Assembly: GCF_009789075.1 (NCBI RefSeq)
Contig: NZ_WNXQ01000009.1
Coordinates: 1-64,000, forward strand
Origin: Pseudooceanicola pacificus
GTDB lineage: Bacteria > Pseudomonadota > Alphaproteobacteria > Rhodobacterales > Rhodobacteraceae
Direction: 5' to 3'
Length of the DNA: 64,000 nt
The position numbers and the translations under genes are program-made. Under the pieces are notes generated by a model, which searched no databases, was not told the origin of the DNA, and saw only the letters and a program-made list of their open reading frames with translations. Shown here piece after piece: positions 1-64,000 of the stretch (positions within the stretch are counted from its first letter, which is position 1; each line of letters starts with the position of its first letter).

Positions 1-740
1 CGCAGGGCGGCGACCTCGGCCGCCTCGGCCCGGCGGCGTTCGGCGCGCTCCCGCGAGCGGGCGCGCATCGCGGCAGCGGCGGCATAGCTGCCGTTGACCG
101 CCCGCACGAAGGTCCGCATCGCCCAGACATAGGCCACAACGGCCAGGTAGAGCGCATAGCGCGCCAGGTATCCCAGTTCCCACCGGGTGAAGCCCAGGAC
201 GAAGAGGCCCAGCACCATCATCCCCAGGCCGACCCCCAGGGACAGGGTGCTCATGCCGACCGAGCCGTCCGGCGCCACGCCGATCACGGTGCCAAGCACG
301 GTGTCGCCGAACAGGCCGCCGAGGCCGAAGGAATGGCTCCAGGCATCGCCGGCGGTCAGGGTCGCGGCGAAGAGCGAGACAACCGCGATCAGGACCGGAG
401 CGAAGATCAGGCGCGAGACCAGGCGGTCCTCGCCGTTGTGGGTGGCGAAGCGCAGGCCCCAGCCGAAGACGAGGAAGGCCAGCGCCCAACCGCCCCAGCC
501 GACAACCATGAAGACCGGCGCGGCCAGTCCGGCGCCGATCCGGCCCAGCCAGTTCTGCACCGGCGCGTCGGTGGCCGACATCCACGACGGATCGTCCGGC
601 GAATAGGACCAGAACGACAGCATCATCAACGCGCCCAGCACCATCAGGAGGACGCCCGCCAGTTCCTTGCCACGCCGCTCGATCGCGGCCTGCATGTCAC
701 TGTCGAATAGCGGATCCCGGTTCCGCGCCTGATATGCCAT
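1..740 (-). CDS. ftsK: DNA translocase FtsK, N-terminal part (cut by window edge)
   Basis: The first 246 codons of a protein read leftwards off the window. The visible part is the membrane anchor of FtsK/SpoIIIE: a short polar head (MAYQARNRDPLF), then four or five hydrophobic segments broken by loops, including SPDDPSWMSATD, a sequence typical of alphaproteobacterial FtsK N-termini. After residue ~225 it becomes Arg/Glu/Ala-rich, as expected for the linker before the motor. FtsK anchors at the division septum and pumps DNA during chromosome segregation. A Shine-Dalgarno-like GAGGGA lies about 6-8 bases before the ATG and overlaps the end of the upstream aminotransferase gene. The motor and gamma domains lie outside the window. 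Confidence 0.85.
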   Translation of the reverse strand, partial: MAYQARNRDPLFDSDMQAAIERRGKELAGVLLMVLGALMMLSFWSYSPDDPSWMSATDAPVQNWLGRIGAGLAAPVFMVVGWGGWALAFLVFGWGLRFATHNGEDRLVSRLIFAPVLIAVVSLFAATLTAGDAWSHSFGLGGLFGDTVLGTVIGVAPDGSVGMSTLSLGVGLGMMVLGLFVLGFTRWELGYLARYALYLAVVAYVWAMRTFVRAVNGSYAAAAAMRARSRERAERRRAEAAEVAAL

Positions 741-753
741 CTCGCTCTTTCCC

Positions 754-1935
754 TCAGTTGTAGAGACAGTCGCGCAGGCGGGTCAGCGCCTGCACCATCT
801 CTTCTTTTGGGGCCACCATGGCGACCCGGATATATGTCCTGCCCGGATTGTCTCCGTCGGCATCGCGGCCAAGGTAGGTGCCGGGCAGAACCCGCACGCC
901 GGTCTCGGTCCAGAGTCTCACGGCTGCCTCTTCGGCGTCTTGCACCGGCAGCCACAGGAAAAACCCGCCGTCCGGGCCCCTGTAGCCCGGGACGCCGGAC
1001 AGCACGTCATCCGCCGCCGCGTATTTTTCCTGATAAAGTTGGCGATTCTGTGTCACATGGGCCTCGTCCGACCAGGCCCGTTCCGCCACCTTCTGCAGGG
1101 GCAGGGGGATCGGCGCGCCGGCATAGGAGCGCAGGGTGCGGATGCGTTTGATCGACTCCGGCCCCCCGGCGACAAAGCCCGCGCGCAGGCCCGGCAGGTT
1201 CGACCGTTTGGACAGCGACTGGAACAGCAGCACGCGTTCCGGGTCGGTCCCGGCCCCGGCCGCGGCGCTCAGCGCGCCCAGCGGGGCGGTGTCGCCCCGG
1301 TAGATCTCGGAATAGCATTCGTCGGACAGGACCTGGAAATCATGCTTTTCGGCCAGGGCCAGCAGGTCCTTCCAGTAGCCGCTGTCGGCAATCGCGCCCT
1401 GCGGGTTCGCGGGCGAGCAGATGTAGGCGGCAACCGTGCGGTCCAGGATCTCGTCAGGCAGCGCGCCGTAATCGGGCAGAAAGCCGCCCTGCCGGGTGGC
1501 GGGCACGAATACCGGCTCGGCCCCCACGGAAATCGCGGCGATCATGTAGACCTGATAGAACGGGTTCGGGATCAGCACCACGGGCCGCTTGCCGCGCTTG
1601 TGCTCGGGCATCAGGGCCATCGCGACGTTGTAAAGCCCCTCGCGCGTGCCGTTCAGCGCCATCGCCTGGCTCTGCCCGTCGAGCGTGACCCCATAGCGGC
1701 GGCCGATCCAGCTGCCGATGGCATCCAGCATCTCGGGCGTGCCGTCGTTCGGGGGATAGACGCCGAATCCTTCGGCAGACTCGGCGATCACCTGTGTGAC
1801 CCATTCGGGAAAGGCATGTTTGGGCTCGCCGATGGTCATATGCGTGACAGGGCCGCCCGCCGGAAGGTGGTCGAGCAACGCCCGCAGACGCGGGAACGCA
1901 TAAGCCGGTAGGTTCGCAAACCGTTCGGGGAACAT
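754..1935 (-). CDS. Class I/II PLP aminotransferase, DapC-like
   Basis: A 393-residue fold-type I aminotransferase. The PLP lysine is K243 in SLSKRSNLPG, the family's conserved Asn is in CSPANPQG (near 177), and Asp205/Tyr208 lie in SDECYSE. The C-terminus carries the substrate-carboxylate Arg in RVAM. The closest family I recognise is succinyldiaminopimelate aminotransferase (DapC) of the lysine/peptidoglycan pathway. Such genes are often broadly annotated, so substrate is inference. It lies 109 bases after the amidase and only 13 bases before ftsK, so the three are probably cotranscribed. Confidence 0.8.
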   Translation of the reverse strand: MFPERFANLPAYAFPRLRALLDHLPAGGPVTHMTIGEPKHAFPEWVTQVIAESAEGFGVYPPNDGTPEMLDAIGSWIGRRYGVTLDGQSQAMALNGTREGLYNVAMALMPEHKRGKRPVVLIPNPFYQVYMIAAISVGAEPVFVPATRQGGFLPDYGALPDEILDRTVAAYICSPANPQGAIADSGYWKDLLALAEKHDFQVLSDECYSEIYRGDTAPLGALSAAAGAGTDPERVLLFQSLSKRSNLPGLRAGFVAGGPESIKRIRTLRSYAGAPIPLPLQKVAERAWSDEAHVTQNRQLYQEKYAAADDVLSGVPGYRGPDGGFFLWLPVQDAEEAAVRLWTETGVRVLPGTYLGRDADGDNPGRTYIRVAMVAPKEEMVQALTRLRDCLYN

Positions 1936-2044
1936 AGTGCACTGCCTCTGGGTCGGGATCGTTGGCGTCCCGTTGCCGGAAAGGTAGCCAAGACCGGGGG
2001 TTTCGTCCAGTTCCCCGGCGACCCCCGCCGGGGATTTGTGGCAT

Positions 2045-3373
2045 TTAGGACAATGCCTTCGCCACCGCCGCTCCGACTCGCAGCAAAGCCGCCTCGCCCA
2101 TGGCCCGGCCCAGGAGCATGATCCCGCACGAGGGGGTGCCGGTGGGCAGTGTCAGGGCGGACAGGCCCAGCATGTTGCCGATCCGCGTGTTGCGCAGGGC
2201 CAGCAGGTTCTCGGTCACGTAATAGTCATGATCGTCCAGCATCCGCTGGGCATGGGGCGGCAGAATCGGGGCGGTCGGCACGATCACCGCGTCATATCCG
2301 GCGACCCGGGCGGCCCAGATGGCGCGCAGCTCTTCGATCCGCTCCCAGCCGGCGACGAAATCCGCCGCCTTGACCGCCGCGCCGCCGCGGAAACGTTGCA
2401 GGATCTCGGGGAACATCACGTCGGGATTGGCCTCGATCACGTCTTTCCAGGTGCCATAGGCCTCGGGCGCGAAGAGGGTGCCGGAATAGCTGTTGGCCTC
2501 GACCACCTCGGGCGCGTCGAAGGGCTCGATCACCGCGCCCGCCGCCGCCAGCCGGTCGCGCGCGGCGGTGAAGCCCGCCAGCGGCTCAGGGCGGATATCG
2601 TCAAAGGCCAGCGTCTGCAGCGCGCCGATCCGCAACCCCTTGGCCGAGACGCCGCGCAGGTCGGGCGCGGTGACGCCCTGCAGCACGCCATAAAGCAGCG
2701 CCGCGTCCTCGACCGTGCGGCAGAGCGGGCCGATGGTGTCGAACCGCTTGCAGAGCGGCACGACCCCCTCCAGCGTGATCAGCCCCGCGGTGGTCTTGAA
2801 CCCCACAAGGTCGTTCCAGGCCGAGGGGATGCGGACGGACCCGCCGGTGTCGCTGCCGATGCCCGCCGCCGCCAGCCCGAAGGCGACCGAGGCCGCCGCG
2901 CCCGAGGAGGACCCGCCCGGCACCGCCTCGGGGTCGTTCACATTGGGCGGGGTGGCGGTGACCGGGTTCAGTCCGATGCCGGAAAACGCCAGTTCGGACA
3001 TATGGGTCTTGCCCAGGCAGACGAGCCCCAGGGCCGTTGCGCGCTGCAGCACCACCGCGTCGGCATCGGGCACGCGGCCCTTCAGCAGGGCGGTCCCGGC
3101 CTCGGTCGCGGTGCCGGCGCTGTCGAACAGGTCCTTCCACGACACCGGCACCCCGTCCAGGGCCGAGCGGCGCAGCCCAAGGCGCGCGCGTTCCGATGCC
3201 GCCCCGGCCTCGGCCAGGGCGCGCTCGCGGGTGACGACGGAATAGATCCGGTCGCGCGCCGGATGGGCGTCGATCGCGTCGAGATAGGCCTGCGTCAGGG
3301 CCAGCGGGTCGATCTCTCCGCTGTCGATGCCGCGGCCCAGATCCGCCGCACTCATCCAAAGCCAGTCCTGCAT
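2045..3373 (-). CDS. Amidase (amidase-signature family)
   Basis: A 442-residue amidase-signature enzyme hydrolysing an amide to acid and ammonia; the physiological substrate cannot be read from the sequence. The Ser-cisSer-Lys triad is visible: K80 in PVSWKDLF, the Gly/Ser loop GGSSSG at 153-158, and the nucleophile S179 in GSDTGGSVR. The open frame extends upstream, but homology starts at MQDWLWMSAADL, so I take the ATG at 3373. It could be called GatA-like, but no gatC or gatB is nearby, so an independent amidase is more likely. It is divergent from the UbiH-like gene. Confidence 0.8.
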   Translation of the reverse strand: MQDWLWMSAADLGRGIDSGEIDPLALTQAYLDAIDAHPARDRIYSVVTRERALAEAGAASERARLGLRRSALDGVPVSWKDLFDSAGTATEAGTALLKGRVPDADAVVLQRATALGLVCLGKTHMSELAFSGIGLNPVTATPPNVNDPEAVPGGSSSGAAASVAFGLAAAGIGSDTGGSVRIPSAWNDLVGFKTTAGLITLEGVVPLCKRFDTIGPLCRTVEDAALLYGVLQGVTAPDLRGVSAKGLRIGALQTLAFDDIRPEPLAGFTAARDRLAAAGAVIEPFDAPEVVEANSYSGTLFAPEAYGTWKDVIEANPDVMFPEILQRFRGGAAVKAADFVAGWERIEELRAIWAARVAGYDAVIVPTAPILPPHAQRMLDDHDYYVTENLLALRNTRIGNMLGLSALTLPTGTPSCGIMLLGRAMGEAALLRVGAAVAKALS

Positions 3374-3387
3374 CGCGCGCCCTCCGC

Positions 3388-3413
3388 CCAAGTGTTGCCG
3401 CCAAGTGTTGCCG
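3388..3413. repeat. Two perfect 13-bp tandem repeats
   Basis: The unit CCAAGTGTTGCCG occurs twice head to tail with no gap, in the 115-base divergent intergenic region between the amidase and the UbiH-like hydroxylase. It could be a pair of regulator half-sites on one DNA face (13-bp period) or replication slippage. Confidence 0.7.
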
Positions 3414-3488
3414 CGCGACGGTAGCGGCGGTCGGGCGCATGGACAATCCCGGCCGCGTATCCATATTGCCCGCAAAGGGGATCGCGCC

Positions 3489-4709
3489 ATGACAGGTGAA
3501 ATCGACAGTGACATCCTGATCGTCGGCGGCGGGCTGAACGGCCCGGCCCTGGCCCTGGCGCTGGCCCGCGCGGGGCTGTCGGTGACCGTGATCGACGCGC
3601 TGCCGCTGCCCGACCGGGCCGATCCCGGCTTCGACGGGCGGGCCTATGCGCTGGCGCTGGCCTCGGTCCGTCTGCTGCGCGCCATCGGCATCTGGGACGG
3701 GGTCGCGGGCGAGAGCCAGCCGATGTTCGAGATCAAGGTCACCGATGGCCATGCCGGGCGGGGCGCGTCGCCTTTCTTCATGCATTTCGACCATGCCGAG
3801 ATCGAGGAAGGCCCGATGGGCCACATGTTGGAAGACCGCTTCCTGCGCCGCGCCTTCCTTGACGCGATGAGCGCGACGCCGGGCATCACCCATCTGTCGG
3901 GCGAGGTGGTGACGGCGCAGCAGGCCGCAACAACCGGGGCCGAGGTCACGCTGGCCTCGGGCCGGGTGCTGAGCGGGCGGGTGCTGGTGGGCTGCGACGG
4001 GCGCAGCAGCGGCACCGCCACGCGGGCCGGGATCCGGCGCACCGGCTGGGGCTACGATCAGGTGGCGCTGGTCTGCGCCATCGCGCATGAGCTGCCGCAC
4101 AACGGGGTGGCGCATCAGTTCTTCATGCCCGCCGGGCCCCTGGCGATCCTGCCGCTGCCGGGCAACCGCTCCTCCATCGTGTGGAGCGAGACAACCGCCG
4201 CGGCCCGCGACATTGCCCGGTTGGGGGACGCGGATTTCCTGTCGGTCCTGCGCCCGCGCTTTGGCGATTTCCTGGGACAGATTTCCCTGGCGGGCGCGCG
4301 TTTCTCGTACCCTCTGGGCCTGTCGCTGGCGCAGTCCTTCACCGCGCCGCGCCTGGCCCTGGTGGGCGACGCGGCACATGGCCTGCACCCGATCGCCGGG
4401 CAGGGGCTGAACGCGGGGCTGCGCGACGTGGCGGCGCTGGCGCAGGTGTTGAGCGAGGCCGCGCAGCGGGGCGAGGATATCGGCGCTCCGGATGTGCTGG
4501 ACAGATACCAGCAATGGCGGCGGTTCGACACGGCCTCGCTCGCCATGGTGACGGACCTCAGCAACCGGCTGTTTTCCAACGACAATCCCCTGGTCCGTCT
4601 GGGCCGGGATCTGGGCATGGGCGCGATCAACGCGCTGCCCGGCCTGCGCCGCGGCTTCGTGCGCGAGGCGGCCGGGCTGACCGGCGATCTGCCCGACCTG
4701 ATGCGCTGA
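3489..4709 (+). CDS. UbiH/UbiF/COQ6-family FAD hydroxylase
   Basis: A 406-residue flavoprotein monooxygenase of the ubiquinone hydroxylase family. Visible motifs are the N-terminal Rossmann loop VGGGLNGPALA (~10-20), the mid-protein NAD(P)H/FAD motif GCDGRSSG (~166-173) and the FAD-ribityl motif GDAAHGLHPIAGQG (~296-309). Members hydroxylate the aromatic ring of ubiquinone precursors at the membrane with O2 and NADPH; which ring position is modified cannot be decided here. The start is the ATG after a GGGGATCGCGCC leader; the long upstream extension in frame has no homology and overlaps the divergent amidase. Confidence 0.82.
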   Translation: MTGEIDSDILIVGGGLNGPALALALARAGLSVTVIDALPLPDRADPGFDGRAYALALASVRLLRAIGIWDGVAGESQPMFEIKVTDGHAGRGASPFFMHFDHAEIEEGPMGHMLEDRFLRRAFLDAMSATPGITHLSGEVVTAQQAATTGAEVTLASGRVLSGRVLVGCDGRSSGTATRAGIRRTGWGYDQVALVCAIAHELPHNGVAHQFFMPAGPLAILPLPGNRSSIVWSETTAAARDIARLGDADFLSVLRPRFGDFLGQISLAGARFSYPLGLSLAQSFTAPRLALVGDAAHGLHPIAGQGLNAGLRDVAALAQVLSEAAQRGEDIGAPDVLDRYQQWRRFDTASLAMVTDLSNRLFSNDNPLVRLGRDLGMGAINALPGLRRGFVREAAGLTGDLPDLMR

Positions 4710-4973
4710 ACCCCACGCCAGACGCGCCGCCACAGCGGCCCGCGCCGGGCCTGTCGGACGGCCATCGGCCTCTGCCGCGCCAGGGCGCCTGCTGCCGCGT
4801 TGCAGCATCTCCGGACAGTCGAAGGAGGACCGCGACGGCCCGCGCCAGAGCTGTTACAATTCGTTAGAATTGGGAAATGATCGGGAAAGACTCCTCGGTC
4901 ACAGTCACCGAACCGCATCACGGGAGAGATGCGGAAAAGCCCGCCGGCAAGGCGGCGCAAGGGAGGAATCGAT
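4710..4973. other. 263-base intergenic region before the transport operon
   Basis: No convincing gene. It holds the palindrome at 4857-4872 and the ribosome-binding site for the downstream ligase (GGGAGGA at 4961-4967). The rest is GC-rich without an obvious terminator. Confidence 0.5.
4857..4872. promoter_or_regulatory. Palindromic operator candidate CAATTC-gtta-GAATTG
   Basis: A perfect 6-4-6 inverted repeat, AT-rich in an otherwise GC-rich leader, about 100 bases before the first gene of the acyl-CoA ligase/ABC operon. TACAAT at 4855-4860 overlaps it and could be a -10 element, but no good -35 is visible. This geometry suits a TetR- or GntR-type repressor; the regulator is unknown and not encoded next to it. 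Confidence 0.4.
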
Positions 4974-6950
4974 TTGGCACCTACGTCCCAGGACGCGGGC
5001 GGTTTTCCGTCCATTCCCGCCTTGCTGGACCGCAACGCGCAGGCGTTCGCCGGCAAGACCGCTTATCGGGAAAAGGAATTCGGCATCTGGCAAAGCTGGA
5101 CCTGGGCCGAAGCCAGGGAAGAGATCGAGGCGCTTGCCCTCGGCCTGATCGACCTGGGGGTGCAGAAAGGCGATTTCATCGCCATCATCGGATCGAACCG
5201 CCCGCACCTCTACTGGGTCGTGCCCGCCGCCAACATGATCGGCGCGGTGCCGGTGCCCGTCTATCAGGACAGCGCGGCCGAAGAGATGGCCTATGTGCTG
5301 GACCACTGCGGCGCGCGCTTCGTGATGGCCGAGGACCAGGAGCAGGTCGACAAGGTGCTCGACGTGCAGGATCGCCTGCCGCAGTTCGAGCAGATGATCT
5401 ACCTCGACCCGCGCGGGATGCGGAAATACGACCATGCCAAGCTGCACGAATTTTCCAAGGTCCAGGCGACCGGGCGGTCGAAGGCCGAGGCGCTGCGCCC
5501 CGAGCTGGAAGCGCGCAAGGCCGCGATCACCCCGGCCGACACCTGCGTGATGCTCTATACCTCGGGCACCACGGGCAAGCCCAAGGGCGTGGTTCTGTCG
5601 AACCGCAACATCATCGAAACATCCAAGAATTCCAGCGAGTTCGACAAGCTGAACCCGGGTGACGAGGTACTGGCCTACCTGCCGATGGCATGGGTGGGCG
5701 ACTTCATCTTCTCGATCGGGCAGGCCTATTGGACAGGCTTCTGCGTGAACTGCCCGGAAAGCGAGGACACGCTGAACAGCGACCTGCGCGAGATCGGGCC
5801 GACCTATTACTTCGCCCCGCCCCGGGTGTTCGAGGGGCAGCTGACCACCGTCATGATCCGGATGGAGGACAGCACCCGGATGAAGAAGTGGCTGTTCCGC
5901 ACCTTCATGGCCCATGCCCGCAAGGTCGGGGGCGCGATCCTCGATGGCAAGCCGGTGGGCGCCTGGGACCGGTTCAAGTACTGGCTGGGCGGCATCTTCG
6001 TCTACGGGCCGCTGAAGAACGCGCTCGGCTTCAGCCGGGTGCGGGTGGGCTACACGGCGGGCGAGGCCATCGGGCCGGAAATCTTCGACTTCTACCGCTC
6101 GCTGGGGATCAACCTGAAACAGCTCTACGGGCAGACCGAGGCCTCGGTCTTCATCGCGCAGCAGCCGGATGGCGAGGTGCGCTCGGACACGGTGGGCGTT
6201 GCCAGCCCCGGGGTGGAGCTCAAGATCGGCGACAATGGCGAGGTCTACTACCGCTCGCCCGGTGTCTTCGAATACTATTACAAGAACGAGGAAAGCACCG
6301 CCTCGACCAAGGATGCCGAGGGCTGGGTGGCCACCGGCGATGCCGGCATCATCGAGCCGGACACCGGGCATCTGCGGATCATCGACCGGGCCAAGGACGT
6401 GGGCAAGATGGCCGACGGCAGCCTGTTCGCGCCCAAGTTCGTCGAGAACAAGCTGAAGTTCTATCCCAACATCCTGGAGGCCGTGGTCTTTGGCAACGGG
6501 CGGTCGGAATGCACCGCCTTCATCAACATCGACCTGGCGGCGGTCGGCAACTGGGCCGAGCGCAACAACATCGCCTATTCCAGCTATCAGGAACTGGCGG
6601 GCCATCCCAAGGTCATGGCCACGGTGCAGGAACATGTCGAAGAGGTGAACCGCTCGGTCGCCGAGGACGAGATGCTGTCGGGCTGCCAGGTCCATCGCTT
6701 CGTCATCCTGCACAAGGAGCTGGATGCCGACGACGGCGAGATGACCCGCACCCGCAAGGTGCGCCGCCGGACCATCGAAGAGAAATACCACGACCTGCTG
6801 ACCGCGCTCTACGACGGGTCCAAGGCGGTCTCGACCCGGACGGAAGTGACCTATGAGGACGGGCGCAAGGGCTACATCTCGGCCACGCTGGAAGTGCGCG
6901 AGGCGAAAACGGTGCCGGCGGGCGCCCCGAAACAGGTGGCGGCGGAATGA
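4974..6950 (+). CDS. Long-chain acyl-CoA synthetase (AMP-binding)
   Basis: A 658-residue adenylate-forming enzyme of the long FadD/ACSL class. The P-loop YTSGTTGKPKGV is near residue 193, YGQTEAS follows near 385, and the hinge region DRAKDVGK is near 475. It converts a carboxylic acid, ATP and CoA to the acyl-CoA, via an acyl-adenylate. I choose the TTG at 4974 because GGGAGGA stands 6-7 bases before it and the protein then begins APTSQDAGG; an in-frame ATG at 4929 has an SD too close. Its stop overlaps the livG-type start (ATGA), so substrate activation is coupled to the ABC importer downstream. Confidence 0.85.
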   Translation: MAPTSQDAGGFPSIPALLDRNAQAFAGKTAYREKEFGIWQSWTWAEAREEIEALALGLIDLGVQKGDFIAIIGSNRPHLYWVVPAANMIGAVPVPVYQDSAAEEMAYVLDHCGARFVMAEDQEQVDKVLDVQDRLPQFEQMIYLDPRGMRKYDHAKLHEFSKVQATGRSKAEALRPELEARKAAITPADTCVMLYTSGTTGKPKGVVLSNRNIIETSKNSSEFDKLNPGDEVLAYLPMAWVGDFIFSIGQAYWTGFCVNCPESEDTLNSDLREIGPTYYFAPPRVFEGQLTTVMIRMEDSTRMKKWLFRTFMAHARKVGGAILDGKPVGAWDRFKYWLGGIFVYGPLKNALGFSRVRVGYTAGEAIGPEIFDFYRSLGINLKQLYGQTEASVFIAQQPDGEVRSDTVGVASPGVELKIGDNGEVYYRSPGVFEYYYKNEESTASTKDAEGWVATGDAGIIEPDTGHLRIIDRAKDVGKMADGSLFAPKFVENKLKFYPNILEAVVFGNGRSECTAFINIDLAAVGNWAERNNIAYSSYQELAGHPKVMATVQEHVEEVNRSVAEDEMLSGCQVHRFVILHKELDADDGEMTRTRKVRRRTIEEKYHDLLTALYDGSKAVSTRTEVTYEDGRKGYISATLEVREAKTVPAGAPKQVAAE

Positions 6951-7789
6951 CGATGGACGGCAGCACGACGATGCAGGACGGACAGGACGGGTACGTGACC
7001 GCGGATGGCCGCAAGATCGGCGGCGTGATCATGGAGATGAAGAACATCACCCTGCGCTTTGGCGGCGTGGTGGCGATCAAGGACATCAGCTTTGACATCC
7101 GCGAGGGCGAGATCCGCGCGATCATCGGGCCTAACGGCGCGGGCAAGTCCTCGATGCTGAACGTGATCAGCGGCTTCTACCACCCGCAGGAAGGCGAGAT
7201 GATCTACAAGGGATCGCGTCGCCCGCCGATGAAACCCTACGAGGTCGCCCGCCAGGGGATCGCCCGGACGTTCCAGAACATCGCCCTGTTCGAGGGCATG
7301 ACCGTGCTGGACAACGTGATGACCGGGCGGCTCAACTACATGAAGACCAACCTGGCGCAGCAGGCCATGTGGTGGGGCAAGGCGCAGAAGGAAGAGGTCG
7401 CCAACCGCGAGGTGGCCGAGCGGATCATCGACTTCCTCGAAATCCAGTCGATCCGCAAGACGCCGGTGTCGCGGCTGCCCTACGGGCTGAAGAAGCGCGT
7501 GGAACTGGCCCGCGCGCTGGCGGCGGAACCTTCGATCCTGCTGCTGGACGAGCCGATGGCCGGCATGAACGTCGAGGAGAAGGAGGACATGAGCCGCTTC
7601 ATTCTGGACGTGAACGACGAATTCGGCACCACCATCGCCCTGATCGAACATGACATGGGCGTGGTGATGGACCTGTCCGACCGGGTGGTCGTGATGGATT
7701 ACGGCAAGAAGATCGGCGACGGCACGCCCGACGAGGTGCGCAGCAACCAGGACGTCATCGACGCCTATCTGGGGGTCGCGCATGACTAG
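6947..7789 (+). CDS. Liv-type ABC transporter ATP-binding protein (LivG-like)
   Basis: A 280-residue ATPase of the branched-chain amino acid (HAAT) ABC family. Walker A is GPNGAGKSS (~64-72), the signature is the degenerate LPYGLKKRVELA usual for LivG, Walker B is ILLLDEPMAG, and the H-loop is in IEHDMGVV. A 27-residue N-terminal extension precedes the first beta strand. With LivF it powers import through the two permeases encoded downstream. It overlaps the ligase gene by 4 bases and the next small gene by 8. The substrate is probably not an ordinary amino acid given the flanking CoA ligases, but this is inference. Confidence 0.87.
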   Translation: MTMDGSTTMQDGQDGYVTADGRKIGGVIMEMKNITLRFGGVVAIKDISFDIREGEIRAIIGPNGAGKSSMLNVISGFYHPQEGEMIYKGSRRPPMKPYEVARQGIARTFQNIALFEGMTVLDNVMTGRLNYMKTNLAQQAMWWGKAQKEEVANREVAERIIDFLEIQSIRKTPVSRLPYGLKKRVELARALAAEPSILLLDEPMAGMNVEEKEDMSRFILDVNDEFGTTIALIEHDMGVVMDLSDRVVVMDYGKKIGDGTPDEVRSNQDVIDAYLGVAHD

Positions 7790-8369
7790 GCTGGCGGCGG
7801 TCCTGGCGCTTGCGCTGATGCCGGCCGCGGCCACCGCCGGGGCGGGCAAGCGGGCGGACATCGGGGCGATGATCCGGACGATGGAGGCCTGCTTTGCCAT
7901 GTTCGAGACCGGCAAGCGGCCCGCCGCGCCGGACTGGGAGGTGGCCGACGCGGAAGGCCGGGCCTGCGCCCCCGGGGCCTGCGAGGGCAGCGACATGATC
8001 TTTGCCGGGCGCGCGGCCGGGGCCGAAGGGATGCTGTTGCGGATCGCGCGGCAGAGCGGGCCGATTGCCGACGGCATCGCCGATTTCGCCTGTGGCAACC
8101 AGACGGCGATGGATGGGGAAATGACCGTGGGCGAGATGCAGCCTCTTATCGACTGGGCCGCGGTGCAGGTGGCCGAGGGCCGGATGACGGCCCTAGGCGA
8201 CGGGGCCCCGGCAAAGACCTGGCCGCCCGCCACCGGCCTGCCCGACCGTCTGACCGGATGCGCCTGGAACGGCAGCCGCTATGTGGTGCGCTTCCCGGGC
8301 GGGGGCATCTTTTTCTCGGCATGCATGCCGTTGGCCGACCCGACCCCCTGCCCGAAGGAGACAAGCTGA
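7782..8369 (+). CDS. Unrecognised exported Cys-rich protein in ABC operon
   Basis: A 195-residue protein I do not recognise. It begins with a Sec-type signal (MTRLAAVLALALMPAAATAGA, cleaved about residue 20) and carries seven cysteines in the mature part, including CAPGAC, so disulfides in the periplasm are likely. It starts inside the end of the LivG-like gene and its stop overlaps the permease start by one base, so it is translated as part of the operon. A role as a periplasmic accessory of the importer is plausible, but nothing in the sequence proves it. Confidence 0.7.
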   Translation: MTRLAAVLALALMPAAATAGAGKRADIGAMIRTMEACFAMFETGKRPAAPDWEVADAEGRACAPGACEGSDMIFAGRAAGAEGMLLRIARQSGPIADGIADFACGNQTAMDGEMTVGEMQPLIDWAAVQVAEGRMTALGDGAPAKTWPPATGLPDRLTGCAWNGSRYVVRFPGGGIFFSACMPLADPTPCPKETS

Positions 8370-9355
8370 TGCCTGAACAACTGCTTTTCGCGATGGAGGT
8401 CACGCTGAACGGCCTGATGGCGGGCGTGCTCTACGCGCTGGTCGCCCTCGGCTTCGTGCTGATCTTCAAGGCATCGGGCATCTTCAACTATGCCCAGGGG
8501 GTCATGGCCCTGTTCGCCGCGCTGACCCTGGTGGGGATCATGGAGGGGCAGGTGCCCTTCGGACATCTGATCAACGCCATCTTCGGCACCGAGATCCACC
8601 ATTTCGGCTGGCATGTGCCCGGCCTGATCGCCATCGTCATCACCATGATGATCATGGTCGCGCTGGCCTGGGCGGTGAACCAGTTCGTCATGCGCCACCT
8701 GGTGAACCAGGAGCCGATCATCCTGTTCATGGCCACCATCGGCCTGGCCTATTTCCTGGAAGGCTTCGGCGACCTGATGTGGGGGTCGGACATCAAGAAC
8801 CTGGACGTGGGCCTGCCGCAGGGCCTGAACAGCTGGATCGACGAGACCACGTTCAACGCGCTTGGCTACGGCTTCTTCATCGACAACCTCGACATCGTCG
8901 CCTCGGTCGTCGCGGCGCTGCTGGTGGTCGCGCTGGTGGTCTTTGCCCAGTACACCAAGCAGGGCCGCGCGATGCGCGCCGTGGCCGACGATCACCAGGC
9001 GGCGCTGTCGGTCGGGATCTCGCTGAACTTCATCTGGGTCATGGTCTGGTCGGTCGCGGGCTTCGTCGCGCTGGTCGCGGGGATCATGTGGGGCTCGAAA
9101 TCCGGGGTGCAGTTCTCGCTCTCGCTGATCGCGCTCAAGGCGCTGCCGGTGCTGATGCTGGGCGGCTTCACCTCGATCCCGGGCGCCATCGTCGGCGGGC
9201 TGATCGTGGGCGTGGGCGAGAAGCTGTTCGAATTCGCCATCGGCCCGATGATCGGCGGCGCGACCGAAAACTGGTTCGCCTATGTGCTGGCGCTGGTCTT
9301 CCTGGTCTTCCGGCCGCAGGGCCTGTTCGGGGACAAGATCATTGAGCGCGTATGA
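8369..9355 (+). CDS. Liv-type ABC permease (LivH-like)
   Basis: A 328-residue inner-membrane permease of the HAAT family with about eight hydrophobic segments. It begins MPEQLLFAMEVTLNGLMAGV and has the typical GFVLIFKASGIFNYAQG region of LivH (~27-43) and the coupling-helix zone TKQGRAMRAVADD (~198-210). It forms the membrane channel with the LivM-like protein. The ATG at 8369 is fixed by overlap with the preceding stop; the longer frame upstream is only the neighbour read in another frame. A long loop at ~60-80 separates the second and third segments. Confidence 0.87.
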   Translation: MPEQLLFAMEVTLNGLMAGVLYALVALGFVLIFKASGIFNYAQGVMALFAALTLVGIMEGQVPFGHLINAIFGTEIHHFGWHVPGLIAIVITMMIMVALAWAVNQFVMRHLVNQEPIILFMATIGLAYFLEGFGDLMWGSDIKNLDVGLPQGLNSWIDETTFNALGYGFFIDNLDIVASVVAALLVVALVVFAQYTKQGRAMRAVADDHQAALSVGISLNFIWVMVWSVAGFVALVAGIMWGSKSGVQFSLSLIALKALPVLMLGGFTSIPGAIVGGLIVGVGEKLFEFAIGPMIGGATENWFAYVLALVFLVFRPQGLFGDKIIERV

Positions 9356-9422
9356 CCCTGCCATGCCTCGCGACCGGGGGCAGGCGATGACCGGATGTCA
9401 GACCCTCGGGAGGGTGTGAGGA

Positions 9423-9677
9423 TTGCTGCTGCACAAGGCCATACTGCTGATCCTGCGGATCGTGCTGGGGATGTCGATCATCGCCACCTTCGCCAGCATC
9501 GCCGGGTTGGGCATCGCGCGGCAGGCGGTCGAGGGCGGCGCCGATCTGGGCGAGGAGGCCCGCACCACCGGCGGCCAGCTGGCGGCATGGCTGCGGATCG
9601 GCGGACCCGCGGTTGCAATGGTCGCGCTGAGCGCGACGACCGAGCGCTGGCTCTGCCGCCGCTGGGGCATGGCCTGA
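9423..9677 (+). CDS. Small membrane protein in ABC operon
   Basis: An 84-residue hydrophobic protein, not recognised. One segment lies at the N-terminus (LLHKAILLILRIVLGMSIIATFASIAGLGIA, shown by positions 2-32) and a second near 58-70, joined by an acidic loop (QAVEGGADLGEEA). The proposed start is the TTG at 9423, preceded by GTGAGGA; no ATG fits well, so the start is uncertain. It lies between the two permease genes, an unusual place for extra genes in a Liv operon. Confidence 0.55.
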   Translation: MLLHKAILLILRIVLGMSIIATFASIAGLGIARQAVEGGADLGEEARTTGGQLAAWLRIGGPAVAMVALSATTERWLCRRWGMA

Positions 9678-9693
9678 GAGGGAGGACGGACGG

Positions 9694-9945
9694 ATGCACA
9701 AGGCGATTGCGGTGGTGAACGTGGTGGCATGGTCCGGGTTCTGGGCCTTCGGCTATCTCGCGCTGTCGGCGCATGTCGAGGACGCGGGCCAGATGGTGAC
9801 GGCGACTCTGCTGGCGGCGCTTGGGGGCGCGATCGGGCTCTGGGCCCATCTCCGGCTGGTGCGGCCATCGGAACAGACAGGGTATGCGGTGGCGCCGATA
9901 CGGGGCCTGCCGACATTCGAGGACAACAAGGGAGAGGGCGTCTGA
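9694..9945 (+). CDS. Small two-helix membrane protein in ABC operon
   Basis: An 83-residue protein, not recognised. Two hydrophobic stretches (about 4-25 and 36-52) are followed by a polar C-terminal tail ending LPTFEDNKGEGV. GAGGGAGGA lies a few bases before the ATG, and its stop overlaps the LivM-like start (TGATG), so it is coupled to that permease. Together with the preceding 84-residue protein it may be an accessory membrane pair of this importer; this is inferred from position only. Confidence 0.65.
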   Translation: MHKAIAVVNVVAWSGFWAFGYLALSAHVEDAGQMVTATLLAALGGAIGLWAHLRLVRPSEQTGYAVAPIRGLPTFEDNKGEGV

Positions 9946-11021
9946 TGCTTTACCGTGAGGCGGGGGACTTCAAGACCTCCTATAAGGACGACAGCCAGAC
10001 ATTCCCGATCCAGATGGACCGGTGGGGATATTACGCGATCCTCGCGATCGCCTTCATCGCGGTGCCGCTGGTCATCAACGATTACTGGGCCAGCGCCGTG
10101 CTGCTGCCCTTCCTCATCTATGCCATCGCCGCGCTTGGCCTGAACGTGCTGACCGGGTTCTGCGGGCAGGTCTCGCTGGGGACCGGGGGCTTCATGGCTG
10201 TGGGGGCCTATGCCTGCTACAAGCTGATGACCACGTTCCCCGAGGTGTCGATCCTGGTCCATGTGGTGCTGGCCGGCGGGATCACGGCGCTGGTCGGCGT
10301 GCTCTTCGGCCTGCCGTCGCTGCGCATCAAGGGCTTTTACCTGGCGGTGGCGACACTGGCGGCGCAGTTCTTCCTGGTCTGGCTGTTCAACAAGGTGGGC
10401 TGGTTCTACAACTACTCGGCCTCGGGCCAGATCAGCGCGCCGGAACGCACCGTGATCGGCCTGGCCGTGACCGGGCCGGTGGCCACGCCCGCGGTGAAAT
10501 ACCTCGTCTGTCTCAGCTTCCTCGTCGCCTCGGCCTGGATCGTGCGCAACCTGACGCGCGGCTCGGTGGGGCGGAAGTGGATGGCGATCCGCGACATGGA
10601 TATCGCGGCCGAGATCATCGGGGTGAACCCGCTGGCCTCCAAGCTCACCGCCTTTGCCGTCAGCTCGTTCTTCGTGGGCATTTCCGGGGCGCTGTTCTTC
10701 AGCGTCTATCTCGGCGCGGTCGAGGTGGGCGAGGTCTTCGGCATCCAGAAATCGTTCCTGGTGCTCTTCATGATCATCATCGGGGGGCTCGGCTCGATCT
10801 TCGGGTCCTTCGCGGGGGCGGCCTTTATCGTGCTGCTGCCGGTGTTCCTGAAGAACGTGCTGGTCGGCGGCCTGGGCTGGGCGACCGACCTGGCGGCGCA
10901 TCTGGAAATCATGATCCTGGGAGGTCTCATCGTGACCTTCCTGATCCTCGAACCGCACGGGCTGGCACAGCTCTGGCGGGTCTCGAAAGAGAAACTGAGG
11001 CTCTGGCCCTTCCCGCACTGA
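9945..11021 (+). CDS. Liv-type ABC permease (LivM-like)
   Basis: A 358-residue HAAT permease. After a polar leader of about 25 residues it shows LPFLIYAIAALGLNVLTGFCGQVSLG (positions ~49-74), the LivM hallmark with the N-x-L-x-G-x-x-G-Q-x-S-x-G pattern, and a cytoplasmic coupling region GRKWMAIRDMDIAAEIIGVN (~208-227). It pairs with the LivH-like protein to form the pore. The start overlaps the preceding stop by one base. About 90 bases separate it from the binding-protein gene, whose own ribosome-binding site is strong. Confidence 0.87.
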   Translation: MLYREAGDFKTSYKDDSQTFPIQMDRWGYYAILAIAFIAVPLVINDYWASAVLLPFLIYAIAALGLNVLTGFCGQVSLGTGGFMAVGAYACYKLMTTFPEVSILVHVVLAGGITALVGVLFGLPSLRIKGFYLAVATLAAQFFLVWLFNKVGWFYNYSASGQISAPERTVIGLAVTGPVATPAVKYLVCLSFLVASAWIVRNLTRGSVGRKWMAIRDMDIAAEIIGVNPLASKLTAFAVSSFFVGISGALFFSVYLGAVEVGEVFGIQKSFLVLFMIIIGGLGSIFGSFAGAAFIVLLPVFLKNVLVGGLGWATDLAAHLEIMILGGLIVTFLILEPHGLAQLWRVSKEKLRLWPFPH

Positions 11022-11110
11022 GCGGGGAGGCCGACACCAGACCGCGGGCAAGAGGAGAACCCGCGGCCGGGCAAGTAACCGTAAGAGAACCCAATGGGAG
11101 GAAGTCACTT

Positions 11111-12385
11111 ATGAAACTGAAACTGCTTGCGGCCGTCGCCGCGACCATGATGGCGGTCAGCCCGGCGATGGCGGAACTCGTCATTCCCGCGCTGAACTAC
11201 CGGACCGGACCCTACGCCCCCTCGGGCATTCCCTATGCCGACGGCTTTTCCGACTACATGACGCTGGTCAACGAAAACGGCGGCATCGACGGCGAAATGG
11301 TGAAAGTGCTGGAATGCGAAACCGGCTACAACACCGAGAAGGGCGTGGAATGCTACGAGCAGACCAAGGGCCAGGGCGCGCTGATCTACATCCCGCAATC
11401 CACCGGGATCACCTATCAGCTGATCCCCAAGGCCTCGGCTGACGAGATCCCGATCTGGTCGGTGGCCTACGGGCGCACCTCGGCCGTGAACGGCAAGGTG
11501 TTCAAATGGGTCTTCAACCTGCCCGCCACTTACTGGGATGCCGCCTCGATCATGGTGAAATACGCCATGGAGCAGGAGGGCGGTTCGCTCGAAGGCAAGA
11601 AGATCGCGCTCGTCTACCACAACTCCGCCTATGGCAAGGAGCCGATCCGCACGCTGGAGAAGCTGTCCGAGAAGCACGGCTTTGAACTGTCGCTGCTGCC
11701 GGTCGACCATCCGGGCCAGGAGCAGAAATCGCAGTGGCTGCAAATCCGCCGCGAGCGTCCCGACTATGTCTTCATGTGGGGCTGGGGCGTGATGAACTCG
11801 GTCGCCGTTCAGGAGGCCTCCAACATCCGCTTCCCGATGGATCACTTCATCGGCGTGTGGTGGTCGGGCTCCGAAGGTGACGTGGTGCCCGTGGGCGCAG
11901 GCGCCGACGGCTACAAGTCGATCACCTGGCATGGCGCGGGCACCGATTTCCCGGCTCTGCAGGAGATCAAGACCAAGGTCATCGACGCGGGCAAGAACGC
12001 CGGCGACGGGTCCAAATGGGGCGAAGTGGGCTACAACCGGGGCGTCTATGCCGCCGCCGTTGTCGCCGAGGCCCTGCGCCACGCCAAGACCATGGGCGAC
12101 GTGACGCCGTCGAGCATGCGTGACGCGATGGAGACCCTGGGCATGACCGACGAGCGCTGGACCGAGCTGGGCTTCCCCGGCTTCACCGCGGCGTTCCAGG
12201 TGACCTGTGCGCGGCACTCCTCGCCCCGCCTGGGCGCAATCCAGCAGTGGAACGCGACCGACAAGACCTGGACCATGGTCAGCGACTTCATGGAGCCGGA
12301 CTTCGAAGTGGTCGACCCGCTGATCGAGGAAGACTCGATGGCCTATGCCGCCGAGAACAACATCACCCCGCGCGAGTGCAACTGA
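11111..12385 (+). CDS. Periplasmic ligand-binding protein of the Liv-type importer
   Basis: A 424-residue type I periplasmic binding protein. A Sec signal occupies about residues 1-21, ending SPAMA. The mature protein starts ELVIPALNYRTGPYA and contains EGKKIALVYHNSAYGKEP (~160-177), the region where these receptors switch lobes. It delivers ligand to the LivHM pore. GGGAGGA precedes the ATG at about 8 bases. The family covers amino acids, amides, urea and aromatic or fatty acids; with CoA ligases on both sides an aromatic or aliphatic acid is a reasonable guess, not shown. Confidence 0.85.
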   Translation: MKLKLLAAVAATMMAVSPAMAELVIPALNYRTGPYAPSGIPYADGFSDYMTLVNENGGIDGEMVKVLECETGYNTEKGVECYEQTKGQGALIYIPQSTGITYQLIPKASADEIPIWSVAYGRTSAVNGKVFKWVFNLPATYWDAASIMVKYAMEQEGGSLEGKKIALVYHNSAYGKEPIRTLEKLSEKHGFELSLLPVDHPGQEQKSQWLQIRRERPDYVFMWGWGVMNSVAVQEASNIRFPMDHFIGVWWSGSEGDVVPVGAGADGYKSITWHGAGTDFPALQEIKTKVIDAGKNAGDGSKWGEVGYNRGVYAAAVVAEALRHAKTMGDVTPSSMRDAMETLGMTDERWTELGFPGFTAAFQVTCARHSSPRLGAIQQWNATDKTWTMVSDFMEPDFEVVDPLIEEDSMAYAAENNITPRECN

Positions 12386-12403
12386 TCTCCGCGACGTGAC
12401 ACC

Positions 12404-12425
12404 GCCGGGGCCTTCGGGCCCCGGC
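12404..12425 (+). terminator. Hairpin after the binding-protein gene (attenuator or mRNA stabiliser)
   Basis: A perfect 9-bp GC stem closed by a TTCG tetraloop, 18 bases after the binding-protein stop and about 45 before the LivF-like start. No T-run follows, so full termination is unlikely. Such hairpins after binding-protein genes commonly protect the upstream mRNA and keep the receptor in excess over the ATPase. Confidence 0.65.
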
Positions 12426-12469
12426 ACCCCCACCCGGGCCATGCGCCCGACAGGATACCCGAGGACGAG

Positions 12470-13327
12470 ATGAGCCAGGCAGAGACCATCACCCCGACCG
12501 CACCCGCAGAGGCCCCCGATACCGGCGAGGCGCTGCTGAAGGTGAGCAATATCGAGGTGATCTACAATTCCGTCATCCTCGTGCTCAAGGGCGTCTCGCT
12601 CGCCGTGCCCAAGGGCGGCATCACCGCCCTGCTGGGCGGCAACGGCGCGGGCAAGACGACCACGCTCAAGTCGATTTCCAACCTGCTGCGCTCGGAGCGC
12701 GGCGAGGTCACCAAGGGCCAGATCATGTATCGCGGCGAACAGATCTACGGGCTGAGCCCGTCGGAGCTGGTCAAGCGCGGCGTGGTGCAGGTGATGGAGG
12801 GGCGGCATTGCTTCGAACACCTGACGGTGGAAGAGAACCTGCTGACCGGATCCTACACGCGCGGGGCCTCGCGCGGGGAAATCGACGCCGACCTGAACAT
12901 GGTCTACGACTATTTCCCCCGCCTCAAGGAACGCCGCCGGTCGCAGGCCGGCTATACCTCGGGCGGGGAACAGCAGATGGTGGCCATTGGCCGCGCCCTG
13001 ATGGCCCGGCCCGAGATGATCCTGCTGGACGAACCTTCGATGGGCCTGGCCCCGCAGCTGGTCGAACAGATCTTCGAGATCGTGAAAAGCCTGAACGAGA
13101 ACGAGGGCCTGACCTTCCTGCTGGCCGAGCAGAACACCAACGTGGCGCTGCGGTATTCGCATTACGGCTACATCCTGGAATCCGGCCGCGTCGTGATGGA
13201 CGGACCCGCCAAGGACCTGCGCGAGAACCCGGACGTCAAGGAATTCTACCTCGGCATGTCGGACGAGGGGCGCAAGTCGTTCCGCGATGTCCGGTCCTAC
13301 CGGCGCCGCAAGCGCTGGCTGAGCTGA
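12470..13327 (+). CDS. Liv-type ABC transporter ATP-binding protein (LivF-like)
   Basis: A 285-residue ATPase. Walker A is GGNGAGKTT (~54-62), the signature is TSGGEQQM (usually LSGGE in the family), Walker B is MILLDEPSMG and the switch glutamine/histidine region is LLAEQN. It has a 22-residue N-terminal extension and a basic tail of about 25 residues (ending RRRKRWLS) beyond the usual LivF end, which might contact another operon product. The partner of the LivG-like protein in driving import. Confidence 0.87.
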   Translation: MSQAETITPTAPAEAPDTGEALLKVSNIEVIYNSVILVLKGVSLAVPKGGITALLGGNGAGKTTTLKSISNLLRSERGEVTKGQIMYRGEQIYGLSPSELVKRGVVQVMEGRHCFEHLTVEENLLTGSYTRGASRGEIDADLNMVYDYFPRLKERRRSQAGYTSGGEQQMVAIGRALMARPEMILLDEPSMGLAPQLVEQIFEIVKSLNENEGLTFLLAEQNTNVALRYSHYGYILESGRVVMDGPAKDLRENPDVKEFYLGMSDEGRKSFRDVRSYRRRKRWLS

Positions 13328-13447
13328 GGCCCCTGCCGGCGCGGCGCGAAGGGCGCCGCCCGGATCCTGCAACCCAGTGACCGCCGCCGGCGGCCTGTAC
13401 GACCTGCGCGCCTGAACCCGGGCCGCGCCCGATGTGGAGACGGAGCC

Positions 13448-14665
13448 ATGAGCACCTATTTCGACACGGCCGAAACCCGCAGCGCGGACGAACGCGCAAA
13501 CGCCATCGCGCGCGACCTGCCGATGCAGATCGCCGCCGCGCAAAGGCTGCCGGGTTACGCCTCGCTCGCCGATGTCGATGCCGCCTCCGTGACCTCGCCC
13601 GGCGCGCTGGCCGCGCTGCCGGTGCTGCGCAAGTCGGACCTGGTGGCAGGGCAGCAGGCCGCGGCCCCCTTTGGCGGGCTGACCACGCTGCCGGTGAGCG
13701 GCTTCGCCCATGTCTTTCAGTCCCCCGGACCGATCTACGAACCGGGCGGCACGGGGCATGACTGGTGGCGCATGGGCCGGTTCCTGCATGCCTGCGGCAT
13801 CGGCAAGGGCGATATCGTGCAGAACTGCTTCGGCTACCACCTGACGCCGGCGGGAATGATATTCGAGAATGGTGCGCGTGCCGTCGGTGCGGCCGTTCTG
13901 CCCGCGGGGACCGGGCAGACCGAGCTGCAGGCCAGGGCCGCGCATGACGTGGGAGTGACCGCCTATGCCGGCACGCCCGACTACCTGAAGGTGATCCTGG
14001 ACAAGGCCGAGGAGATGGGGCTGGGCCTGAGGATCACCCGCGCGGCGGTCGGCGGAGGCGCGCTCTTCCCGTCGCTCAGGCAGGAGTATGTCGATCGCGG
14101 CATCTCCTGCCTGCAGTGCTATGCCACGGCGGATCTGGGTAATGTCGCCTACGAAAGCCCGGCGATGGAGGGGATGATCGTCGACGAGGGCGTCATCGTC
14201 GAGATCGTGACCCCAGGCACCGGCCTGCCGGTGAAACCGGGCGAGGTGGGCGAGGTGGTCGTGACCTCGCTCAACCCCGATTACCCGCTGATCCGCTTTG
14301 CCACCGGCGATATGAGCGCGGTGATGGAAGGCACCAGCCCCTGCGGCCGCACCAACATGCGGATCAAGGGCTGGATGGGCCGGGCCGACCAGACGACCAA
14401 GATCAAGGGCATGTTCGTGCGCCCCGAACAGGTGGCCGCGCTGGTGGCCAAACATGCCGAGATCTCGAAGGCCCGCGTCATCGCGCAGCGCGAGGGCGAG
14501 ATGGATGTTATGATTGTGAAGATCGAATCCGCCGACGGATCCGGGGAACACTATCTGCCTTCGGTGGTTGACCTGCTGAAGATGAAGGGCCGGATCGAGA
14601 TCGTGCCGCCGGGCTCGCTGCCCAATGACGGCAAGGTGATCGAGGATCTGCGCAGTTACGACTAG
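13448..14665 (+). CDS. Phenylacetate-CoA ligase-like (PaaK family) protein with altered P-loop
   Basis: A 405-residue member of the adenylate-forming PaaK family. The C-terminal domain hinge is conserved (KGWMGRADQTTKIKG, ~313-327), as is a C-terminal lysine in PNDGKVIEDL. The nucleotide loop, normally SSGTTGKPT, reads QSPGPIYEPGGTG (~91-103), so either ATP binding differs or the protein has another role. It is the last gene of the importer operon, 120 bases after LivF-like, and is thought to act on the imported acid. A GTGGAGACGGAGCC leader precedes the ATG. Confidence 0.75.
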   Translation: MSTYFDTAETRSADERANAIARDLPMQIAAAQRLPGYASLADVDAASVTSPGALAALPVLRKSDLVAGQQAAAPFGGLTTLPVSGFAHVFQSPGPIYEPGGTGHDWWRMGRFLHACGIGKGDIVQNCFGYHLTPAGMIFENGARAVGAAVLPAGTGQTELQARAAHDVGVTAYAGTPDYLKVILDKAEEMGLGLRITRAAVGGGALFPSLRQEYVDRGISCLQCYATADLGNVAYESPAMEGMIVDEGVIVEIVTPGTGLPVKPGEVGEVVVTSLNPDYPLIRFATGDMSAVMEGTSPCGRTNMRIKGWMGRADQTTKIKGMFVRPEQVAALVAKHAEISKARVIAQREGEMDVMIVKIESADGSGEHYLPSVVDLLKMKGRIEIVPPGSLPNDGKVIEDLRSYD

Positions 14666-14703
14666 GCCCCGGGCGCGACTCCCGCCCCGGGCGGGAGGTT
14701 TGA

Positions 14704-16374
14704 ATGAAGCGATTTCAACTGACGGCCGGCATGGTGCTGGCGATGACGGCGGCTGCCCCCCTGGCGGCGGCCGATCTGGCGTTTGTCGTGGTCAATGGCG
14801 AGTACGGGGCCGAACCCGATATCCGCGTGCGCGGTCTGTCCGAAACCATTGAGGGCGCGCTGGAGGATGCGGGCTTCCGCGTATTCGCGGGCCGTGACGC
14901 AACCGGGCCGGGCATGCAGAAGCTCGCCGCCGAATTCGCCCAGGCGGTGGAAGAGGGGGGCGACAACCGCATTGTGGTGGTCCTCTCCGGGCATATGGCG
15001 CAGGGCGCGGGCGGCCCCTGGCTGCTGGGAACCGAGGCCGAGGCGCCCGATGCCTTTGGCGTGGGCGGCGTTGCCCTGCCGGTGGCCCCGCTGGCCCAGA
15101 TCGCCGCCACCGCGCCCGGCCAGGCCGTGGTGATGATCGCCGACACCCCCGGAAACGCCGAACTGGGCCGGGGCCTGCTGGCCGAGGTGCAAGCCATCAC
15201 GGCACCGCAGGGCGTGACGCTGGTGCAGGGCCCGGTCTCGGACCTGGCCGACCTGCTGAGCGATGCGGTGCTGGTGCCCGGCATGTCCTATTCCGGACTG
15301 TCCGGCGAGGCCGGGCGGGCTGTCCGTCTCGGCGGCTTCGTCTCGCCCGTCACCGGGCTGCTGCCCGGCGCCGATCAGGCGATGGCCCCGGCCCCGGCTC
15401 CCGCTCCTGCACCGGACCCGCAGGTCGATACGGGCGAGCTGGCCTATTGGAACGCCGCGCAGGACATGGGCACCGCCGATGCGCTGCAATCCTACCTCAA
15501 CCGCTATCCCGAGGGTCAGTTCGCCGGTGACGCGCGCCGGATGATCGAGGATCTGAAACAGGCCCCCCTCCGGCAGGCCCAGGCGGGGGAGGAGGCGCTG
15601 AGCCTCAGCCGCGATCAGCGGCGGACGGTGCAGCGCAACCTGTCGCTGGTGGGCTTCGATCCCAAGGGGATCGACGGCATCTTCGGCCCCGGCTCGCGCG
15701 CCGCCATCGGCCAGTGGCAGGGGGCGAACAATTTCGAGGCCACCACCTATCTGACCGGGCCGCAGGTCGACCGGCTGCAGGAACAGGCGGCCATCGAGAC
15801 GCAGAAGCTGGAAGAGCAGGCCCGCCAGCGCCGCGAGGCCGAAGAGGCCGCCGACCGCGCCTATTGGCAGGACGTGGGCCAGGGCCAGGACGAGGCCGCC
15901 CTGCGGGCCTATCTCAAGCGCTACCCGGAAGGGCAATTCGCCGATGTCGCCAACGAGCGGCTGGCCGCGATCGAGGCCGAGAAGCGCCAGCAGACCCAGG
16001 GCGCCGAGATGCAGGCCTGGGATCAGGCGCAGGCACAGGATCAGGTCGCCGCATATCAGCAGTTCCTGGAGGCCTATCCGCAATCGGGCTTTGCCGAGGC
16101 CGCCCAGGCCCGGATCCAGCAGCTGCAGCAGGAACAACAGAATGCCGCCGCGATGCAGGCCGCCGAACAGGAAGAGGCCCGGATCGCGGGCAACCAGGTG
16201 ACCCGCCTGCTGGCCGAGAAGCGGCTGCAGCAGCTGGGGTATGACATCGGGGCCGCCGACGGCGCGCTGGACGAGGCCGCGCGGCGCGGTATCCGCCGGT
16301 TCCAGCGCGAACAGGGGATACCGGAAACCGGCTTTATCACCCAGGACACGATGGTGCGGCTGCTGGCCTTCTGA
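14704..16374 (+). CDS. Exported pseudo-caspase with peptidoglycan-binding-like domains
   Basis: A 556-residue protein with a Sec signal (about 1-23). Residues ~24-215 look like a caspase (peptidase C14) fold: VVVNGEY at the first strand and LSGH with H97 at the histidine position. The catalytic cysteine strand, usually DAC, reads IADTP with T148, so it is probably inactive. A Pro/Ala linker follows (~228-240). Three repeats of about 35 residues with the core YLxRYPEGQFA lie near 250, 380 and 435. Peptidoglycan_binding_1-like segments lie near 305-360 and 490-555. A coiled coil of Gln/Glu/Ala spans ~360-385. Envelope role inferred. Confidence 0.7.
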   Translation: MKRFQLTAGMVLAMTAAAPLAAADLAFVVVNGEYGAEPDIRVRGLSETIEGALEDAGFRVFAGRDATGPGMQKLAAEFAQAVEEGGDNRIVVVLSGHMAQGAGGPWLLGTEAEAPDAFGVGGVALPVAPLAQIAATAPGQAVVMIADTPGNAELGRGLLAEVQAITAPQGVTLVQGPVSDLADLLSDAVLVPGMSYSGLSGEAGRAVRLGGFVSPVTGLLPGADQAMAPAPAPAPAPDPQVDTGELAYWNAAQDMGTADALQSYLNRYPEGQFAGDARRMIEDLKQAPLRQAQAGEEALSLSRDQRRTVQRNLSLVGFDPKGIDGIFGPGSRAAIGQWQGANNFEATTYLTGPQVDRLQEQAAIETQKLEEQARQRREAEEAADRAYWQDVGQGQDEAALRAYLKRYPEGQFADVANERLAAIEAEKRQQTQGAEMQAWDQAQAQDQVAAYQQFLEAYPQSGFAEAAQARIQQLQQEQQNAAAMQAAEQEEARIAGNQVTRLLAEKRLQQLGYDIGAADGALDEAARRGIRRFQREQGIPETGFITQDTMVRLLAF

Positions 16375-16382
16375 TCCGGCCC

Positions 16383-16418
16383 GGGCCCGGGGGTGGAGCG
16401 ATCCGTCCCGGGCCCTTT
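16383..16418 (+). terminator. Terminator after the pseudo-caspase gene
   Basis: GGGCCCGGG (16383-16391) pairs with CCCGGGCCC (16407-16415) across a 15-base loop and is followed by TTT. It begins nine bases after the stop codon. Confidence 0.6.
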
Positions 16419-16540
16419 ACCGGGACCTGGTCAAGCATGGGGCCGGGCGTGGGTCGATCCGGTCCTTTCCGGACACTGGCCGATCCGGCTCGGGCCACGG
16501 CTGGTGCCGCGCCGCCTGCCTGTGGGCTGGTCCGCCTCGG

Positions 16541-16623
16541 GCCGGGTGCGGGGCGGGGGCAAGGTACGGGGCGGACCGGGTCCGGCTCAGGCCGGGTGCG
16601 GAGCGGGGGCCGGGTACGGGGCG
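16541..16623. repeat. Two 33-bp direct repeats on a 50-bp period
   Basis: 16541-16573 and 16591-16623 match at 30 of 33 positions (starting GCCGGGTGCGG, ending GGTACGGGGCG). They fill the GC-rich part of the 343-base gap between the pseudo-caspase gene and L36. No coding potential recognised; origin could be slippage. Confidence 0.6.
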
Positions 16624-16656
16624 CGCCTGGATTTTGCACGCGCAGCCGGAAACGAG

Positions 16657-16680
16657 AAAGGCCGCCCTTGGGCGGCCTTG
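16657..16680 (-). terminator. Terminator of rpmJ
   Basis: Read leftwards, AAGGCCGCCC and GGGCGGCCTT form a near-perfect stem with a two-base AA centre, followed by TTCTCGTT. It lies about 40 bases beyond the L36 stop. Confidence 0.75.
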
Positions 16681-16717
16681 TCGTTGGACCCGCGCCGATG
16701 GGCGCGGTATCGCTGCC

Positions 16718-16843
16718 TCAGCCCTGGCGGGCCTTGTAGCGGCGCTGCGTCTTGTTGATGACGTAGACGCGGCCTTTGCGGCGCACGACCCGGCAATCCC
16801 GGTGGCGCTGCTTCAGCGAGCGGAGCGAGTTACGAACCTTCAT
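16718..16843 (-). CDS. rpmJ: 50S ribosomal protein L36 (zinc-free type)
   Basis: A 41-residue basic protein beginning [16 protein letters not shown] and ending [11 protein letters not shown], the alphaproteobacterial form of L36. It has a single cysteine and so lacks the C-C-C-H zinc ribbon of the classical type; this paralogous form is also called YkgO. It is part of the large ribosomal subunit. GAGGAGAAGG precedes the ATG on the minus strand. It lies 73 bases after tRNA-Val and may share its transcript. Confidence 0.93.
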
Positions 16844-16916
16844 GGCCTTCTCCTCATGTCGCGGCGCTGCGAGCGCCTAGGTTGCCGTATGGCCCCTGAG
16901 GGGGCCGGTGAATTCA

Positions 16917-16991
<75 letters not shown>

Positions 16992-17066
16992 ATGAAACCC
17001 TTGCGTCCCCGATCCGTTGCACCGCCCCAACAAAAGGGGCGCGGGAGGTCCGCGCCGGTTCGCAGG

Positions 17067-17095
17067 TCTATAAAAGGAGTCGAAACCGGGATCAA
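17067..17095 (-). promoter_or_regulatory. Promoter for tRNA-Val (and rpmJ)
   Basis: On the minus strand TTGATC (17090-17095) and TATAGA (17067-17072) are separated by 17 bases. The predicted start is about 70 bases before the tRNA. Confidence 0.6.
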
Positions 17096-17150
17096 GGGGC
17101 TTTTGGGCCGCAAATATTTCGCGCTATCATTGCCGTAAGAGGGAGTGCCC

Positions 17151-18014
17151 ATGACGTCCATGTCCTATGAGATCCTGTCCCCCGAACGGCAGACCACCAG
17201 CGTGGTCTTCGCCTCTCCGCACAGCGGACGCGACTACCCCGAGGATTTCCTCAGGGTCTCGGTGCTGGACGAAAGCTCGATCCGCTCGTCCGAGGACGCC
17301 TTTGTCGACGATCTGTTTGCCTCGGCGCTGGAATTCGGGGCGCCGCTGCTCAGGGCGCGGGTGCCGCGCGCCTATGTCGATCTGAACCGCAGCGCCGACG
17401 AGATGGACCCCGCGCTGGTGGAGGGCGTGCGGCGCAGCGCGCATAACCCGCGCATCACCTCCGGCCTGGGCGTGATTCCCCGGGTGGTGGCCAACGGGCG
17501 CGCGATCTATCGCGGCAAGCTGACCCTGGCCGAGGCCCATGCCCGGATAGACCGCTGCTGGCGGCCCTATCACACCGCGCTGCAAGCACAGCTGAACGCC
17601 ACGCACCGGATGTTCGGGGAGGCGATCCTGGTCGATTGTCATTCGATGCCGCACGAGGCGGTGGACTGTATCGCGCGGGCCGGGGCGAAACGGCCCGACG
17701 TGGTGATCGGCGACCGGTTCGGCGCCTCTTCGGACGGCGGGGTGGTGGACCGGATCGAGGATGCCTTTACCGCCGCCGGGCTGCATGTGGTGCGCAATGC
17801 GCCCTTTGCCGGGGCCTATGTCGCGCAGCACTACGGGCGGCCCTCGCGGCGGCAGCATGCGGTGCAGATCGAGATCGACCGCTCGCTTTACATGGATGAG
17901 GCGCGGATCGTGCCGAATCCGGATTTCGACGCGATGCGGGCGGTGCTGCGGCAGGTGGTCGGACGGATTGCCGATATCGGGCGGCGCAGCGATCTGCCGC
18001 TGGCGGCGGAGTAG
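17151..18014 (+). CDS. N-formylglutamate amidohydrolase family protein
   Basis: A 287-residue zinc hydrolase-like protein. Family features include the SPHSGRDYP N-terminal metal segment, the VDLNRSADEMDP region, VDCHSMP (metal-binding His), and the C-terminal QIEIDRSLYMDE. The founding enzyme of this family (HutG) releases glutamate from N-formylglutamate in histidine breakdown; no hut genes are nearby, so the substrate here is open. I take the ATG at 17151, with AAGAGGGAG before it; a GTG two codons upstream or an ATG three codons downstream are possible. Confidence 0.8.
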   Translation: MTSMSYEILSPERQTTSVVFASPHSGRDYPEDFLRVSVLDESSIRSSEDAFVDDLFASALEFGAPLLRARVPRAYVDLNRSADEMDPALVEGVRRSAHNPRITSGLGVIPRVVANGRAIYRGKLTLAEAHARIDRCWRPYHTALQAQLNATHRMFGEAILVDCHSMPHEAVDCIARAGAKRPDVVIGDRFGASSDGGVVDRIEDAFTAAGLHVVRNAPFAGAYVAQHYGRPSRRQHAVQIEIDRSLYMDEARIVPNPDFDAMRAVLRQVVGRIADIGRRSDLPLAAE

Positions 18015-18096
18015 CCCCGGGCGGGTTGCGCTGCCTGCGGCATCGCGCGGGAGTTCGCGACCTCAGGCCCCCCTGCGGGGAGCCATCGGTCGCGAA

Positions 18097-18129
18097 GCCT
18101 CCGGCGGGGATATTTCCGGCCAGAGGAAG
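18097..18129 (+). repeat. Dispersed intergenic repeat, copy A
   Basis: A 33-base element (GCCTCCGGCGGGG ATATTT core, then a GGCCAGAGGAAG end) between two convergent genes. It is identical to the copy at 57440-57472 and related to copies at 28454 and 40191. CCTC/GAGG and CCGG segments could pair around the ATATTT centre. Confidence 0.75.
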
Positions 18130-18217
18130 CGGGCGGGGCGTGCGCTGCGGCGGGCCGGGGGCCCGGGTGCGGTCTGGCCGGGATGGGTCTTTTTGCGGGC
18201 TGGGCGCGGCGCTGCCC

Positions 18218-19471
<1,254 letters not shown>

Positions 19472-19520
19472 TTCGCTGTCGCTCGTGGAAACCTGCGGGA
19501 TTGCATCATACATATCCGCC

Positions 19521-19940
19521 ATGGGCGATGACAGTGCATTTGCGGGCGCCAAGGTGGCGCTGTTCCTGGGGGCGGACCTGCTGGTCATCCGCCGGGATGC
19601 GCACAAGCCGATTCCCTGGCCCGGATATCTGGATTTCCCCGGCGGCGGGCGCGAGGCGGGCGAGACACCCGAGGATTGCGTGCTGCGCGAGACGAGGGAG
19701 GAGGTCGGCCTGGACCTGGCCGCCGCAGAGCTGAGCTGGCGGCGGCGCTATGTCGATAGGGCGGGGCCGGTCTGGTTCTTTGCCTGCCGCCTGCCGGCGG
19801 AGCGGCGCGGGCAGGTCGTCTTTGGCGAGGAGGGGCAGGGCTGGGGGCTGATGCGGCCCGAGGCCTATCTGGGCCATCCCGACGCGATCCCGCATTTCGC
19901 CGACCGGCTGCGCGACTATCTGGCGAGCGCCGGGGCCTAG
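19521..19940 (+). CDS. Nudix hydrolase
   Basis: A 139-residue Nudix protein. The box is intact: G-x5-E-x7-R-E-x2-E-E-x-G-L from GGREAGE (~39-45) to REEVGL (~56-61). Such enzymes hydrolyse nucleoside diphosphates linked to another moiety, often for clean-up of oxidised nucleotides (MutT-like); the substrate is unknown. Divergent to dinB, which could place both in nucleotide-damage defence, though this is inferred from position. Confidence 0.82.
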   Translation: MGDDSAFAGAKVALFLGADLLVIRRDAHKPIPWPGYLDFPGGGREAGETPEDCVLRETREEVGLDLAAAELSWRRRYVDRAGPVWFFACRLPAERRGQVVFGEEGQGWGLMRPEAYLGHPDAIPHFADRLRDYLASAGA

Positions 19941-19949
19941 CCCGCGGCG

Positions 19950-20669
19950 TCAGGCGAAGCTGGAGTTCGACTGCCAGGCGGTGCGGATTTCATTCTGGAT
20001 CGATTCGGCGGCCGCACGCGGATCCTCGTTGCGCCAGACCGGGCGGCCGACCACGATGTGATCGGCCCCGTCGCGGATCGCGGTGCGGGGCGTGGCGATG
20101 CGTTTCTGGTCGTCGTCCAGCGCGGAATAGGGGCGGATGCCGGGGGTGACGATCAGGCGCCCCTCCGACGCGGGCAGGGCGCGGATCGCAGCGGCCTCTT
20201 GCGCGGAACAGATGACGCCGTCGGCCCCTGCCTCGAAGGCGCGTTCGGCCCGTTCGATCACGATCTCGCGCAGGTCGCCCTCGCGGATCATCGCCTCGTC
20301 AAGATTGGCGCGTTCCAGCGAGGTGAGGATGGTGACCGCCATGATCTTGGTCTGCGAGCCGGCCGCGCCCTCCTTGGCGGCGCGCACGACATAGGGGTCG
20401 CCATGCACCGTCAGCAGGTCGAGTTCGTACTGGACGAGGCCGCGCACCGCGTTTTCCACCGTGGCGGGGATGTCGAACAGCTTCATGTCGAGGAAGATGC
20501 GCTTGCCCTGTTCCTGCTTCAGCTCGTTGGCGAGGGCGAGGCCGCCGCCGGTCAGCATTCCAAGGCCGATCTTGTAGAAAGAGACCGCGTCGCCGATGCG
20601 GGCGGCCATGTCGAGGCCGGCAACCGCGTTCGGCACGTCCAGTGCGACGATGAGCCTGTCGTCCGCCAT
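19950..20669 (-). CDS. pyrF: Orotidine 5'-phosphate decarboxylase
   Basis: A 239-residue enzyme for the last step of UMP synthesis (OMP to UMP plus CO2). The catalytic D-x-K-x-x-D is D61-M-K63-L-F-D66, in FLDMKLFDIP, and the phosphate loop is VVGRPVW near the C-terminus. The ATG at 20669 has GGAGGATAGC directly upstream; a longer in-frame start at 20696 lacks it. Cytoplasmic dimer by family knowledge. Confidence 0.93.
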   Translation of the reverse strand: MADDRLIVALDVPNAVAGLDMAARIGDAVSFYKIGLGMLTGGGLALANELKQEQGKRIFLDMKLFDIPATVENAVRGLVQYELDLLTVHGDPYVVRAAKEGAAGSQTKIMAVTILTSLERANLDEAMIREGDLREIVIERAERAFEAGADGVICSAQEAAAIRALPASEGRLIVTPGIRPYSALDDDQKRIATPRTAIRDGADHIVVGRPVWRNEDPRAAAESIQNEIRTAWQSNSSFA

Positions 20670-20776
20670 GCTATCCTCCGGGGTTTCGGTGGTCATGCGG
20701 CGAACGGGCCGTCAGGTCAAGCTTTGAACCGGGCGGTGGCGCGCAATGCGCCGCAAATTGCCCCGTCGCTGGCCGT

Positions 20777-21094
20777 TTAGGCTGCCCGGTTGCCCAGCAG
20801 GCGGTCCCAGAGGCCGACGGTCGCCTCGCGCACCGAGGGGGGCACGATGATCGGCATCGACAGGTCACCGGCGGGGCGGCGGCTGCGCATCCCCTTGCGA
20901 TCGGCGTTGTGGCGCTTGACCGCGCGGTCCAGCACGGCCTTGGAGACATCGGCATAGCCGAGGTCCAGCGGCGCCGGCAGCGACACCGGGTAGGTAAAGG
21001 CCTCGTCCCCTTCGAACAGGGTGACGGAAGCCTCGAAACACCGGGCGGCGGGGTTGTAGGCGACTTGGGATATGCGTGTTTTCTGAGTGACCAT
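20777..21094 (-). CDS. Conserved hypothetical protein next to pyrF
   Basis: A 105-residue protein I do not recognise. It begins MVTQKTRISQVAYNPAARCF and holds a beta-rich first half (VTLFEGDEAFTYPVSL) and a basic central part (AVKRHNADRKGMRSRRP). No signal peptide or membrane segment. AGGAGG stands 5 bases before the ATG, which makes translation convincing. It is read towards pyrF, 107 bases upstream of it, and may be cotranscribed. Confidence 0.7.
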   Translation of the reverse strand: MVTQKTRISQVAYNPAARCFEASVTLFEGDEAFTYPVSLPAPLDLGYADVSKAVLDRAVKRHNADRKGMRSRRPAGDLSMPIIVPPSVREATVGLWDRLLGNRAA

Positions 21095-21196
21095 AACAGC
21101 CTCCTGTGGACGAACCGGAGCCTGGCGGCGACCGGTTACGATTTCCTCAATAACGCTCTATCGCGTCAAAAAGTTCCATTCACGTTCCGGCGAGTG

Positions 21197-21224
21197 CTTG
21201 AACGGCGGGCGTTTCTCCCCATGT
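21197..21224 (+). promoter_or_regulatory. Heat-shock (sigma-32/RpoH) promoter of clpB
   Basis: CTTGAA (21197-21202), 14-base spacer, CCCCATGT (21217-21224) matches the sigma-32 consensus CTTGAAA-N(11-15)-CCCCATnT almost fully. The predicted start is about 65-70 bases before the clpB ATG. Confidence 0.85.
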
Positions 21225-21300
21225 CGGGAGCAAGGTTCCGGCGGCCATGCCTGATGCAGGGTGGCGGCCACAGGGACGCTTGTGAAAAGGAGAATGACCC

Positions 21301-23919
<2,619 letters not shown>

Positions 23920-23942
23920 CGGCCCGGCAGCTGAACGCAACG

Positions 23943-23972
23943 AACGGCCCGCCCCACCGGCGGGCCGTTTTC
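23943..23972 (+). terminator. Intrinsic terminator of clpB
   Basis: AACGGCCCGCC and GGCGGGCCGTT form an 11-bp perfect stem with a 5-base loop, followed by TTTCC. It begins 24 bases after the stop. Read leftwards its AA edge could also serve the converging LuxR-like gene. Confidence 0.88.
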
Positions 23973-23983
23973 CTGTGCAGGGG

Positions 23984-24220
23984 CTAGATCAGCCCGTTCG
24001 ACACCGCGATGGAAACCGCGTGGGCGTTGGTGCGGGCCTTGAGCTTGCGGCGCATGTTCTTCAGGTGCCAGGCCAATGTCCGGTCCGGCATGCCGAGGCG
24101 ATCCGCCATCTGCTGGGACTGGTCCCCGAGCGCAAGGCGGCGCAGCAAGATTCGTTCGATTTCAATGAGTTCTTCGAATGCAGCCTGATCCGGCTGTTCC
24201 GACTGGTGCATCCCCTTCAC
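23984..24220 (-). CDS. Stand-alone LuxR-type HTH protein (no ligand domain)
   Basis: A 78-residue protein that is essentially only a GerE/LuxR helix-turn-helix: FEELIEIERILLRRLALGD, then MPDRTLAWHLKNMRRKLKAR and the dimer helix TNAHAVSIAVSNGLI. It is closely related to the C-terminus of the full-length LuxR protein encoded just upstream, so it looks like a partial duplication. I propose the GTG at 24220, with AGGGGGA 5 bases before it; the ATG three codons later (24211) is possible. No autoinducer or receiver domain. It could bind the same DNA sites constitutively or block them. Confidence 0.7.
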   Translation of the reverse strand: MKGMHQSEQPDQAAFEELIEIERILLRRLALGDQSQQMADRLGMPDRTLAWHLKNMRRKLKARTNAHAVSIAVSNGLI

Positions 24221-24372
24221 CAGCGTCCCCCTGCATGTTACCGGGCGCTCCCCACACCCGTCGTCCAGTGCGGCCCGCCATATCTGACCCGGCCAGCCGC
24301 GCGTACTGCATAGTTTTCCAGAGGCCGGTGCGCTGACGCAATACCCCTTTCGGGGGGTCGGATCTGGGGGGG

Positions 24373-25140
24373 TCAGATCTGGTTGTGCAGGATCGCCAAC
24401 GCCACCGCCTGCGCATTGGTCCGCGCCCGCAGCTTGCGGCGCAGGTTGCGCATGTGCCAGGCGACGGTCCGGTCCGGCATGAGCAGCGCATCGGCCACCT
24501 GCTGGCCCTGGTCGCCCCGGGCAAGCCGGACCAGTATGCGGCGCTCGATCTCGGTGAGCCCGAAATGGTTGTCCGAAACCTCCTGCGCGTCGATGCAGGC
24601 GGACAGAAAGCCGAGGATGTCCTTGACCGTGCCGCTGGTCTCGACGAATTCCCTTTCGTGTTCCGCGCGGTCGGTATCCTTGTCCTGGATCAGGCTGATA
24701 CCGGTCATCGTCTTGCCCAAGGGTCCGTTTCCGCGCGAAATCGCAAGGGCCGTACCGGCGCGGTACCCGTTGTCGAAGACGTAGTCGATGAGCTCGATCT
24801 CCCGTCGGGACAGGACGGCACCCTTTCGCGAGCGTTCGAGCTCGGACCACAGCATCGGCCTGTTTGCGTTGATGCAGTGCTTGACGATCACGTCCGCCTC
24901 GTACATCCGCGCATCCATGTACCCGGCGACGAAGTCATCGTTCATCGAGGTGTGCGACGCGACGCCGACCATCTCGCCTTCGGGCGTGGCGTGCAGCTGT
25001 GCGTAGAAATATGACGTGTAGCCGAGGCGGGCGATCTCTTCGGAAAAGACCTTGAAGACACCCTCGGAGTCGGTCGCGGACGAGAAACGGTCTGCCAGGA
25101 GGTCCAGTTGACCGGGTCGGGTCTGCTTGCCTCCGTCCAT
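24373..25140 (-). CDS. LuxR-family autoinducer-binding-type regulator
   Basis: A 255-residue regulator. Residues ~10-165 look like an autoinducer-binding domain, with aromatic residues in the pocket region (GYTSYFYAQL, ARMYEADVIVKHC, PMLWSEL). Residues ~190-253 form the LuxR HTH (LTEIERRILVRLARGD, MPDRTVAWHMRNLRRKL). No luxI-type synthase is in the window, so it is a LuxR solo here. It starts 5 bases after the irr stop and is probably translated from the same mRNA, tying it to iron status. Confidence 0.8.
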   Translation of the reverse strand: MDGGKQTRPGQLDLLADRFSSATDSEGVFKVFSEEIARLGYTSYFYAQLHATPEGEMVGVASHTSMNDDFVAGYMDARMYEADVIVKHCINANRPMLWSELERSRKGAVLSRREIELIDYVFDNGYRAGTALAISRGNGPLGKTMTGISLIQDKDTDRAEHEREFVETSGTVKDILGFLSACIDAQEVSDNHFGLTEIERRILVRLARGDQGQQVADALLMPDRTVAWHMRNLRRKLRARTNAQAVALAILHNQI

Positions 25141-25145
25141 CGGAC

Positions 25146-25562
25146 CTATCTGCGGCGCAGGCGGATGACCACGTCCACTTTCGATACCTCCGCACCCGCG
25201 GGGGCATTGGGAAGGCGCGTGATCTCCAGTTCGTCGGCCGGGGCGTCGGTCAGCGTGCCGTCCTCTTCCCAGAAGAAATGCGGGTGATCGTGCATGTTGG
25301 TGTCGAAATAGCTCTTCGACCCGTCGACGGTGATTTCCTGCATGATGCCGGCATCGCAAAAGGCGCGCAGGGTGTTGTACACGGTGGCCAGCGAGACGGG
25401 CTGCCCGTTCGACATGGCCGAGGCATAGAGGCTTTCGGCCGTGACATGACGGTTCTGGCCGTCTCCGACCAGCAATGCAGCCAGTGCTACGCGTTGCCGC
25501 GTCGGGCGCAGACCGCCCTTGTGCAGCCAGCGGGAGCCTCGGTTCGTGGCTTCGGGTGTCAT
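25146..25562 (-). CDS. irr: Iron response regulator Irr (Fur family)
   Basis: A 138-residue Fur-family protein. The winged helix spans ~15-85 (LRPTRQRVALAALLVGD, VSLATVYNTLRAFCDAG) and the metal site includes HDHPHFF (~95-101). In alphaproteobacteria Irr senses haem availability and represses or activates iron genes. Start: the frame extends to an ATG at 25622, but that codon overlaps the predicted -35 of the irr promoter (25617-25622), so I take 25562. It is divergent from fabA-fabB-fabI and followed by two LuxR-type genes. Confidence 0.85.
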   Translation of the reverse strand: MTPEATNRGSRWLHKGGLRPTRQRVALAALLVGDGQNRHVTAESLYASAMSNGQPVSLATVYNTLRAFCDAGIMQEITVDGSKSYFDTNMHDHPHFFWEEDGTLTDAPADELEITRLPNAPAGAEVSKVDVVIRLRRR

Positions 25563-25569
25563 CTGTGGC

Positions 25570-25600
25570 TTGTTTCCCTTTCGTCGGTCCACAATATAAT
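25570..25600 (+). promoter_or_regulatory. Candidate promoter of fabA-fabB-fabI
   Basis: A perfect -10 TATAAT (25595-25600), rare in this GC-rich DNA; the best -35 is TTGTTT (25570-25575) at a long 19-base spacing, so an activator may be needed. It overlaps the irr promoter, leaving a fabA leader of about 160 bases. Confidence 0.45.
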
Positions 25601-25622
25601 GGGGAAAGCGCTCCGGTTTCAA
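25593..25622 (-). promoter_or_regulatory. Promoter of irr
   Basis: On the minus strand TTGAAA (25617-25622), 18 bases, TATATT (25593-25598). The start is predicted about 25 bases before the irr ATG. Its -10 overlaps the plus-strand -10 of fabA. Confidence 0.6.
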
Positions 25623-25764
25623 TGAGCTTTGCCTGCCAGGCGGTCGGCAACCGGGTCAAACCCCGTAACTGTCCCCAAGGTGCCGCAGGCTTGCAAGGCA
25701 GCTTGGCCCGGTGATAGAGGGGGCGCAGTTTGAAAGCGTAGGTCTCGAAGGGAGGCGTGCCTGC

Positions 25765-26274
25765 ATGGCAGGGTATCCAAGCAGTTTCGACAAGGAAGAT
25801 CTGCTGAAATGTGCCCGGGGCGAATTGTTCGGCCCCGGCAATGCGCAGCTTCCTGAGCCGCCGATGCTGATGATGGATCGCATCACCGAGATCAGTGCCG
25901 ATGGCGGGGCCAACGGCAAGGGGCACGTGGTGGCGGAATTCGACATCCACCCGGATCTGTGGTTCTTCAAGTGCCACTTTCCCGGCAACCCGGTGATGCC
26001 GGGCTGTCTGGGCCTGGACGGGCTGTGGCAGCTGACCGGGTTCAACCTGGGCTGGCGCGGCATGCTGGGGCAGGGCTTTGCCCTGGGCGTGGGCGAGGTC
26101 AAGCTGCAGGGCATGGTCACGCCGGCGCGCAAGATGCTGACCTATATCGTCGATTTCACCCGGGTCATCGACCGCAAGCTCAAGATGGGCGTGGCGGACG
26201 GCCGGGTGCTGGCGGACGGCGAAGAGATTTACAACGTCCAGAACATGAAGGTCGGCCTGGCTGTCGCCTCTTGA
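25765..26274 (+). CDS. fabA: 3-hydroxydecanoyl-ACP dehydratase/isomerase FabA
   Basis: A 169-residue FabA. The catalytic H71 is in [12 protein letters not shown] and D85 in GLDGLW, matching His70/Asp84 of E. coli. It dehydrates 3-hydroxydecanoyl-ACP and isomerises the trans-2 to the cis-3 enoyl-ACP, the branch point to unsaturated fatty acids. The ATG at 25765 follows GGGAGG; an upstream ATG at 25711 lacks homology. First gene of fabA-fabB-fabI. Confidence 0.95.
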
Positions 26275-26311
26275 GGGGCAGCGGCAGAGGCCGAACCAGG
26301 GAGAAAGCGCC

Positions 26312-27541
26312 ATGCGCCGCGTCGTCGTCACGGGATTGGGGATCGTATCCTCGATCGGGAACAACGAAACCGAAGTCGTCTCATCGCTCAAGGCCGGGCG
26401 ATCCGGTATCACCGGGGTGCCCGAGATGGTCGAGCGCGGGTTCCGCAGCCAGGTCGCCGGTACGCTGGACATCGATGTGGCCGACCATGTCGACAAGCGG
26501 GCCCTGCGCTTCATGGGGCCGGGTGCGGCCTATGCCCATATCGCCATGCAGCAGGCCATCGCGGATGCGGGGCTGGAGGAAGGCGACATCGTGAATCCGC
26601 GCACCGGGCTGGTGGCCGGGTCCGGCGGGCCGTCGACCAGCGCCCTGTTCCAGGCGCATCAGACGGTGCTGGAAAAGGGCAGCCCCAAGCGGATCGGGCC
26701 CTTTGCCGTGCCCAAATGCATGTCCTCGACGATCTCGGCCAACCTGTCGACCGCCTTCCGGATCAAGGGCATCAACTATTCGATCACCTCGGCCTGCTCG
26801 ACCTCGCTGCACTGCATCGGCAATGCGGCCGAGCAGATCATGATGGGCAAGCAGGACGTGATGTTCGCCGGCGGCGGGGAAGAGCTCGACTGGACCCTGT
26901 CCTGCCTGTTCGACGCCATGGGCGCCATGTCCTCGAAATACAACGACACGCCGGCCAAGGCCTCGCGCGCCTTTGACGCCACGCGGGACGGGTTCGTGAT
27001 CTCGGGCGGCGGCGGCATCGTCGTGCTGGAAGAGCTGGAGCGGGCCAGGGCGCGCGGCGCCAAGATCTATGCCGAGGTGACGGGCTACGCCGCGACCTCG
27101 GACGGGCATGACATGGTTGCGCCCTCGGGCGAGGGCGGCGAACGCGCCATGCGCCTGGCGCTGCAGACCCTGCCGGAGGGGCGCAAGATCAGCTATATCA
27201 ACGCGCATGGCACCTCGACCCCCGTGGGCGATGTGGGCGAAGTGCAGTCGGTGCGGCGCATCTTCGGCGAGGGCCAGGTGCCGCCGATCTCGTCCACCAA
27301 GTCGATGACGGGGCATGCGCAGGGCGCGGCCGGGGCCCTGGAGGCGATCTTCTGCCTGCTGATGCTGGACCGGGATTTCATCGCCCCCTCGATCAATGTC
27401 GAGACGCTCGATCCCGAACTGCACCCCGACGAGATCGCCACCGCCCTGGTCGAGGGCGCCGGGCTGGACACCGTCATGACCAATTCCTTCGGCTTCGGCG
27501 GGACCAACGGGTCGATGCTGCTGTCGCGGTACAACGGATAG
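26312..27541 (+). CDS. fabB: 3-oxoacyl-ACP synthase I FabB
   Basis: A 409-residue beta-ketoacyl-ACP synthase. The Cys-His-His triad is visible: C162 in [10 protein letters not shown], a His in [11 protein letters not shown] (~296) and a His in [12 protein letters not shown] (~334). It elongates the cis-3-decenoyl-ACP made by FabA, so the two act as a pair in unsaturated fatty acid synthesis. It lies 37 bases after fabA with a GGGAGAAAGCGCC leader. Confidence 0.95.
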
Positions 27542-27551
27542 GAACCGGCAT

Positions 27552-28340
27552 ATGGGCGATCTTCTGAAGGGCAAGCGTGGCCTGATCATGGGTGTGGCCA
27601 ACGAAAGGTCGATTGCCTGGGGGATCGCCAGGGCCGCGGCCGCCGAGGGGGCCGAACTGGCATTCACCTACCAGGGCGAGGCCTTCGGCAAGCGGGTCGA
27701 ACCGCTGGCGGCCTCGCTCGGATCGACGATCCTGATCGATGCCGACGTGACCGAGGATGCCTCGCTCGACCGTGCCTTCGCCGAGCTGGGCAAGCACTGG
27801 GACGGGCTGGATTTCGTGATCCATGCCATCGCCTATTCCAACAAGGACGAGCTGGCCGGGCGCTTCATCAACACTTCGCGGCAGAATTTCAAGAATTCGT
27901 TGGATATCTCGTGCTACTCGCTGATCGACGTGTCGCGGCGGGCCGAGAAGATGATGAAGAACGGCGGAACCATCCTGACGCTGACCTACCAGGGCTCGAC
28001 CCGGGTGACGCCCTATTACAACGTGATGGGCGTGGCCAAGGCGGCGCTGGAGGCCGCGGTGCGCTACCTTGCGAACGACCTGGGCCCCGACGGGATCCGG
28101 GTGAACGCGATCTCTCCGGGGCCGATGAAGACCCTGGCCGGGGCCGCGATTTCCGGCGCGCGCAAGACCTTCCGCCAGACCGAGGCGAACGCGCCGCTGC
28201 GCGCGAACGCCACGCTGGAAGCGGTTGGCGGGACGGCGGTCTATCTGCTGTCGGATGCCGGGGCCTGCACCACGGGCGAGATCATCCGCGTCGACGGCGG
28301 CTACCATGTGCTGGGCATGCCGCAGCCGGAGCACCTCTGA
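27552..28340 (+). CDS. fabI: Enoyl-ACP reductase FabI
   Basis: A 262-residue NADH-dependent enoyl-ACP reductase, the last step of each elongation cycle. The FabI-type nucleotide loop is GVANERSIAWGIA (~14-26) and the catalytic pair is Y-x6-K in YYNVMGVAKAALEA (~154-164). It is the target class of triclosan. It lies ten bases after fabB, so the three genes form one operon. Confidence 0.94.
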   Translation: MGDLLKGKRGLIMGVANERSIAWGIARAAAAEGAELAFTYQGEAFGKRVEPLAASLGSTILIDADVTEDASLDRAFAELGKHWDGLDFVIHAIAYSNKDELAGRFINTSRQNFKNSLDISCYSLIDVSRRAEKMMKNGGTILTLTYQGSTRVTPYYNVMGVAKAALEAAVRYLANDLGPDGIRVNAISPGPMKTLAGAAISGARKTFRQTEANAPLRANATLEAVGGTAVYLLSDAGACTTGEIIRVDGGYHVLGMPQPEHL

Positions 28341-28369
28341 CCCTTCCGGGCCGATCCTGATCCAGCGGA

Positions 28370-28390
28370 GCGCCGCCCCGCGGGCGGCGC
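28370..28390. terminator. Hairpin after fabI
   Basis: GCGCCGCCC / GGGCGGCGC, a perfect 9-bp stem with a 3-base loop, 29 bases after the fabI stop and without a T-run. Confidence 0.5.
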
Positions 28391-28453
28391 ACACGATGCC
28401 TGTGCCCTTCGGGCAGGTTTGGGGGGCTCTGCCCCCGTCCGCGCTGGCGCGCG

Positions 28454-28485
28454 GACTCCCCCGGGATATTTTGGGCCAGAGGAAG
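28454..28485 (+). repeat. Dispersed intergenic repeat, copy B
   Basis: A diverged copy (GACTCCCCCGGGATATTTTGG, ending GGCCAGAGGAAG) of the element at 18097 and 57440. Again it lies between convergent genes (fabI and the gene at 28622). Confidence 0.65.
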
Positions 28486-28621
28486 GGGCCGGGAGGCGCC
28501 TTGGGCCGGACGTCGGGGATGGGGGCGCCCTGTGCGGGGAGGCGCGGCTGTCATTCCCGCGGGCCGGCGAGATCCGCATCGCGGGGCAGGGACCCGGGCC
28601 GGGGTCGCCGGGGGACTTGCC

Positions 28622-29491
28622 CTAGAACCATTGGCCCGGTTCCATCAGCCCGAGGTCGAGCAGCTGGCGCGAGTGCCATTCGAAGGGCGCCGAGTTGTGC
28701 CAGCGGAAGGTCGGGATGTCGGAGGACGAGCCGGGGTTGCGCTTGAGCGCCTTGGCGGTCCGGAAGGAGCAGACCGCCGCGGTCAGGTTGTTGTGCCAGG
28801 GACAGGCGTAGGTGTTGTACTCTTCCTCGTTGAAGACATGGCCGGGCAGCAGCTTGAGCCCGGCGCGGGCGCGGAACAGCGAGATCCGGTCGATCTTGCG
28901 GCGGTTGGCGGGCACATGTTCCTCGAACCGCCAGCGCAGGCCGCCGAAGAAATCCAGCTGCCGCTCCTTGGGGTGGTTGTGATTGGCCGGGTCGCGGCGG
29001 GCGAGGGCGTAATAGCCCGACTTGTCGAGAAAGGCCTGCTGCGTCGAGACCGCGTTCGGGCAGGACTCGAGATCGCCGGCGTAGAGATCGACCACATAGG
29101 TCAGCATCGAGGCGCGCCGTTCCTCGGTCTGGAAGGTCAGCAGCTCGCCGACCGACCGTGTCTCGCAGAAGGGGAAGTAGAGGTATTCCGCGTTGTAGCA
29201 GTAGTAGAGCCAGATGCCGTTGGCCGCGTCGATGACGGCGTTCACCGCCGATTCCAGCGCGCCCTCGCGGGTCATGTCGTAGTCGATCCGCCAGCACAGG
29301 TGTTCCAGGTCGTCGGGCAGCTTGAACGCGGGATGGGCGAACAGGATCACCTCGGCAAAGCCCGCCACGCGGTGGTGGCGCAGGGTGGTGTCCAGTTCGA
29401 CGTCATCCTCGGCAAAGATCAGGGCGACGGGCCCCTTGGACAGGCATGGCTCGCTGGATTTGAGGAAGCTGTTGAGGTTTGGAAATCGCAT
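28622..29491 (-). CDS. Conserved protein, possible glycosyltransferase
   Basis: A 289-residue soluble protein. The N-terminal half has a nucleotide-sugar-like pattern ([20 protein letters not shown], then a hydrophobic strand VILFAHPAF), resembling glycosyltransferases of the GT2/GT92 type, but I cannot place the metal site with certainty. Later segments are rich in Trp, Tyr, His and Phe ([31 protein letters not shown]). No signal peptide or membrane segment. The ATG at 29491 gives [16 protein letters not shown]; the frame upstream is not conserved in character. Divergent from miaB, so it may have its own promoter in the 115-base gap. Confidence 0.6.
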
Positions 29492-29606
29492 CGTTGTCCC
29501 GGTCGTTTCGCCTGTGCCCCGCGGAGATTGGGTGCAATGGCCGATGATTGCAAGGCGGGGCGCTTTCGGTATAGGTAAGCGCCCTGAACCTGTGAGGGAC
29601 CTGCCC

Positions 29607-30926
29607 ATGGCCGAGGCGAGAAAGCTCTACATCCGCACCTATGGATGCCAGATGAACGTCTACGACAGCGAGCGCATGGCCGAGGCCCTGGGCGGGAACG
29701 GCTATGTCGAGGTGTCGAGCCCCGAAGAGGCCGACATGATCCTGCTGAACACTTGCCATATCCGCGAAAAGGCGGCCGAAAAGGTCTATTCCGAGCTGGG
29801 CCGCATGCGCGAGTTGAAGCTGGCGCGCCCCGATCTGAAGATCGGTGTCGCCGGCTGCGTGGCCCAGGCCGAGGGGGCCGAGATCATGCGCCGCCAGCCG
29901 ATGGTGGACCTGGTCGTCGGGCCGCAGAGCTATCACCGCCTGCCCGAGATGGAGCGCGAGGCGGGGCAGGGGGCCAAGGTGCTGGACACCGATTTCCCCG
30001 AAGAGGACAAGTTCGAAAAGCTCGAGGCCCGGCCCAAGGCGAAGCGCGGGCCCGCGGCATTCCTGACGGTGCAGGAGGGCTGCGACAAGTTCTGTGCCTT
30101 CTGCGTGGTGCCCTATACCCGCGGGGCCGAGGTCAGCCGCCCGGCCAGCCGCATCCTGGACGAGGCGCGCGACCTGGTCGACCGTGGCGTGCGCGAGATC
30201 ACCCTGCTGGGCCAGAACGTCAACGCCTATCACGGCGCCGGGCCCGATGGCGACTGGAGCCTGGCGCGGCTGATCCGCGAACTGGCCCGGATCGACGGGC
30301 TGGCGCGCATCCGCTTCACCACCAGTCATCCCAATGACATGGGCGACGACCTGATCGCGGCGCATGGCGAGTGCGACAAGCTGATGCCCTATCTGCACCT
30401 GCCGGTGCAATCCGGGTCTGACCGGATCCTGAAGCGGATGAACCGGCAGCACACGGCCGAGGGCTATCTGCGGCTGGTGGAGCGCATCCGGGCGGCGCGC
30501 CCGGATATCCTGCTGTCAGGCGATTTCATCGTCGGCTTTCCGGAAGAGACCGAGGCGGATTTCCAGGCCACGCTGGATCTGATCGAGGCGGTCGGCTACG
30601 GCAGCGCCTTCAGTTTCAAGTATTCGACCCGGCCGGGCACGCCGGCGGCGGAACGCCCCCAGGTCGCGGAGGCCGAGAAGGACGAGCGCCTGCAGCGGCT
30701 GCAGGCCCTGATCACCCGCCAGCAGCGCGCCGCGCAGGATGGCATGGTCGGGCGCGAGGTCGGCGTGCTGTTCGAGAAACCGGGGCGTATGCCCGGGCAG
30801 ATGATCGGCAAGTCGGATTACCTGCATTCCGTTGTGGTCGACGGGCCGGCGCCCGAGGCGGGCACGCTGTCGCGGGTGCGAATCCTTGCAAGCCATCCCA
30901 ATTCGCTTCTGGGCGAGTGCATCTGA
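29607..30926 (+). CDS. miaB: tRNA-2-methylthio-N6-dimethylallyladenosine synthase MiaB
   Basis: A 439-residue radical-SAM methylthiotransferase. The N-terminal domain carries cysteines in TYGCQMN, NTCHIRE and VAGCVAQ (auxiliary cluster), the radical-SAM motif is CDKFCAFC (C159, C163, C166), and a TRAM domain closes the protein. It adds a methylthio group to i6A37 of tRNAs. In related genomes it is normally followed by phoH; here three genes for exported proteins come between. Confidence 0.94.
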
Positions 30927-30937
30927 ACCTACTCGCC

Positions 30938-30966
30938 CGGCGCCGGAGCGCCGCGCACGGTTTTTC
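30938..30966 (+). terminator. Terminator of miaB
   Basis: CGGCGC-CGGA-GCGCCG stem-loop followed shortly by CACGGTTTTTC, 11 bases after the stop. Confidence 0.65.
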
Positions 30967-31049
30967 GGCAACCACACCCTGCGCGGACATCCGGACCGGG
31001 CCGGGGCCGCCCGAAGGTGGCTCTGCAAAGCTGCATTCTTGACAAGGTT

Positions 31050-31077
31050 TTGACAAATTCTCTGGCGGGCTTATGTT
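31050..31077 (+). promoter_or_regulatory. Promoter of the exported protein gene at 31260
   Basis: TTGACA (31050-31055), 16-base spacer, TATGTT (31072-31077). A second TTGACA sits at 31039-31044 without a matching -10. Confidence 0.6.
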
Positions 31078-31259
31078 CATCACGTCATGAGTCTGGCTTT
31101 GCGGCAGGCGACTTTCCGCGAGTGGGGCTCATGTCATCCGATGGACTGGCATGACCTGACACAGCGCTGTCGGGGCTGTGATGAACATGCCCCGGCACTG
31201 ATGGGCCGGGTGTGTCTTCCGTCAAGACTGGGTCATCACATAAGCCTGGGGGGCTTGAC

Positions 31260-31577
31260 ATGAAACTAGCGATCCTGACCGCGCTTGCGGTCGCCGGACT
31301 GGCGACCGAGGCGCCTGCACACGACTATGCCTACACGTTCCAACCTTCGAACCACGTCATCGTGGTCAGCTGCTATCGCGGCCCTTGGAAACAGGTGATC
31401 TGGGATCACCCGAACGCCAAGTTCATCGATAGCCTGGTGGCCATCGGCTATGACTTCCCGACGTCGGAAGCGATTGCCAACCGGATCTGCCGTGACCAGA
31501 ACCTCGTCTTCGATCCCGAAGGCCTGAAGGCCACGATGAAGCGGATCTACATGAGCTCGCCCGTCAGCAAGAGCTGA
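31260..31577 (+). CDS. Small exported protein, unrecognised
   Basis: A 105-residue protein with a short Sec signal (MKLAILTALAVAGLATEAPA, cleaved near 20). The mature part has a pair of cysteines (VSCYRGPWKQ and NRICRDQN) that could form a disulfide. Not recognised. It is the first of three exported-protein genes inserted between miaB and phoH, and has its own promoter. The upstream in-frame ATG at 31212 would spoil the signal peptide. Confidence 0.65.
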   Translation: MKLAILTALAVAGLATEAPAHDYAYTFQPSNHVIVVSCYRGPWKQVIWDHPNAKFIDSLVAIGYDFPTSEAIANRICRDQNLVFDPEGLKATMKRIYMSSPVSKS

Positions 31578-32040
31578 TACGGGCACGTCGACCGGGCCGG
31601 TCCCTCCGGGGGCGGCACTGGTCGCCGCAATACCACGGCCGCGCAGACAATCCGCGCGGGCAGCGTCACAGCCGGGCGTATGGGTGGGGGCACCCGCTGA
31701 ACGGCAGGACGACAGGCCAGGCGCCTGAAAACGCCACGGGCGAGAATCATATTTTCGCCATGCAATCGCCATGAACCGGCGATTAAGTCATAAAAATTGC
31801 CAAAATCTTACCAGCGCCGGATCGGGGAAAGCCCCGAAACCGGCCGATAGCATGGTGTTTCGGGAACAATGCTATCAAACCAAGGTCTCTGGTTCGATCT
31901 GCGACACAATATGTGGTGAAATATCCTTCACTTTGTGGCATTAGGCGGTAAGGTATCAATCAGACTAAAATCATTTGGACCCGCATCGCTGTCATCGGCG
32001 GTCTCGCGCGGGTCCGGGGGACCGACAAAGGATTACCGCC
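31578..32040. other. 463-base intergenic region before the OmpA-like gene
   Basis: No gene recognised. Unusually AT-rich for the window between 31770 and 31980. Contains a small GC hairpin (CGGGG-AAAG-CCCCG at 31823-31836) and the inverted repeat GATAGCAT/ATGCTATC (31846-31876). The promoter of the OmpA-like gene is likely here, but I could not fix it. Confidence 0.45.
31846..31876. promoter_or_regulatory. Inverted repeat GATAGCAT-N15-ATGCTATC
   Basis: A perfect 8-bp inverted repeat with 15-base spacing (centres about 23 bases apart), 165 bases before the OmpA-like start. No T-run follows. Operator or RNA stem; role unknown. Confidence 0.4.
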
Positions 32041-32598
32041 GTGGCGAAACTGCTCTTCAGAACCATTTCGAGCGTCGCGGGTGCTGTGGCAGCCGCCGTG
32101 TTCGCAACCCTCGTCAGCTCGGCGCCCGCAATGGCGCAGAGCGAGCCCTATATTCCCACCATCTGGGTCGATCCCGATGGCTGCGAACACTGGGCGATGG
32201 ATGACGGTGCCGAGGGGTACATGACCCCGCATGTCAACCGCCAGGGGATCCCGGTCTGCCGCCGGGGCAACGTCTGCGGCGTGATGAACACCGACCAGTT
32301 CTTTGCCACCGATAAATACTGGATCAGCCCGGCCAACCAGCAGCGCCTGGCACAGTTCTTCAAATCGGCCAATGCGACCTCGTTCATCATCGTGGGTCAC
32401 ACCGACAGCCGGGCTTCGGACGAATACAACATGAAGCTCAGCTACAACCGCGCCAATGCCGTGGCCAAGGTCGCCGCATCGACCGGCGCCAAGATCGCCG
32501 ACGTGCGCGGCTATGGCGAGCGTATGCCGCGCGCCTCCAATGGCACCGCGGCCGGCATGGCGCAGAACCGCCGCGTCGAAATCATCTGCATCCGCTGA
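32041..32598 (+). CDS. OmpA-family exported protein with WVDPxGCxHW motif
   Basis: A 185-residue protein. Sec signal at ~1-32 (ending PAMAQ). Residues ~40-75 hold IWVDPDGCEHWAMDDGAEGY and GIPVC, a segment shared with the lipoprotein encoded next. Residues ~95-185 are an OmpA C-terminal (peptidoglycan-binding) domain: VGHTDSRASDEYN, the family's LSYNRANAVA, and QNRRVEI. It thus probably tethers to the cell wall from the periplasm or outer membrane. The GTG start at 32041 has AAAGGA 8 bases before; no ATG fits the signal. Confidence 0.78.
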   Translation: MAKLLFRTISSVAGAVAAAVFATLVSSAPAMAQSEPYIPTIWVDPDGCEHWAMDDGAEGYMTPHVNRQGIPVCRRGNVCGVMNTDQFFATDKYWISPANQQRLAQFFKSANATSFIIVGHTDSRASDEYNMKLSYNRANAVAKVAASTGAKIADVRGYGERMPRASNGTAAGMAQNRRVEIICIR

Positions 32599-32612
32599 GA
32601 GGGGACCACCCA

Positions 32613-32945
32613 ATGAACATCGTCAAGACCATCGCGGGTGTCGGCCTCATCGGCTCCATTGCCGCGTGCCACCCGGTGCCCGTGCCGGGCGACAAGAGCC
32701 GCGACTACGGTTTCAACAGCCACCACCTGAGCACCATGAAAGCCGGCATCTGGGTCGACCCGAACGGCTGCGATCACTGGATCATCGACGACGGCCTCGA
32801 AGGCTACCTGTCGCAGCGGCTCGACCCCTATGGCAAGCCGGTCTGCTCGGGCGTGGCCCCGCCGAACACCGCCAACGGTCCGTTCAAGCGGGCCGGGTCG
32901 ATCACCGACCCCTCGTCGGGCACGGTGAAGAAGACCTCGGGCTGA
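32613..32945 (+). CDS. Lipoprotein with WVDPxGCxHW motif
   Basis: A 110-residue predicted lipoprotein: signal with lipobox GSIAAC (cysteine at 19). The mature part contains IWVDPNGCDHWIIDDGLEGY and GKPVC, matching the neighbouring OmpA-family protein residue by residue in spacing. It has no OmpA domain. Fourteen bases separate the two genes and a terminator closes the pair, so they are one transcript and probably partners in the envelope. Function unknown. Confidence 0.72.
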   Translation: MNIVKTIAGVGLIGSIAACHPVPVPGDKSRDYGFNSHHLSTMKAGIWVDPNGCDHWIIDDGLEGYLSQRLDPYGKPVCSGVAPPNTANGPFKRAGSITDPSSGTVKKTSG

Positions 32946-32981
32946 GGCGACGGCGCGTGAGGCGCGACATATCGAACAAGG

Positions 32982-33014
32982 ATGCCGCAGGGGGAAACGC
33001 CTGCGGCATTTTTC
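32982..33014 (+). terminator. Terminator of the WVDP gene pair
   Basis: ATGCCGCAGG / CCTGCGGCAT, 10-bp perfect stem with 8-base loop, followed by TTTT. Confidence 0.9.
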
Positions 33015-33103
33015 ATGCCGATTCGGGACTGTTACCGCAATGTGACTTGCACGGCGCGGCCGCGCTTGGCACGCTCACCCCAACCAGGTGCAAGGAGAAC
33101 TGA

Positions 33104-34117
33104 TTGGCCACCACAGTGCTGCCCCCGCCGATGGACGATACTGCACTCAGCGAAGTCCAGATCGACTTTCCAGACAATTTCCTGCTGATCGCGTTGTGCG
33201 GCGAATACGACCGCAATCTTGCCGAGATCGAACAGAAGCTCTCGGTCCAGATTCTCAGGCGCGGCAATCACCTGGTGGCCATCGGTGAAAAGGATGCGGC
33301 GGATCGCACGATTGCCCTGCTCAAGTCGCTCTATTCCCGCCTTGAGGCCGGGCGCGAGGTCGGATCGGCCGATATCGACCGCGAGCTGCGGATGAACGCG
33401 CCGGAACCTCAGCGCCCCACCCGTGACGGGAACCAGTTCGAGATGTTCTCGGCCGGCCAGGTCGAGATCAAGACCCGCAAGAAGATGGTCGAGCCCCGGA
33501 CGGAGGCGCAGAAGGCCTATGTCCAGAACCTGTTCCAGAACGAGCTCTGCTTTGGCATCGGCCCGGCGGGCACCGGCAAGACCTACCTCGCCGTGGCCGT
33601 GGGCGTGTCGATGTTCATCGAGGGGCATGTCGACAAGATCATCCTGTCCCGTCCCGCCGTCGAGGCGGGCGAAAAGCTGGGCTATCTGCCCGGCGACATG
33701 AAGGACAAGGTCGATCCCTACATGCAGCCGCTCTATGACGCGCTGAACGATTTCCTCCCCGGCAAGCAGTTGCAGAAGATGATGGAGGAAAAGACCATCG
33801 AGATCGCGCCGCTGGCCTTCATGCGGGGGCGGACGCTGTCGAATGCCTTTGTCGTGCTCGACGAGGCGCAGAACGCGACCACGATGCAGATGAAGATGTT
33901 CCTGACCCGCCTGGGCGAGGGGTCGCGCATGGTGATCACCGGCGACCGCACCCAGGTCGACCTGCCGCGCGGCGTCTCCTCGGGCCTGTCGGATGCCGAG
34001 CGGATCCTCAAGGCCATCCCCCGGATCAGCTTCAACTATTTCACCGCCAAGGATGTCGTGCGCCACCCGCTGGTGGCCGCGATCATCGAAGCCTACGACG
34101 CCGACGCCCCAGCCTGA
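33104..34117 (+). CDS. PhoH family ATPase (PhoL/YbeZ type)
   Basis: A 337-residue PhoH-like protein. An N-terminal KH-like region precedes the P-loop GPAGTGKT (~153-160) and Walker B VVLDEAQNAT (~249-258), with ITGDRTQVDLP as motif III. In this conserved order the protein works with YbeY, encoded downstream, in RNA/ribosome maintenance. The start is the TTG at 33104, supported by AAGGAG six bases before; the protein then reads MATTVLPPP. Confidence 0.9.
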   Translation: MATTVLPPPMDDTALSEVQIDFPDNFLLIALCGEYDRNLAEIEQKLSVQILRRGNHLVAIGEKDAADRTIALLKSLYSRLEAGREVGSADIDRELRMNAPEPQRPTRDGNQFEMFSAGQVEIKTRKKMVEPRTEAQKAYVQNLFQNELCFGIGPAGTGKTYLAVAVGVSMFIEGHVDKIILSRPAVEAGEKLGYLPGDMKDKVDPYMQPLYDALNDFLPGKQLQKMMEEKTIEIAPLAFMRGRTLSNAFVVLDEAQNATTMQMKMFLTRLGEGSRMVITGDRTQVDLPRGVSSGLSDAERILKAIPRISFNYFTAKDVVRHPLVAAIIEAYDADAPA

Positions 34118-34337
34118 GGCATCGCGCCCGGCCCATGAGTGTCACGACAAGCCCCGCGATGATCCCCCGGACCGTCGCGGGGATTTGCGTTTCTGCCGGT
34201 CCGGGAAAGGCCGCCGTGCCGGTTCCGCGCCTCGGGCACGGCAACGGCCTGCCCTTCGGGCATCGCGCACTCCGCGCCTTGCACGGGCAAGGCTTATCCC
34301 GATGGCGCGCGATGCGGCCCGATGATATGCGCGGGCC

Positions 34338-34862
34338 ATGACACTGGTTGATTGCCTGACGGAAGATCCCCGCTGGGACGCGGCGGGGCTGGAACCCCTG
34401 GCCGAGGCCGCGGCGCGGGCCGCGCTGGCGGGCGCGGGGCTGGATCCCGACGACTGGGCGATTTCGCTGCTGGCCTGCGACGATGCGCGCATCGCGGTGC
34501 TGAACGCCGAATTTCGCGGCAAGCCGGTGCCCACCAACGTGCTGTCCTGGCCCTCGGACGACCGCGCGGCGCAAGAGCCGGGCGCCACCCCCGACCCGCC
34601 CGACCCCGAGGACGCCATGCCGGGCGAGCCGGCCGAGCTGGGCGATATCGCGATCTCCTACGACACATGTCTGCGCGAAGCGCAGGCCGGGGGTCTTGCA
34701 CTTGGCGATCACGCAACCCACCTGATCGTTCATGCCGTGTTGCATCTTCTCGGCTACGATCACGAGCGTGACGAAGATGCCACTTTGATGGAAACGCTGG
34801 AAACGGCCATACTTGGCAAGATGGGTCTGCACGACCCATATGCACCAATGCCGGACGTTTAG
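34338..34862 (+). CDS. ybeY: Endoribonuclease YbeY
   Basis: A 174-residue metal-dependent RNase. The zinc motif H-x3-H-x5-H is intact in HAVLHLLGYDH (~131-141), and the conserved TNVLSWP segment lies near 56-62. It acts in 16S rRNA 3'-end maturation and ribosome quality control. An insert rich in Pro and Asp (~70-95) lengthens the usual loop. It lies 220 bases after the phoH-like gene and 24 bases before corC. Confidence 0.92.
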   Translation: MTLVDCLTEDPRWDAAGLEPLAEAAARAALAGAGLDPDDWAISLLACDDARIAVLNAEFRGKPVPTNVLSWPSDDRAAQEPGATPDPPDPEDAMPGEPAELGDIAISYDTCLREAQAGGLALGDHATHLIVHAVLHLLGYDHERDEDATLMETLETAILGKMGLHDPYAPMPDV

Positions 34863-34886
34863 GGCCGGCGGCACCGGAAGGGACCG

Positions 34887-35807
34887 ATGGGCGACACCAC
34901 CGACGGGTCTTTGACCGCAGCGCAGGGCGCGCTGCCGCAAGGCCAGATCAGCGCAGCGGGCACGGGCAATCCGCCCGCAACGCCGCGCGACAGCTTTTTC
35001 TCCCGTATTTTCAAGCGTCGGAGCGAACCGGCCCGGCCCGAGGGGGGCACGGCGCCAAACCCGGTATCGGCCCCACGGCCAACCCACGGGCTGGTGAACC
35101 TGCGCCGCATGCGGGTCGAGGACGTATGCGTGCCCAAGGCCGATATCGTCGCCGTGCCCTCCACGATCAGCCGGGACGAGCTGGTCAAGGTGTTCCGTGA
35201 TTCGGGCATGACGCGCCTTCCGGTCTATCAGGGGACGCTGGATACGCCCGTCGGGCTGGTCCACCTCAAGGATTTTGCGCTCAAGCACGGGTTCAACGGA
35301 TCCGGTGGCCGGTATTCGCTCAAGAACCTGCTGCGCCCGCTGCTGTTCGTGCCGCCCTCGATGCCGATCGGCGTGTTGCTGCAAAAGATGCAGACCGAAC
35401 GCCGTCACATGGCGCTGGTGATCGACGAATACGGCGGGGTCGACGGGCTGGTCACGATCGAGGATCTGATCGAACAGGTCATCGGCCAGATCGAGGACGA
35501 ACATGACGTGGACGAGGACAAGCTCTGGACGCGCGAGAAATCGGGCGCCTGGCTGGCCCTCGCCAAGGCCCCGCTTGAGGATTTCGAGGCCGAGACGGGT
35601 GTTTCCCTGACCGAACACGAAAGCGTGGACGAAGAGGAAATCGACACCCTCGGCGGCCTCGTCTTCATGCTGTCGGGCCGGGTGCCCGCGCGGGGCGAGG
35701 TGGTCGAACACCCCGCCGGCCATGAATTCGAGGTGGTGGATGCCGATCCCCGCCGGATCAAGCGCCTGAGGGTCCGACTGAACCACCGCGAACCGGCGGA
35801 TGCCTGA
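34887..35807 (+). CDS. CorC/HlyC-type CBS-domain protein
   Basis: A 306-residue cytoplasmic protein. A Pro/Ala-rich head of about 70 residues is followed by two CBS domains (~75-200, with VPKADIVAVP, MTRLPVYQGT and LVIDEYGGVDGLVTIEDLIEQ) and a CorC_HlyC domain (~215-300). Family members bind adenosine nucleotides and are linked to Mg/Co efflux. No membrane segment. Its end overlaps the lnt start by 8 bases, so they are translationally coupled. Confidence 0.88.
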   Translation: MGDTTDGSLTAAQGALPQGQISAAGTGNPPATPRDSFFSRIFKRRSEPARPEGGTAPNPVSAPRPTHGLVNLRRMRVEDVCVPKADIVAVPSTISRDELVKVFRDSGMTRLPVYQGTLDTPVGLVHLKDFALKHGFNGSGGRYSLKNLLRPLLFVPPSMPIGVLLQKMQTERRHMALVIDEYGGVDGLVTIEDLIEQVIGQIEDEHDVDEDKLWTREKSGAWLALAKAPLEDFEAETGVSLTEHESVDEEEIDTLGGLVFMLSGRVPARGEVVEHPAGHEFEVVDADPRRIKRLRVRLNHREPADA

Positions 35808-37356
35808 CACACCCGGTGCAGGGCCGGGCCGCTGGCGCCGTCTGCGCGCGCGCTTCGGGCCCCCGGCCTCGCGCCTGGGGCTCTGGCTTGCGGTTGCGGC
35901 CGGGTTGGCGGCGGCAAGCGGGCAGGCCCCGCTGAACCTCTGGCCCGTGGCGATCCTGGGATTTGCCCTGCTGGCCTGGCTCTACGACCGCGCCCCCGAC
36001 CTGCGCAGCGCCGCCTGGACGGGATGGGCCGCCGGCACCGCCTATTTCGCCGCGGCCCTGTCCTGGATCGTCGAGCCGTTCCTGGTCGACATCGCCCGGC
36101 ACGGCTGGATGGCGCCCTTTGCGCTGATCCTCATGGCCGGAGGGCTGGCGCTGTTCTGGGCCGCCGCTTTCGCCCTGGCGCAGGCCCTGGCCCCGCGCGG
36201 GGCGATGCGCCTGCCCGCCTGGGTTGCGGCCTTCACCCTGGCCGAAATGCTGCGCGGGGTGGTCTTCACCGGCTTTCCCTGGGCGCTGGTGGGCCATGCG
36301 CTGATCCCCTCGCCGCTGATCCAGGCCGCCGCCTGGGTCGGGCCGGACGGGCTGACCCTGCTGGTGCTCTCCTTTGCCGCGCTTCTGGCCGTCATCCCCC
36401 GGGCGCCGCTGCCCGCCGCGCCGGTGGCGCTGCTGGTGGGGGCCGGGCTGCTGTGGAGCGCGCCGATGATGGCATCGCGCCCGCCCGCGACGCCGCCCGA
36501 TGCGCCGGTGCTGCGGCTGATGCAGCCCAATGCCTCGCAGCGCGAGAAATGGGATCCCCGGATGATCCCCGTCTTCCTCGACCGGATGCTGGCCTATTCG
36601 TCGGAACCGCCGGTGCCGGCCGTGGCGATCTGGCCCGAAACCTCGGTTCCCGCCTGGCTGGACGAGAATTCCGCGCTCCTGCCGGTGATCGCCGGGCAGG
36701 CGCAGGGGGCGCTCAGCGTGATCGGCATCCAGCGGGGCGAGGGCGAGCGGGTGTTCAACACGCTGGCCGTGCTGAACCCCGACGGCGGCATCCGCGACGT
36801 CTATGACAAGCACCACCTGGTGCCTTTCGGGGAATACATGCCGCTTGGCGACCTGTTCGACCGGGTCGGCATCTCGGCCCTCGCCGCGCGGCGGGGCAAC
36901 GGCTACACCCCCGGGCCGGGCCCCCACCTGATCGACCTGGGCGCAGCGGGCAAGGCCCTGCCGCTGATCTGCTACGAGGCGGTCTTTCCCCGCGATGTCG
37001 CCGCCGCGCCGGAGCGGCCCGACCTGCTGCTGCAGATCACCAACGACGCCTGGTTCGGCACCTTCTCGGGCCCCTATCAGCACCTGGCGCAGGCCCGCCT
37101 GCGCGCGGTGGAACAGGGTCTGCCGATGATCCGCGTGGCCAATACCGGTGTTTCCGCCGTCATCGACGCGACCGGCCAGGTGCTGGGATCCATCCCCCTG
37201 GGACAGGCCGGATACCTCGACATGGCACGCCCCTCGGCGGCGGGTCCCACGCTCTATGCGCGGATTGGCGGGTGGCCGGTGACAATACTGGTGATTGTGA
37301 TGCTTCTGGTGGCGCTCGGGCACCAGTCGGCGCGGTTCCGCAAGAACAGCCATTGA
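35800..37356 (+). CDS. lnt: Apolipoprotein N-acyltransferase
   Basis: A 518-residue inner-membrane enzyme that adds the third acyl chain to lipoproteins. Six or more hydrophobic segments fill ~25-225; the periplasmic nitrilase domain follows with the triad E280 (IWPETSVP), K337 (YDKHHLVPFGEY) and C391 (PLICYEAVFP). A final membrane helix sits near 495-515. Works on the lipoproteins made in this cell, including the one encoded at 32613. Confidence 0.94.
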   Translation: MPDTPGAGPGRWRRLRARFGPPASRLGLWLAVAAGLAAASGQAPLNLWPVAILGFALLAWLYDRAPDLRSAAWTGWAAGTAYFAAALSWIVEPFLVDIARHGWMAPFALILMAGGLALFWAAAFALAQALAPRGAMRLPAWVAAFTLAEMLRGVVFTGFPWALVGHALIPSPLIQAAAWVGPDGLTLLVLSFAALLAVIPRAPLPAAPVALLVGAGLLWSAPMMASRPPATPPDAPVLRLMQPNASQREKWDPRMIPVFLDRMLAYSSEPPVPAVAIWPETSVPAWLDENSALLPVIAGQAQGALSVIGIQRGEGERVFNTLAVLNPDGGIRDVYDKHHLVPFGEYMPLGDLFDRVGISALAARRGNGYTPGPGPHLIDLGAAGKALPLICYEAVFPRDVAAAPERPDLLLQITNDAWFGTFSGPYQHLAQARLRAVEQGLPMIRVANTGVSAVIDATGQVLGSIPLGQAGYLDMARPSAAGPTLYARIGGWPVTILVIVMLLVALGHQSARFRKNSH

Positions 37357-37390
37357 CGCCCCGGTGCCCGACACTTAGGCACAAGGGGGT

Positions 37391-37437
37391 CCTGCCACAA
37401 CGGCTTCCTGACGTGGCAGGCAAACTTTATCGGAGCA
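37391..37437 (+). ncRNA. SAM/SAH riboswitch before metK
   Basis: The stem CCTGCCAC (37391-37398) / GTGGCAGG (37413-37420) encloses AACGGCTTCCTGAC, and CGGAGCA (37431-37437) follows after an A/T-rich linker. GCTTCC of the loop can pair with GGAGC, the Shine-Dalgarno of metK, making an H-type pseudoknot. This is the SAM/SAH riboswitch known from Rhodobacterales metK leaders; ligand binding hides the ribosome-binding site, so high SAM (or SAH) lowers MetK synthesis. Confidence 0.92.
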
Positions 37438-37443
37438 CCTTCA

Positions 37444-38625
37444 ATGACAAGACAGAACTATATTTTCACTTCGGAGTCCGTCTCCGAAGGGCACCCGGAC
37501 AAGGTCTGCGACCGGATTTCGGACGCCGTCCTCGACGCGTTCATCGCCGAGGAGCCAGAGGCCAGGGTCGCATGCGAGACATTTGCCACAACCAACCGGG
37601 TCGTCATCGGCGGCGAGGTCGGGCTGTCTGATCAGGACAAGCTCAAGGATTACATGGAACGGATCGATGCCATCGCACGCGAGTGCATCAGGGACATCGG
37701 TTACGAGCAGGACAAGTTCCACCACCAGACGGTGGAGATCACCAACCTGCTGCACGAGCAGTCGGCGCATATCGCCCAGGGCGTGAACGCGGGCAACGAC
37801 AAGGACGAGGGCGCCGGCGACCAGGGCATCATGTTCGGCTATGCCACGAACGAGACCGAAGCGCTGATGCCCGCGCCGATCCAGTACGCCCACGCGATCC
37901 TGCGCAAGCTGGCCGAGGTGCGCAAATCGGGGCAGGAGCCCACGCTGCGCCCCGACGCGAAAAGCCAGCTGTCGCTGCGCTACGAGAACGGCCTGCCGGT
38001 CGAGGTCACGCAGCTGGTGCTGTCGACCCAGCATTCGGGCGAGGATCAGACCAGCGCCGACATCCGCGCCATCGTCGAGCCCTATATCCGCGAAGTGCTG
38101 CCCGACGGCTGGCTGACCGACAAGACCGAATGGTGGGTGAACCCGACCGGCAAGTTCGTCATCGGCGGCCCTGACGGCGACGCGGGACTGACCGGGCGCA
38201 AGATCATCGTCGACACCTATGGCGGCGCGGCCCCGCATGGCGGCGGCGCCTTCTCGGGCAAGGATCCGACCAAGGTGGACCGTTCGGCAGCCTATGCCGC
38301 GCGCTACCTGGCCAAGAACGTGGTGGCGGCCGGTCTGGCCGACAAATGTTCGATCCAGCTGAGCTATGCCATCGGCATCGCCAAGCCGCTGTCGATCTAT
38401 GCCGACACCTACGGCACCGGCAAGGTGGATGAGAGCGTGATCGAGCAGGCCGTCGCCAAGGCGATGGACCTGACCCCGCGCGGCATCCGCAACCACCTGC
38501 AGCTGAACAAGCCGATCTATCAGCGCACGGCGGCCTATGGCCACTTCGGCCGCGCGCCGGACGAGGACGGCGGGTTCTCGTGGGAACAGACGGACCTGGC
38601 CACGGAACTGGCCAAGAACGCCTGA
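37444..38625 (+). CDS. metK: S-adenosylmethionine synthetase
   Basis: A 393-residue enzyme making SAM from methionine and ATP. Signatures: [16 protein letters not shown] (~8-23), [12 protein letters not shown] (~120-131) and [19 protein letters not shown] (~262-280). Cytoplasmic tetramer by family knowledge. Expression is under the riboswitch directly upstream. Ends the conserved ybeY-corC-lnt-metK-trmB block together with trmB. Confidence 0.97.
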
Positions 38626-38643
38626 GACCGCTCTGACATGATG

Positions 38644-38673
38644 AAACGGCCCTGCCTGATGGCGGGGCCGTTT
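38644..38673 (+). terminator. Terminator of metK
   Basis: AAACGGCCC (38644-38652) pairs with GGGCCGTTT (38665-38673); inner GCC/GGC pairs extend it. Lies 19 bases after the stop. Confidence 0.8.
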
Positions 38674-38805
38674 GCGTTTGGGGATCGGGCGGGCCGGACG
38701 GACCCGGCGCGGCGAGGTCCCGCCGCAAGGGCGGGACACCGCGCGGCGGCTGCGGGCGGCAGGCGCGCGCAACCAGCCTTTTGCGGGGCGTGCAGGCCCC
38801 GGCGA

Positions 38806-39225
38806 TCAGGCGGTGACCGCCGCGTCGCGTTTGCCCGCGACGGAGAGCGGGCCGGGGCCGAAGGCGGTGACCATCAGCATGCCGCCCGCGATGGTGACGT
38901 TCTTCATGAAGCCGATCATCTGCATCTGGGCTTCCATCCCCTCCATCCCCAGCGAGGGCAGGTAGTGGAACAGCAGGCCCGAGACCAGCGAGAAGCCCGC
39001 CAGCAGGAAGGCCGCGATGCGGGCCTGAAAGCCGACCAGCAGGGCGATGCCGCCCACCAGCTCGACCAGGATGACCAGCGGCAGCAGGGCGCCGGGAACG
39101 CCCATCATCTCCATGTAGCCCTGGGTGCCGGCATAGCCGGTGATCTTCTGAAAGCCCGAGGTGATGAACATCAGCGACAGCAGGATGCGGCCGGCGGGTG
39201 CGAGGTATGCGAGGGATTTGGTCAT
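38806..39225 (-). CDS. DoxX family membrane protein
   Basis: A 139-residue protein with four hydrophobic segments. The DoxX pattern is seen in GRILLSLMFITSGFQKITGY (~12-31), followed by LVILVELVGGIALLVGFQAR (~50-69). Members are small integral membrane proteins of uncertain function, some linked to redox or sulfur metabolism. GGAGATCGAA precedes the ATG. It is inserted on the opposite strand between metK and trmB. Confidence 0.85.
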   Translation of the reverse strand: MTKSLAYLAPAGRILLSLMFITSGFQKITGYAGTQGYMEMMGVPGALLPLVILVELVGGIALLVGFQARIAAFLLAGFSLVSGLLFHYLPSLGMEGMEAQMQMIGFMKNVTIAGGMLMVTAFGPGPLSVAGKRDAAVTA

Positions 39226-39392
39226 TTCGATCTCCGATAAAGGGTGCAGTGCCCGGTGCGGGCCGTGATGGCGCCAGATCTACCAATCCAGGTGCCGGGT
39301 GCCATTCGCCATGAACGGACAGGTGCTCTGCGCAGGCGCGCAGAACGGCCGGGGCGTTGCCTTGACGGCGCGGCGCCGCTAAACGGCCCGGC

Positions 39393-40106
39393 ATGAGCAC
39401 ACAGCATCCCTCGGGCGCGCCCTGGCGCAACTTTTACGGCCGGTTCAAGGGCAAGACCCTGCGTGACAGCCAGAAGACCTATCTGGACGAGGACCTTGCC
39501 GCCCTGTCCCCGGGCGCGGTGGACTGGGAGTCCAACCCCGACCGCACAGCGCTGGATCTGGACGCGCTGTTTGGCGGGCGCGAGGTCTGGCTGGAGGTCG
39601 GTTTCGGCGGTGGCGAGCACATGGTGCACCAGGCCGCCGCCAATCCCGGGGCCGGGATCATCGGCTGCGAACCCTTCATCAACGGTGTCGCCATGCTGCT
39701 TGGCAAGATCCGCGAGGCCGGGGTCGACAATGTCGCCGTGCATCCGGGCGATGTGCGCGACATGTTCGACGTGCTGCCCGATGCCAGCATCGCGCGGGCC
39801 TTTCTGCTCTACCCCGACCCCTGGCCCAAGAAGCGCCACCACCGGCGCCGCTTCGTGACGGGCGAACATCTGGAGCCGCTGGCCCGGGTGCTCAAGCCCG
39901 GCGCGATCTTTCGCGTGGCGACGGACATCCCCGATTACGTGCGCCAGACGCTGGAGGAGGTGCCGCGCCACGGGTTCACCTGGCTGGCCGAGGGACCGTC
40001 GGACTGGCGCCAGCCCTGGGGGGACTGGATATCGACCCGCTATGAGCAGAAGGCGCTGCGCGAGGGGCGGGTGCCGCATTACCTGACCTTCCGGCGCGCG
40101 GAATAG
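39393..40106 (+). CDS. trmB: tRNA (guanine-N7-)-methyltransferase
   Basis: A 237-residue SAM-dependent methyltransferase forming m7G46 in tRNA. It shows the SAM loop EVGFGGGEH (~68-76), GCEPFINGV (~91-99), and the TrmB signature YPDPWPKKRHHRRR (~140-153). It uses the SAM made by the neighbouring MetK. It lies 167 bases after the divergent doxX gene and thus needs its own promoter. Confidence 0.94.
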   Translation: MSTQHPSGAPWRNFYGRFKGKTLRDSQKTYLDEDLAALSPGAVDWESNPDRTALDLDALFGGREVWLEVGFGGGEHMVHQAAANPGAGIIGCEPFINGVAMLLGKIREAGVDNVAVHPGDVRDMFDVLPDASIARAFLLYPDPWPKKRHHRRRFVTGEHLEPLARVLKPGAIFRVATDIPDYVRQTLEEVPRHGFTWLAEGPSDWRQPWGDWISTRYEQKALREGRVPHYLTFRRAE

Positions 40107-40190
40107 CGCGGCTTTCGGGGGGCGCTCCCGGTCGCGCAGACGGCCGGGGGCGGGCCCTTGTCCCGGGCGCGGCGCCGGTTCGGGGCGGGC

Positions 40191-40222
40191 CCTCCGGGGG
40201 GAGTATTTTTGACGAGATGAAG
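40191..40222 (+). repeat. Dispersed intergenic repeat, variant copy D
   Basis: A more diverged member (CCTCCGGGGGGAGTATTTTTG, ending GAGATGAAGC) of the element found at 18097, 28454 and 57440, here between trmB and aroA, two genes in the same direction. Confidence 0.5.
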
Positions 40223-40293
40223 CCGGGGCAGGCGCGATGGACGGCGGGCGCGCTCTGCGCTATCACGCCGGGGACATTGCAGGGAGTGGCGGA

Positions 40294-41646
40294 ATGAGCG
40301 GGCATGGGCAGCCGGTGCCGATGGTGGCACGCAAGGGCGCGGCGCTTGTGGGAACGGCGGTGGTGCCGGGGGACAAGTCGATCTCGCACCGGTCGCTGAT
40401 CCTGGGGGCGCTGTCGATCGGCGAGACCCATGTGACGGGGCTGCTGGAAGGCCAGGACGTACTGGACACGGCCAAGGCGATGCGCGCCTTCGGCGCCGGG
40501 GTCGAACGGCTGGGCGAGGGCGAGTGGCGCATCGAGGGCGTGGGCGTCGGCGGTTTTGCCGAGCCGGAGGGCGTGATCGACTGCGGCAACTCGGGCACCG
40601 GCGTGCGGCTGATCATGGGCAGCATGGCGACCTCGCCCATCGTGGCGACCTTCACCGGCGACGCCAGCCTGAACGGGCGGCCGATGGCGCGGGTGACGGA
40701 TCCGCTGGCGCTGTTCGGCACCCGGGCCCTGGGGCGGCGCGGCGGGCGGCTGCCGATGACGATCCAGGGGGCCGAGGACCCGGTGCCGGTGCGCTATGCG
40801 ACCCCGGTGCCCTCGGCGCAGGTGAAATCGGCGGTGCTGCTGGCCGGGCTGAACGCCCCGGGCGAAACCGTGGTGATCGAGCGCGAGGCGACGCGGGACC
40901 ATAGCGAGCGGATGCTGGCCGGCTTTGGCGCCAGTCTGACGACCGAGGTCACGCCCGAGGGGCGGGTGATCACGCTCAAGGGCCAGCCCGAGCTGCGCGG
41001 CCAGTCGGTGGCGGTGCCCTGCGATCCCTCCAGCGCGGCCTTTCCGGTCTGCGCGGCGCTGATCGTGCCGGGATCGGATGTGCTGGTGCCCAATATCGGG
41101 CTGAACCCGACGCGGGCGGGGCTGTATCAGACCCTGCGCGACATGGGCGCCGATCTGACCTACGAGAACCCGCGCGAGGAGGGCGGCGAGCCGGTGGCGG
41201 ATCTGCGCGCCCGCTATTCCCCCGCGATGAAGGGGATCGAGGTTCCGCCGGAGCGGGCGGCGAGCATGATCGACGAATACCCGGTGCTGTCGGTCGTGGC
41301 CGCCTTTGCCGAGGGCCGGACCGAGATGCCCGGCGTGCGCGAGCTGCGCGTGAAGGAAAGCGACCGGATCGACGCCATGGCCACGGGCCTGCGCGCCTGT
41401 GGCGTGACGGTGGACGAGGGCGAGGACTGGTGGGCCGTCGAGGGGCTGGGCGCCGGCGGCGTCCCGGGCGGCGCGACGGTGGAAAGCCGGCTGGATCATC
41501 GCATCGCCATGTCCTTCCTCTGCATGGGGCTGGGTTCGGCACAGCCGGTCCGGGTCGATGACGGGGGGCCGATTGCGACCTCCTTCCCGGTGTTCGAGGG
41601 GCTGATGGCGGCACTGGGCGCCCGGATCGACCGGGCCAATGCCTGA
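40294..41646 (+). CDS. aroA: 5-enolpyruvylshikimate-3-phosphate synthase
   Basis: A 450-residue shikimate-pathway enzyme, sixth step. It shows [14 protein letters not shown] (~26-39), the [11 protein letters not shown] loop (~95-105) and [14 protein letters not shown] (~367-380). Residue Ala is absent in the NSGT loop where class II (glyphosate-tolerant) enzymes vary; class was not decided. I choose the ATG at 40294 ([10 protein letters not shown]) with AGGGAG upstream; the frame extends to 40237. It lies 18 bases before cmk. Confidence 0.93.
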
Positions 41647-41664
41647 GCGGCGCAAAGGAGCGGC

Positions 41665-42279
41665 ATGATCTTCACGGTAGCTATCGACGGGCCGGCAGCG
41701 GCGGGCAAGGGCACGATCTCGCGTGCGGTGGCGGGGGCCTTCGGCTTTGCCCATCTGGACACCGGGCTGATCTACCGCGCCACCGGCCGGCGGGTTCTGG
41801 GAGGAGAGGACCCGCTGGCCGCCGCGCGCGATCTGCGGGCCGAGGATCTGGCAGCCGAGGGTCTGCGCACGCCGGAGGTGGCAAGCGCCGCCTCGCGCGT
41901 GGCCGCATTGCCCGAGGTGCGCGCGGCCCTGGTGGAGTTCCAGCGCAGCTTCGCCCGGCGCGAGGGCGGGGCGGTACTGGACGGGCGCGACATCGGCACG
42001 GTGATCTGCCCGGCGGCCGAGGTGAAGCTGTTCGTCACCGCCAGCGACGCGGTGCGGGCGCACCGGCGGTTCCTGGAGCTGACGGGGACCGGCCACGATG
42101 TCACCGAGGCGCAGGTGCTGGCCGATCTGCGCGAGCGGGACGCGCGCGACGCCTCGCGCGATGCGGCGCCGATGCTGGCGGCGGCGGATGCGCTGGCGCT
42201 GGATACATCGGAAATGTCGATCGACCAGGCGGTCGATGCGGCGATCCGGGCCGTCAAGGCGCGCCTGCCGGCGGGCTGA
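41665..42279 (+). CDS. cmk: Cytidylate kinase
   Basis: A 204-residue (d)CMP kinase, slightly shorter than the usual ~215-225. P-loop [11 protein letters not shown] (~7-17), [10 protein letters not shown] (~29-38), and the catalytic [12 protein letters not shown] segment (~102-113). In many related genomes the next gene is rpsA; here the DprE-like cassette intervenes. Confidence 0.93.
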
Positions 42280-42339
42280 GCGCCAAGGCGCGGGCGCGGC
42301 GGATCGGCCACGCCCCCGCCCGGCGCTGCGGCCTGCGGA

Positions 42340-42368
42340 TTGCCGGGTGACCTGCGATCCCCTATTCT
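42340..42368 (+). promoter_or_regulatory. Candidate promoter of the DprE-like cassette
   Basis: TTGCCG (42340-42345), 17-base spacer, TATTCT (42363-42368), with a leader of about 70 bases to the first ATG at 42444. Confidence 0.5.
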
Positions 42369-42443
42369 TGCCATGCTTTGCACGCAATCGGCGGTTACAG
42401 CCGGACCGTGACCAGGGCATTGAGCAGAAAGGATGCAGGCACA

Positions 42444-43928
42444 ATGCATCGCGACTTGGCAGCCGCCGCGGCACCGCGGGGGGATGATGCGGCACCGGCA
42501 TTGCCGGATGCCGACGGGATCACGCTGGTCTGCGATCTGGACTGCACGCTGATCCGCACCGACATGCTGTACGAGACCTTCTGGGCCGCGGTTTCGGCCA
42601 ACTGGTCCGCGCCCCTGCCGGCGCTGCGGGCGCTGATGCGGGGGCGGGCGGCGCTCAAGGCGCATCTGGCGGGCGCGGGCGAGGTGGCGGTGGCCGATCT
42701 GCCCTATGAGGACGAGGTGATCGACCGGGTGCGCGACTGGCGCGCGCGGGGCGGGCGCACGGCGCTGGTCACCGGCGCCGATCAGAGCATCGCCGAACGT
42801 GTCGCGGCCCATCTGGGCATTTTTGACGAGGTCCACGGCTCGGACGGCAGCCGGAACCTGAAGGGTCCGGCCAAGGCGGCCTTTCTCGAACAGCGGTTCG
42901 GACGCCGCTTTGCCTATATCGGCGACAGCCGGGCCGACCTGGCGGTGTGGGAGATCGCGGCAGAGGCGATCACCGTGAATGCCTCGGGCGACCTGCGCCG
43001 GGCAGCCGAGGCGCGGGCGCCGCAGACCGCCCATATGGGCCAGCCGGGGCCGATCCTGAAACCGGCGCTCAAGGCGATGCGGCCGCATCAATGGGCCAAG
43101 AACGTCCTGATTTTCCTGCCCGTTCTGGCGGGCCACGCGCTGAGCCTGGCGACGCTGACACAGGCGGTGCTGGCCTTTGCGGCCTTCAGTCTGGTGGCCT
43201 CATCCGTCTATGTGCTGAACGACCTGCTGGATCTGGCCGCCGACCGGGCGCACCCGCGCAAGCGGTTCCGGCCCTTCGCCTCGGGCGCGCTGCCGCTGCG
43301 GCACGGGACATGGATGGCGCCGGCCCTGCTGCTGGCGGGTGTGGCCATCGCGGCCCTGCTGGGGCCGGCCTTTCTGGCGGTGATGGCGGGCTATTACCTG
43401 ACGACCACCGCCTATTCGCTCTGGCTGAAACGCCAGCCGGTGATCGACATCTGCACCCTGGCCGTGCTCTACGCCGTCCGCATCGCGGCGGGCGGGGCGG
43501 CCACGGGGATCGAACTGTCGGTCTGGCTGCTGGCCTTTTCGATCTTCTTCTTCTTCTCGCTGGCCGCGGTGAAACGGCAGGCCGAACTGGTCGACGGGCT
43601 GGCCTCGGGCCGGGACAAGGCGGCGGGGCGGGGCTATGGCGTCGACGACCTGCCGCTGGTGGCGATGATGGCCACGGCCTCGGGCTATGTTTCGGTCATG
43701 GTGATGGCGCTCTATGTCAATTCGCCCGCCGTGACCGCGCTTTATACCGCGCCCGAAATGCTCTGGGGGATCTGCGGCGTGCTGCTTTACTGGCTCAGCC
43801 GCATGGTCTTCATCACCCACCGGGGCCAGATGCATGACGATCCGGTGGTCTTTGCCGCGCGCGACCGGGTCAGCCGGGTGCTTTTCGTGGTGATCCTGGG
43901 CTTTTTCACGGCGGGCAGCCTGCTGTGA
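42444..43928 (+). CDS. HAD phosphatase-UbiA prenyltransferase fusion (DPPR synthase-like)
   Basis: A 494-residue fusion. The N-terminal HAD domain (~25-190) has motif I DLDCTL (D31, D33), motif II T110 in LVTGAD, K144 and motif IV GDSRAD (161-165). The C-terminal UbiA domain (~205-494) has about eight membrane segments, MRPHQWAKN (212-220), the NDLLDLAAD Mg site (259-267) and HPRKRFRPFASG. This resembles mycobacterial decaprenyl-phosphate phosphoribosyltransferase (Rv3806c), which uses PRPP. I infer that UbiA makes polyprenylphosphoryl-5-phosphoribose and HAD removes the 5-phosphate. Start ATG at 42444 after AAAGGATGCAGGCACA. The next gene overlaps by 4 bases. Confidence 0.82.
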   Translation: MHRDLAAAAAPRGDDAAPALPDADGITLVCDLDCTLIRTDMLYETFWAAVSANWSAPLPALRALMRGRAALKAHLAGAGEVAVADLPYEDEVIDRVRDWRARGGRTALVTGADQSIAERVAAHLGIFDEVHGSDGSRNLKGPAKAAFLEQRFGRRFAYIGDSRADLAVWEIAAEAITVNASGDLRRAAEARAPQTAHMGQPGPILKPALKAMRPHQWAKNVLIFLPVLAGHALSLATLTQAVLAFAAFSLVASSVYVLNDLLDLAADRAHPRKRFRPFASGALPLRHGTWMAPALLLAGVAIAALLGPAFLAVMAGYYLTTTAYSLWLKRQPVIDICTLAVLYAVRIAAGGAATGIELSVWLLAFSIFFFFSLAAVKRQAELVDGLASGRDKAAGRGYGVDDLPLVAMMATASGYVSVMVMALYVNSPAVTALYTAPEMLWGICGVLLYWLSRMVFITHRGQMHDDPVVFAARDRVSRVLFVVILGFFTAGSLL

Positions 43929-44338
43929 CCGGCGGCGCGCTGGTCCTGCGCTACGCCGCCTTTGCCGTGGTGGCGACGGTGGCGAACCTGGCCATGCAGC
44001 GGCTGGTGCTGATGGCGGGCGAGGGGACGGCGGTCTTTGCCCTGGCCGTGCTGGCCGGCACGGGCGTGGGGCTGGTGATCAAGTACATCCTCGACAAACG
44101 CTGGATCTTTGACGACCGCGAGGGGGGCGCGGCGGCGCATGGGCGCAAGTTCTCGCTCTATACCCTGATGGGCGTGGTCACGACGGCGATCTTCTGGGGC
44201 ACGGAAACCGCGTTCTGGCTGGCCTTCCACAGCGACGCGATGCGCGAGCTGGGGGCGGTGCTGGGCCTGGGCGTGGGCTATGTGGTCAAGTACAACCTCG
44301 ACCGCCGCTTTGTCTTTGCCACCGGGCAGGCCGCATGA
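43925..44338 (+). CDS. GtrA-family membrane protein
   Basis: A 137-residue protein with four hydrophobic segments and the GtrA hallmark charged turns YILDKRWIF (~54-62) and YNLDRRFVF (~122-130). GtrA proteins are thought to help move polyprenyl-linked sugars across the inner membrane; a mycobacterial homologue (Rv3789) lies beside dprE1. It overlaps its neighbours by 4 bases on each side. Flipping of the pentose lipid is the inferred role. Confidence 0.82.
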   Translation: MTGGALVLRYAAFAVVATVANLAMQRLVLMAGEGTAVFALAVLAGTGVGLVIKYILDKRWIFDDREGGAAAHGRKFSLYTLMGVVTTAIFWGTETAFWLAFHSDAMRELGAVLGLGVGYVVKYNLDRRFVFATGQAA

Positions 44339-45657
44339 CACGGCTGTCGGGCTGGGGCCGCTTTCCGGTGACCGAGGCAAAGGTCCTGCGCCCGCGCGAC
44401 GAGGGCGCGGTGCGCGATGCCCTGCGCAACGGCCCGGTGATCGCACGCGGCAACGGGCGCAGCTATGGCGACAGCGCGGTGCAGGCCCGGGGCACGCTGG
44501 ACATGCGCGGGCTGAACCGGCTGCTGGCCTTCGACCCCGACACCGGGGTGGTCGAGGCCGAGGCCGGGGTGATGCTGGGCGACGTGATCCGCGCCTTTCT
44601 GCCGCGCGGCTGGTTTCCCGCCGTCACGCCGGGGACCAAGCTGATCACCATCGGCGGGGCCGTGGCCTCGGATGTCCACGGCAAGAACCACCGCCACGAC
44701 GGCTCCTTCGGGCGGCATGTCGCGTGGATCGACGTGATGGACGGCGAAGGCGCGGTGCACCGCTGCACCCCGCGCGACAATTCCGAGCTGTTCCGCTGGA
44801 CGCTGGGCGGCATGGGCCTGACCGGCGTGATCCTGCGCGCCGGGTTCCGGCTGCGGCCCGTCACCTCGGGCTGGATCGCGCAAGAGATGCGCCCCGCCGC
44901 CAATCTGGTCGAGGCGATGGAGATCTTCGAGACGAGCGATGCCACCTATTCCGTCGCCTGGTTCGACTGCCTGGGCCGGGGGGACCGGCTGGGCCGGTCG
45001 CTGGTGATGCTGGCCGAACATGCCGAACGGGATCAGCTGCCCTCGTCCAAACGCCACCGCCCGTTCCATGTGCCGGAAAAGCCGAAACGCCGGGTGCCGC
45101 TGGATGCGCCCGCCGTGGCGCTGAACCGTTACACGTTGCGGGCGTTCAACGCGCTGTACCACTGGAACGGGTCGCGCAAGGCGGGGCCGTCGCTGGTGGA
45201 CTGGGACAGCTATTTCTACCCGCTCGACGCGCTGCTGGAATGGAACCGGATCTATGGCCGGCGGGGCTTTGCGCAGTTCCAGTGCGTGCTGCCGCTGATC
45301 TCGGCCCGCGAGGGGCTGACGGCGCTGCTGGATGCCATCGCGGCCTCGGGGCAGGGGTCCTTTCTGGCGGTGCTGAAACGGCTGGGCGTGCAGGAGAGCG
45401 CGTTTTCCTTCCCGATGGAGGGCTACACCCTGGCGCTGGATTTCCCGGTCAACCCGGCCTCGCTGAAGCTGATGGACCGGCTGGACGCGATCACGCTGGA
45501 GCATGGCGGGCGGTTCTACCTGGCCAAGGATTCGCGTCTGTCGGGCGAGACGCTGCGCGCCGCCGACCCGCGGGTCGCGGATTTCACCGCCATGCGGGCG
45601 GGCGAGGGGCGGGCGCGGGCCTTTGCCTCGGGGCAATCGGAAAGGCTGAAGATATGA
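44335..45657 (+). CDS. DprE1-like FAD oxidase (decaprenylphosphoryl-ribose 2-oxidase type)
   Basis: A 440-residue VAO-type flavoprotein. The FAD domain has RGNGRSYGDSA (~38-48), PGTKLITIGGAVASDVHGKNH (about 99-119, H115 region) and GGMGLTGVI. The C-terminal half tracks mycobacterial DprE1 closely, including FYPLDALLEWNRIYG and YLAKDSR with the catalytic-site Lys398. In M. tuberculosis DprE1 oxidises the 2-OH of the ribose lipid, and DprE2 then reduces it to arabinose. The residue equivalent to benzothiazinone-target Cys387 is Ala367 here (GYTLALDFP). Coupled to the next gene by ATGA. Confidence 0.85.
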   Translation: MTRLSGWGRFPVTEAKVLRPRDEGAVRDALRNGPVIARGNGRSYGDSAVQARGTLDMRGLNRLLAFDPDTGVVEAEAGVMLGDVIRAFLPRGWFPAVTPGTKLITIGGAVASDVHGKNHRHDGSFGRHVAWIDVMDGEGAVHRCTPRDNSELFRWTLGGMGLTGVILRAGFRLRPVTSGWIAQEMRPAANLVEAMEIFETSDATYSVAWFDCLGRGDRLGRSLVMLAEHAERDQLPSSKRHRPFHVPEKPKRRVPLDAPAVALNRYTLRAFNALYHWNGSRKAGPSLVDWDSYFYPLDALLEWNRIYGRRGFAQFQCVLPLISAREGLTALLDAIAASGQGSFLAVLKRLGVQESAFSFPMEGYTLALDFPVNPASLKLMDRLDAITLEHGGRFYLAKDSRLSGETLRAADPRVADFTAMRAGEGRARAFASGQSERLKI

Positions 45658-46388
45658 CGGATACGGTGCTGATCCTTGGCGGTCGCTCGGACATCGGGCT
45701 GGCCACGGCACACGCCTTTGCCGCCCTGGGCCACCCGGTGCAGCTGGCCGCGCGCGATGCCGCCGCGCTGGAACCCGAGAAGACGGACCTGGAGCTGCGC
45801 CACCGCGTGGCCGTCACCCTGCATGAGCTGGATGCGCTGGACGTCGCCGGGCACGCGGACTTTGTCGCCGCGCTGGAGCCTGCGCCGGGCATCGTGGTCA
45901 GCGTCATCGGCGCGCTTGGCGATCAGGATGCCGATGAAGAGGACCACGCGAATGCCATCCGCGTCATGCGCGCGAATTACGAGGGGCCCGCGGTGCTGCT
46001 GGCCTGTGTCGCCAACCAGATGGCGGCGCGCGGCAGGGGCACCATCGTCGGCGTCTCGTCGGTCGCGGGCGACCGGGGGCGGGCGACGAACTACATCTAC
46101 GGCTCGGCCAAGGCGGGGTTCACGGCCTATCTGTCGGGGCTGCGGAACCGGCTGGCGAGGCAGGGCGTGCATGTGGTCACGGTCAAGCCGGGCTTTGTCG
46201 CCACGCGGATGACGGCCCATATGGACCTGCCCGCCAAGCTGACGGCCCAGCCCGGACAGGTCGCCGATGCCATCGTCGCGGCGGTGACCCGTCGGCGCAA
46301 CGTGGTCTATGTGAAACCCGTCTGGCGGCTGGTGATGACGATCATCCGCGCCATCCCCGAAGGCATCTTCAAGAAGCTGTCGATCTGA
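45654..46388 (+). CDS. DprE2-like short-chain dehydrogenase
   Basis: A 244-residue SDR. Nucleotide loop LGGRSDIGLATA (~8-19), catalytic Tyr and Lys in YIYGSAKAGF (~143-152), Ser in VGVSSVAGDRG. A hydrophobic C-terminus (RLVMTIIRAIPEGIFKKL) may associate with the membrane. By analogy with DprE2 it would reduce the 2-keto lipid to the arabinose epimer with NAD(P)H. It overlaps the DprE1-like stop. Last gene of the cassette; the acceptor glycosyltransferase is not in the window. Confidence 0.85.
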   Translation: MTDTVLILGGRSDIGLATAHAFAALGHPVQLAARDAAALEPEKTDLELRHRVAVTLHELDALDVAGHADFVAALEPAPGIVVSVIGALGDQDADEEDHANAIRVMRANYEGPAVLLACVANQMAARGRGTIVGVSSVAGDRGRATNYIYGSAKAGFTAYLSGLRNRLARQGVHVVTVKPGFVATRMTAHMDLPAKLTAQPGQVADAIVAAVTRRRNVVYVKPVWRLVMTIIRAIPEGIFKKLSI

Positions 46389-46525
46389 CGCCTTGCGCCC
46401 AAGGCCGCCTGACGGCGTGGGCCAGAAGCCGCCGGGTCAGGAATTCGTGACTTTGCGCGAATCCGGAACCCGTGCATCCTGAACCCGTTCATTTTGCAAC
46501 AAAGCTATTGAAACGGACCGGAACT

Positions 46526-46687
46526 ATGACTCAGGACCCCAAGGACAACACCCCCGCAGACTCCGCAGCACAGCCCCGCCAGGTCGAAGAGAACTGGCGC
46601 AAATACGACTTTGCCGCCGACTGCCTGATCCCCTGCAAGGCCAAGGAACAGACCGAAACGCCGCCCTCCGCCATCGCGGCCGAGTGA
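46526..46687 (+). CDS. Small hypothetical protein
   Basis: A 53-residue polar protein (begins MTQDPKDNTPADSAAQ, contains VEENWRKYDFAADCLIPCKAKEQ in its middle, positions ~19-41). It has two Cys close together and no membrane segment. Codon use agrees with a real gene and a GC hairpin (46696-46722) follows, but the ribosome-binding site is weak. Function unknown. Confidence 0.45.
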   Translation: MTQDPKDNTPADSAAQPRQVEENWRKYDFAADCLIPCKAKEQTETPPSAIAAE

Positions 46688-46695
46688 CGGCCCCC

Positions 46696-46722
46696 GCCCC
46701 GTCCGGACCTTGCCGACGGGGC
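46696..46722 (+). terminator. Hairpin after the 53-residue protein
   Basis: GCCCCGTC / GACGGGGC stem with an 11-base loop, 9 bases after the stop, no T-run. Confidence 0.5.
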
Positions 46723-46741
46723 GCCCAGAATCCCATTTCCC

Positions 46742-46770
46742 TTGCATTTGCGCCCGGCGCCGCGTAGGAC
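46742..46770 (+). promoter_or_regulatory. Candidate promoter of rpsA
   Basis: TTGCAT (46742-46747), 17-base spacer, TAGGAC (46765-46770). This leaves an rpsA leader of about 155 bases, a usual site for S1 autoregulation. Confidence 0.4.
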
Positions 46771-46931
46771 GCGCGCGTCGACAAGGCGATAAACGCCGCA
46801 GACGTAAGAACAGAGCAGGGGTCGGACTCTACCGGCCCTCTTTCGTTTGCGGGGGCTCAAGTGACCAAACCAAGACCGGCGGAGACAACCGCGCGGCCAG
46901 TCAAACCGATGTAAAGGAACCGATAGAGCAC

Positions 46932-48611
46932 ATGGCTCAAAACGCATCCATGGAGGAATTCGAAGCCCTCCTGAACGAAAGCTTCGAAATGGACACGCCC
47001 GATGAGGGCACTGTCGTCAAGGGCAAGGTCATCGCGATCGAAGCGGGCCAGGCCATCATCGATGTCGGCTACAAGATGGAAGGCCGCGTCGAGCTGAAAG
47101 AATTCGCAAACCCCGGCGAGCAGCCCGACATCAGCGTCGGCGACGAAGTCGAGGTTTTCCTCCGTGCCGCTGAAAACGCCCGTGGCGAAGCCGTCATCTC
47201 GCGCGAGATGGCACGTCGCGAAGAAGCATGGGACCGTCTGGAAAAAGCCTATGCCGACGACGCCCGCGTCGAAGGCGCGATCTTCGGTCGCGTCAAGGGC
47301 GGCTTTACCGTCGACCTGGGCGGCGCCGTGGCCTTCCTGCCCGGTTCGCAGGTCGATGTGCGCCCCGTGCGCGACGCCGGCCCGCTCATGGGTCTCAAGC
47401 AGCCGTTCCAGATCCTCAAGATGGACCGTCGCCGTGGCAACATCGTTGTCTCGCGTCGTGCAATCCTGGAAGAGAGCCGTGCCGAGCAGCGCGCCGAAGT
47501 CATCGGCAACCTGACCGAAGGCCAGGCTGTCGACGGCGTGGTCAAGAACATCACCGAGTACGGCGCATTTGTCGATCTGGGTGGCGTTGACGGCCTGCTG
47601 CACGTCACCGACATGGCATGGCGCCGCGTCAACCACCCCTCGGAGATCCTGTCGATCGGCGAGACCGTGAAGGTCCAGGTCATCAAGATCAACAAGGAAA
47701 CCCACCGTATCTCCCTCGGCATGAAGCAGCTGCAGGAAGATCCGTGGAACCTGGTCGCCGCCAAGTACCCGCTGGAATCGGTCCACACCGGCCGCGTCAC
47801 CAACATCACCGACTACGGTGCGTTCGTGGAGCTGGAACCGGGTGTCGAGGGCCTCGTTCACGTGTCCGAAATGTCCTGGACCAAGAAGAACGTGCACCCC
47901 GGCAAGATCGTCTCGACCAGCCAGGAAGTCGAAGTCAAGGTTCTGGAAATCGACCAGGCCAAGCGCCGCGTTTCCCTTGGCCTCAAGCAGACCATGCGCA
48001 ACCCGTGGGAAGTCTTCTCCGAGACCCACCCCGAGGGCACCGTCGTGGAAGGCGAAGTCAAGAACATCACCGAATTCGGTCTCTTCGTCGGCCTGCCCGG
48101 CGATATCGACGGCATGGTCCACCTGTCGGATCTGTCGTGGGACGAGCGCGGTGAAGACGCGATCCAGAACTACCGCAAGGGCGACATCGTCAAGGCCGTG
48201 GTTTCCGAAGTCGACACCGACAAGGAGCGTATCTCGCTCTCGATCAAGGGTGTGGACGGCGACAAGTTCGCGGATGCCGTCGGCGGCGTGAAGCGCGGCT
48301 CGGTCATCACCGTCACCGTGACGGCGATCGAGGACGGCGGGATCGAGGTGGAATACGAAGGCATGAAATCCTTCATCCGCCGGTCGGACCTGTCGCGTGA
48401 CCGTTCCGAACAGCGCCCCGAGCGTTTCACCGTGGGCGACCACGTGGACGTGCGCGTCACCAACGTCGACAGCAAGTCGCGCCGCCTGGGTCTGTCGATC
48501 AAGGCACGCGAGATCGCCGAAGAGAAGGAAGCCGTGGAACAGTACGGCTCGTCCGACTCGGGTGCGTCGCTGGGCGACATCCTGGGCGCCGCCCTCAAGG
48601 GCGACAACTGA
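46932..48611 (+). CDS. rpsA: 30S ribosomal protein S1
   Basis: A 559-residue S1 with six S1/OB repeats. The repeats show G-x-V-x-x-I-T-(E/D)-(Y/F)-G-x-F-V (for example NITEYGAFVDLGGVDG, NITDYGAFVELEPGVEG, NITEFGLFVGLPGDIDG). It binds mRNA leaders and helps start translation. AAGGAACCGATAGAGCAC lies before the ATG. Followed by ihfB as in most proteobacteria; its usual upstream neighbour cmk is displaced by the DprE-like cassette. Confidence 0.96.
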   Translation: MAQNASMEEFEALLNESFEMDTPDEGTVVKGKVIAIEAGQAIIDVGYKMEGRVELKEFANPGEQPDISVGDEVEVFLRAAENARGEAVISREMARREEAWDRLEKAYADDARVEGAIFGRVKGGFTVDLGGAVAFLPGSQVDVRPVRDAGPLMGLKQPFQILKMDRRRGNIVVSRRAILEESRAEQRAEVIGNLTEGQAVDGVVKNITEYGAFVDLGGVDGLLHVTDMAWRRVNHPSEILSIGETVKVQVIKINKETHRISLGMKQLQEDPWNLVAAKYPLESVHTGRVTNITDYGAFVELEPGVEGLVHVSEMSWTKKNVHPGKIVSTSQEVEVKVLEIDQAKRRVSLGLKQTMRNPWEVFSETHPEGTVVEGEVKNITEFGLFVGLPGDIDGMVHLSDLSWDERGEDAIQNYRKGDIVKAVVSEVDTDKERISLSIKGVDGDKFADAVGGVKRGSVITVTVTAIEDGGIEVEYEGMKSFIRRSDLSRDRSEQRPERFTVGDHVDVRVTNVDSKSRRLGLSIKAREIAEEKEAVEQYGSSDSGASLGDILGAALKGDN

Positions 48612-48656
48612 TCCTGCCGGGTGGCGCCACGGCGCCATCCGCAGCCAGACGACAAC

Positions 48657-48689
48657 AAGGGCAGGCCCGGCAGCGGGCCTGCCCTTTGC
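48657..48689 (+). terminator. Terminator of rpsA
   Basis: AAGGGCAGGCCC / GGGCCTGCCCTT, 12-bp perfect stem, 6-base loop, followed by TGCTTT. Confidence 0.88.
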
Positions 48690-48960
48690 TTTGGCCCGGG
48701 ACCCTGCCGGATCGCATCCCGGGCGCCTGGCAGCCGTCTGCGCGAATCAAGATGAACGACGCTGCGGTGCAGCAATGCCCGGAAAGGCGGACAAAGCCCC
48801 CATTCCGGGCAGTTTCCTAATGGAAACATACCCAAGGTCTGGAAATTCCCGCAGGAATCCGCGTGCCTGTCCGGGCTTTCTGTTTCCGCTGCGGGGGAAT
48901 CTACCTATAGTCGCGAAGGTGTGAACGAGTCATAAGAGCTGTCCGGGGAGAGCTGCCAGC
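48690..48960. other. Intergenic region before ihfB
   Basis: No gene seen. The best promoter is TTTCCG (48883-48888), 17 bases, TATAGT (48906-48911), about 45 bases before the ihfB ATG. A GGGGAGAGC ribosome-binding site follows. Confidence 0.45.
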
Positions 48961-49242
48961 ATGATCCGATCGGAACTGATCCAAAAGATCGCCGACGAGA
49001 ACCCGCACCTGTATCAACGCGACGTCGAGCGTATCGTGAATACGATCTTTGAAGAGATCGTTTCGGCGCTGTCGCGGGGCGACCGGGTGGAGCTGCGCGG
49101 TTTCGGCGCATTCTCGGTCAAACAGCGCGATGCAAGGGTGGGCCGCAATCCGCGCACGGGCGAGGCCGTCGAGGTCGAGGAAAAACACGTCCCCTTCTTC
49201 AAGACCGGCAAGCTGCTGCGCGACAGGCTGAACGGGAACTGA
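48961..49242 (+). CDS. ihfB: Integration host factor subunit beta
   Basis: A 93-residue HU/IHF family protein. The N-terminal helices ([15 protein letters not shown]) are followed by the DNA-bending arm with [10 protein letters not shown] (~60-69). The family proline P64 intercalates between base pairs. Forms a heterodimer with IhfA, encoded elsewhere. Its place after rpsA supports the beta identity over HU. Confidence 0.93.
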
Positions 49243-49246
49243 ACTC

Positions 49247-49588
49247 ATGCGATACATCCGCTACGCCTTCCTCGCCGCCCTGGCGGTGGTGCTGGTTTCC
49301 ATTGCCCTGGCCAACCGCGGCATGGTCACCCTGACCCTGCTGCCCGAAGGGCTGGCGCGGATTGCCGGGTTCAACCCGGATATCTCGCTGCCGATGTTCG
49401 TGGTGATCTTTGCCGGGATCCTGGCGGGCCTGCTGATCGGCTTCGTCTGGGAATGGCTGCGCGAGCACAAGCACCGGGTCGAGGTGCGCCGCAAGACGCG
49501 CGAGGCCGGCCAGCTGGAACGCGAGGTGAAGCGCCTGAAGGGCGAAAAGCACCAGGGCAAGGACGAGGTCCTGGCCCTTCTCGACTGA
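49247..49588 (+). CDS. LapA-domain membrane protein
   Basis: A 113-residue inner-membrane protein of the lipopolysaccharide assembly protein A domain family (YciS-like): two membrane segments (~5-22 and ~49-66) and a basic, coiled-coil cytoplasmic tail (EHKHRVEVRRKTREAGQLE). In E. coli LapA works with LapB to set LpxC turnover; no lapB is nearby. It starts 4 bases after ihfB. Confidence 0.8.
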   Translation: MRYIRYAFLAALAVVLVSIALANRGMVTLTLLPEGLARIAGFNPDISLPMFVVIFAGILAGLLIGFVWEWLREHKHRVEVRRKTREAGQLEREVKRLKGEKHQGKDEVLALLD

Positions 49589-49642
49589 CCCGGCCATGCG
49601 GGGGCGCTTTTCTTTCGTCCCCGTCTGGCCTAGACGATCTGC

Positions 49643-50287
49643 ATGACCGTGCGCATCAAGTTCTGCGGCCTTGGCCGCCCGTCCGATGTGGCCGCCGCCG
49701 TTGCGGCGCGCGCCGCCTATGTCGGGTTTGTCTTCTTCCCGAAATCGCCGCGCTACATCTCGCCCGCCACCGCGCGGGCGCTGGCGCTTGAGGTGCCCCC
49801 GGGTGTGGCCAAGGTGGCGCTGACGGTGAATGCCACGGATGCCGAGCTTGAGTCCCTGCTGGACGAGGTGCCGCTGGACATCCTGCAGTTGCACGGCAGC
49901 GAAAGCCCCGACCGCGTGGCCGAGGTGCGCCAGCGTTTCGGCCTGCCGGTGATGAAGGCGATCGGCGTCGCGGGCGAGGCCGACCTGACCGCGCTGGACG
50001 ATTTCGGCAAGGTGGCCGACATGCTGCTGGTGGACGCCAAGCCCGCCCCGGGGGGCGAGCTGCCGGGCGGCAACGGGCTGGCCTTTGACTGGCGCCTGAT
50101 CGCCGGGCGCCGCTGGCCGGTGCCCTGGCTGCTGGCCGGCGGCCTGACGGCGGACAACGTGGCCGAGGCGGTGCGCCTGACCGGCGCGCGGCAGGTCGAT
50201 TTGTCGAGCGGTATCGAAAGCACGCGCGGGGTCAAGGATCACGCGCTGATGCAGGCCTTTGCCGAGGCGCTGGCCAAATGCGCGTGA
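49643..50287 (+). CDS. trpF: Phosphoribosylanthranilate isomerase
   Basis: A 214-residue TIM barrel of tryptophan synthesis. The catalytic Cys is C8 in IKFCGLG, the catalytic Asp lies in LLVDAKP (~131-137), and the phosphate loop is [10 protein letters not shown] plus VDLSSGIES. In related genomes trpB usually follows; here an acetyltransferase gene overlaps its end by 10 bases. Confidence 0.92.
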
Positions 50288-50727
50288 TCTTTCGCGAAGC
50301 GACGGCCGATGATCTGCCGGAAGTGATCCGGCTGATCCGCCAGGACGCCCGGAACGTGACGATTTCCTCTGACGACATGGCCCTTTTCCAGCGCTCCTGG
50401 GAAAACATGCAAAAAAACTGTACGAATCGCCTCTTTGTCGGGGTCGCGGGCGACAGGGTTGTGGCGACCTATCAGCTGGCGGTGATTCACGGCGTGTCGC
50501 TCAGCGCCGCGCGGCGCGGCCAGATCGAAAGTGTGCGGGTCGATGCAGAGCTCCGCAGCTCCGGAATCGGGGCGCAGTTGATGGCGGATGCCGAGTCGCG
50601 GGCGCGTGACGCGGGCTGCGATCTGATGCAGCTGACCACCGACAGCTCCCGCCTGCGGGCCCATGCCTTTTATGAACGGCTGGGCTACAAACCCTCGCAT
50701 CTGGGCTTCAAGAAGCCGTTGGGCTGA
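50278..50727 (+). CDS. GNAT-family N-acetyltransferase
   Basis: A 149-residue GNAT protein with the acetyl-CoA motif A ([18 protein letters not shown], ~82-99) and motif B region ending [12 protein letters not shown]. The acceptor is unknown. It starts inside the last ten bases of trpF, so it is coupled to it. Confidence 0.82.
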
Positions 50728-50738
50728 GGCCCGGCGGG

Positions 50739-51302
50739 TCAGTCGGTGACGATCCGCGCGCCCCGTTCTGCAAGGGCGGCATCGGTCAGACCGCGCTCCT
50801 CGGCGGTCAGGATCTGGTGCCGGGGGTAGACCGGATTGCCCCTGTCGTTCAGCACCGGCGCGTCCCAACCATCTGTTGTGGCAAAGAAATTCAGCACGCC
50901 CTCGGTGCCGAACTCGGCCATGTAGCCCTGCACGACAACGTCGAGATAGCTCAGCAGGATCAGGCCCGGCGCGTCGGCTGCCGGGTGTTTGTCCGCCGGG
51001 ATGGTGTAGATCGCCACCTCGGCTTTGCCGCGCCCGTGGACCACATCCGCCGTGGCGTCGACCCGGTCATAGGCGGCCTCGCGCCGGTCCAGCGCGGCCC
51101 AGTCGGCACCGGGAACCGAGGCGACAAGCCCCTGGATATCGCAGCCCGGGCAGGGCACCGCGGTCAGGATCGCGGTACGCCGTCCGGCGGTGTGCCGCCA
51201 CAGCCTGCGCCAGCCCCGCGCGGTGGCCGGAACCGCGTCCGGATAGCTGTGCGTGGCGCGGTTCACCAGGCTGCCGTAGCCGAAGAAACAGGGCGCAATC
51301 AT
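50739..51302 (-). CDS. Gamma-glutamylcyclotransferase-like protein
   Basis: A 187-residue protein of the GGCT/AIG2-like fold, with the substrate-binding FGYGSLVNRATH (~7-18) and the conserved LDRREAAYDRVD region (~71-82). Members release 5-oxoproline from gamma-glutamyl peptides; the real substrate here is uncertain. It is divergent from the NsrR-like regulator and shares an AT-rich promoter region with it. Confidence 0.7.
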   Translation of the reverse strand: MIAPCFFGYGSLVNRATHSYPDAVPATARGWRRLWRHTAGRRTAILTAVPCPGCDIQGLVASVPGADWAALDRREAAYDRVDATADVVHGRGKAEVAIYTIPADKHPAADAPGLILLSYLDVVVQGYMAEFGTEGVLNFFATTDGWDAPVLNDRGNPVYPRHQILTAEERGLTDAALAERGARIVTD

Positions 51303-51320
51303 GAATTGGAGAAAAAAGAT

Positions 51321-51334
51321 TTGATCTGGATCAT
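51321..51334. promoter_or_regulatory. FNR/FnrL-type box TTGAT-ctgg-ATCAT
   Basis: Matches TTGAT-N4-ATCAA at nine of ten positions, 55 bases before the NsrR-like start and 19 bases before the divergent start. AGATGCATTT (51341-51350), close to an NsrR half-site, lies next to it. Suggests control by oxygen limitation, possibly with autoregulation. Confidence 0.6.
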
Positions 51335-51388
51335 GTATGCAGATGCATTTTTGTATATGTCACTTACATAAATGCAAGGGTCAGAAAC

Positions 51389-51835
51389 ATGCGGTTAACG
51401 AAGCGAACGAACATCTCGATGCGCGTCCTTATGTACTGCGCGGCGAACATGGGGCGTCTGGTTACCAAATCCGAAATCGCCGAGCGGTGCAACACCTCGG
51501 AAAATCACCTGGCGCAGGTGATCAACAGGCTTGGGCAACTGGGCTTTGTCCAGACGCAACGCGGCCGCAACGGGGGGCTGACCCTGGGGCGCGACAGCCG
51601 CGACATCCGGGTTGGCGACGTGTTTCGCGCCATCGAGACCGGCGTGCCGGTGACCGAGTGCTTTGCCGATGACGAAAACACCTGCCCGCTGATCGATGCC
51701 TGTCTGCTGCGCCCCGCGATCGCCGATGCGATCGAGGCGTTTTACCGGCGGATGGACGAGGTTTCGCTGGATCAGCTGGTCTGCGGCAATCACCGGCTGA
51801 TCGAAATGCTGACACCCGAGGCCTGTCGCGCCTGA
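51389..51835 (+). CDS. Rrf2-family regulator, NsrR-like
   Basis: A 148-residue winged-helix Rrf2 protein. The HTH lies at ~25-55 (TKSEIAERCNTSENHLAQVI). Three cysteines, CFADDENTC and PLIDAC (about positions 92, 100 and 106), have the C-x7-C-x5-C spacing of iron-sulfur Rrf2 regulators, most like nitric-oxide-sensing NsrR. Targets are not in view except perhaps its own promoter and the divergent gene. The FNR-type box upstream fits a denitrification or NO-stress role. Confidence 0.8.
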   Translation: MRLTKRTNISMRVLMYCAANMGRLVTKSEIAERCNTSENHLAQVINRLGQLGFVQTQRGRNGGLTLGRDSRDIRVGDVFRAIETGVPVTECFADDENTCPLIDACLLRPAIADAIEAFYRRMDEVSLDQLVCGNHRLIEMLTPEACRA

Positions 51836-51902
51836 TTGCGACGCTTCGTGGAGCGGTTTCGCTTGCAACATCCGGGGCCGTTGATAAACATCGGGGCACA
51901 GG

Positions 51903-52050
51903 ATCGGGAGAACCGGCCACGTGCCGGTGCCGAAGGAGCAACCGCCCCGGAAACTCTCAGGCCACTGGACCGTCCCTGTACTGAAACTCTGGAGAGAGGC
52001 GCCGGACGGCGCCCGCCGAAGGGATAGCGATCTCAGGCGAACGGACAGAG
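51903..52050 (+). ncRNA. Tandem glycine riboswitch
   Basis: Two glycine aptamers in series. The first runs from GATCGGGAGAACCGG through GCCGAAGGAGCAACC and AAACTCTCAGGC to GGACCGTC (51903-51974). The second runs from CTCTGGAGAGAGGCG through GCCGAAGGGATAGCG and ATCTCAGGCG to GGACAGAG (51987-52050). In this class, glycine turns on the glycine cleavage genes. The expression platform is the hairpin at 52062-52081. Confidence 0.95.
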
Positions 52051-52061
52051 GGGGCATTGCT

Positions 52062-52081
52062 GCGGACGGGAGCCCGTCCGC
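52062..52081 (+). terminator. Expression-platform hairpin of the glycine riboswitch
   Basis: GCGGACG-GGAGCC-CGTCCGC stem-loop just after aptamer 2. No T-run, so control may act on transcription with Rho or on translation rather than by simple termination. Confidence 0.55.
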
Positions 52082-52134
52082 GTATGTGATGCCGGCATGA
52101 GACTCCTCAGCTCGGCAACGGACCCGGAGGGACG

Positions 52135-53259
52135 ATGGCCGACGCGCTGAAGAAAACGCCGCTACACGCTTTGCATCAGGAACTGGGTGCCCGCATGGTG
52201 CCCTTTGCCGGTTACGAGATGCCGGTGCAGTTCGCCCTTGGCGTGATGAAGGAGCATCTGCACACCCGCACGGCGGCCGGTCTGTTCGATGTCAGCCATA
52301 TGGGTCAGGTGATCCTGCGCGGCGACAGCTACGAGGCGGTGGCGCTGGCGGTGGAATCGCTGGTGCCGGTGGATGTCGCCGGGCTGGGCCTGGGGCGGCA
52401 GCGCTATGGCTTCTTCACCGCGCCTGACGGCGGGCTGCTGGACGACCTGATGCTGGCGAACCGGGGCGATCACCTGTTCATGGTGGTCAACGCCGCCTGC
52501 AAGGCCGCCGATATCGCCAATATGACCGCGAACCTGCCCGGCGTGACGGTGAGTGAGGTCACCGACCGCGCCCTGCTGGCCCTGCAGGGCCCCGCTGCCG
52601 GCGAGGTGCTGGAAGGCTTCGCCCCCGCCACCGCGACGATGCGGTTCATGGATGTGATCACCACCGACCTGCTGGGCGTGCCCTGCTGGATTTCCCGGTC
52701 GGGCTATACCGGCGAGGACGGGTTCGAGATATCGGTCCCCGCCGAAAAGGCCGAGGTGCTGGCCCGCGCCCTGCTGGATGACGAACGGGTCGAATCCATC
52801 GGCCTTGGCGCCCGCGACAGCCTGCGGCTGGAGGCGGGGCTGTGCCTTTACGGCCATGACATCGACACCACCACCAGCCCGGTGGAGGCCGGGCTCAACT
52901 GGGCGATCCAGAAGGTCCGCCGCACCGGCGGCGCCCGCGCGGGCGGCTTTCCCGGTGCCGACCGGATCCTGGCCGAGCTGGCCGAGGGGCCGTCGCGCCT
53001 GCGCGTGGGCCTGCTGCCCGAAGGGCGGGCGCCGATGCGCGAGGGCACGCCGCTCTTTGCCGCGGCCGAGGGGGGCGAGGGCCTGGGCACCGTGACCTCG
53101 GGCGCCTTTGGCCCGACGCTGGGCGCGCCCATGTCGATGGGCTATGTTCCGCGCGCCCTTGCCGCGCCGGGCACCGAACTATCTGGCGAAGTGCGCGGCA
53201 AACGTCTGCCCGCCCGGGTTGCGGCGCTGCCCTTCGTCCCGGCCAATTTCAAGCGATGA
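52135..53259 (+). CDS. gcvT: Glycine cleavage system T protein
   Basis: A 374-residue aminomethyltransferase, folate-dependent. Family features: the N-terminal HALHQELGARMVPFAGYEMP region (around 8-27, shown by position), SHMGQ (~55), and GYTGEDGFEI (~189-198). It transfers the aminomethyl group from lipoyl-GcvH to tetrahydrofolate. GGAGGGACG precedes the ATG; the riboswitch lies directly upstream. Confidence 0.95.
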   Translation: MADALKKTPLHALHQELGARMVPFAGYEMPVQFALGVMKEHLHTRTAAGLFDVSHMGQVILRGDSYEAVALAVESLVPVDVAGLGLGRQRYGFFTAPDGGLLDDLMLANRGDHLFMVVNAACKAADIANMTANLPGVTVSEVTDRALLALQGPAAGEVLEGFAPATATMRFMDVITTDLLGVPCWISRSGYTGEDGFEISVPAEKAEVLARALLDDERVESIGLGARDSLRLEAGLCLYGHDIDTTTSPVEAGLNWAIQKVRRTGGARAGGFPGADRILAELAEGPSRLRVGLLPEGRAPMREGTPLFAAAEGGEGLGTVTSGAFGPTLGAPMSMGYVPRALAAPGTELSGEVRGKRLPARVAALPFVPANFKR

Positions 53260-53276
53260 CAACCGGAGAACTGCCG

Positions 53277-53636
53277 ATGAAATACACCGAAGAACACGAG
53301 TGGCTGCGCCCCGAGGACGACGTGATCGTCGTGGGCATCACCGAACATGCCGCCGAGCAGCTGGGCGACATCGTCTTTGTCGAGCTGCCCGAGGTGGGCA
53401 CCGAGGTGACCAAGGACGACGAGGTCGTGGTGATCGAGAGCGTCAAGGCCGCTTCGGACATCCTGGCGCCCATCGACGGCGAGATCGTCGAGGTGAACGA
53501 GGCGCTGGTCGACAACCCCGGCATGGTCAACGACGACCCGACCGGGGATGCCTGGTTCTTCAAGATCAAGCCCTCGGACGCCAGCCAGATGGACGACTAC
53601 ATGTCCGAGGAAGAGTATAACGACCTTATCTCATGA
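53277..53636 (+). CDS. gcvH: Glycine cleavage system H protein
   Basis: A 119-residue lipoyl carrier. It begins with the conserved MKYTEEHEWLR; the lipoylated Lys is in ESVKAASD (~58-65). The frame extends to an ATG at 53256 overlapping the gcvT stop, but GGAGA at 53265-53269 and family length favour 53277. Confidence 0.95.
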   Translation: MKYTEEHEWLRPEDDVIVVGITEHAAEQLGDIVFVELPEVGTEVTKDDEVVVIESVKAASDILAPIDGEIVEVNEALVDNPGMVNDDPTGDAWFFKIKPSDASQMDDYMSEEEYNDLIS

Positions 53637-53643
53637 CGCCCGC

Positions 53644-54000
53644 ATGAAGGTCCTGCGCATCGTTCCCAACCTGGCCTGCGACGACCCCGAGGCGCTGGCG
53701 GCATTCTACCGCAACCTCTTCGGGCTCGACGTGGCGATGTCGATGGGATTCATCGTCACGATGAACGAGCCGGGCCGGCGGCAGCAGCCGCAGGTCTCCT
53801 TTGCCTCGGAGGGCGGGGGCGGTACGCCGGTGCCGGCCATCTCGATCGAGGTGGACGATATCGAACGGGTGATCGCCCGGGCGCGGCTGAAGTCGATCCC
53901 GATCGAATACGGCCCGGTCGACGAGCCCTGGAACGTGCGCCGGATATTCATCCGCGATCCGGCGGGACATCTGATCAACGTGCTGAGCCACGTGACCTGA
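53644..54000 (+). CDS. VOC (glyoxalase-fold) family protein
   Basis: A 118-residue single-domain VOC protein: PNLACDDPEALAAFYRNLFG (~8-27), then IEVDDIERVIARA (~73-85) and the C-terminal RIFIRDPAGHLINVL. No full metal-binding set of a glyoxalase I can be confirmed, so it may bind a ligand or an antibiotic instead. It lies inside the glycine cleavage operon, 7 bases after gcvH. Confidence 0.75.
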   Translation: MKVLRIVPNLACDDPEALAAFYRNLFGLDVAMSMGFIVTMNEPGRRQQPQVSFASEGGGGTPVPAISIEVDDIERVIARARLKSIPIEYGPVDEPWNVRRIFIRDPAGHLINVLSHVT

Positions 54001-54016
54001 GGCAGGGAGCCGCCAG

Positions 54017-54496
54017 TTGACCACCCAGACGCACCGCGCCGAACGCGCCATCGCCGCCCCGCCCGAGGCCTGTTTCGACGCCTGGACCGACCCGGCGGCC
54101 CTGGCCCTGTGGCTGCCGCCCGACGGCCTGCGGGGCGAGGTGCGCCGGCTTGAGGCGCGCCCCGGGGGCGCCTTCACCATCGTGCTGACCCATGTGGACG
54201 GCGCTGAGGGGGGCGGAAAATCGACCGCGGACAGCGATGTGGTCGACGGCATCTTTGTCACGCTCGACCGGCCCGGCACGCTGGCCTTTGAAAGCCGGTT
54301 CGACAGCGAGCATGCGGAATTCGCCGGGCTCATGCGCATGACCTGGCGGTTCGAGGCCGAGCCCGGCGGCGGCACGCGCGCGCGTGTCACCGCCGAGGGC
54401 GTGCCGCCCGCCATCCCAAGGGACGTGCACGAGGCCGGCATCGCCGCCTCTCTTGCGAACCTCGACAGCTATCTCAACCCGACACCGGCCCCCTGA
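54017..54496 (+). CDS. SRPBCC (AHSA1-like) family protein
   Basis: A 159-residue START/AHA1-type ligand-binding fold: RAIAAPPEACFDAWTDPAAL (~10-29), WLPPDG, and the C-terminal amphipathic helix HEAGIAASLANLDSYL. Function unknown. The start is the TTG at 54017 with GGGAG at 7 bases. It sits between the VOC gene and gcvP, and so is likely expressed under glycine control. Confidence 0.72.
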   Translation: MTTQTHRAERAIAAPPEACFDAWTDPAALALWLPPDGLRGEVRRLEARPGGAFTIVLTHVDGAEGGGKSTADSDVVDGIFVTLDRPGTLAFESRFDSEHAEFAGLMRMTWRFEAEPGGGTRARVTAEGVPPAIPRDVHEAGIAASLANLDSYLNPTPAP

Positions 54497-54519
54497 GGGC
54501 CTGACCGGAAGGAACCCAG

Positions 54520-57363
54520 ATGACGTTCACCCCGACCAGCTATCAGCCCTACGATTTCGCCAACCGCCGCCATATCGGCCCCTCTCCGGCCGAAATGGAG
54601 GAGATGCTGGGCGTCGTCGGCGTTGCGGACCTGGATGCGCTGATCGCCGAGACGGTGCCCGAGGCGATCCGCCAGGCGCAGCCGCTCGACTTCGGCCCGC
54701 CGCTGAGCGAGCAGGAGCTGCTGGTGCACATGCGCGCGGTGTCGAAGAAGAACAAGGCGCTGATCTCGTTGATCGGGCAGGGCTATCACGCCGCGATCAC
54801 GCCTCCGGCGATCAAGCGCAACATCTTTGAAAACCCGGCCTGGTACACGGCCTATACGCCCTATCAGCCCGAGATCTCGCAGGGCCGGCTGGAGGCGCTG
54901 CTGAACTATCAGACGATGATCTGCGACCTGACCGGGCTGGATATCGCCAATGCCTCGCTGCTGGACGAGGCGACGGCGGCGGCCGAGGCGATGACCATGG
55001 CGCAGCGTTCGGCCAAGTCCAAGGCGATGGCGTTTTTCGTGGACGAGGCGCTGCACCCGCAGAACATCGCGGTGATCCGCACCCGGGCGAAACCGCTGGG
55101 GATCGAGATCGTCACCGGCCGCCCCTCGGATCTGGATGCCGCGGCGGTCTTTGGCGCGATCTTCCAGTATCCCGGCACCAACGGCGTGCTGCGCGATTTC
55201 ACGCCGCAGATGGAGGCGCTGCACGCGGCCAAGGCCATCGGCATCGTGATCGCCGACCCGATGGCGCTGTGCCTGCTCAAAGAGCCGGGCGAGATGGGGG
55301 CCGACATCGCCGTGGGCTCCACCCAGCGGTTCGGCGTGCCCATCGGGTATGGCGGCCCGCACGCGGCTTACATGGCCTGCAAGGACGCGCTGAAACGCGC
55401 GATGCCCGGGCGGATCGTGGGCGTGTCCATCGACGCGCGGGGCAACCGGGCCTACCGGCTGGCGCTGCAGACGCGCGAGCAGCATATCCGGCGGGAAAAG
55501 GCCACGTCGAATGTCTGCACCGCGCAGGCGCTGCTGGCGGTCATGGCCTCGATGTACGCGGTGTTCCACGGGCCCGAGGGGCTGAAGGGCATCGCCCAGC
55601 AGATCCATTCGCGCACCGTGCGCATGGCCGAGGGGCTGCGCAAGGCGGGCTTTGACGTCTTTCCCAAGAAGTGTTTCGACACCGTGACGGTCGAGGTCGG
55701 GCCGTTCCAGGGCGCGATCCTGAAATCGGCGGTGGACGAGGGGATCAACCTGCGCAAGGTCGGCGAGACCAAGATCGGCATCACGCTGGACGAATGCACC
55801 CGGCCCGAGACGATCGCCACGGTCTGGCGCGCCTTCGGCATCACCGATGCCGACCCGGACACCGCGCCGGCCTATGACCTGCCCGAGGGGCTGGTGCGCC
55901 GGACGCCTTATCTGACGCACGAGATTTTCCACATGAACCGGGCCGAGACCGAGATGATGCGCTATATGCGCCGCCTCGCCGACCGCGACCTGGCGCTGGA
56001 CCGGGCGATGATCCCGCTGGGCTCCTGCACGATGAAGCTGAACGCGGCGGCCGAGATGATCCCGGTCAGCTGGGACGAATTCGCCGCGCTGCATCCCTTT
56101 GCCCCCGCCGACCAGGCCGAGGGCTATGCCCAGCTGATCGGCGACCTGTCGGCCAAGCTCTGCGAGATCACCGGCTACGCGGCGTTTTCGTTGCAGCCGA
56201 ATTCGGGCGCGCAGGGGGAATATGCCGGGCTGCTGACTATCGCCGCCTATCACGAGGCGCGGGGCGAGGCGGGGCGCAACATCTGCCTGATCCCGGTGTC
56301 GGCGCATGGGACCAACCCGGCCTCGGCCCAGATGGTGGGCTGGAAGGTGGTGCCGGTGAAGTCGCTCGACAATGGCGACATCGACCTGGAGGATTTCCGC
56401 GCCAAGGCGGCGCAGCATGCCGACGCGCTGGCGGGCTGCATGATCACCTATCCCTCGACCCACGGCGTGTTCGAGGAGACGGTGAAGGAGGTCTGCGCGA
56501 TCACCCATGAGCACGGCGGGCAGGTCTATATCGACGGGGCCAACATGAACGCCATGGTGGGCCTGTCCCGGCCCGGCGACCTGGGCGGCGACGTCAGCCA
56601 CCTGAACCTGCACAAGACCTTCTGCATCCCGCATGGCGGCGGCGGCCCCGGCATGGGGCCGATCGGGGTGAAACCGCATCTGGTGCCGCATCTGCCGGGC
56701 CATCCGCATATGGGAACCGAGGGGGCGGTATCCGCCGCGCCCTATGGCTCTCCGTCGATCCTGCCGATCTCTTGGGCCTATTGCCTGATGATGGGCGGGG
56801 CCGGGCTGACCCAGGCGACGCGGGTGGCGATCCTGAACGCGAATTACATCGTGAAGCGGCTGGAGGGCGCCTATGACGTGCTCTACAAGGGCCCGTCGGG
56901 GCGGGTCGCGCATGAATGCATCATCGACACCCGGCCCTTTGCCGAGCTGGGCGTGACGGTGGACGACATCGCCAAGCGGCTGGTCGACTGCGGCTTTCAT
57001 GCGCCGACCATGAGCTTTCCGGTGGCCGGCACGCTGATGGTCGAGCCGACCGAGAGCGAGACCATGGCCGAGCTCGACCGCTTCTGCGACGCGATGCTGG
57101 CGATCCGTGAGGAGATCGCCGAGATCGAGGCCGGGCATGTGGAGGCCGCGGCCTCGCCGCTGAAATTCGCGCCGCATACGGTGGAGGATCTGGTGGGCGA
57201 CTGGGACCGGGCCTATTCGCGCGAGCAGGGCTGTTTCCCGCCGGGCGCCTTCCGGGTCGACAAGTACTGGCCCCCGGTGAACCGGGTGGACAATGCCTGG
57301 GGCGACCGCAACCTGACCTGCACCTGCCCGCCGATGTCCGATTATGCCGAGGCGGCCGAGTAG
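54520..57363 (+). CDS. gcvP: Glycine dehydrogenase (decarboxylating), P protein
   Basis: A 947-residue homodimer-type P protein with both halves in one chain. The PLP Lys lies in the conserved [19 protein letters not shown] loop (~697-715), and the C-half glycine-rich region follows. It decarboxylates glycine and loads the aminomethyl group onto lipoyl-GcvH. AAGGAACCCAG precedes the ATG. Together with gcvT and gcvH it supplies one-carbon units. Confidence 0.96.
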
Positions 57364-57439
57364 GGGCGGGGGGTTTTCCTGACGGAGCGCCTGCGGCGCA
57401 TGTGATGTTTTGCGCCGCGCATCCGCGCGGCGCGGTTGT

Positions 57440-57472
57440 GCCTCCGGCGGGGATATTTCCGGCCAGAGGAAG
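57440..57472 (+). repeat. Dispersed intergenic repeat, copy C
   Basis: A 33-base copy identical to the one at 18097-18129, between the convergent ends of gcvP and the YbbP-like gene. A palindromic GCGCCGCGC/GCGCGGCGC segment stands just upstream (57411-57434). Confidence 0.75.
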
Positions 57473-57516
57473 GGCGGAACGCCGGGAATTGGTCGGGCGT
57501 TGCGCGGGGCCGGGTG

Positions 57517-60045
57517 TTATTCGCGGGCGCGCAGGACCCTTGCGGGGCGGGCGGCGAGGGGGCGCCAGGCGAAGGCGAGGCCGGCCGCGAAATTGGCGAT
57601 GAGCCCGCCTGCGACGATGGCCAGGGCCGAGGGCCAGATGACGGCGTAGTCCGTCTGCATCACGAAATGGCAGACGGACCAGCCGCCCGCGATGCCCGCG
57701 CCAAGCGCCACGAGGCCTGCGGCGGCGCCGAGGAGGGCGGAGCGCAGCGTCAGGCTGGCGAGGATGCGGGCGCGGGTGGCGCCGAGCGTCTTCAGCACCG
57801 CGGCTTCGTAGACCCTGGCCTTTTCGCCGGACACCGCCGCGCCGATCAGGACGAGGAAGCCGGTGAGCAGGGTGGCCGCCGCGCCGTAGGAGGTGGCGGT
57901 GGCGAGGCCCGAGAGCAGTTCGGACACCCGGTCGATGGCGTCGCGCACGCGGATCGCGGTGATGTTGGGGAACATGTTCGACAGGTCGCGCAGGATCGCG
58001 GCCTCGGCCTGGGGTTCGGCATAGACCGTTGCGATGTAGCTGTGCGGTGCGCCTTCGACGGCGGCGGGGTTCATCGACATGATGAAGCCCATGCCGGCGG
58101 TAGAGAAATCGACATCGCGGAAGCTGGTGAGCGTCGCGGTGATGTCGCGGCCCAGGATGTTGACGGTGATCTCGTCACCCAGTTTCAGGCCCATTTCCGC
58201 GCCTTCCTCGGCGGCGAAGCTGATCTGCGGGGGGCCGTCGTACTCCCTGGGCCACCAGGCCCCGGCCGTCACCTTGGTGGATTCGGGCTTGCTGGCCGAG
58301 TAGGTCACCCCCCGGTCGCCCTGGATGACCCAGTGATCGCCCGCGACCTCGGCCGCCGGGCGGCCGTTGATGCGGGCGATGACGCCGCGCAGCATCGGGG
58401 CGCTCTGGACCCGGGTGACCGCCGGGTCGTCGTCGAGCCGGGCGCGGAAGGCGGGCATCTGGTCCTTCTGGATGTCGACGAAGAAGTAGGAGGGCGCCCG
58501 GTCCGGCAGGTCGCGGGTGATCGCGGCGCGCAGGTTGCCGTCGATCTGGCCGACCGCCGCCAGGACCGAGAGGCCGAGGCCCAGCGAGAGCACCACCGGC
58601 AGGGCGTCGTTGCGCGGCCCGCCGATGGCGGCCAGGGCCCAGCGGAGGGGCGGGCGGCCATTGGCCAGCCCGTGCGCGCGGCGGGCGAGGCGGCGGATGC
58701 CAAGCGCCGCGCCGGCCAGAAGGATCAGCGAGAAGAGGATGCCGCCCGTGGTCCAGAGCGTGAGGACGACATTGCCGGAGAACAGCGCGGCCACGCCCAC
58801 CAACAGGGCCAGCAGCACGGCGATGGCCAGCAGGTAGCGCGGGGCGGGCAGGCTGCGGGCGGCGCCCAGCGAGTCGCGGAACAGGGCGGCGGCGCGGATA
58901 TCCTCGATCCGCGAGAGCGGCGCGAGGGTGAAGATCAGCGCGGTGAGCAGGCCGTAGACAGCGGCCTCGGCCAGGGGGCGGGGGTAGAGGCCGAAGACCG
59001 CCGGGATCGGAAGCTGGGCCGTGATCGCCGGGGCAAGCGCGATCGGCAGGCCCGCCCCGAGGGCCAGGCCGATGGCGATGCCGACAAGGGAGAGGGCGCC
59101 GATCTGCATGAAATAGGTCAGGAAGATTGTCGACCGGTCGGCGCCGAGGGTGCGCAGGGTGGCGATCACGCCGGTCTTGTCGGCCAGGTAGCCGCGCACC
59201 GAGGCCGAGACGCCGACGCCGCCCACGGCCAGTCCCGAGAGACCCACGAGGATCAGAAAACTGCCCAGCCGTTCGACAAATTCCGCCACGCCGGGGGCGC
59301 CGTTGCGCGCGTCGCGCCAGCGCATGCCCGAGGTTTCGAACCGCGCCTGCGCGGTGTCGGCGGCGGTGGCGAGGTCGGTGCCGGGGGGCAGGTCCAGGCG
59401 GTATTTCGAATCGAACAGCGTGCCGGGGGCAAGCAGGCCCGAGGCGTCGAGCGCCGCGCGCCGCACGATGGTGCGGGGGCCGAGGCCGAACCCGGCAGTG
59501 GCGGCGTCGGGCTCGCGCTCCAGCGCGGCCATGAGGACGAATTCCGTGTCGCCCAGGCGGAAGGTGTCGCCGGGGGCAATCCCCAGCCGGTCGCTCAGCA
59601 GCGGCTCCATCACCGCGCCGGGGCGGCCGTCACGGCCCGCTAGCGCCACGTCCAGCGGCATATCGGGGGTCAGGGCGACCGTGCCGACCAGCGGGTAGGC
59701 GTCGTCGACCGCCTTGACCTGGGTGAGGCCGCGTTCGGCTTCCTCCCCGCGCTGGACCACGGCCATCGAACGGAAATCGGCGATTTCCGAGACCTGCGCC
59801 GCGGTTTCGTCCATCCAGGCGCGTTCCTCGGGCGTGGCGAAGCGGTAGGTGAAGGACATCTCGGCATCGCCGCCGAGCAGGGCCGCGCCTTCCTGCGCCA
59901 GCCCGGCTTCGATCGAGGCGCGCACGGTGCCGACCCCGGCGATGGCGGCGACGCCAAGCGCAAGGCAGGCCAGCAGGATGCGAAAACCCCGGGTGCCGCC
60001 GCGCAACTCGCGCGCTGCGATGCGGGCGGCGTTGCGCAGGCTCAT
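57517..60045 (-). CDS. FtsX-like ABC permease (YbbP type)
   Basis: An 842-residue protein with an FtsX/MacB layout: N-terminal membrane helix (~22-42), a large periplasmic part, then three helices near 250-380, a middle pair near 400-455, another periplasmic part and three final helices (~715-830) with EAAVLKTLGATRARI, the coupling-helix motif of FtsX permeases. With the YbbA-like ATPase it forms a mechanotransmission-type ABC unit. It overlaps ybbA by 4 bases. Its cargo is unknown; the neighbour TesA-like gene matches the ybbA-ybbP-tesA arrangement of other proteobacteria. Confidence 0.85.
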   Translation of the reverse strand: MSLRNAARIAARELRGGTRGFRILLACLALGVAAIAGVGTVRASIEAGLAQEGAALLGGDAEMSFTYRFATPEERAWMDETAAQVSEIADFRSMAVVQRGEEAERGLTQVKAVDDAYPLVGTVALTPDMPLDVALAGRDGRPGAVMEPLLSDRLGIAPGDTFRLGDTEFVLMAALEREPDAATAGFGLGPRTIVRRAALDASGLLAPGTLFDSKYRLDLPPGTDLATAADTAQARFETSGMRWRDARNGAPGVAEFVERLGSFLILVGLSGLAVGGVGVSASVRGYLADKTGVIATLRTLGADRSTIFLTYFMQIGALSLVGIAIGLALGAGLPIALAPAITAQLPIPAVFGLYPRPLAEAAVYGLLTALIFTLAPLSRIEDIRAAALFRDSLGAARSLPAPRYLLAIAVLLALLVGVAALFSGNVVLTLWTTGGILFSLILLAGAALGIRRLARRAHGLANGRPPLRWALAAIGGPRNDALPVVLSLGLGLSVLAAVGQIDGNLRAAITRDLPDRAPSYFFVDIQKDQMPAFRARLDDDPAVTRVQSAPMLRGVIARINGRPAAEVAGDHWVIQGDRGVTYSASKPESTKVTAGAWWPREYDGPPQISFAAEEGAEMGLKLGDEITVNILGRDITATLTSFRDVDFSTAGMGFIMSMNPAAVEGAPHSYIATVYAEPQAEAAILRDLSNMFPNITAIRVRDAIDRVSELLSGLATATSYGAAATLLTGFLVLIGAAVSGEKARVYEAAVLKTLGATRARILASLTLRSALLGAAAGLVALGAGIAGGWSVCHFVMQTDYAVIWPSALAIVAGGLIANFAAGLAFAWRPLAARPARVLRARE

Positions 60046-60737
60046 TCGGCGGCCCGGCCGAGGGCGTCGCCCTCGATCCGCCCGTCGCGCAGGCGGATCA
60101 CCCGGTCGCAGCGGCGGGCCAGTTCCGGGGCATGGGTGACCAGCACCAGCGTGGCCCCTTGCCGGTCGCGCAGGTCGAAGAGCAGGTCGATGATCGCGGC
60201 GCCGTTCGCCTCGTCCAGGTTGCCGGTGGGTTCGTCCGCCAGCAGGATCTCGGGGCGCGGCGCCATGGCGCGGGCCAGGGCCACGCGCTGCTGTTCGCCG
60301 CCTGACATCTGGCTGGGATAATGCCCCGCCCGGTGGCCCAGGCCCACGGCGTCAAGTTCGGCCCGCGCGCGGGTCATGGCGTCGCGGTGACCGGCCAGTT
60401 CCAGCGGGGTGGCGACGTTTTCCAGCGCGGTCATTGTCGGAATCAGGTGGAAGGATTGGAAGACCACCCCCATATGATCTCTGCGGAACCGGGCCAGCGC
60501 ATCCTCGCCCATCCCGGTCAGATCGTGGCCAAGCGCGGCAATCCGCCCGCCGGTGGCACGCTCCAGCCCGCCCATGAGCATGAGGAGAGACGATTTGCCA
60601 GAACCAGATGGCCCGACCAGCCCCAGGGTGTCCCCGCGCGCCACGTCCAGCGTGATGCCGTGCAGGATATCGACCCGCCCCGCGTTGCCGTCGAGCGAAA
60701 GGCGGATGTCTTCGAGGCGGAGTATGGGGTCTGTCAT
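60042..60737 (-). CDS. ABC ATPase (YbbA type)
   Basis: A 231-residue ATPase of the LolD/MacB class. Walker A GPSGSGKSS (~40-48), signature MSGGEQQRVALARA (~143-156), Walker B ILLADEPTGNLD (~164-175), H-loop VTHAPEL. It powers the FtsX-like permease encoded next. Its start codon overlaps that of the divergent TesA-like gene in the shared CATG. Confidence 0.88.
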   Translation of the reverse strand: MTDPILRLEDIRLSLDGNAGRVDILHGITLDVARGDTLGLVGPSGSGKSSLLMLMGGLERATGGRIAALGHDLTGMGEDALARFRRDHMGVVFQSFHLIPTMTALENVATPLELAGHRDAMTRARAELDAVGLGHRAGHYPSQMSGGEQQRVALARAMAPRPEILLADEPTGNLDEANGAAIIDLLFDLRDRQGATLVLVTHAPELARRCDRVIRLRDGRIEGDALGRAAE

Positions 60738-61419
60738 GCGTCTTTGCCGGTTGGTCCTGGGCTATGGTTCATATGGGGGGCGTGCCCTTGCCCGCAAGGC
60801 GATGGTGGCAATTCTCTGCATCGCCGCGCTGCCCGCGATGGCCGAAACCACGGTGCTGGCGCTTGGCGATTCGCTGACCCAGGGCTATGGGCTGAGGCAG
60901 GCGGACGGCTTCGTGCCGCAGCTCGAAGGCTGGCTGAAGGCGCAGGGCGAGGACGTGCGGGTGATCAACGGCGGCGTTTCGGGCGACACCACGCGGGGCG
61001 GGCGCGCCCGGGTGGACTGGTCGCTGACGCCCGAGGTCGACGCGATGATCGTGACGCTGGGTGGCAACGATATTCTGCGCGGGACCGACCCCAAGGCCAC
61101 GCGCGAGAATCTGGATTACATCCTCGACGCCGCCGATGCCAAGGGTGTGCCGGTGCTGCTGATCGGGCTCTATGCCTCGCGCAATTACGGCGACAGTTTC
61201 AAGCAGGCCTTCGACGCGATCCACCCCGAACTGGCGCAGGAGCATGGCGCACTGTACGAGCCGAATTTCTTTCAGGGGCTGGCGGGGGATGACGGGGATC
61301 CCTCGGTCTATCGCCAGTGGATGCAGGCCGACGGCATCCACCCCAATGCCGAGGGGGTGAAGCGGATCGTCGCCCGGATCGGGCCGAGGGTCGAAGAGCT
61401 GATCGCCCGCGTCAAATAG
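60736..61419 (+). CDS. Exported SGNH esterase/thioesterase, TesA-like
   Basis: A 227-residue SGNH hydrolase with the blocks LALGDSLTQGYG (nucleophile Ser), NGGVSGDTT, LGGNDILRG and DGIHPNAEG, giving the Ser-Gly-Asn-His set. The N-terminal ~36 residues form a Sec signal ending LPAMA. It cleaves acyl esters or thioesters in the periplasm. Start is uncertain between 60736 and an ATG at 60802 (shorter signal); I chose the first because it has GGGGT before it. It is divergent from the ybbA-ybbP pair. Confidence 0.85.
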   Translation: MRLCRLVLGYGSYGGRALARKAMVAILCIAALPAMAETTVLALGDSLTQGYGLRQADGFVPQLEGWLKAQGEDVRVINGGVSGDTTRGGRARVDWSLTPEVDAMIVTLGGNDILRGTDPKATRENLDYILDAADAKGVPVLLIGLYASRNYGDSFKQAFDAIHPELAQEHGALYEPNFFQGLAGDDGDPSVYRQWMQADGIHPNAEGVKRIVARIGPRVEELIARVK

Positions 61420-61498
61420 CCCAACGCGCCACGCCCGGCAGAGGGTGCCGCCACGTGGACCGGCGCGCCGGTGGTCCCGCGCGGGGCCCGAAACGCAG

Positions 61499-61527
61499 AC
61501 GGCCCCGGCATTGCCTGCCGGGGCCGT
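61499..61527. terminator. Shared terminator between tesA-like and csp genes
   Basis: ACGGCCCCGGCA / TGCCGGGGCCGT, a 12-bp perfect stem with a 5-base loop, between two convergent genes. On the minus side CTGCGTTTCG follows, a short T-run. Confidence 0.75.
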
Positions 61528-61549
61528 CCGTCATCGGGATGCGCCGATC

Positions 61550-61756
61550 TTAGTCGAGCGCCAGGTTCACCGCCGACTCGCGGCCGTCGCGGCCGGGCTG
61601 AATGTCGAAGGTGACCTTCTGGTTGTCGGCCAGGCCGGTCAGGCCCGAACGCTCGACAGCGGAAATGTGGACAAAAACGTCCTTGCTGCCGCCTTCGGGC
61701 GCGATGAAGCCGTAGCCTTTAGTCGTGTTGAACCATTTGACGGTGCCTTTGGCCAT
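61550..61756 (-). CDS. Cold-shock protein (CspA family)
   Basis: A 68-residue cold-shock domain protein. RNP1 is KGYGFIAPE (~13-21), RNP2 is VFVHISAVE (~28-36). It binds single-stranded nucleic acids as an RNA chaperone. CAGGAGT lies 8 bases before the ATG. A long leader of about 115 bases precedes it, common for csp genes. Confidence 0.93.
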   Translation of the reverse strand: MAKGTVKWFNTTKGYGFIAPEGGSKDVFVHISAVERSGLTGLADNQKVTFDIQPGRDGRESAVNLALD

Positions 61757-61874
61757 CGTCGTTACTCCTGTAATAACTGCCCGCGGGAGTGCGGCAGGTC
61801 GGCTCGTCAGTGCAGCATCGATTGACTGAGCCGAGGACGGAGCAGGTGGTCGAATGAGATAACTCGCGTCCCTT

Positions 61875-61903
61875 AATATGCCATTCTGCCTTACGTGGTG
61901 CAA
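61875..61903 (-). promoter_or_regulatory. Promoter of the cold-shock gene
   Basis: On the minus strand TTGCAC (61898-61903), 17 bases, CATATT (61875-61880). Leader of roughly 110 bases. Confidence 0.6.
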
Positions 61904-61957
61904 GGGTCGGTCACCCGGATCCGGGGTTCCGAGCGGGAAAACCGCCACCATGCCGGG

Positions 61958-63130
61958 TCACGCGCCGCTGCGGTTCCCGGGGCGGATGCTGCGCCACAGA
62001 AAGGCCGGAAACCGCCACAGCGTGGCGCGGGCCATTTCGGGATATTCGATCTCGCCGGCCAGCAGCCGCAGGTAGAGATGGCGCAGCTGGCCCGACCGGC
62101 GGAAGGCCGCGACAAAGCTGCCGCGGAACGGGCGGGCAAAGATCATCAGCCGGATCGCCCGGGCCTGGCGCAGGGCGCGGTGCATCGGGCGCAGGCTGCG
62201 GCGATAACGGGCCAGGGCGGTTTCGGGACGCCCCTCGCGCAGGGCGGCGGCAGCGGCCAGGGCGGCCAGCTGGCCGCTTTTCATCGCATAGGCGATGCCC
62301 TCGCCGGTGATCGGATCGACCAGCCCGGCCGCGTCCCCGGCCAGCAGGGTGCGGCCCCGCCCCGGCACCCGGCGAAAGTCGCCGAAGGGCAGGAACTGCC
62401 CCTTGGCCTTCTGGTCGGGATCCTGCCCCAGCAGGGTCAGGTAGCTGCGCATCATCGCCTTCATGTCGGCGTTGCGCGCCAGCACGCCGCCAACCCCGAT
62501 GGTCGAGCTGCAGGTCTTGGGGAAATGCCAGCCATAGCCCCAGTCCGCCGCGCCGAAGTCGATCCTGACGGGCGCCTCGGCATTGTCCGGGGCGGCGGGG
62601 GCCTCGACCTCCAGCCCGAAGCCGATGCGCCCCCGGTCGAAGGCCTGCCCGAACAGCGCGCGGGCCACCATGCTGTTGACCCCGTCCGCACCCAGCACCA
62701 GAGGGGCCGTCAACTCCGCACCGTCCTCCAGCACGACCTGCCCGGCCTCCGGGTCCAGCCGCGCCACGGGGCGTCCGGTGAAATCCGCCGCCCCGGCGGC
62801 CAGGGCGCGGGCGCAGATCTCGGTGTCCAGCACGCGGCGCATGGTCAGGTGCAGCGGCGGGATGCCGTCGATCCGGCCCAGATCGGTGCCGTGGGCGTGG
62901 AACGAGACCGAATGATGGGTCTCGATCTGCCCCGGTTCGGGCGGGGTGCCGAATATTTCGCAGAAATATTGGTGGCTGCGCCCGGTGAAGCCGCCTCCGC
63001 ACAGCTTGTCGCGCGGAAAGGCATGGCGGTCGACCAGCGCCACGGTCAGACCGGCGCGCGCGGCGGTGAAGGCCGCGGCGCCACCCGCGGGCCCGGCGCC
63101 GATCACGATCAGATCGAACCGCGCCTTCAC
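61958..63130 (-). CDS. Geranylgeranyl reductase-family flavoprotein
   Basis: A 390-residue FAD enzyme of the GGR family. Rossmann loop [12 protein letters not shown] (~9-20), DKLCGGGFTGRS (~41-52), a second FAD motif GDAAGLVDPITGEGI (~289-303) and the C-terminal basic region. Members reduce isoprenoid double bonds in chlorophyll or archaeal lipids; no photosynthesis genes are in view, so the substrate is open. It overlaps the lipoprotein hydrolase by 4 bases and is read after it. Confidence 0.8.
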   Translation of the reverse strand: MKARFDLIVIGAGPAGGAAAFTAARAGLTVALVDRHAFPRDKLCGGGFTGRSHQYFCEIFGTPPEPGQIETHHSVSFHAHGTDLGRIDGIPPLHLTMRRVLDTEICARALAAGAADFTGRPVARLDPEAGQVVLEDGAELTAPLVLGADGVNSMVARALFGQAFDRGRIGFGLEVEAPAAPDNAEAPVRIDFGAADWGYGWHFPKTCSSTIGVGGVLARNADMKAMMRSYLTLLGQDPDQKAKGQFLPFGDFRRVPGRGRTLLAGDAAGLVDPITGEGIAYAMKSGQLAALAAAAALREGRPETALARYRRSLRPMHRALRQARAIRLMIFARPFRGSFVAAFRRSGQLRHLYLRLLAGEIEYPEMARATLWRFPAFLWRSIRPGNRSGA

Positions 63131-64000
63131 CCGCCCGGGCCCAGGCCGAAGAAGCCCCGGATCTCGTCGAACAGCCGGTCCTCGGTCACGTAGAGCAGGT
63201 GCCCCTCGTTGGGATAGACGCGGATGCCGTCGGCGGGGATGCGTCCGGCCAGCCGCTCGGTATCCTTCAGGGAAAAGACCGAATCCGTCGCCCCGTGAAA
63301 CACCCCGATATGCGCCGCGCGCAGCTTGGGGTCGTCACGCGGCAGGGTCCAGGTCATCAGATCGCTGGTATGGGCCAGCGTCAGCTTCAGCCTGGGCGTG
63401 CCGAACCGGCCTTTCTGGCGCATGGCCAGTTCTTCGCTGCGGGCGGCCAGCTCCTTGTTCTCCAGGTGTTTGCGGCCATAGAGCAGGGTGCGGTAATTCT
63501 CCAGCCAGGTCTCGTCCAGCGTCTTGCCGTTGGACCGGCCCATGGCCTTGAGCACGTCGAAGAAGCCCTCGACCGAGGCCTTGACCGCCGCGGGGAACGG
63601 CCCTGCGGTCGACACCAGCGCGATGTCCACATCCGGGGTCTTCAGGCGGCGGGCGGCCTCCAGCGCGATCGGCCCGCCGGTGGAGAAGCCGATGAGGTAG
63701 ACCTCACGCACCTCCATCTTGGTCAGCACCTCGGCGATCAGCTCTCCGGCCGCCTCGATATCGACGCGGTGGTCCAGCTTCATCCCGTCGAGGCCGGGAA
63801 AGCGATAGGCCATCACCGTGCTGTCGGGCACGTTCCAGTCCAGCACCGGCGCATACATGTTGACCGAGGCCATGGCCCCCGGGATCACCACGATGGCCTT
63901 GCCCACGCCCTTGTGCAGCTTGCCGTCATGCACGATGGGCATCACCTCGGCCTCCTGGGCCGTGGGCAAGGTCGAGCATCCGGCCAGCAGCGCGGCGCAG
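63127..64000 (-). CDS. Lipoprotein alpha/beta hydrolase (start outside window)
   Basis: At least 290 residues, 5' end missing. The visible end of the signal reads CAALLAGC, a lipobox (L-A-G-C), so the mature protein is a lipoprotein anchored on the envelope. The hydrolase core follows: VVIPGAMASVNMYAP, nucleophile elbow GFSTGGP, a late Asp in ATDSVF, and catalytic His in NEGHLLY. A TTG at 63969 could mimic a start but lies inside the mature N-terminus. Esterase or lipase function is inferred. Confidence 0.78.
   Translation of the reverse strand, partial: CAALLAGCSTLPTAQEAEVMPIVHDGKLHKGVGKAIVVIPGAMASVNMYAPVLDWNVPDSTVMAYRFPGLDGMKLDHRVDIEAAGELIAEVLTKMEVREVYLIGFSTGGPIALEAARRLKTPDVDIALVSTAGPFPAAVKASVEGFFDVLKAMGRSNGKTLDETWLENYRTLLYGRKHLENKELAARSEELAMRQKGRFGTPRLKLTLAHTSDLMTWTLPRDDPKLRAAHIGVFHGATDSVFSLKDTERLAGRIPADGIRVYPNEGHLLYVTEDRLFDEIRGFFGLGPGG

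Follow-up and report, generated by a model that had tools for sequence, protein, structure and literature searches.

Among the described systems that resemble the locus analysed here, Pal combines a peptidoglycan-binding-type OmpA domain with an outer-membrane lipid anchor, and the YiaD/YfiB-type OmpA-like lipoproteins are lipidated themselves. In OmpA domains, the Asp of the GHTD motif and the Arg of the LSxxRA motif serve the diaminopimelate residue. The DUF6440 domain family (PF20037) is known but uncharacterised, and was named in no paper found in the open-access literature searched. In the Rhodobacterales, the accessible part of one report describes DalA (RSP_1200) of Rhodobacter sphaeroides as a Rhodobacterales-enriched outer-membrane lipoprotein which binds peptidoglycan and co-precipitates the OmpA-family protein RSP_1033 (PMC10470522), while DalA is annotated with SCP/PR1 domains in the accessible part of another (PMC9275681).

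Here we describe adjacent genes for an OmpA-family protein and a small lipoprotein in a stretch of 64,000 nucleotides from Pseudooceanicola pacificus (the window; Table 1). The pair shares with Pal the OmpA domain type and the lipid anchor, but these are placed on two proteins. The OmpA-family protein is not Pal itself, scoring 58.6 with TIGR02802 (cut-off 125.35) and having no cysteine before residue 48, and although YiaD/YfiB-type proteins are the top NCBIfam match and are among the top PDB matches of its OmpA domain, the NCBIfam scores are far below the cut-offs (96.6 vs 175, and 73.1 vs 128). The lipoprotein is not DalA as described in those accessible parts, since it lacks SCP/PR1 and matches no Pfam family at E-values up to 1, whereas RSP_1033 may or may not be the OmpA partner of a pair of the window's type. 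The main text of a D. shibae vesicle proteomics study names only Dshi_1012 (methionine adenosyltransferase) from the range Dshi_0990-Dshi_1019 (PMC7901474), and in the accessible parts of the open-access literature searched we found no earlier report of the adjacent ompA-lipoprotein pair.

Table 1. Features of the ompA-lipoprotein locus, in positions of the window
Feature	Position	Strand	Remarks
Dyad TGGTGAA-N5-CTTCAC upstream of ompA, possible operator	31914..31931	+	sole exact copy in genome
OmpA-family protein gene	32041..32598	+	GTG start, 185 aa
Shared segment, OmpA-family protein (IWVDPDGC...PVC; Cys48, Cys73)	32161..32259	+	BLASTP and alignment
Cys79, third cysteine of OmpA-family protein	32275..32277	+	co-occurs with Cys183
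OmpA domain with GHTD Asp and LSxxRA Arg	32299..32571	+	PF00691
Cys183, OmpA-family protein	32587-32589	+	co-occurs with Cys79
Lipoprotein gene	32613..32945	+	110 aa
Shared segment, lipoprotein (Cys53, Cys78)	32748..32846	+	BLASTP and alignment
Hairpin into T-run before phoH, probable intrinsic terminator	32978..33013	+	-25.7 kcal/mol, z -5.4
phoH, neighbour downstream of the pair	33104..34117	+	PF02562, 310.2 bits

Two adjacent envelope proteins share a segment

The two genes are on one strand, with a gap of 14 bases between them. By inspection, the OmpA-family protein has a Sec-type signal peptide (approximately residues 1-33, ending AMA-Q) without a lipobox, followed by the shared segment (residues 41-73) and the OmpA domain (residues 87-177). 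The latter matches PF00691 with 50.5 bits, above the Pfam gathering cut-off of 27.2, and could be aligned to OprF and YiaD chains; its GHTD Asp and LSxxRA Arg line up with OprF and are invariant in an alignment of 57 rows. The lipoprotein consists of a lipobox (IAAC, by inspection) with Cys19, which is invariant in an alignment of 19 rows, then the segment and then a tail. The earlier note had thus correctly assigned a peptidoglycan-binding-type OmpA domain to one partner and a lipid anchor to the other.

The segment which that note had seen in both proteins is real: residues 41-73 of the OmpA-family protein and 46-78 of the lipoprotein align by BLASTP without gaps and with 19 of 33 residues identical (58%; E 8e-15 as a single comparison), and the spacing to the PVC sequence is equal in both. 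Chance similarity is ruled out by this comparison, by the genome search and by the permuted controls described below. There was no convincing third copy in the window's genome (66.85% complete), where the next two matches had E-values of 0.45 and 0.87. None of the Pfam and NCBIfam models reached its cut-off on the segment, and a search of the PDB with the segment sequence profile gave nothing meaningful (best E 0.35, over ten residues).

Distribution and genomic organisation

The segment profile matches 106 of 149 genomes of the order, with two copies in 92 of these, one copy in 12 (all from one genus), three copies in one and four in one. At the class level, where up to 19 candidates were scored per genome, at least six of 387 genomes match, all from the family of the window, the Rhodobacteraceae. 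The named loci, from Pseudooceanicola, Shimia, Roseovarius, Thalassovita and others, are the best 80 of at least 568 confirmed ones and are therefore close relatives; in all 80 the lipoprotein gene immediately follows ompA on the same strand, and the pair is preceded by miaB in 79 and followed by phoH in 78. The deposited sequences of two of these loci (L136 and L164) have an interrupted OmpA frame. In a hand-selected set of 40 diverse loci, 37 adjoin miaB or phoH. Eight plasmid records also match, and both annotated ones that were inspected carry the pair: on the Ruegeria pomeroyi megaplasmid it lies within the block miaB-ompA-lipoprotein-phoH-ybeY-lnt, annotated as an OmpA family protein and a hypothetical protein, and on the Thioclava plasmid it lies between miaB and phoH.

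Several lineages depart from this organisation. In two genomes (L065 and L066) the protein encoded in place of the OmpA-type one retains the segment and is without an OmpA domain. At another location, a 92-residue protein in L067 has little beyond an anchor and the segment, and the OmpA partner in L068 carries its own lipobox and appears lipidated. In the single-copy genus, for which five loci from its twelve genomes were inspected (L196, L197, L198, L202 and L203), there is a lone segment lipoprotein without an OmpA partner nearby, and in four of the five it has common neighbours unrelated to miaB-phoH. As some lineages have the segment without the OmpA domain, the segment is the constant part rather than the wall-binding domain, and the wall-binding half is dispensable in the lineages without OmpA domain or with a lone lipoprotein. 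The expectation that the segment would not occur widely without its pairing hence holds in all of the 80 best of at least 568 loci, and fails in one genus and in the phage relatives described below.

Some further features of these loci were recorded. The pair has a second location at positions 5057-5687 of L067 and 4810-5753 of L068, next to genes which we take to be mnmA, ctrA and ligA. In the window, a small secreted-looking protein with two cysteines in its mature part is encoded between miaB and ompA (31254-31577, plus strand); no Pfam or NCBIfam family matched it over cut-off, and a relative in either orientation is present in six of the 80 named loci (the best of at least 568). An uncharacterised gene divergent from miaB (28622-29608, minus strand) is present in 76 of the same 80.

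Conserved cysteines and predicted fold

Among close relatives the DP-GC-HW-DDG residues of the segment are invariant or nearly so. One alignment was collected with a pattern requiring parts of the motif, and invariance of the motif in that alignment is thus partly by construction; a set of 78 proteins found by BLAST in the 40 diverse loci is a fairer test of conservation. In this set both segment cysteines are kept in 77 proteins, and the remaining one is truncated at the end of its contig, in agreement with the conserved cysteine pair claimed earlier. The His position has H in 58 of 77 proteins and otherwise V, N, T, I, Y, F, R, A or S, and the first Asp of the segment varies too.

The mature lipoprotein contains the two cysteines of the segment and the lipidated one, and four cysteines are invariant in the OmpA-type alignment of 57 rows. 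The additional two, of the Cys79 and Cys183 type, occur together in 109 of 111 distinct OmpA-type proteins, the exceptions being L068 with neither and L185 with only the first, whereas among 127 segment proteins in which no OmpA domain was recognised 126 have no further cysteine; the remaining one (L069), with an interrupted OmpA frame, has one. The extra pair therefore tracks the OmpA domain, which suggests one disulfide for the segment (this would be Cys48-Cys73 in the OmpA-family protein and Cys53-Cys78 in the lipoprotein) and a second, probably Cys79-Cys183 to judge from this co-occurrence, which clamps the OmpA domain.

The structure prediction of the segment proposed in the earlier note gave strands E7-10, E16-19 and E25-27 in one model and E25-30, E36-41 and E46-50 in the other, pointing with low confidence to a three-stranded beta meander with its cysteines paired, as the segment has weak pLDDT values (around 50 in the OmpA-family protein, 59-79 in the lipoprotein). 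A fold search with the weak lipoprotein model gave nothing at E-values up to 0.001.

The segment resembles the DUF6440 group

In an hmmscan search 38 of 60 lipoproteins matched DUF6440 at E-values up to 5 (best E 0.0052), with the match extending to the end of the model. The window's lipoprotein alone gave no match within this limit, its segment scored 11.6 bits, and none of the tested proteins reached the cut-off of 26.5 (best 17.0 bits). Because the lipoproteins graze this family, DUF6440 sequences were collected for comparison. DUF6440 is found over cut-off in four of 299 Proteobacterial genomes, and 14 phage records and two plasmids resemble one Proteobacterial DUF6440 protein at E-values up to 1; of eight DUF6440-type proteins rescanned, five were above the Pfam cut-off and three below (25.9, 25.3 and 17.2 bits).

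The segment profile aligned with 12 DUF6440-type sequences in hhalign with probability 96 and a score of 37.6, cysteine on cysteine, and the lipoprotein alignment with probability 91 and a score of 33.3. Column-permuted controls reached at most 16.3 (n=150), or 19.2 when the G-C and C columns were kept (n=200), and the reversed profile gave 8.1. The score was 37.3 without row L207, 34.4 with the phage and plasmid two-cysteine rows alone, 29.7 with the four Pfam-found rows alone (22.6 for three of them without L207) and 20.8 with two cysteine-free rows alone. With a score far above all 350 permuted controls, the segment has relatives in the DUF6440 group, in particular among the two-cysteine versions that follow a membrane anchor or lipobox in phages and some Proteobacteria. 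A plain HMM of the DUF6440 set scored 59 of 60 lipoproteins (median 11.9, best 16.0 bits), mostly above the best of 2340 shuffled decoys (9.2), and 43 of 57 OmpA-type proteins (median 6.0 bits), most of which were not above the decoys.

The motif D-x-x-T-G-C-x-Y-L ... G-[LIV]-T-P-R-L ... G-x-x-x-C of DUF6440 has its counterpart in D-P-x-G-C-x-H-W ... G-Y-[LM]-[ST]-x-R-L ... G-x-P-V-C of the segment, with cysteine on cysteine. The two forms differ in that DUF6440 has YL-GG and the Rhodobacteraceae segments have HW-DDG-EGY, and in that the latter continue into an OmpA domain or a lipoprotein tail and occur as an adjacent pair. Across the related sequences from phages, plasmids and Proteobacteria, invariance is confined to D5, G9, Y12 and G30, and Tyr takes the place of the His. 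Eight two-cysteine DUF6440-type proteins, whose N-termini were inspected by eye, have TGC-YL ... G-x-x-x-C (one with NGC for TGC) behind a transmembrane helix, signal peptide or lipobox, and a further two were inspected over part of their length. Neither of the aligned cysteines is present in two Firmicutes forms, which have no export signal and otherwise retain the motif. Both proteins of the pair have the two cysteines and the export signal (by inspection) of this two-cysteine exported branch, and it is well supported that the segment belongs to the DUF6440 group, as a small, exported branch which would be disulfide-stapled. No structure of the family was found by a DUF6440 profile search of the PDB.

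The phage side of this kinship comprises PHROGs 11767, 14094 and 8801, of uncharacterised function, the first of which is grazed by the window's lipoprotein (phrog_11767, E 0.028). A scan of viral contigs with two patterns, of which one contains the first cysteine and neither contains the second, kept 80 loci; 65 of these were readable, and both cysteines are present in 56 of 56 distinct proteins. Upstream of the segment 52 of the 56 have a hydrophobic stretch, two have only a lipobox and two, with short frames, have neither. Many of the proteins on these viral contigs (L231-L310) are tiny anchored or lipoprotein forms, often with a DDTDPP-RSGL-like linker. The Rhodobacteraceae form was confirmed in none of 52 pattern matches in viral contigs and had no match in the phage records.

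The segment had earlier not been recognised as a named domain, which stands as far as the profile search with library models is concerned, as none is over its cut-off, but has to be amended by the profile-profile comparison, in which its similarity to the DUF6440 group clearly exceeds that of the controls. With DUF6440 uncharacterised, this does not make the segment part of a known characterised domain.

Co-variation of the two segments

One OmpA-type protein and one lipoprotein were present in 105 of 120 loci, 103 of them with phoH. Over these 103 loci, the distances of the two segments correlate with 0.89 (0.88 given phoH), while the segment of the OmpA-type protein correlates with its own OmpA domain with 0.69, and correlation with phoH is approximately 0.3. 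When the divergent ADGG clade is left out (92 loci) and phoH is controlled for, the correlation is 0.58 for segment-segment vs 0.43 for segment-domain (Mantel test 0/1000), and for 74 of the named loci (the best 80 of at least 568) the corresponding values are 0.65 vs 0.44. In 18 diverse loci outside the ADGG clade the partial correlations show no real difference (0.42 vs 0.40), and there the lipoprotein segment correlates better with the OmpA domain (0.47) than with the other segment.

Identity between OmpA and lipoprotein segments is about the same within genomes (0.555) and between genomes (0.553), with 0.50 and 0.48 in the ADGG clade; there is thus no sign of gene conversion between the segments, making it an unlikely cause of the co-variation. 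In six ADGG loci shown, a loop at the same place in the two segments has one additional residue, which both segments of six others shown lack; exceptions are L065 and L066, with the longer loop in the lipoprotein only.

A probable two-gene transcription unit

A hairpin running into a T-run follows the lipoprotein gene (Table 1), and although it was not among the sites of a consensus terminator scan, a terminator-like site between the lipoprotein gene and phoH is present in 61 of 79 named loci (from the best 80 of at least 568) vs one of 79 shuffled sequences. This conservation suggests that the pair is probably a self-contained two-gene unit, and the hairpin is probably the intrinsic terminator closing it.

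Upstream of ompA, CACAATATG precedes the dyad TGGTGAA-N5-CTTCAC. Its core GTGAA-N6-TTCAC, allowing at most one mismatch, is found at a similar distance in 27 of 75 upstream regions vs two of 75 in a single base-composition shuffle, and the dyad is possibly an operator, which may be dedicated to the pair. No regulon can be inferred, as the extended dyad is unique in the genome. Control by CenR via TGA-N8-TGA, as given in the accessible part of PMC9275681, was rejected, since the dyad is an inverted and not a direct repeat.

A possible split tether between outer membrane and cell wall

With a probable wall grip on one protein, the lipid anchor on the other and a common, co-inherited and co-varying domain on both, the pair is most simply read as a split tether that would be joined through the segments. 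The OmpA-type protein of the Rhodobacteraceae would be periplasmic and bind peptidoglycan without a membrane anchor of its own, the lipoprotein would provide the outer-membrane anchor without a wall-binding domain, and the two segment copies would contact one another directly or hold a single partner from either side, so that a Pal-like job is split over two genes of one operon. We give an even chance to this two-part tether joined through DUF6440-like, disulfide-stapled segments. The paired complex suggested in the earlier note fits with this, as the pair stays together and co-varies, from which a direct contact may be inferred.

It is somewhat unlikely that the segments do not touch and that each independently recognises one common third partner, which could be peptidoglycan, LPS, a divisome protein or a Tol-Pal-like one, with the co-variation following that partner. 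The phages in which the related domain stands by itself after a membrane anchor or lipobox, and the genus with a lone lipoprotein, would fit this reading, but the conserved pairing and order in the 80 best of at least 568 loci argue against it, as do the paired copies on both inspected annotated plasmids and, in the larger sets, the co-variation of the two segments in excess of that seen for phoH and the OmpA domain.

That the co-variation arises merely because a small operon is inherited, and also transferred, as a linked unit, without any interaction, is improbable. A compact two-gene unit present on chromosomes and plasmids means that both genes share one history, which may differ from that of phoH; however, the segment and OmpA domain within a single gene should have a closer history still, and yet have the lower correlation in the larger sets, an argument weakened by the diverse 18-locus subset in which the values hardly differ. 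Similarly improbable is the metal or glycan site of His, Trp and Asp residues put forward in the earlier note. The near-invariance of DP-GC-HW-DDG among close relatives would fit such a site, and one of 39 segments weakly matches the calcium-binding Excalibur model (E 0.13), which does not make the segment an Excalibur domain; 19 of 77 proteins from diverse loci have another residue in place of the His, the first Asp is variable and the phage, plasmid and Proteobacterial relatives have Tyr instead of His, and with this variation the site is not supported. Redox-active thiols acting on envelope proteins are very improbable, as the cysteines, although both kept in all diverse-locus proteins apart from the one truncated by its contig, are 25-26 residues apart without a CxxC motif, there was no thioredoxin-like model among the Pfam and NCBIfam matches, and the two Firmicutes relatives without the aligned cysteines keep the remaining motif, as for a staple.

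Beyond the split tether, a broader and rather doubtful extension is that the two-cysteine DUF6440-type domain serves bacteria and phages alike as a general docking module in the periplasm; the Rhodobacteraceae version of the domain would have been duplicated to heterodimerise as a tether joint, while the free-standing, membrane-anchored phage copies would engage a conserved envelope partner in their hosts (other Proteobacteria and Bacilli). The pair provides a first biological setting for a domain group without assigned function which recurs in phages, plasmids and bacterial chromosomes, and as a conserved, small and compact two-gene unit it is a testable candidate for the linkage between outer membrane and cell wall in the Rhodobacteraceae.
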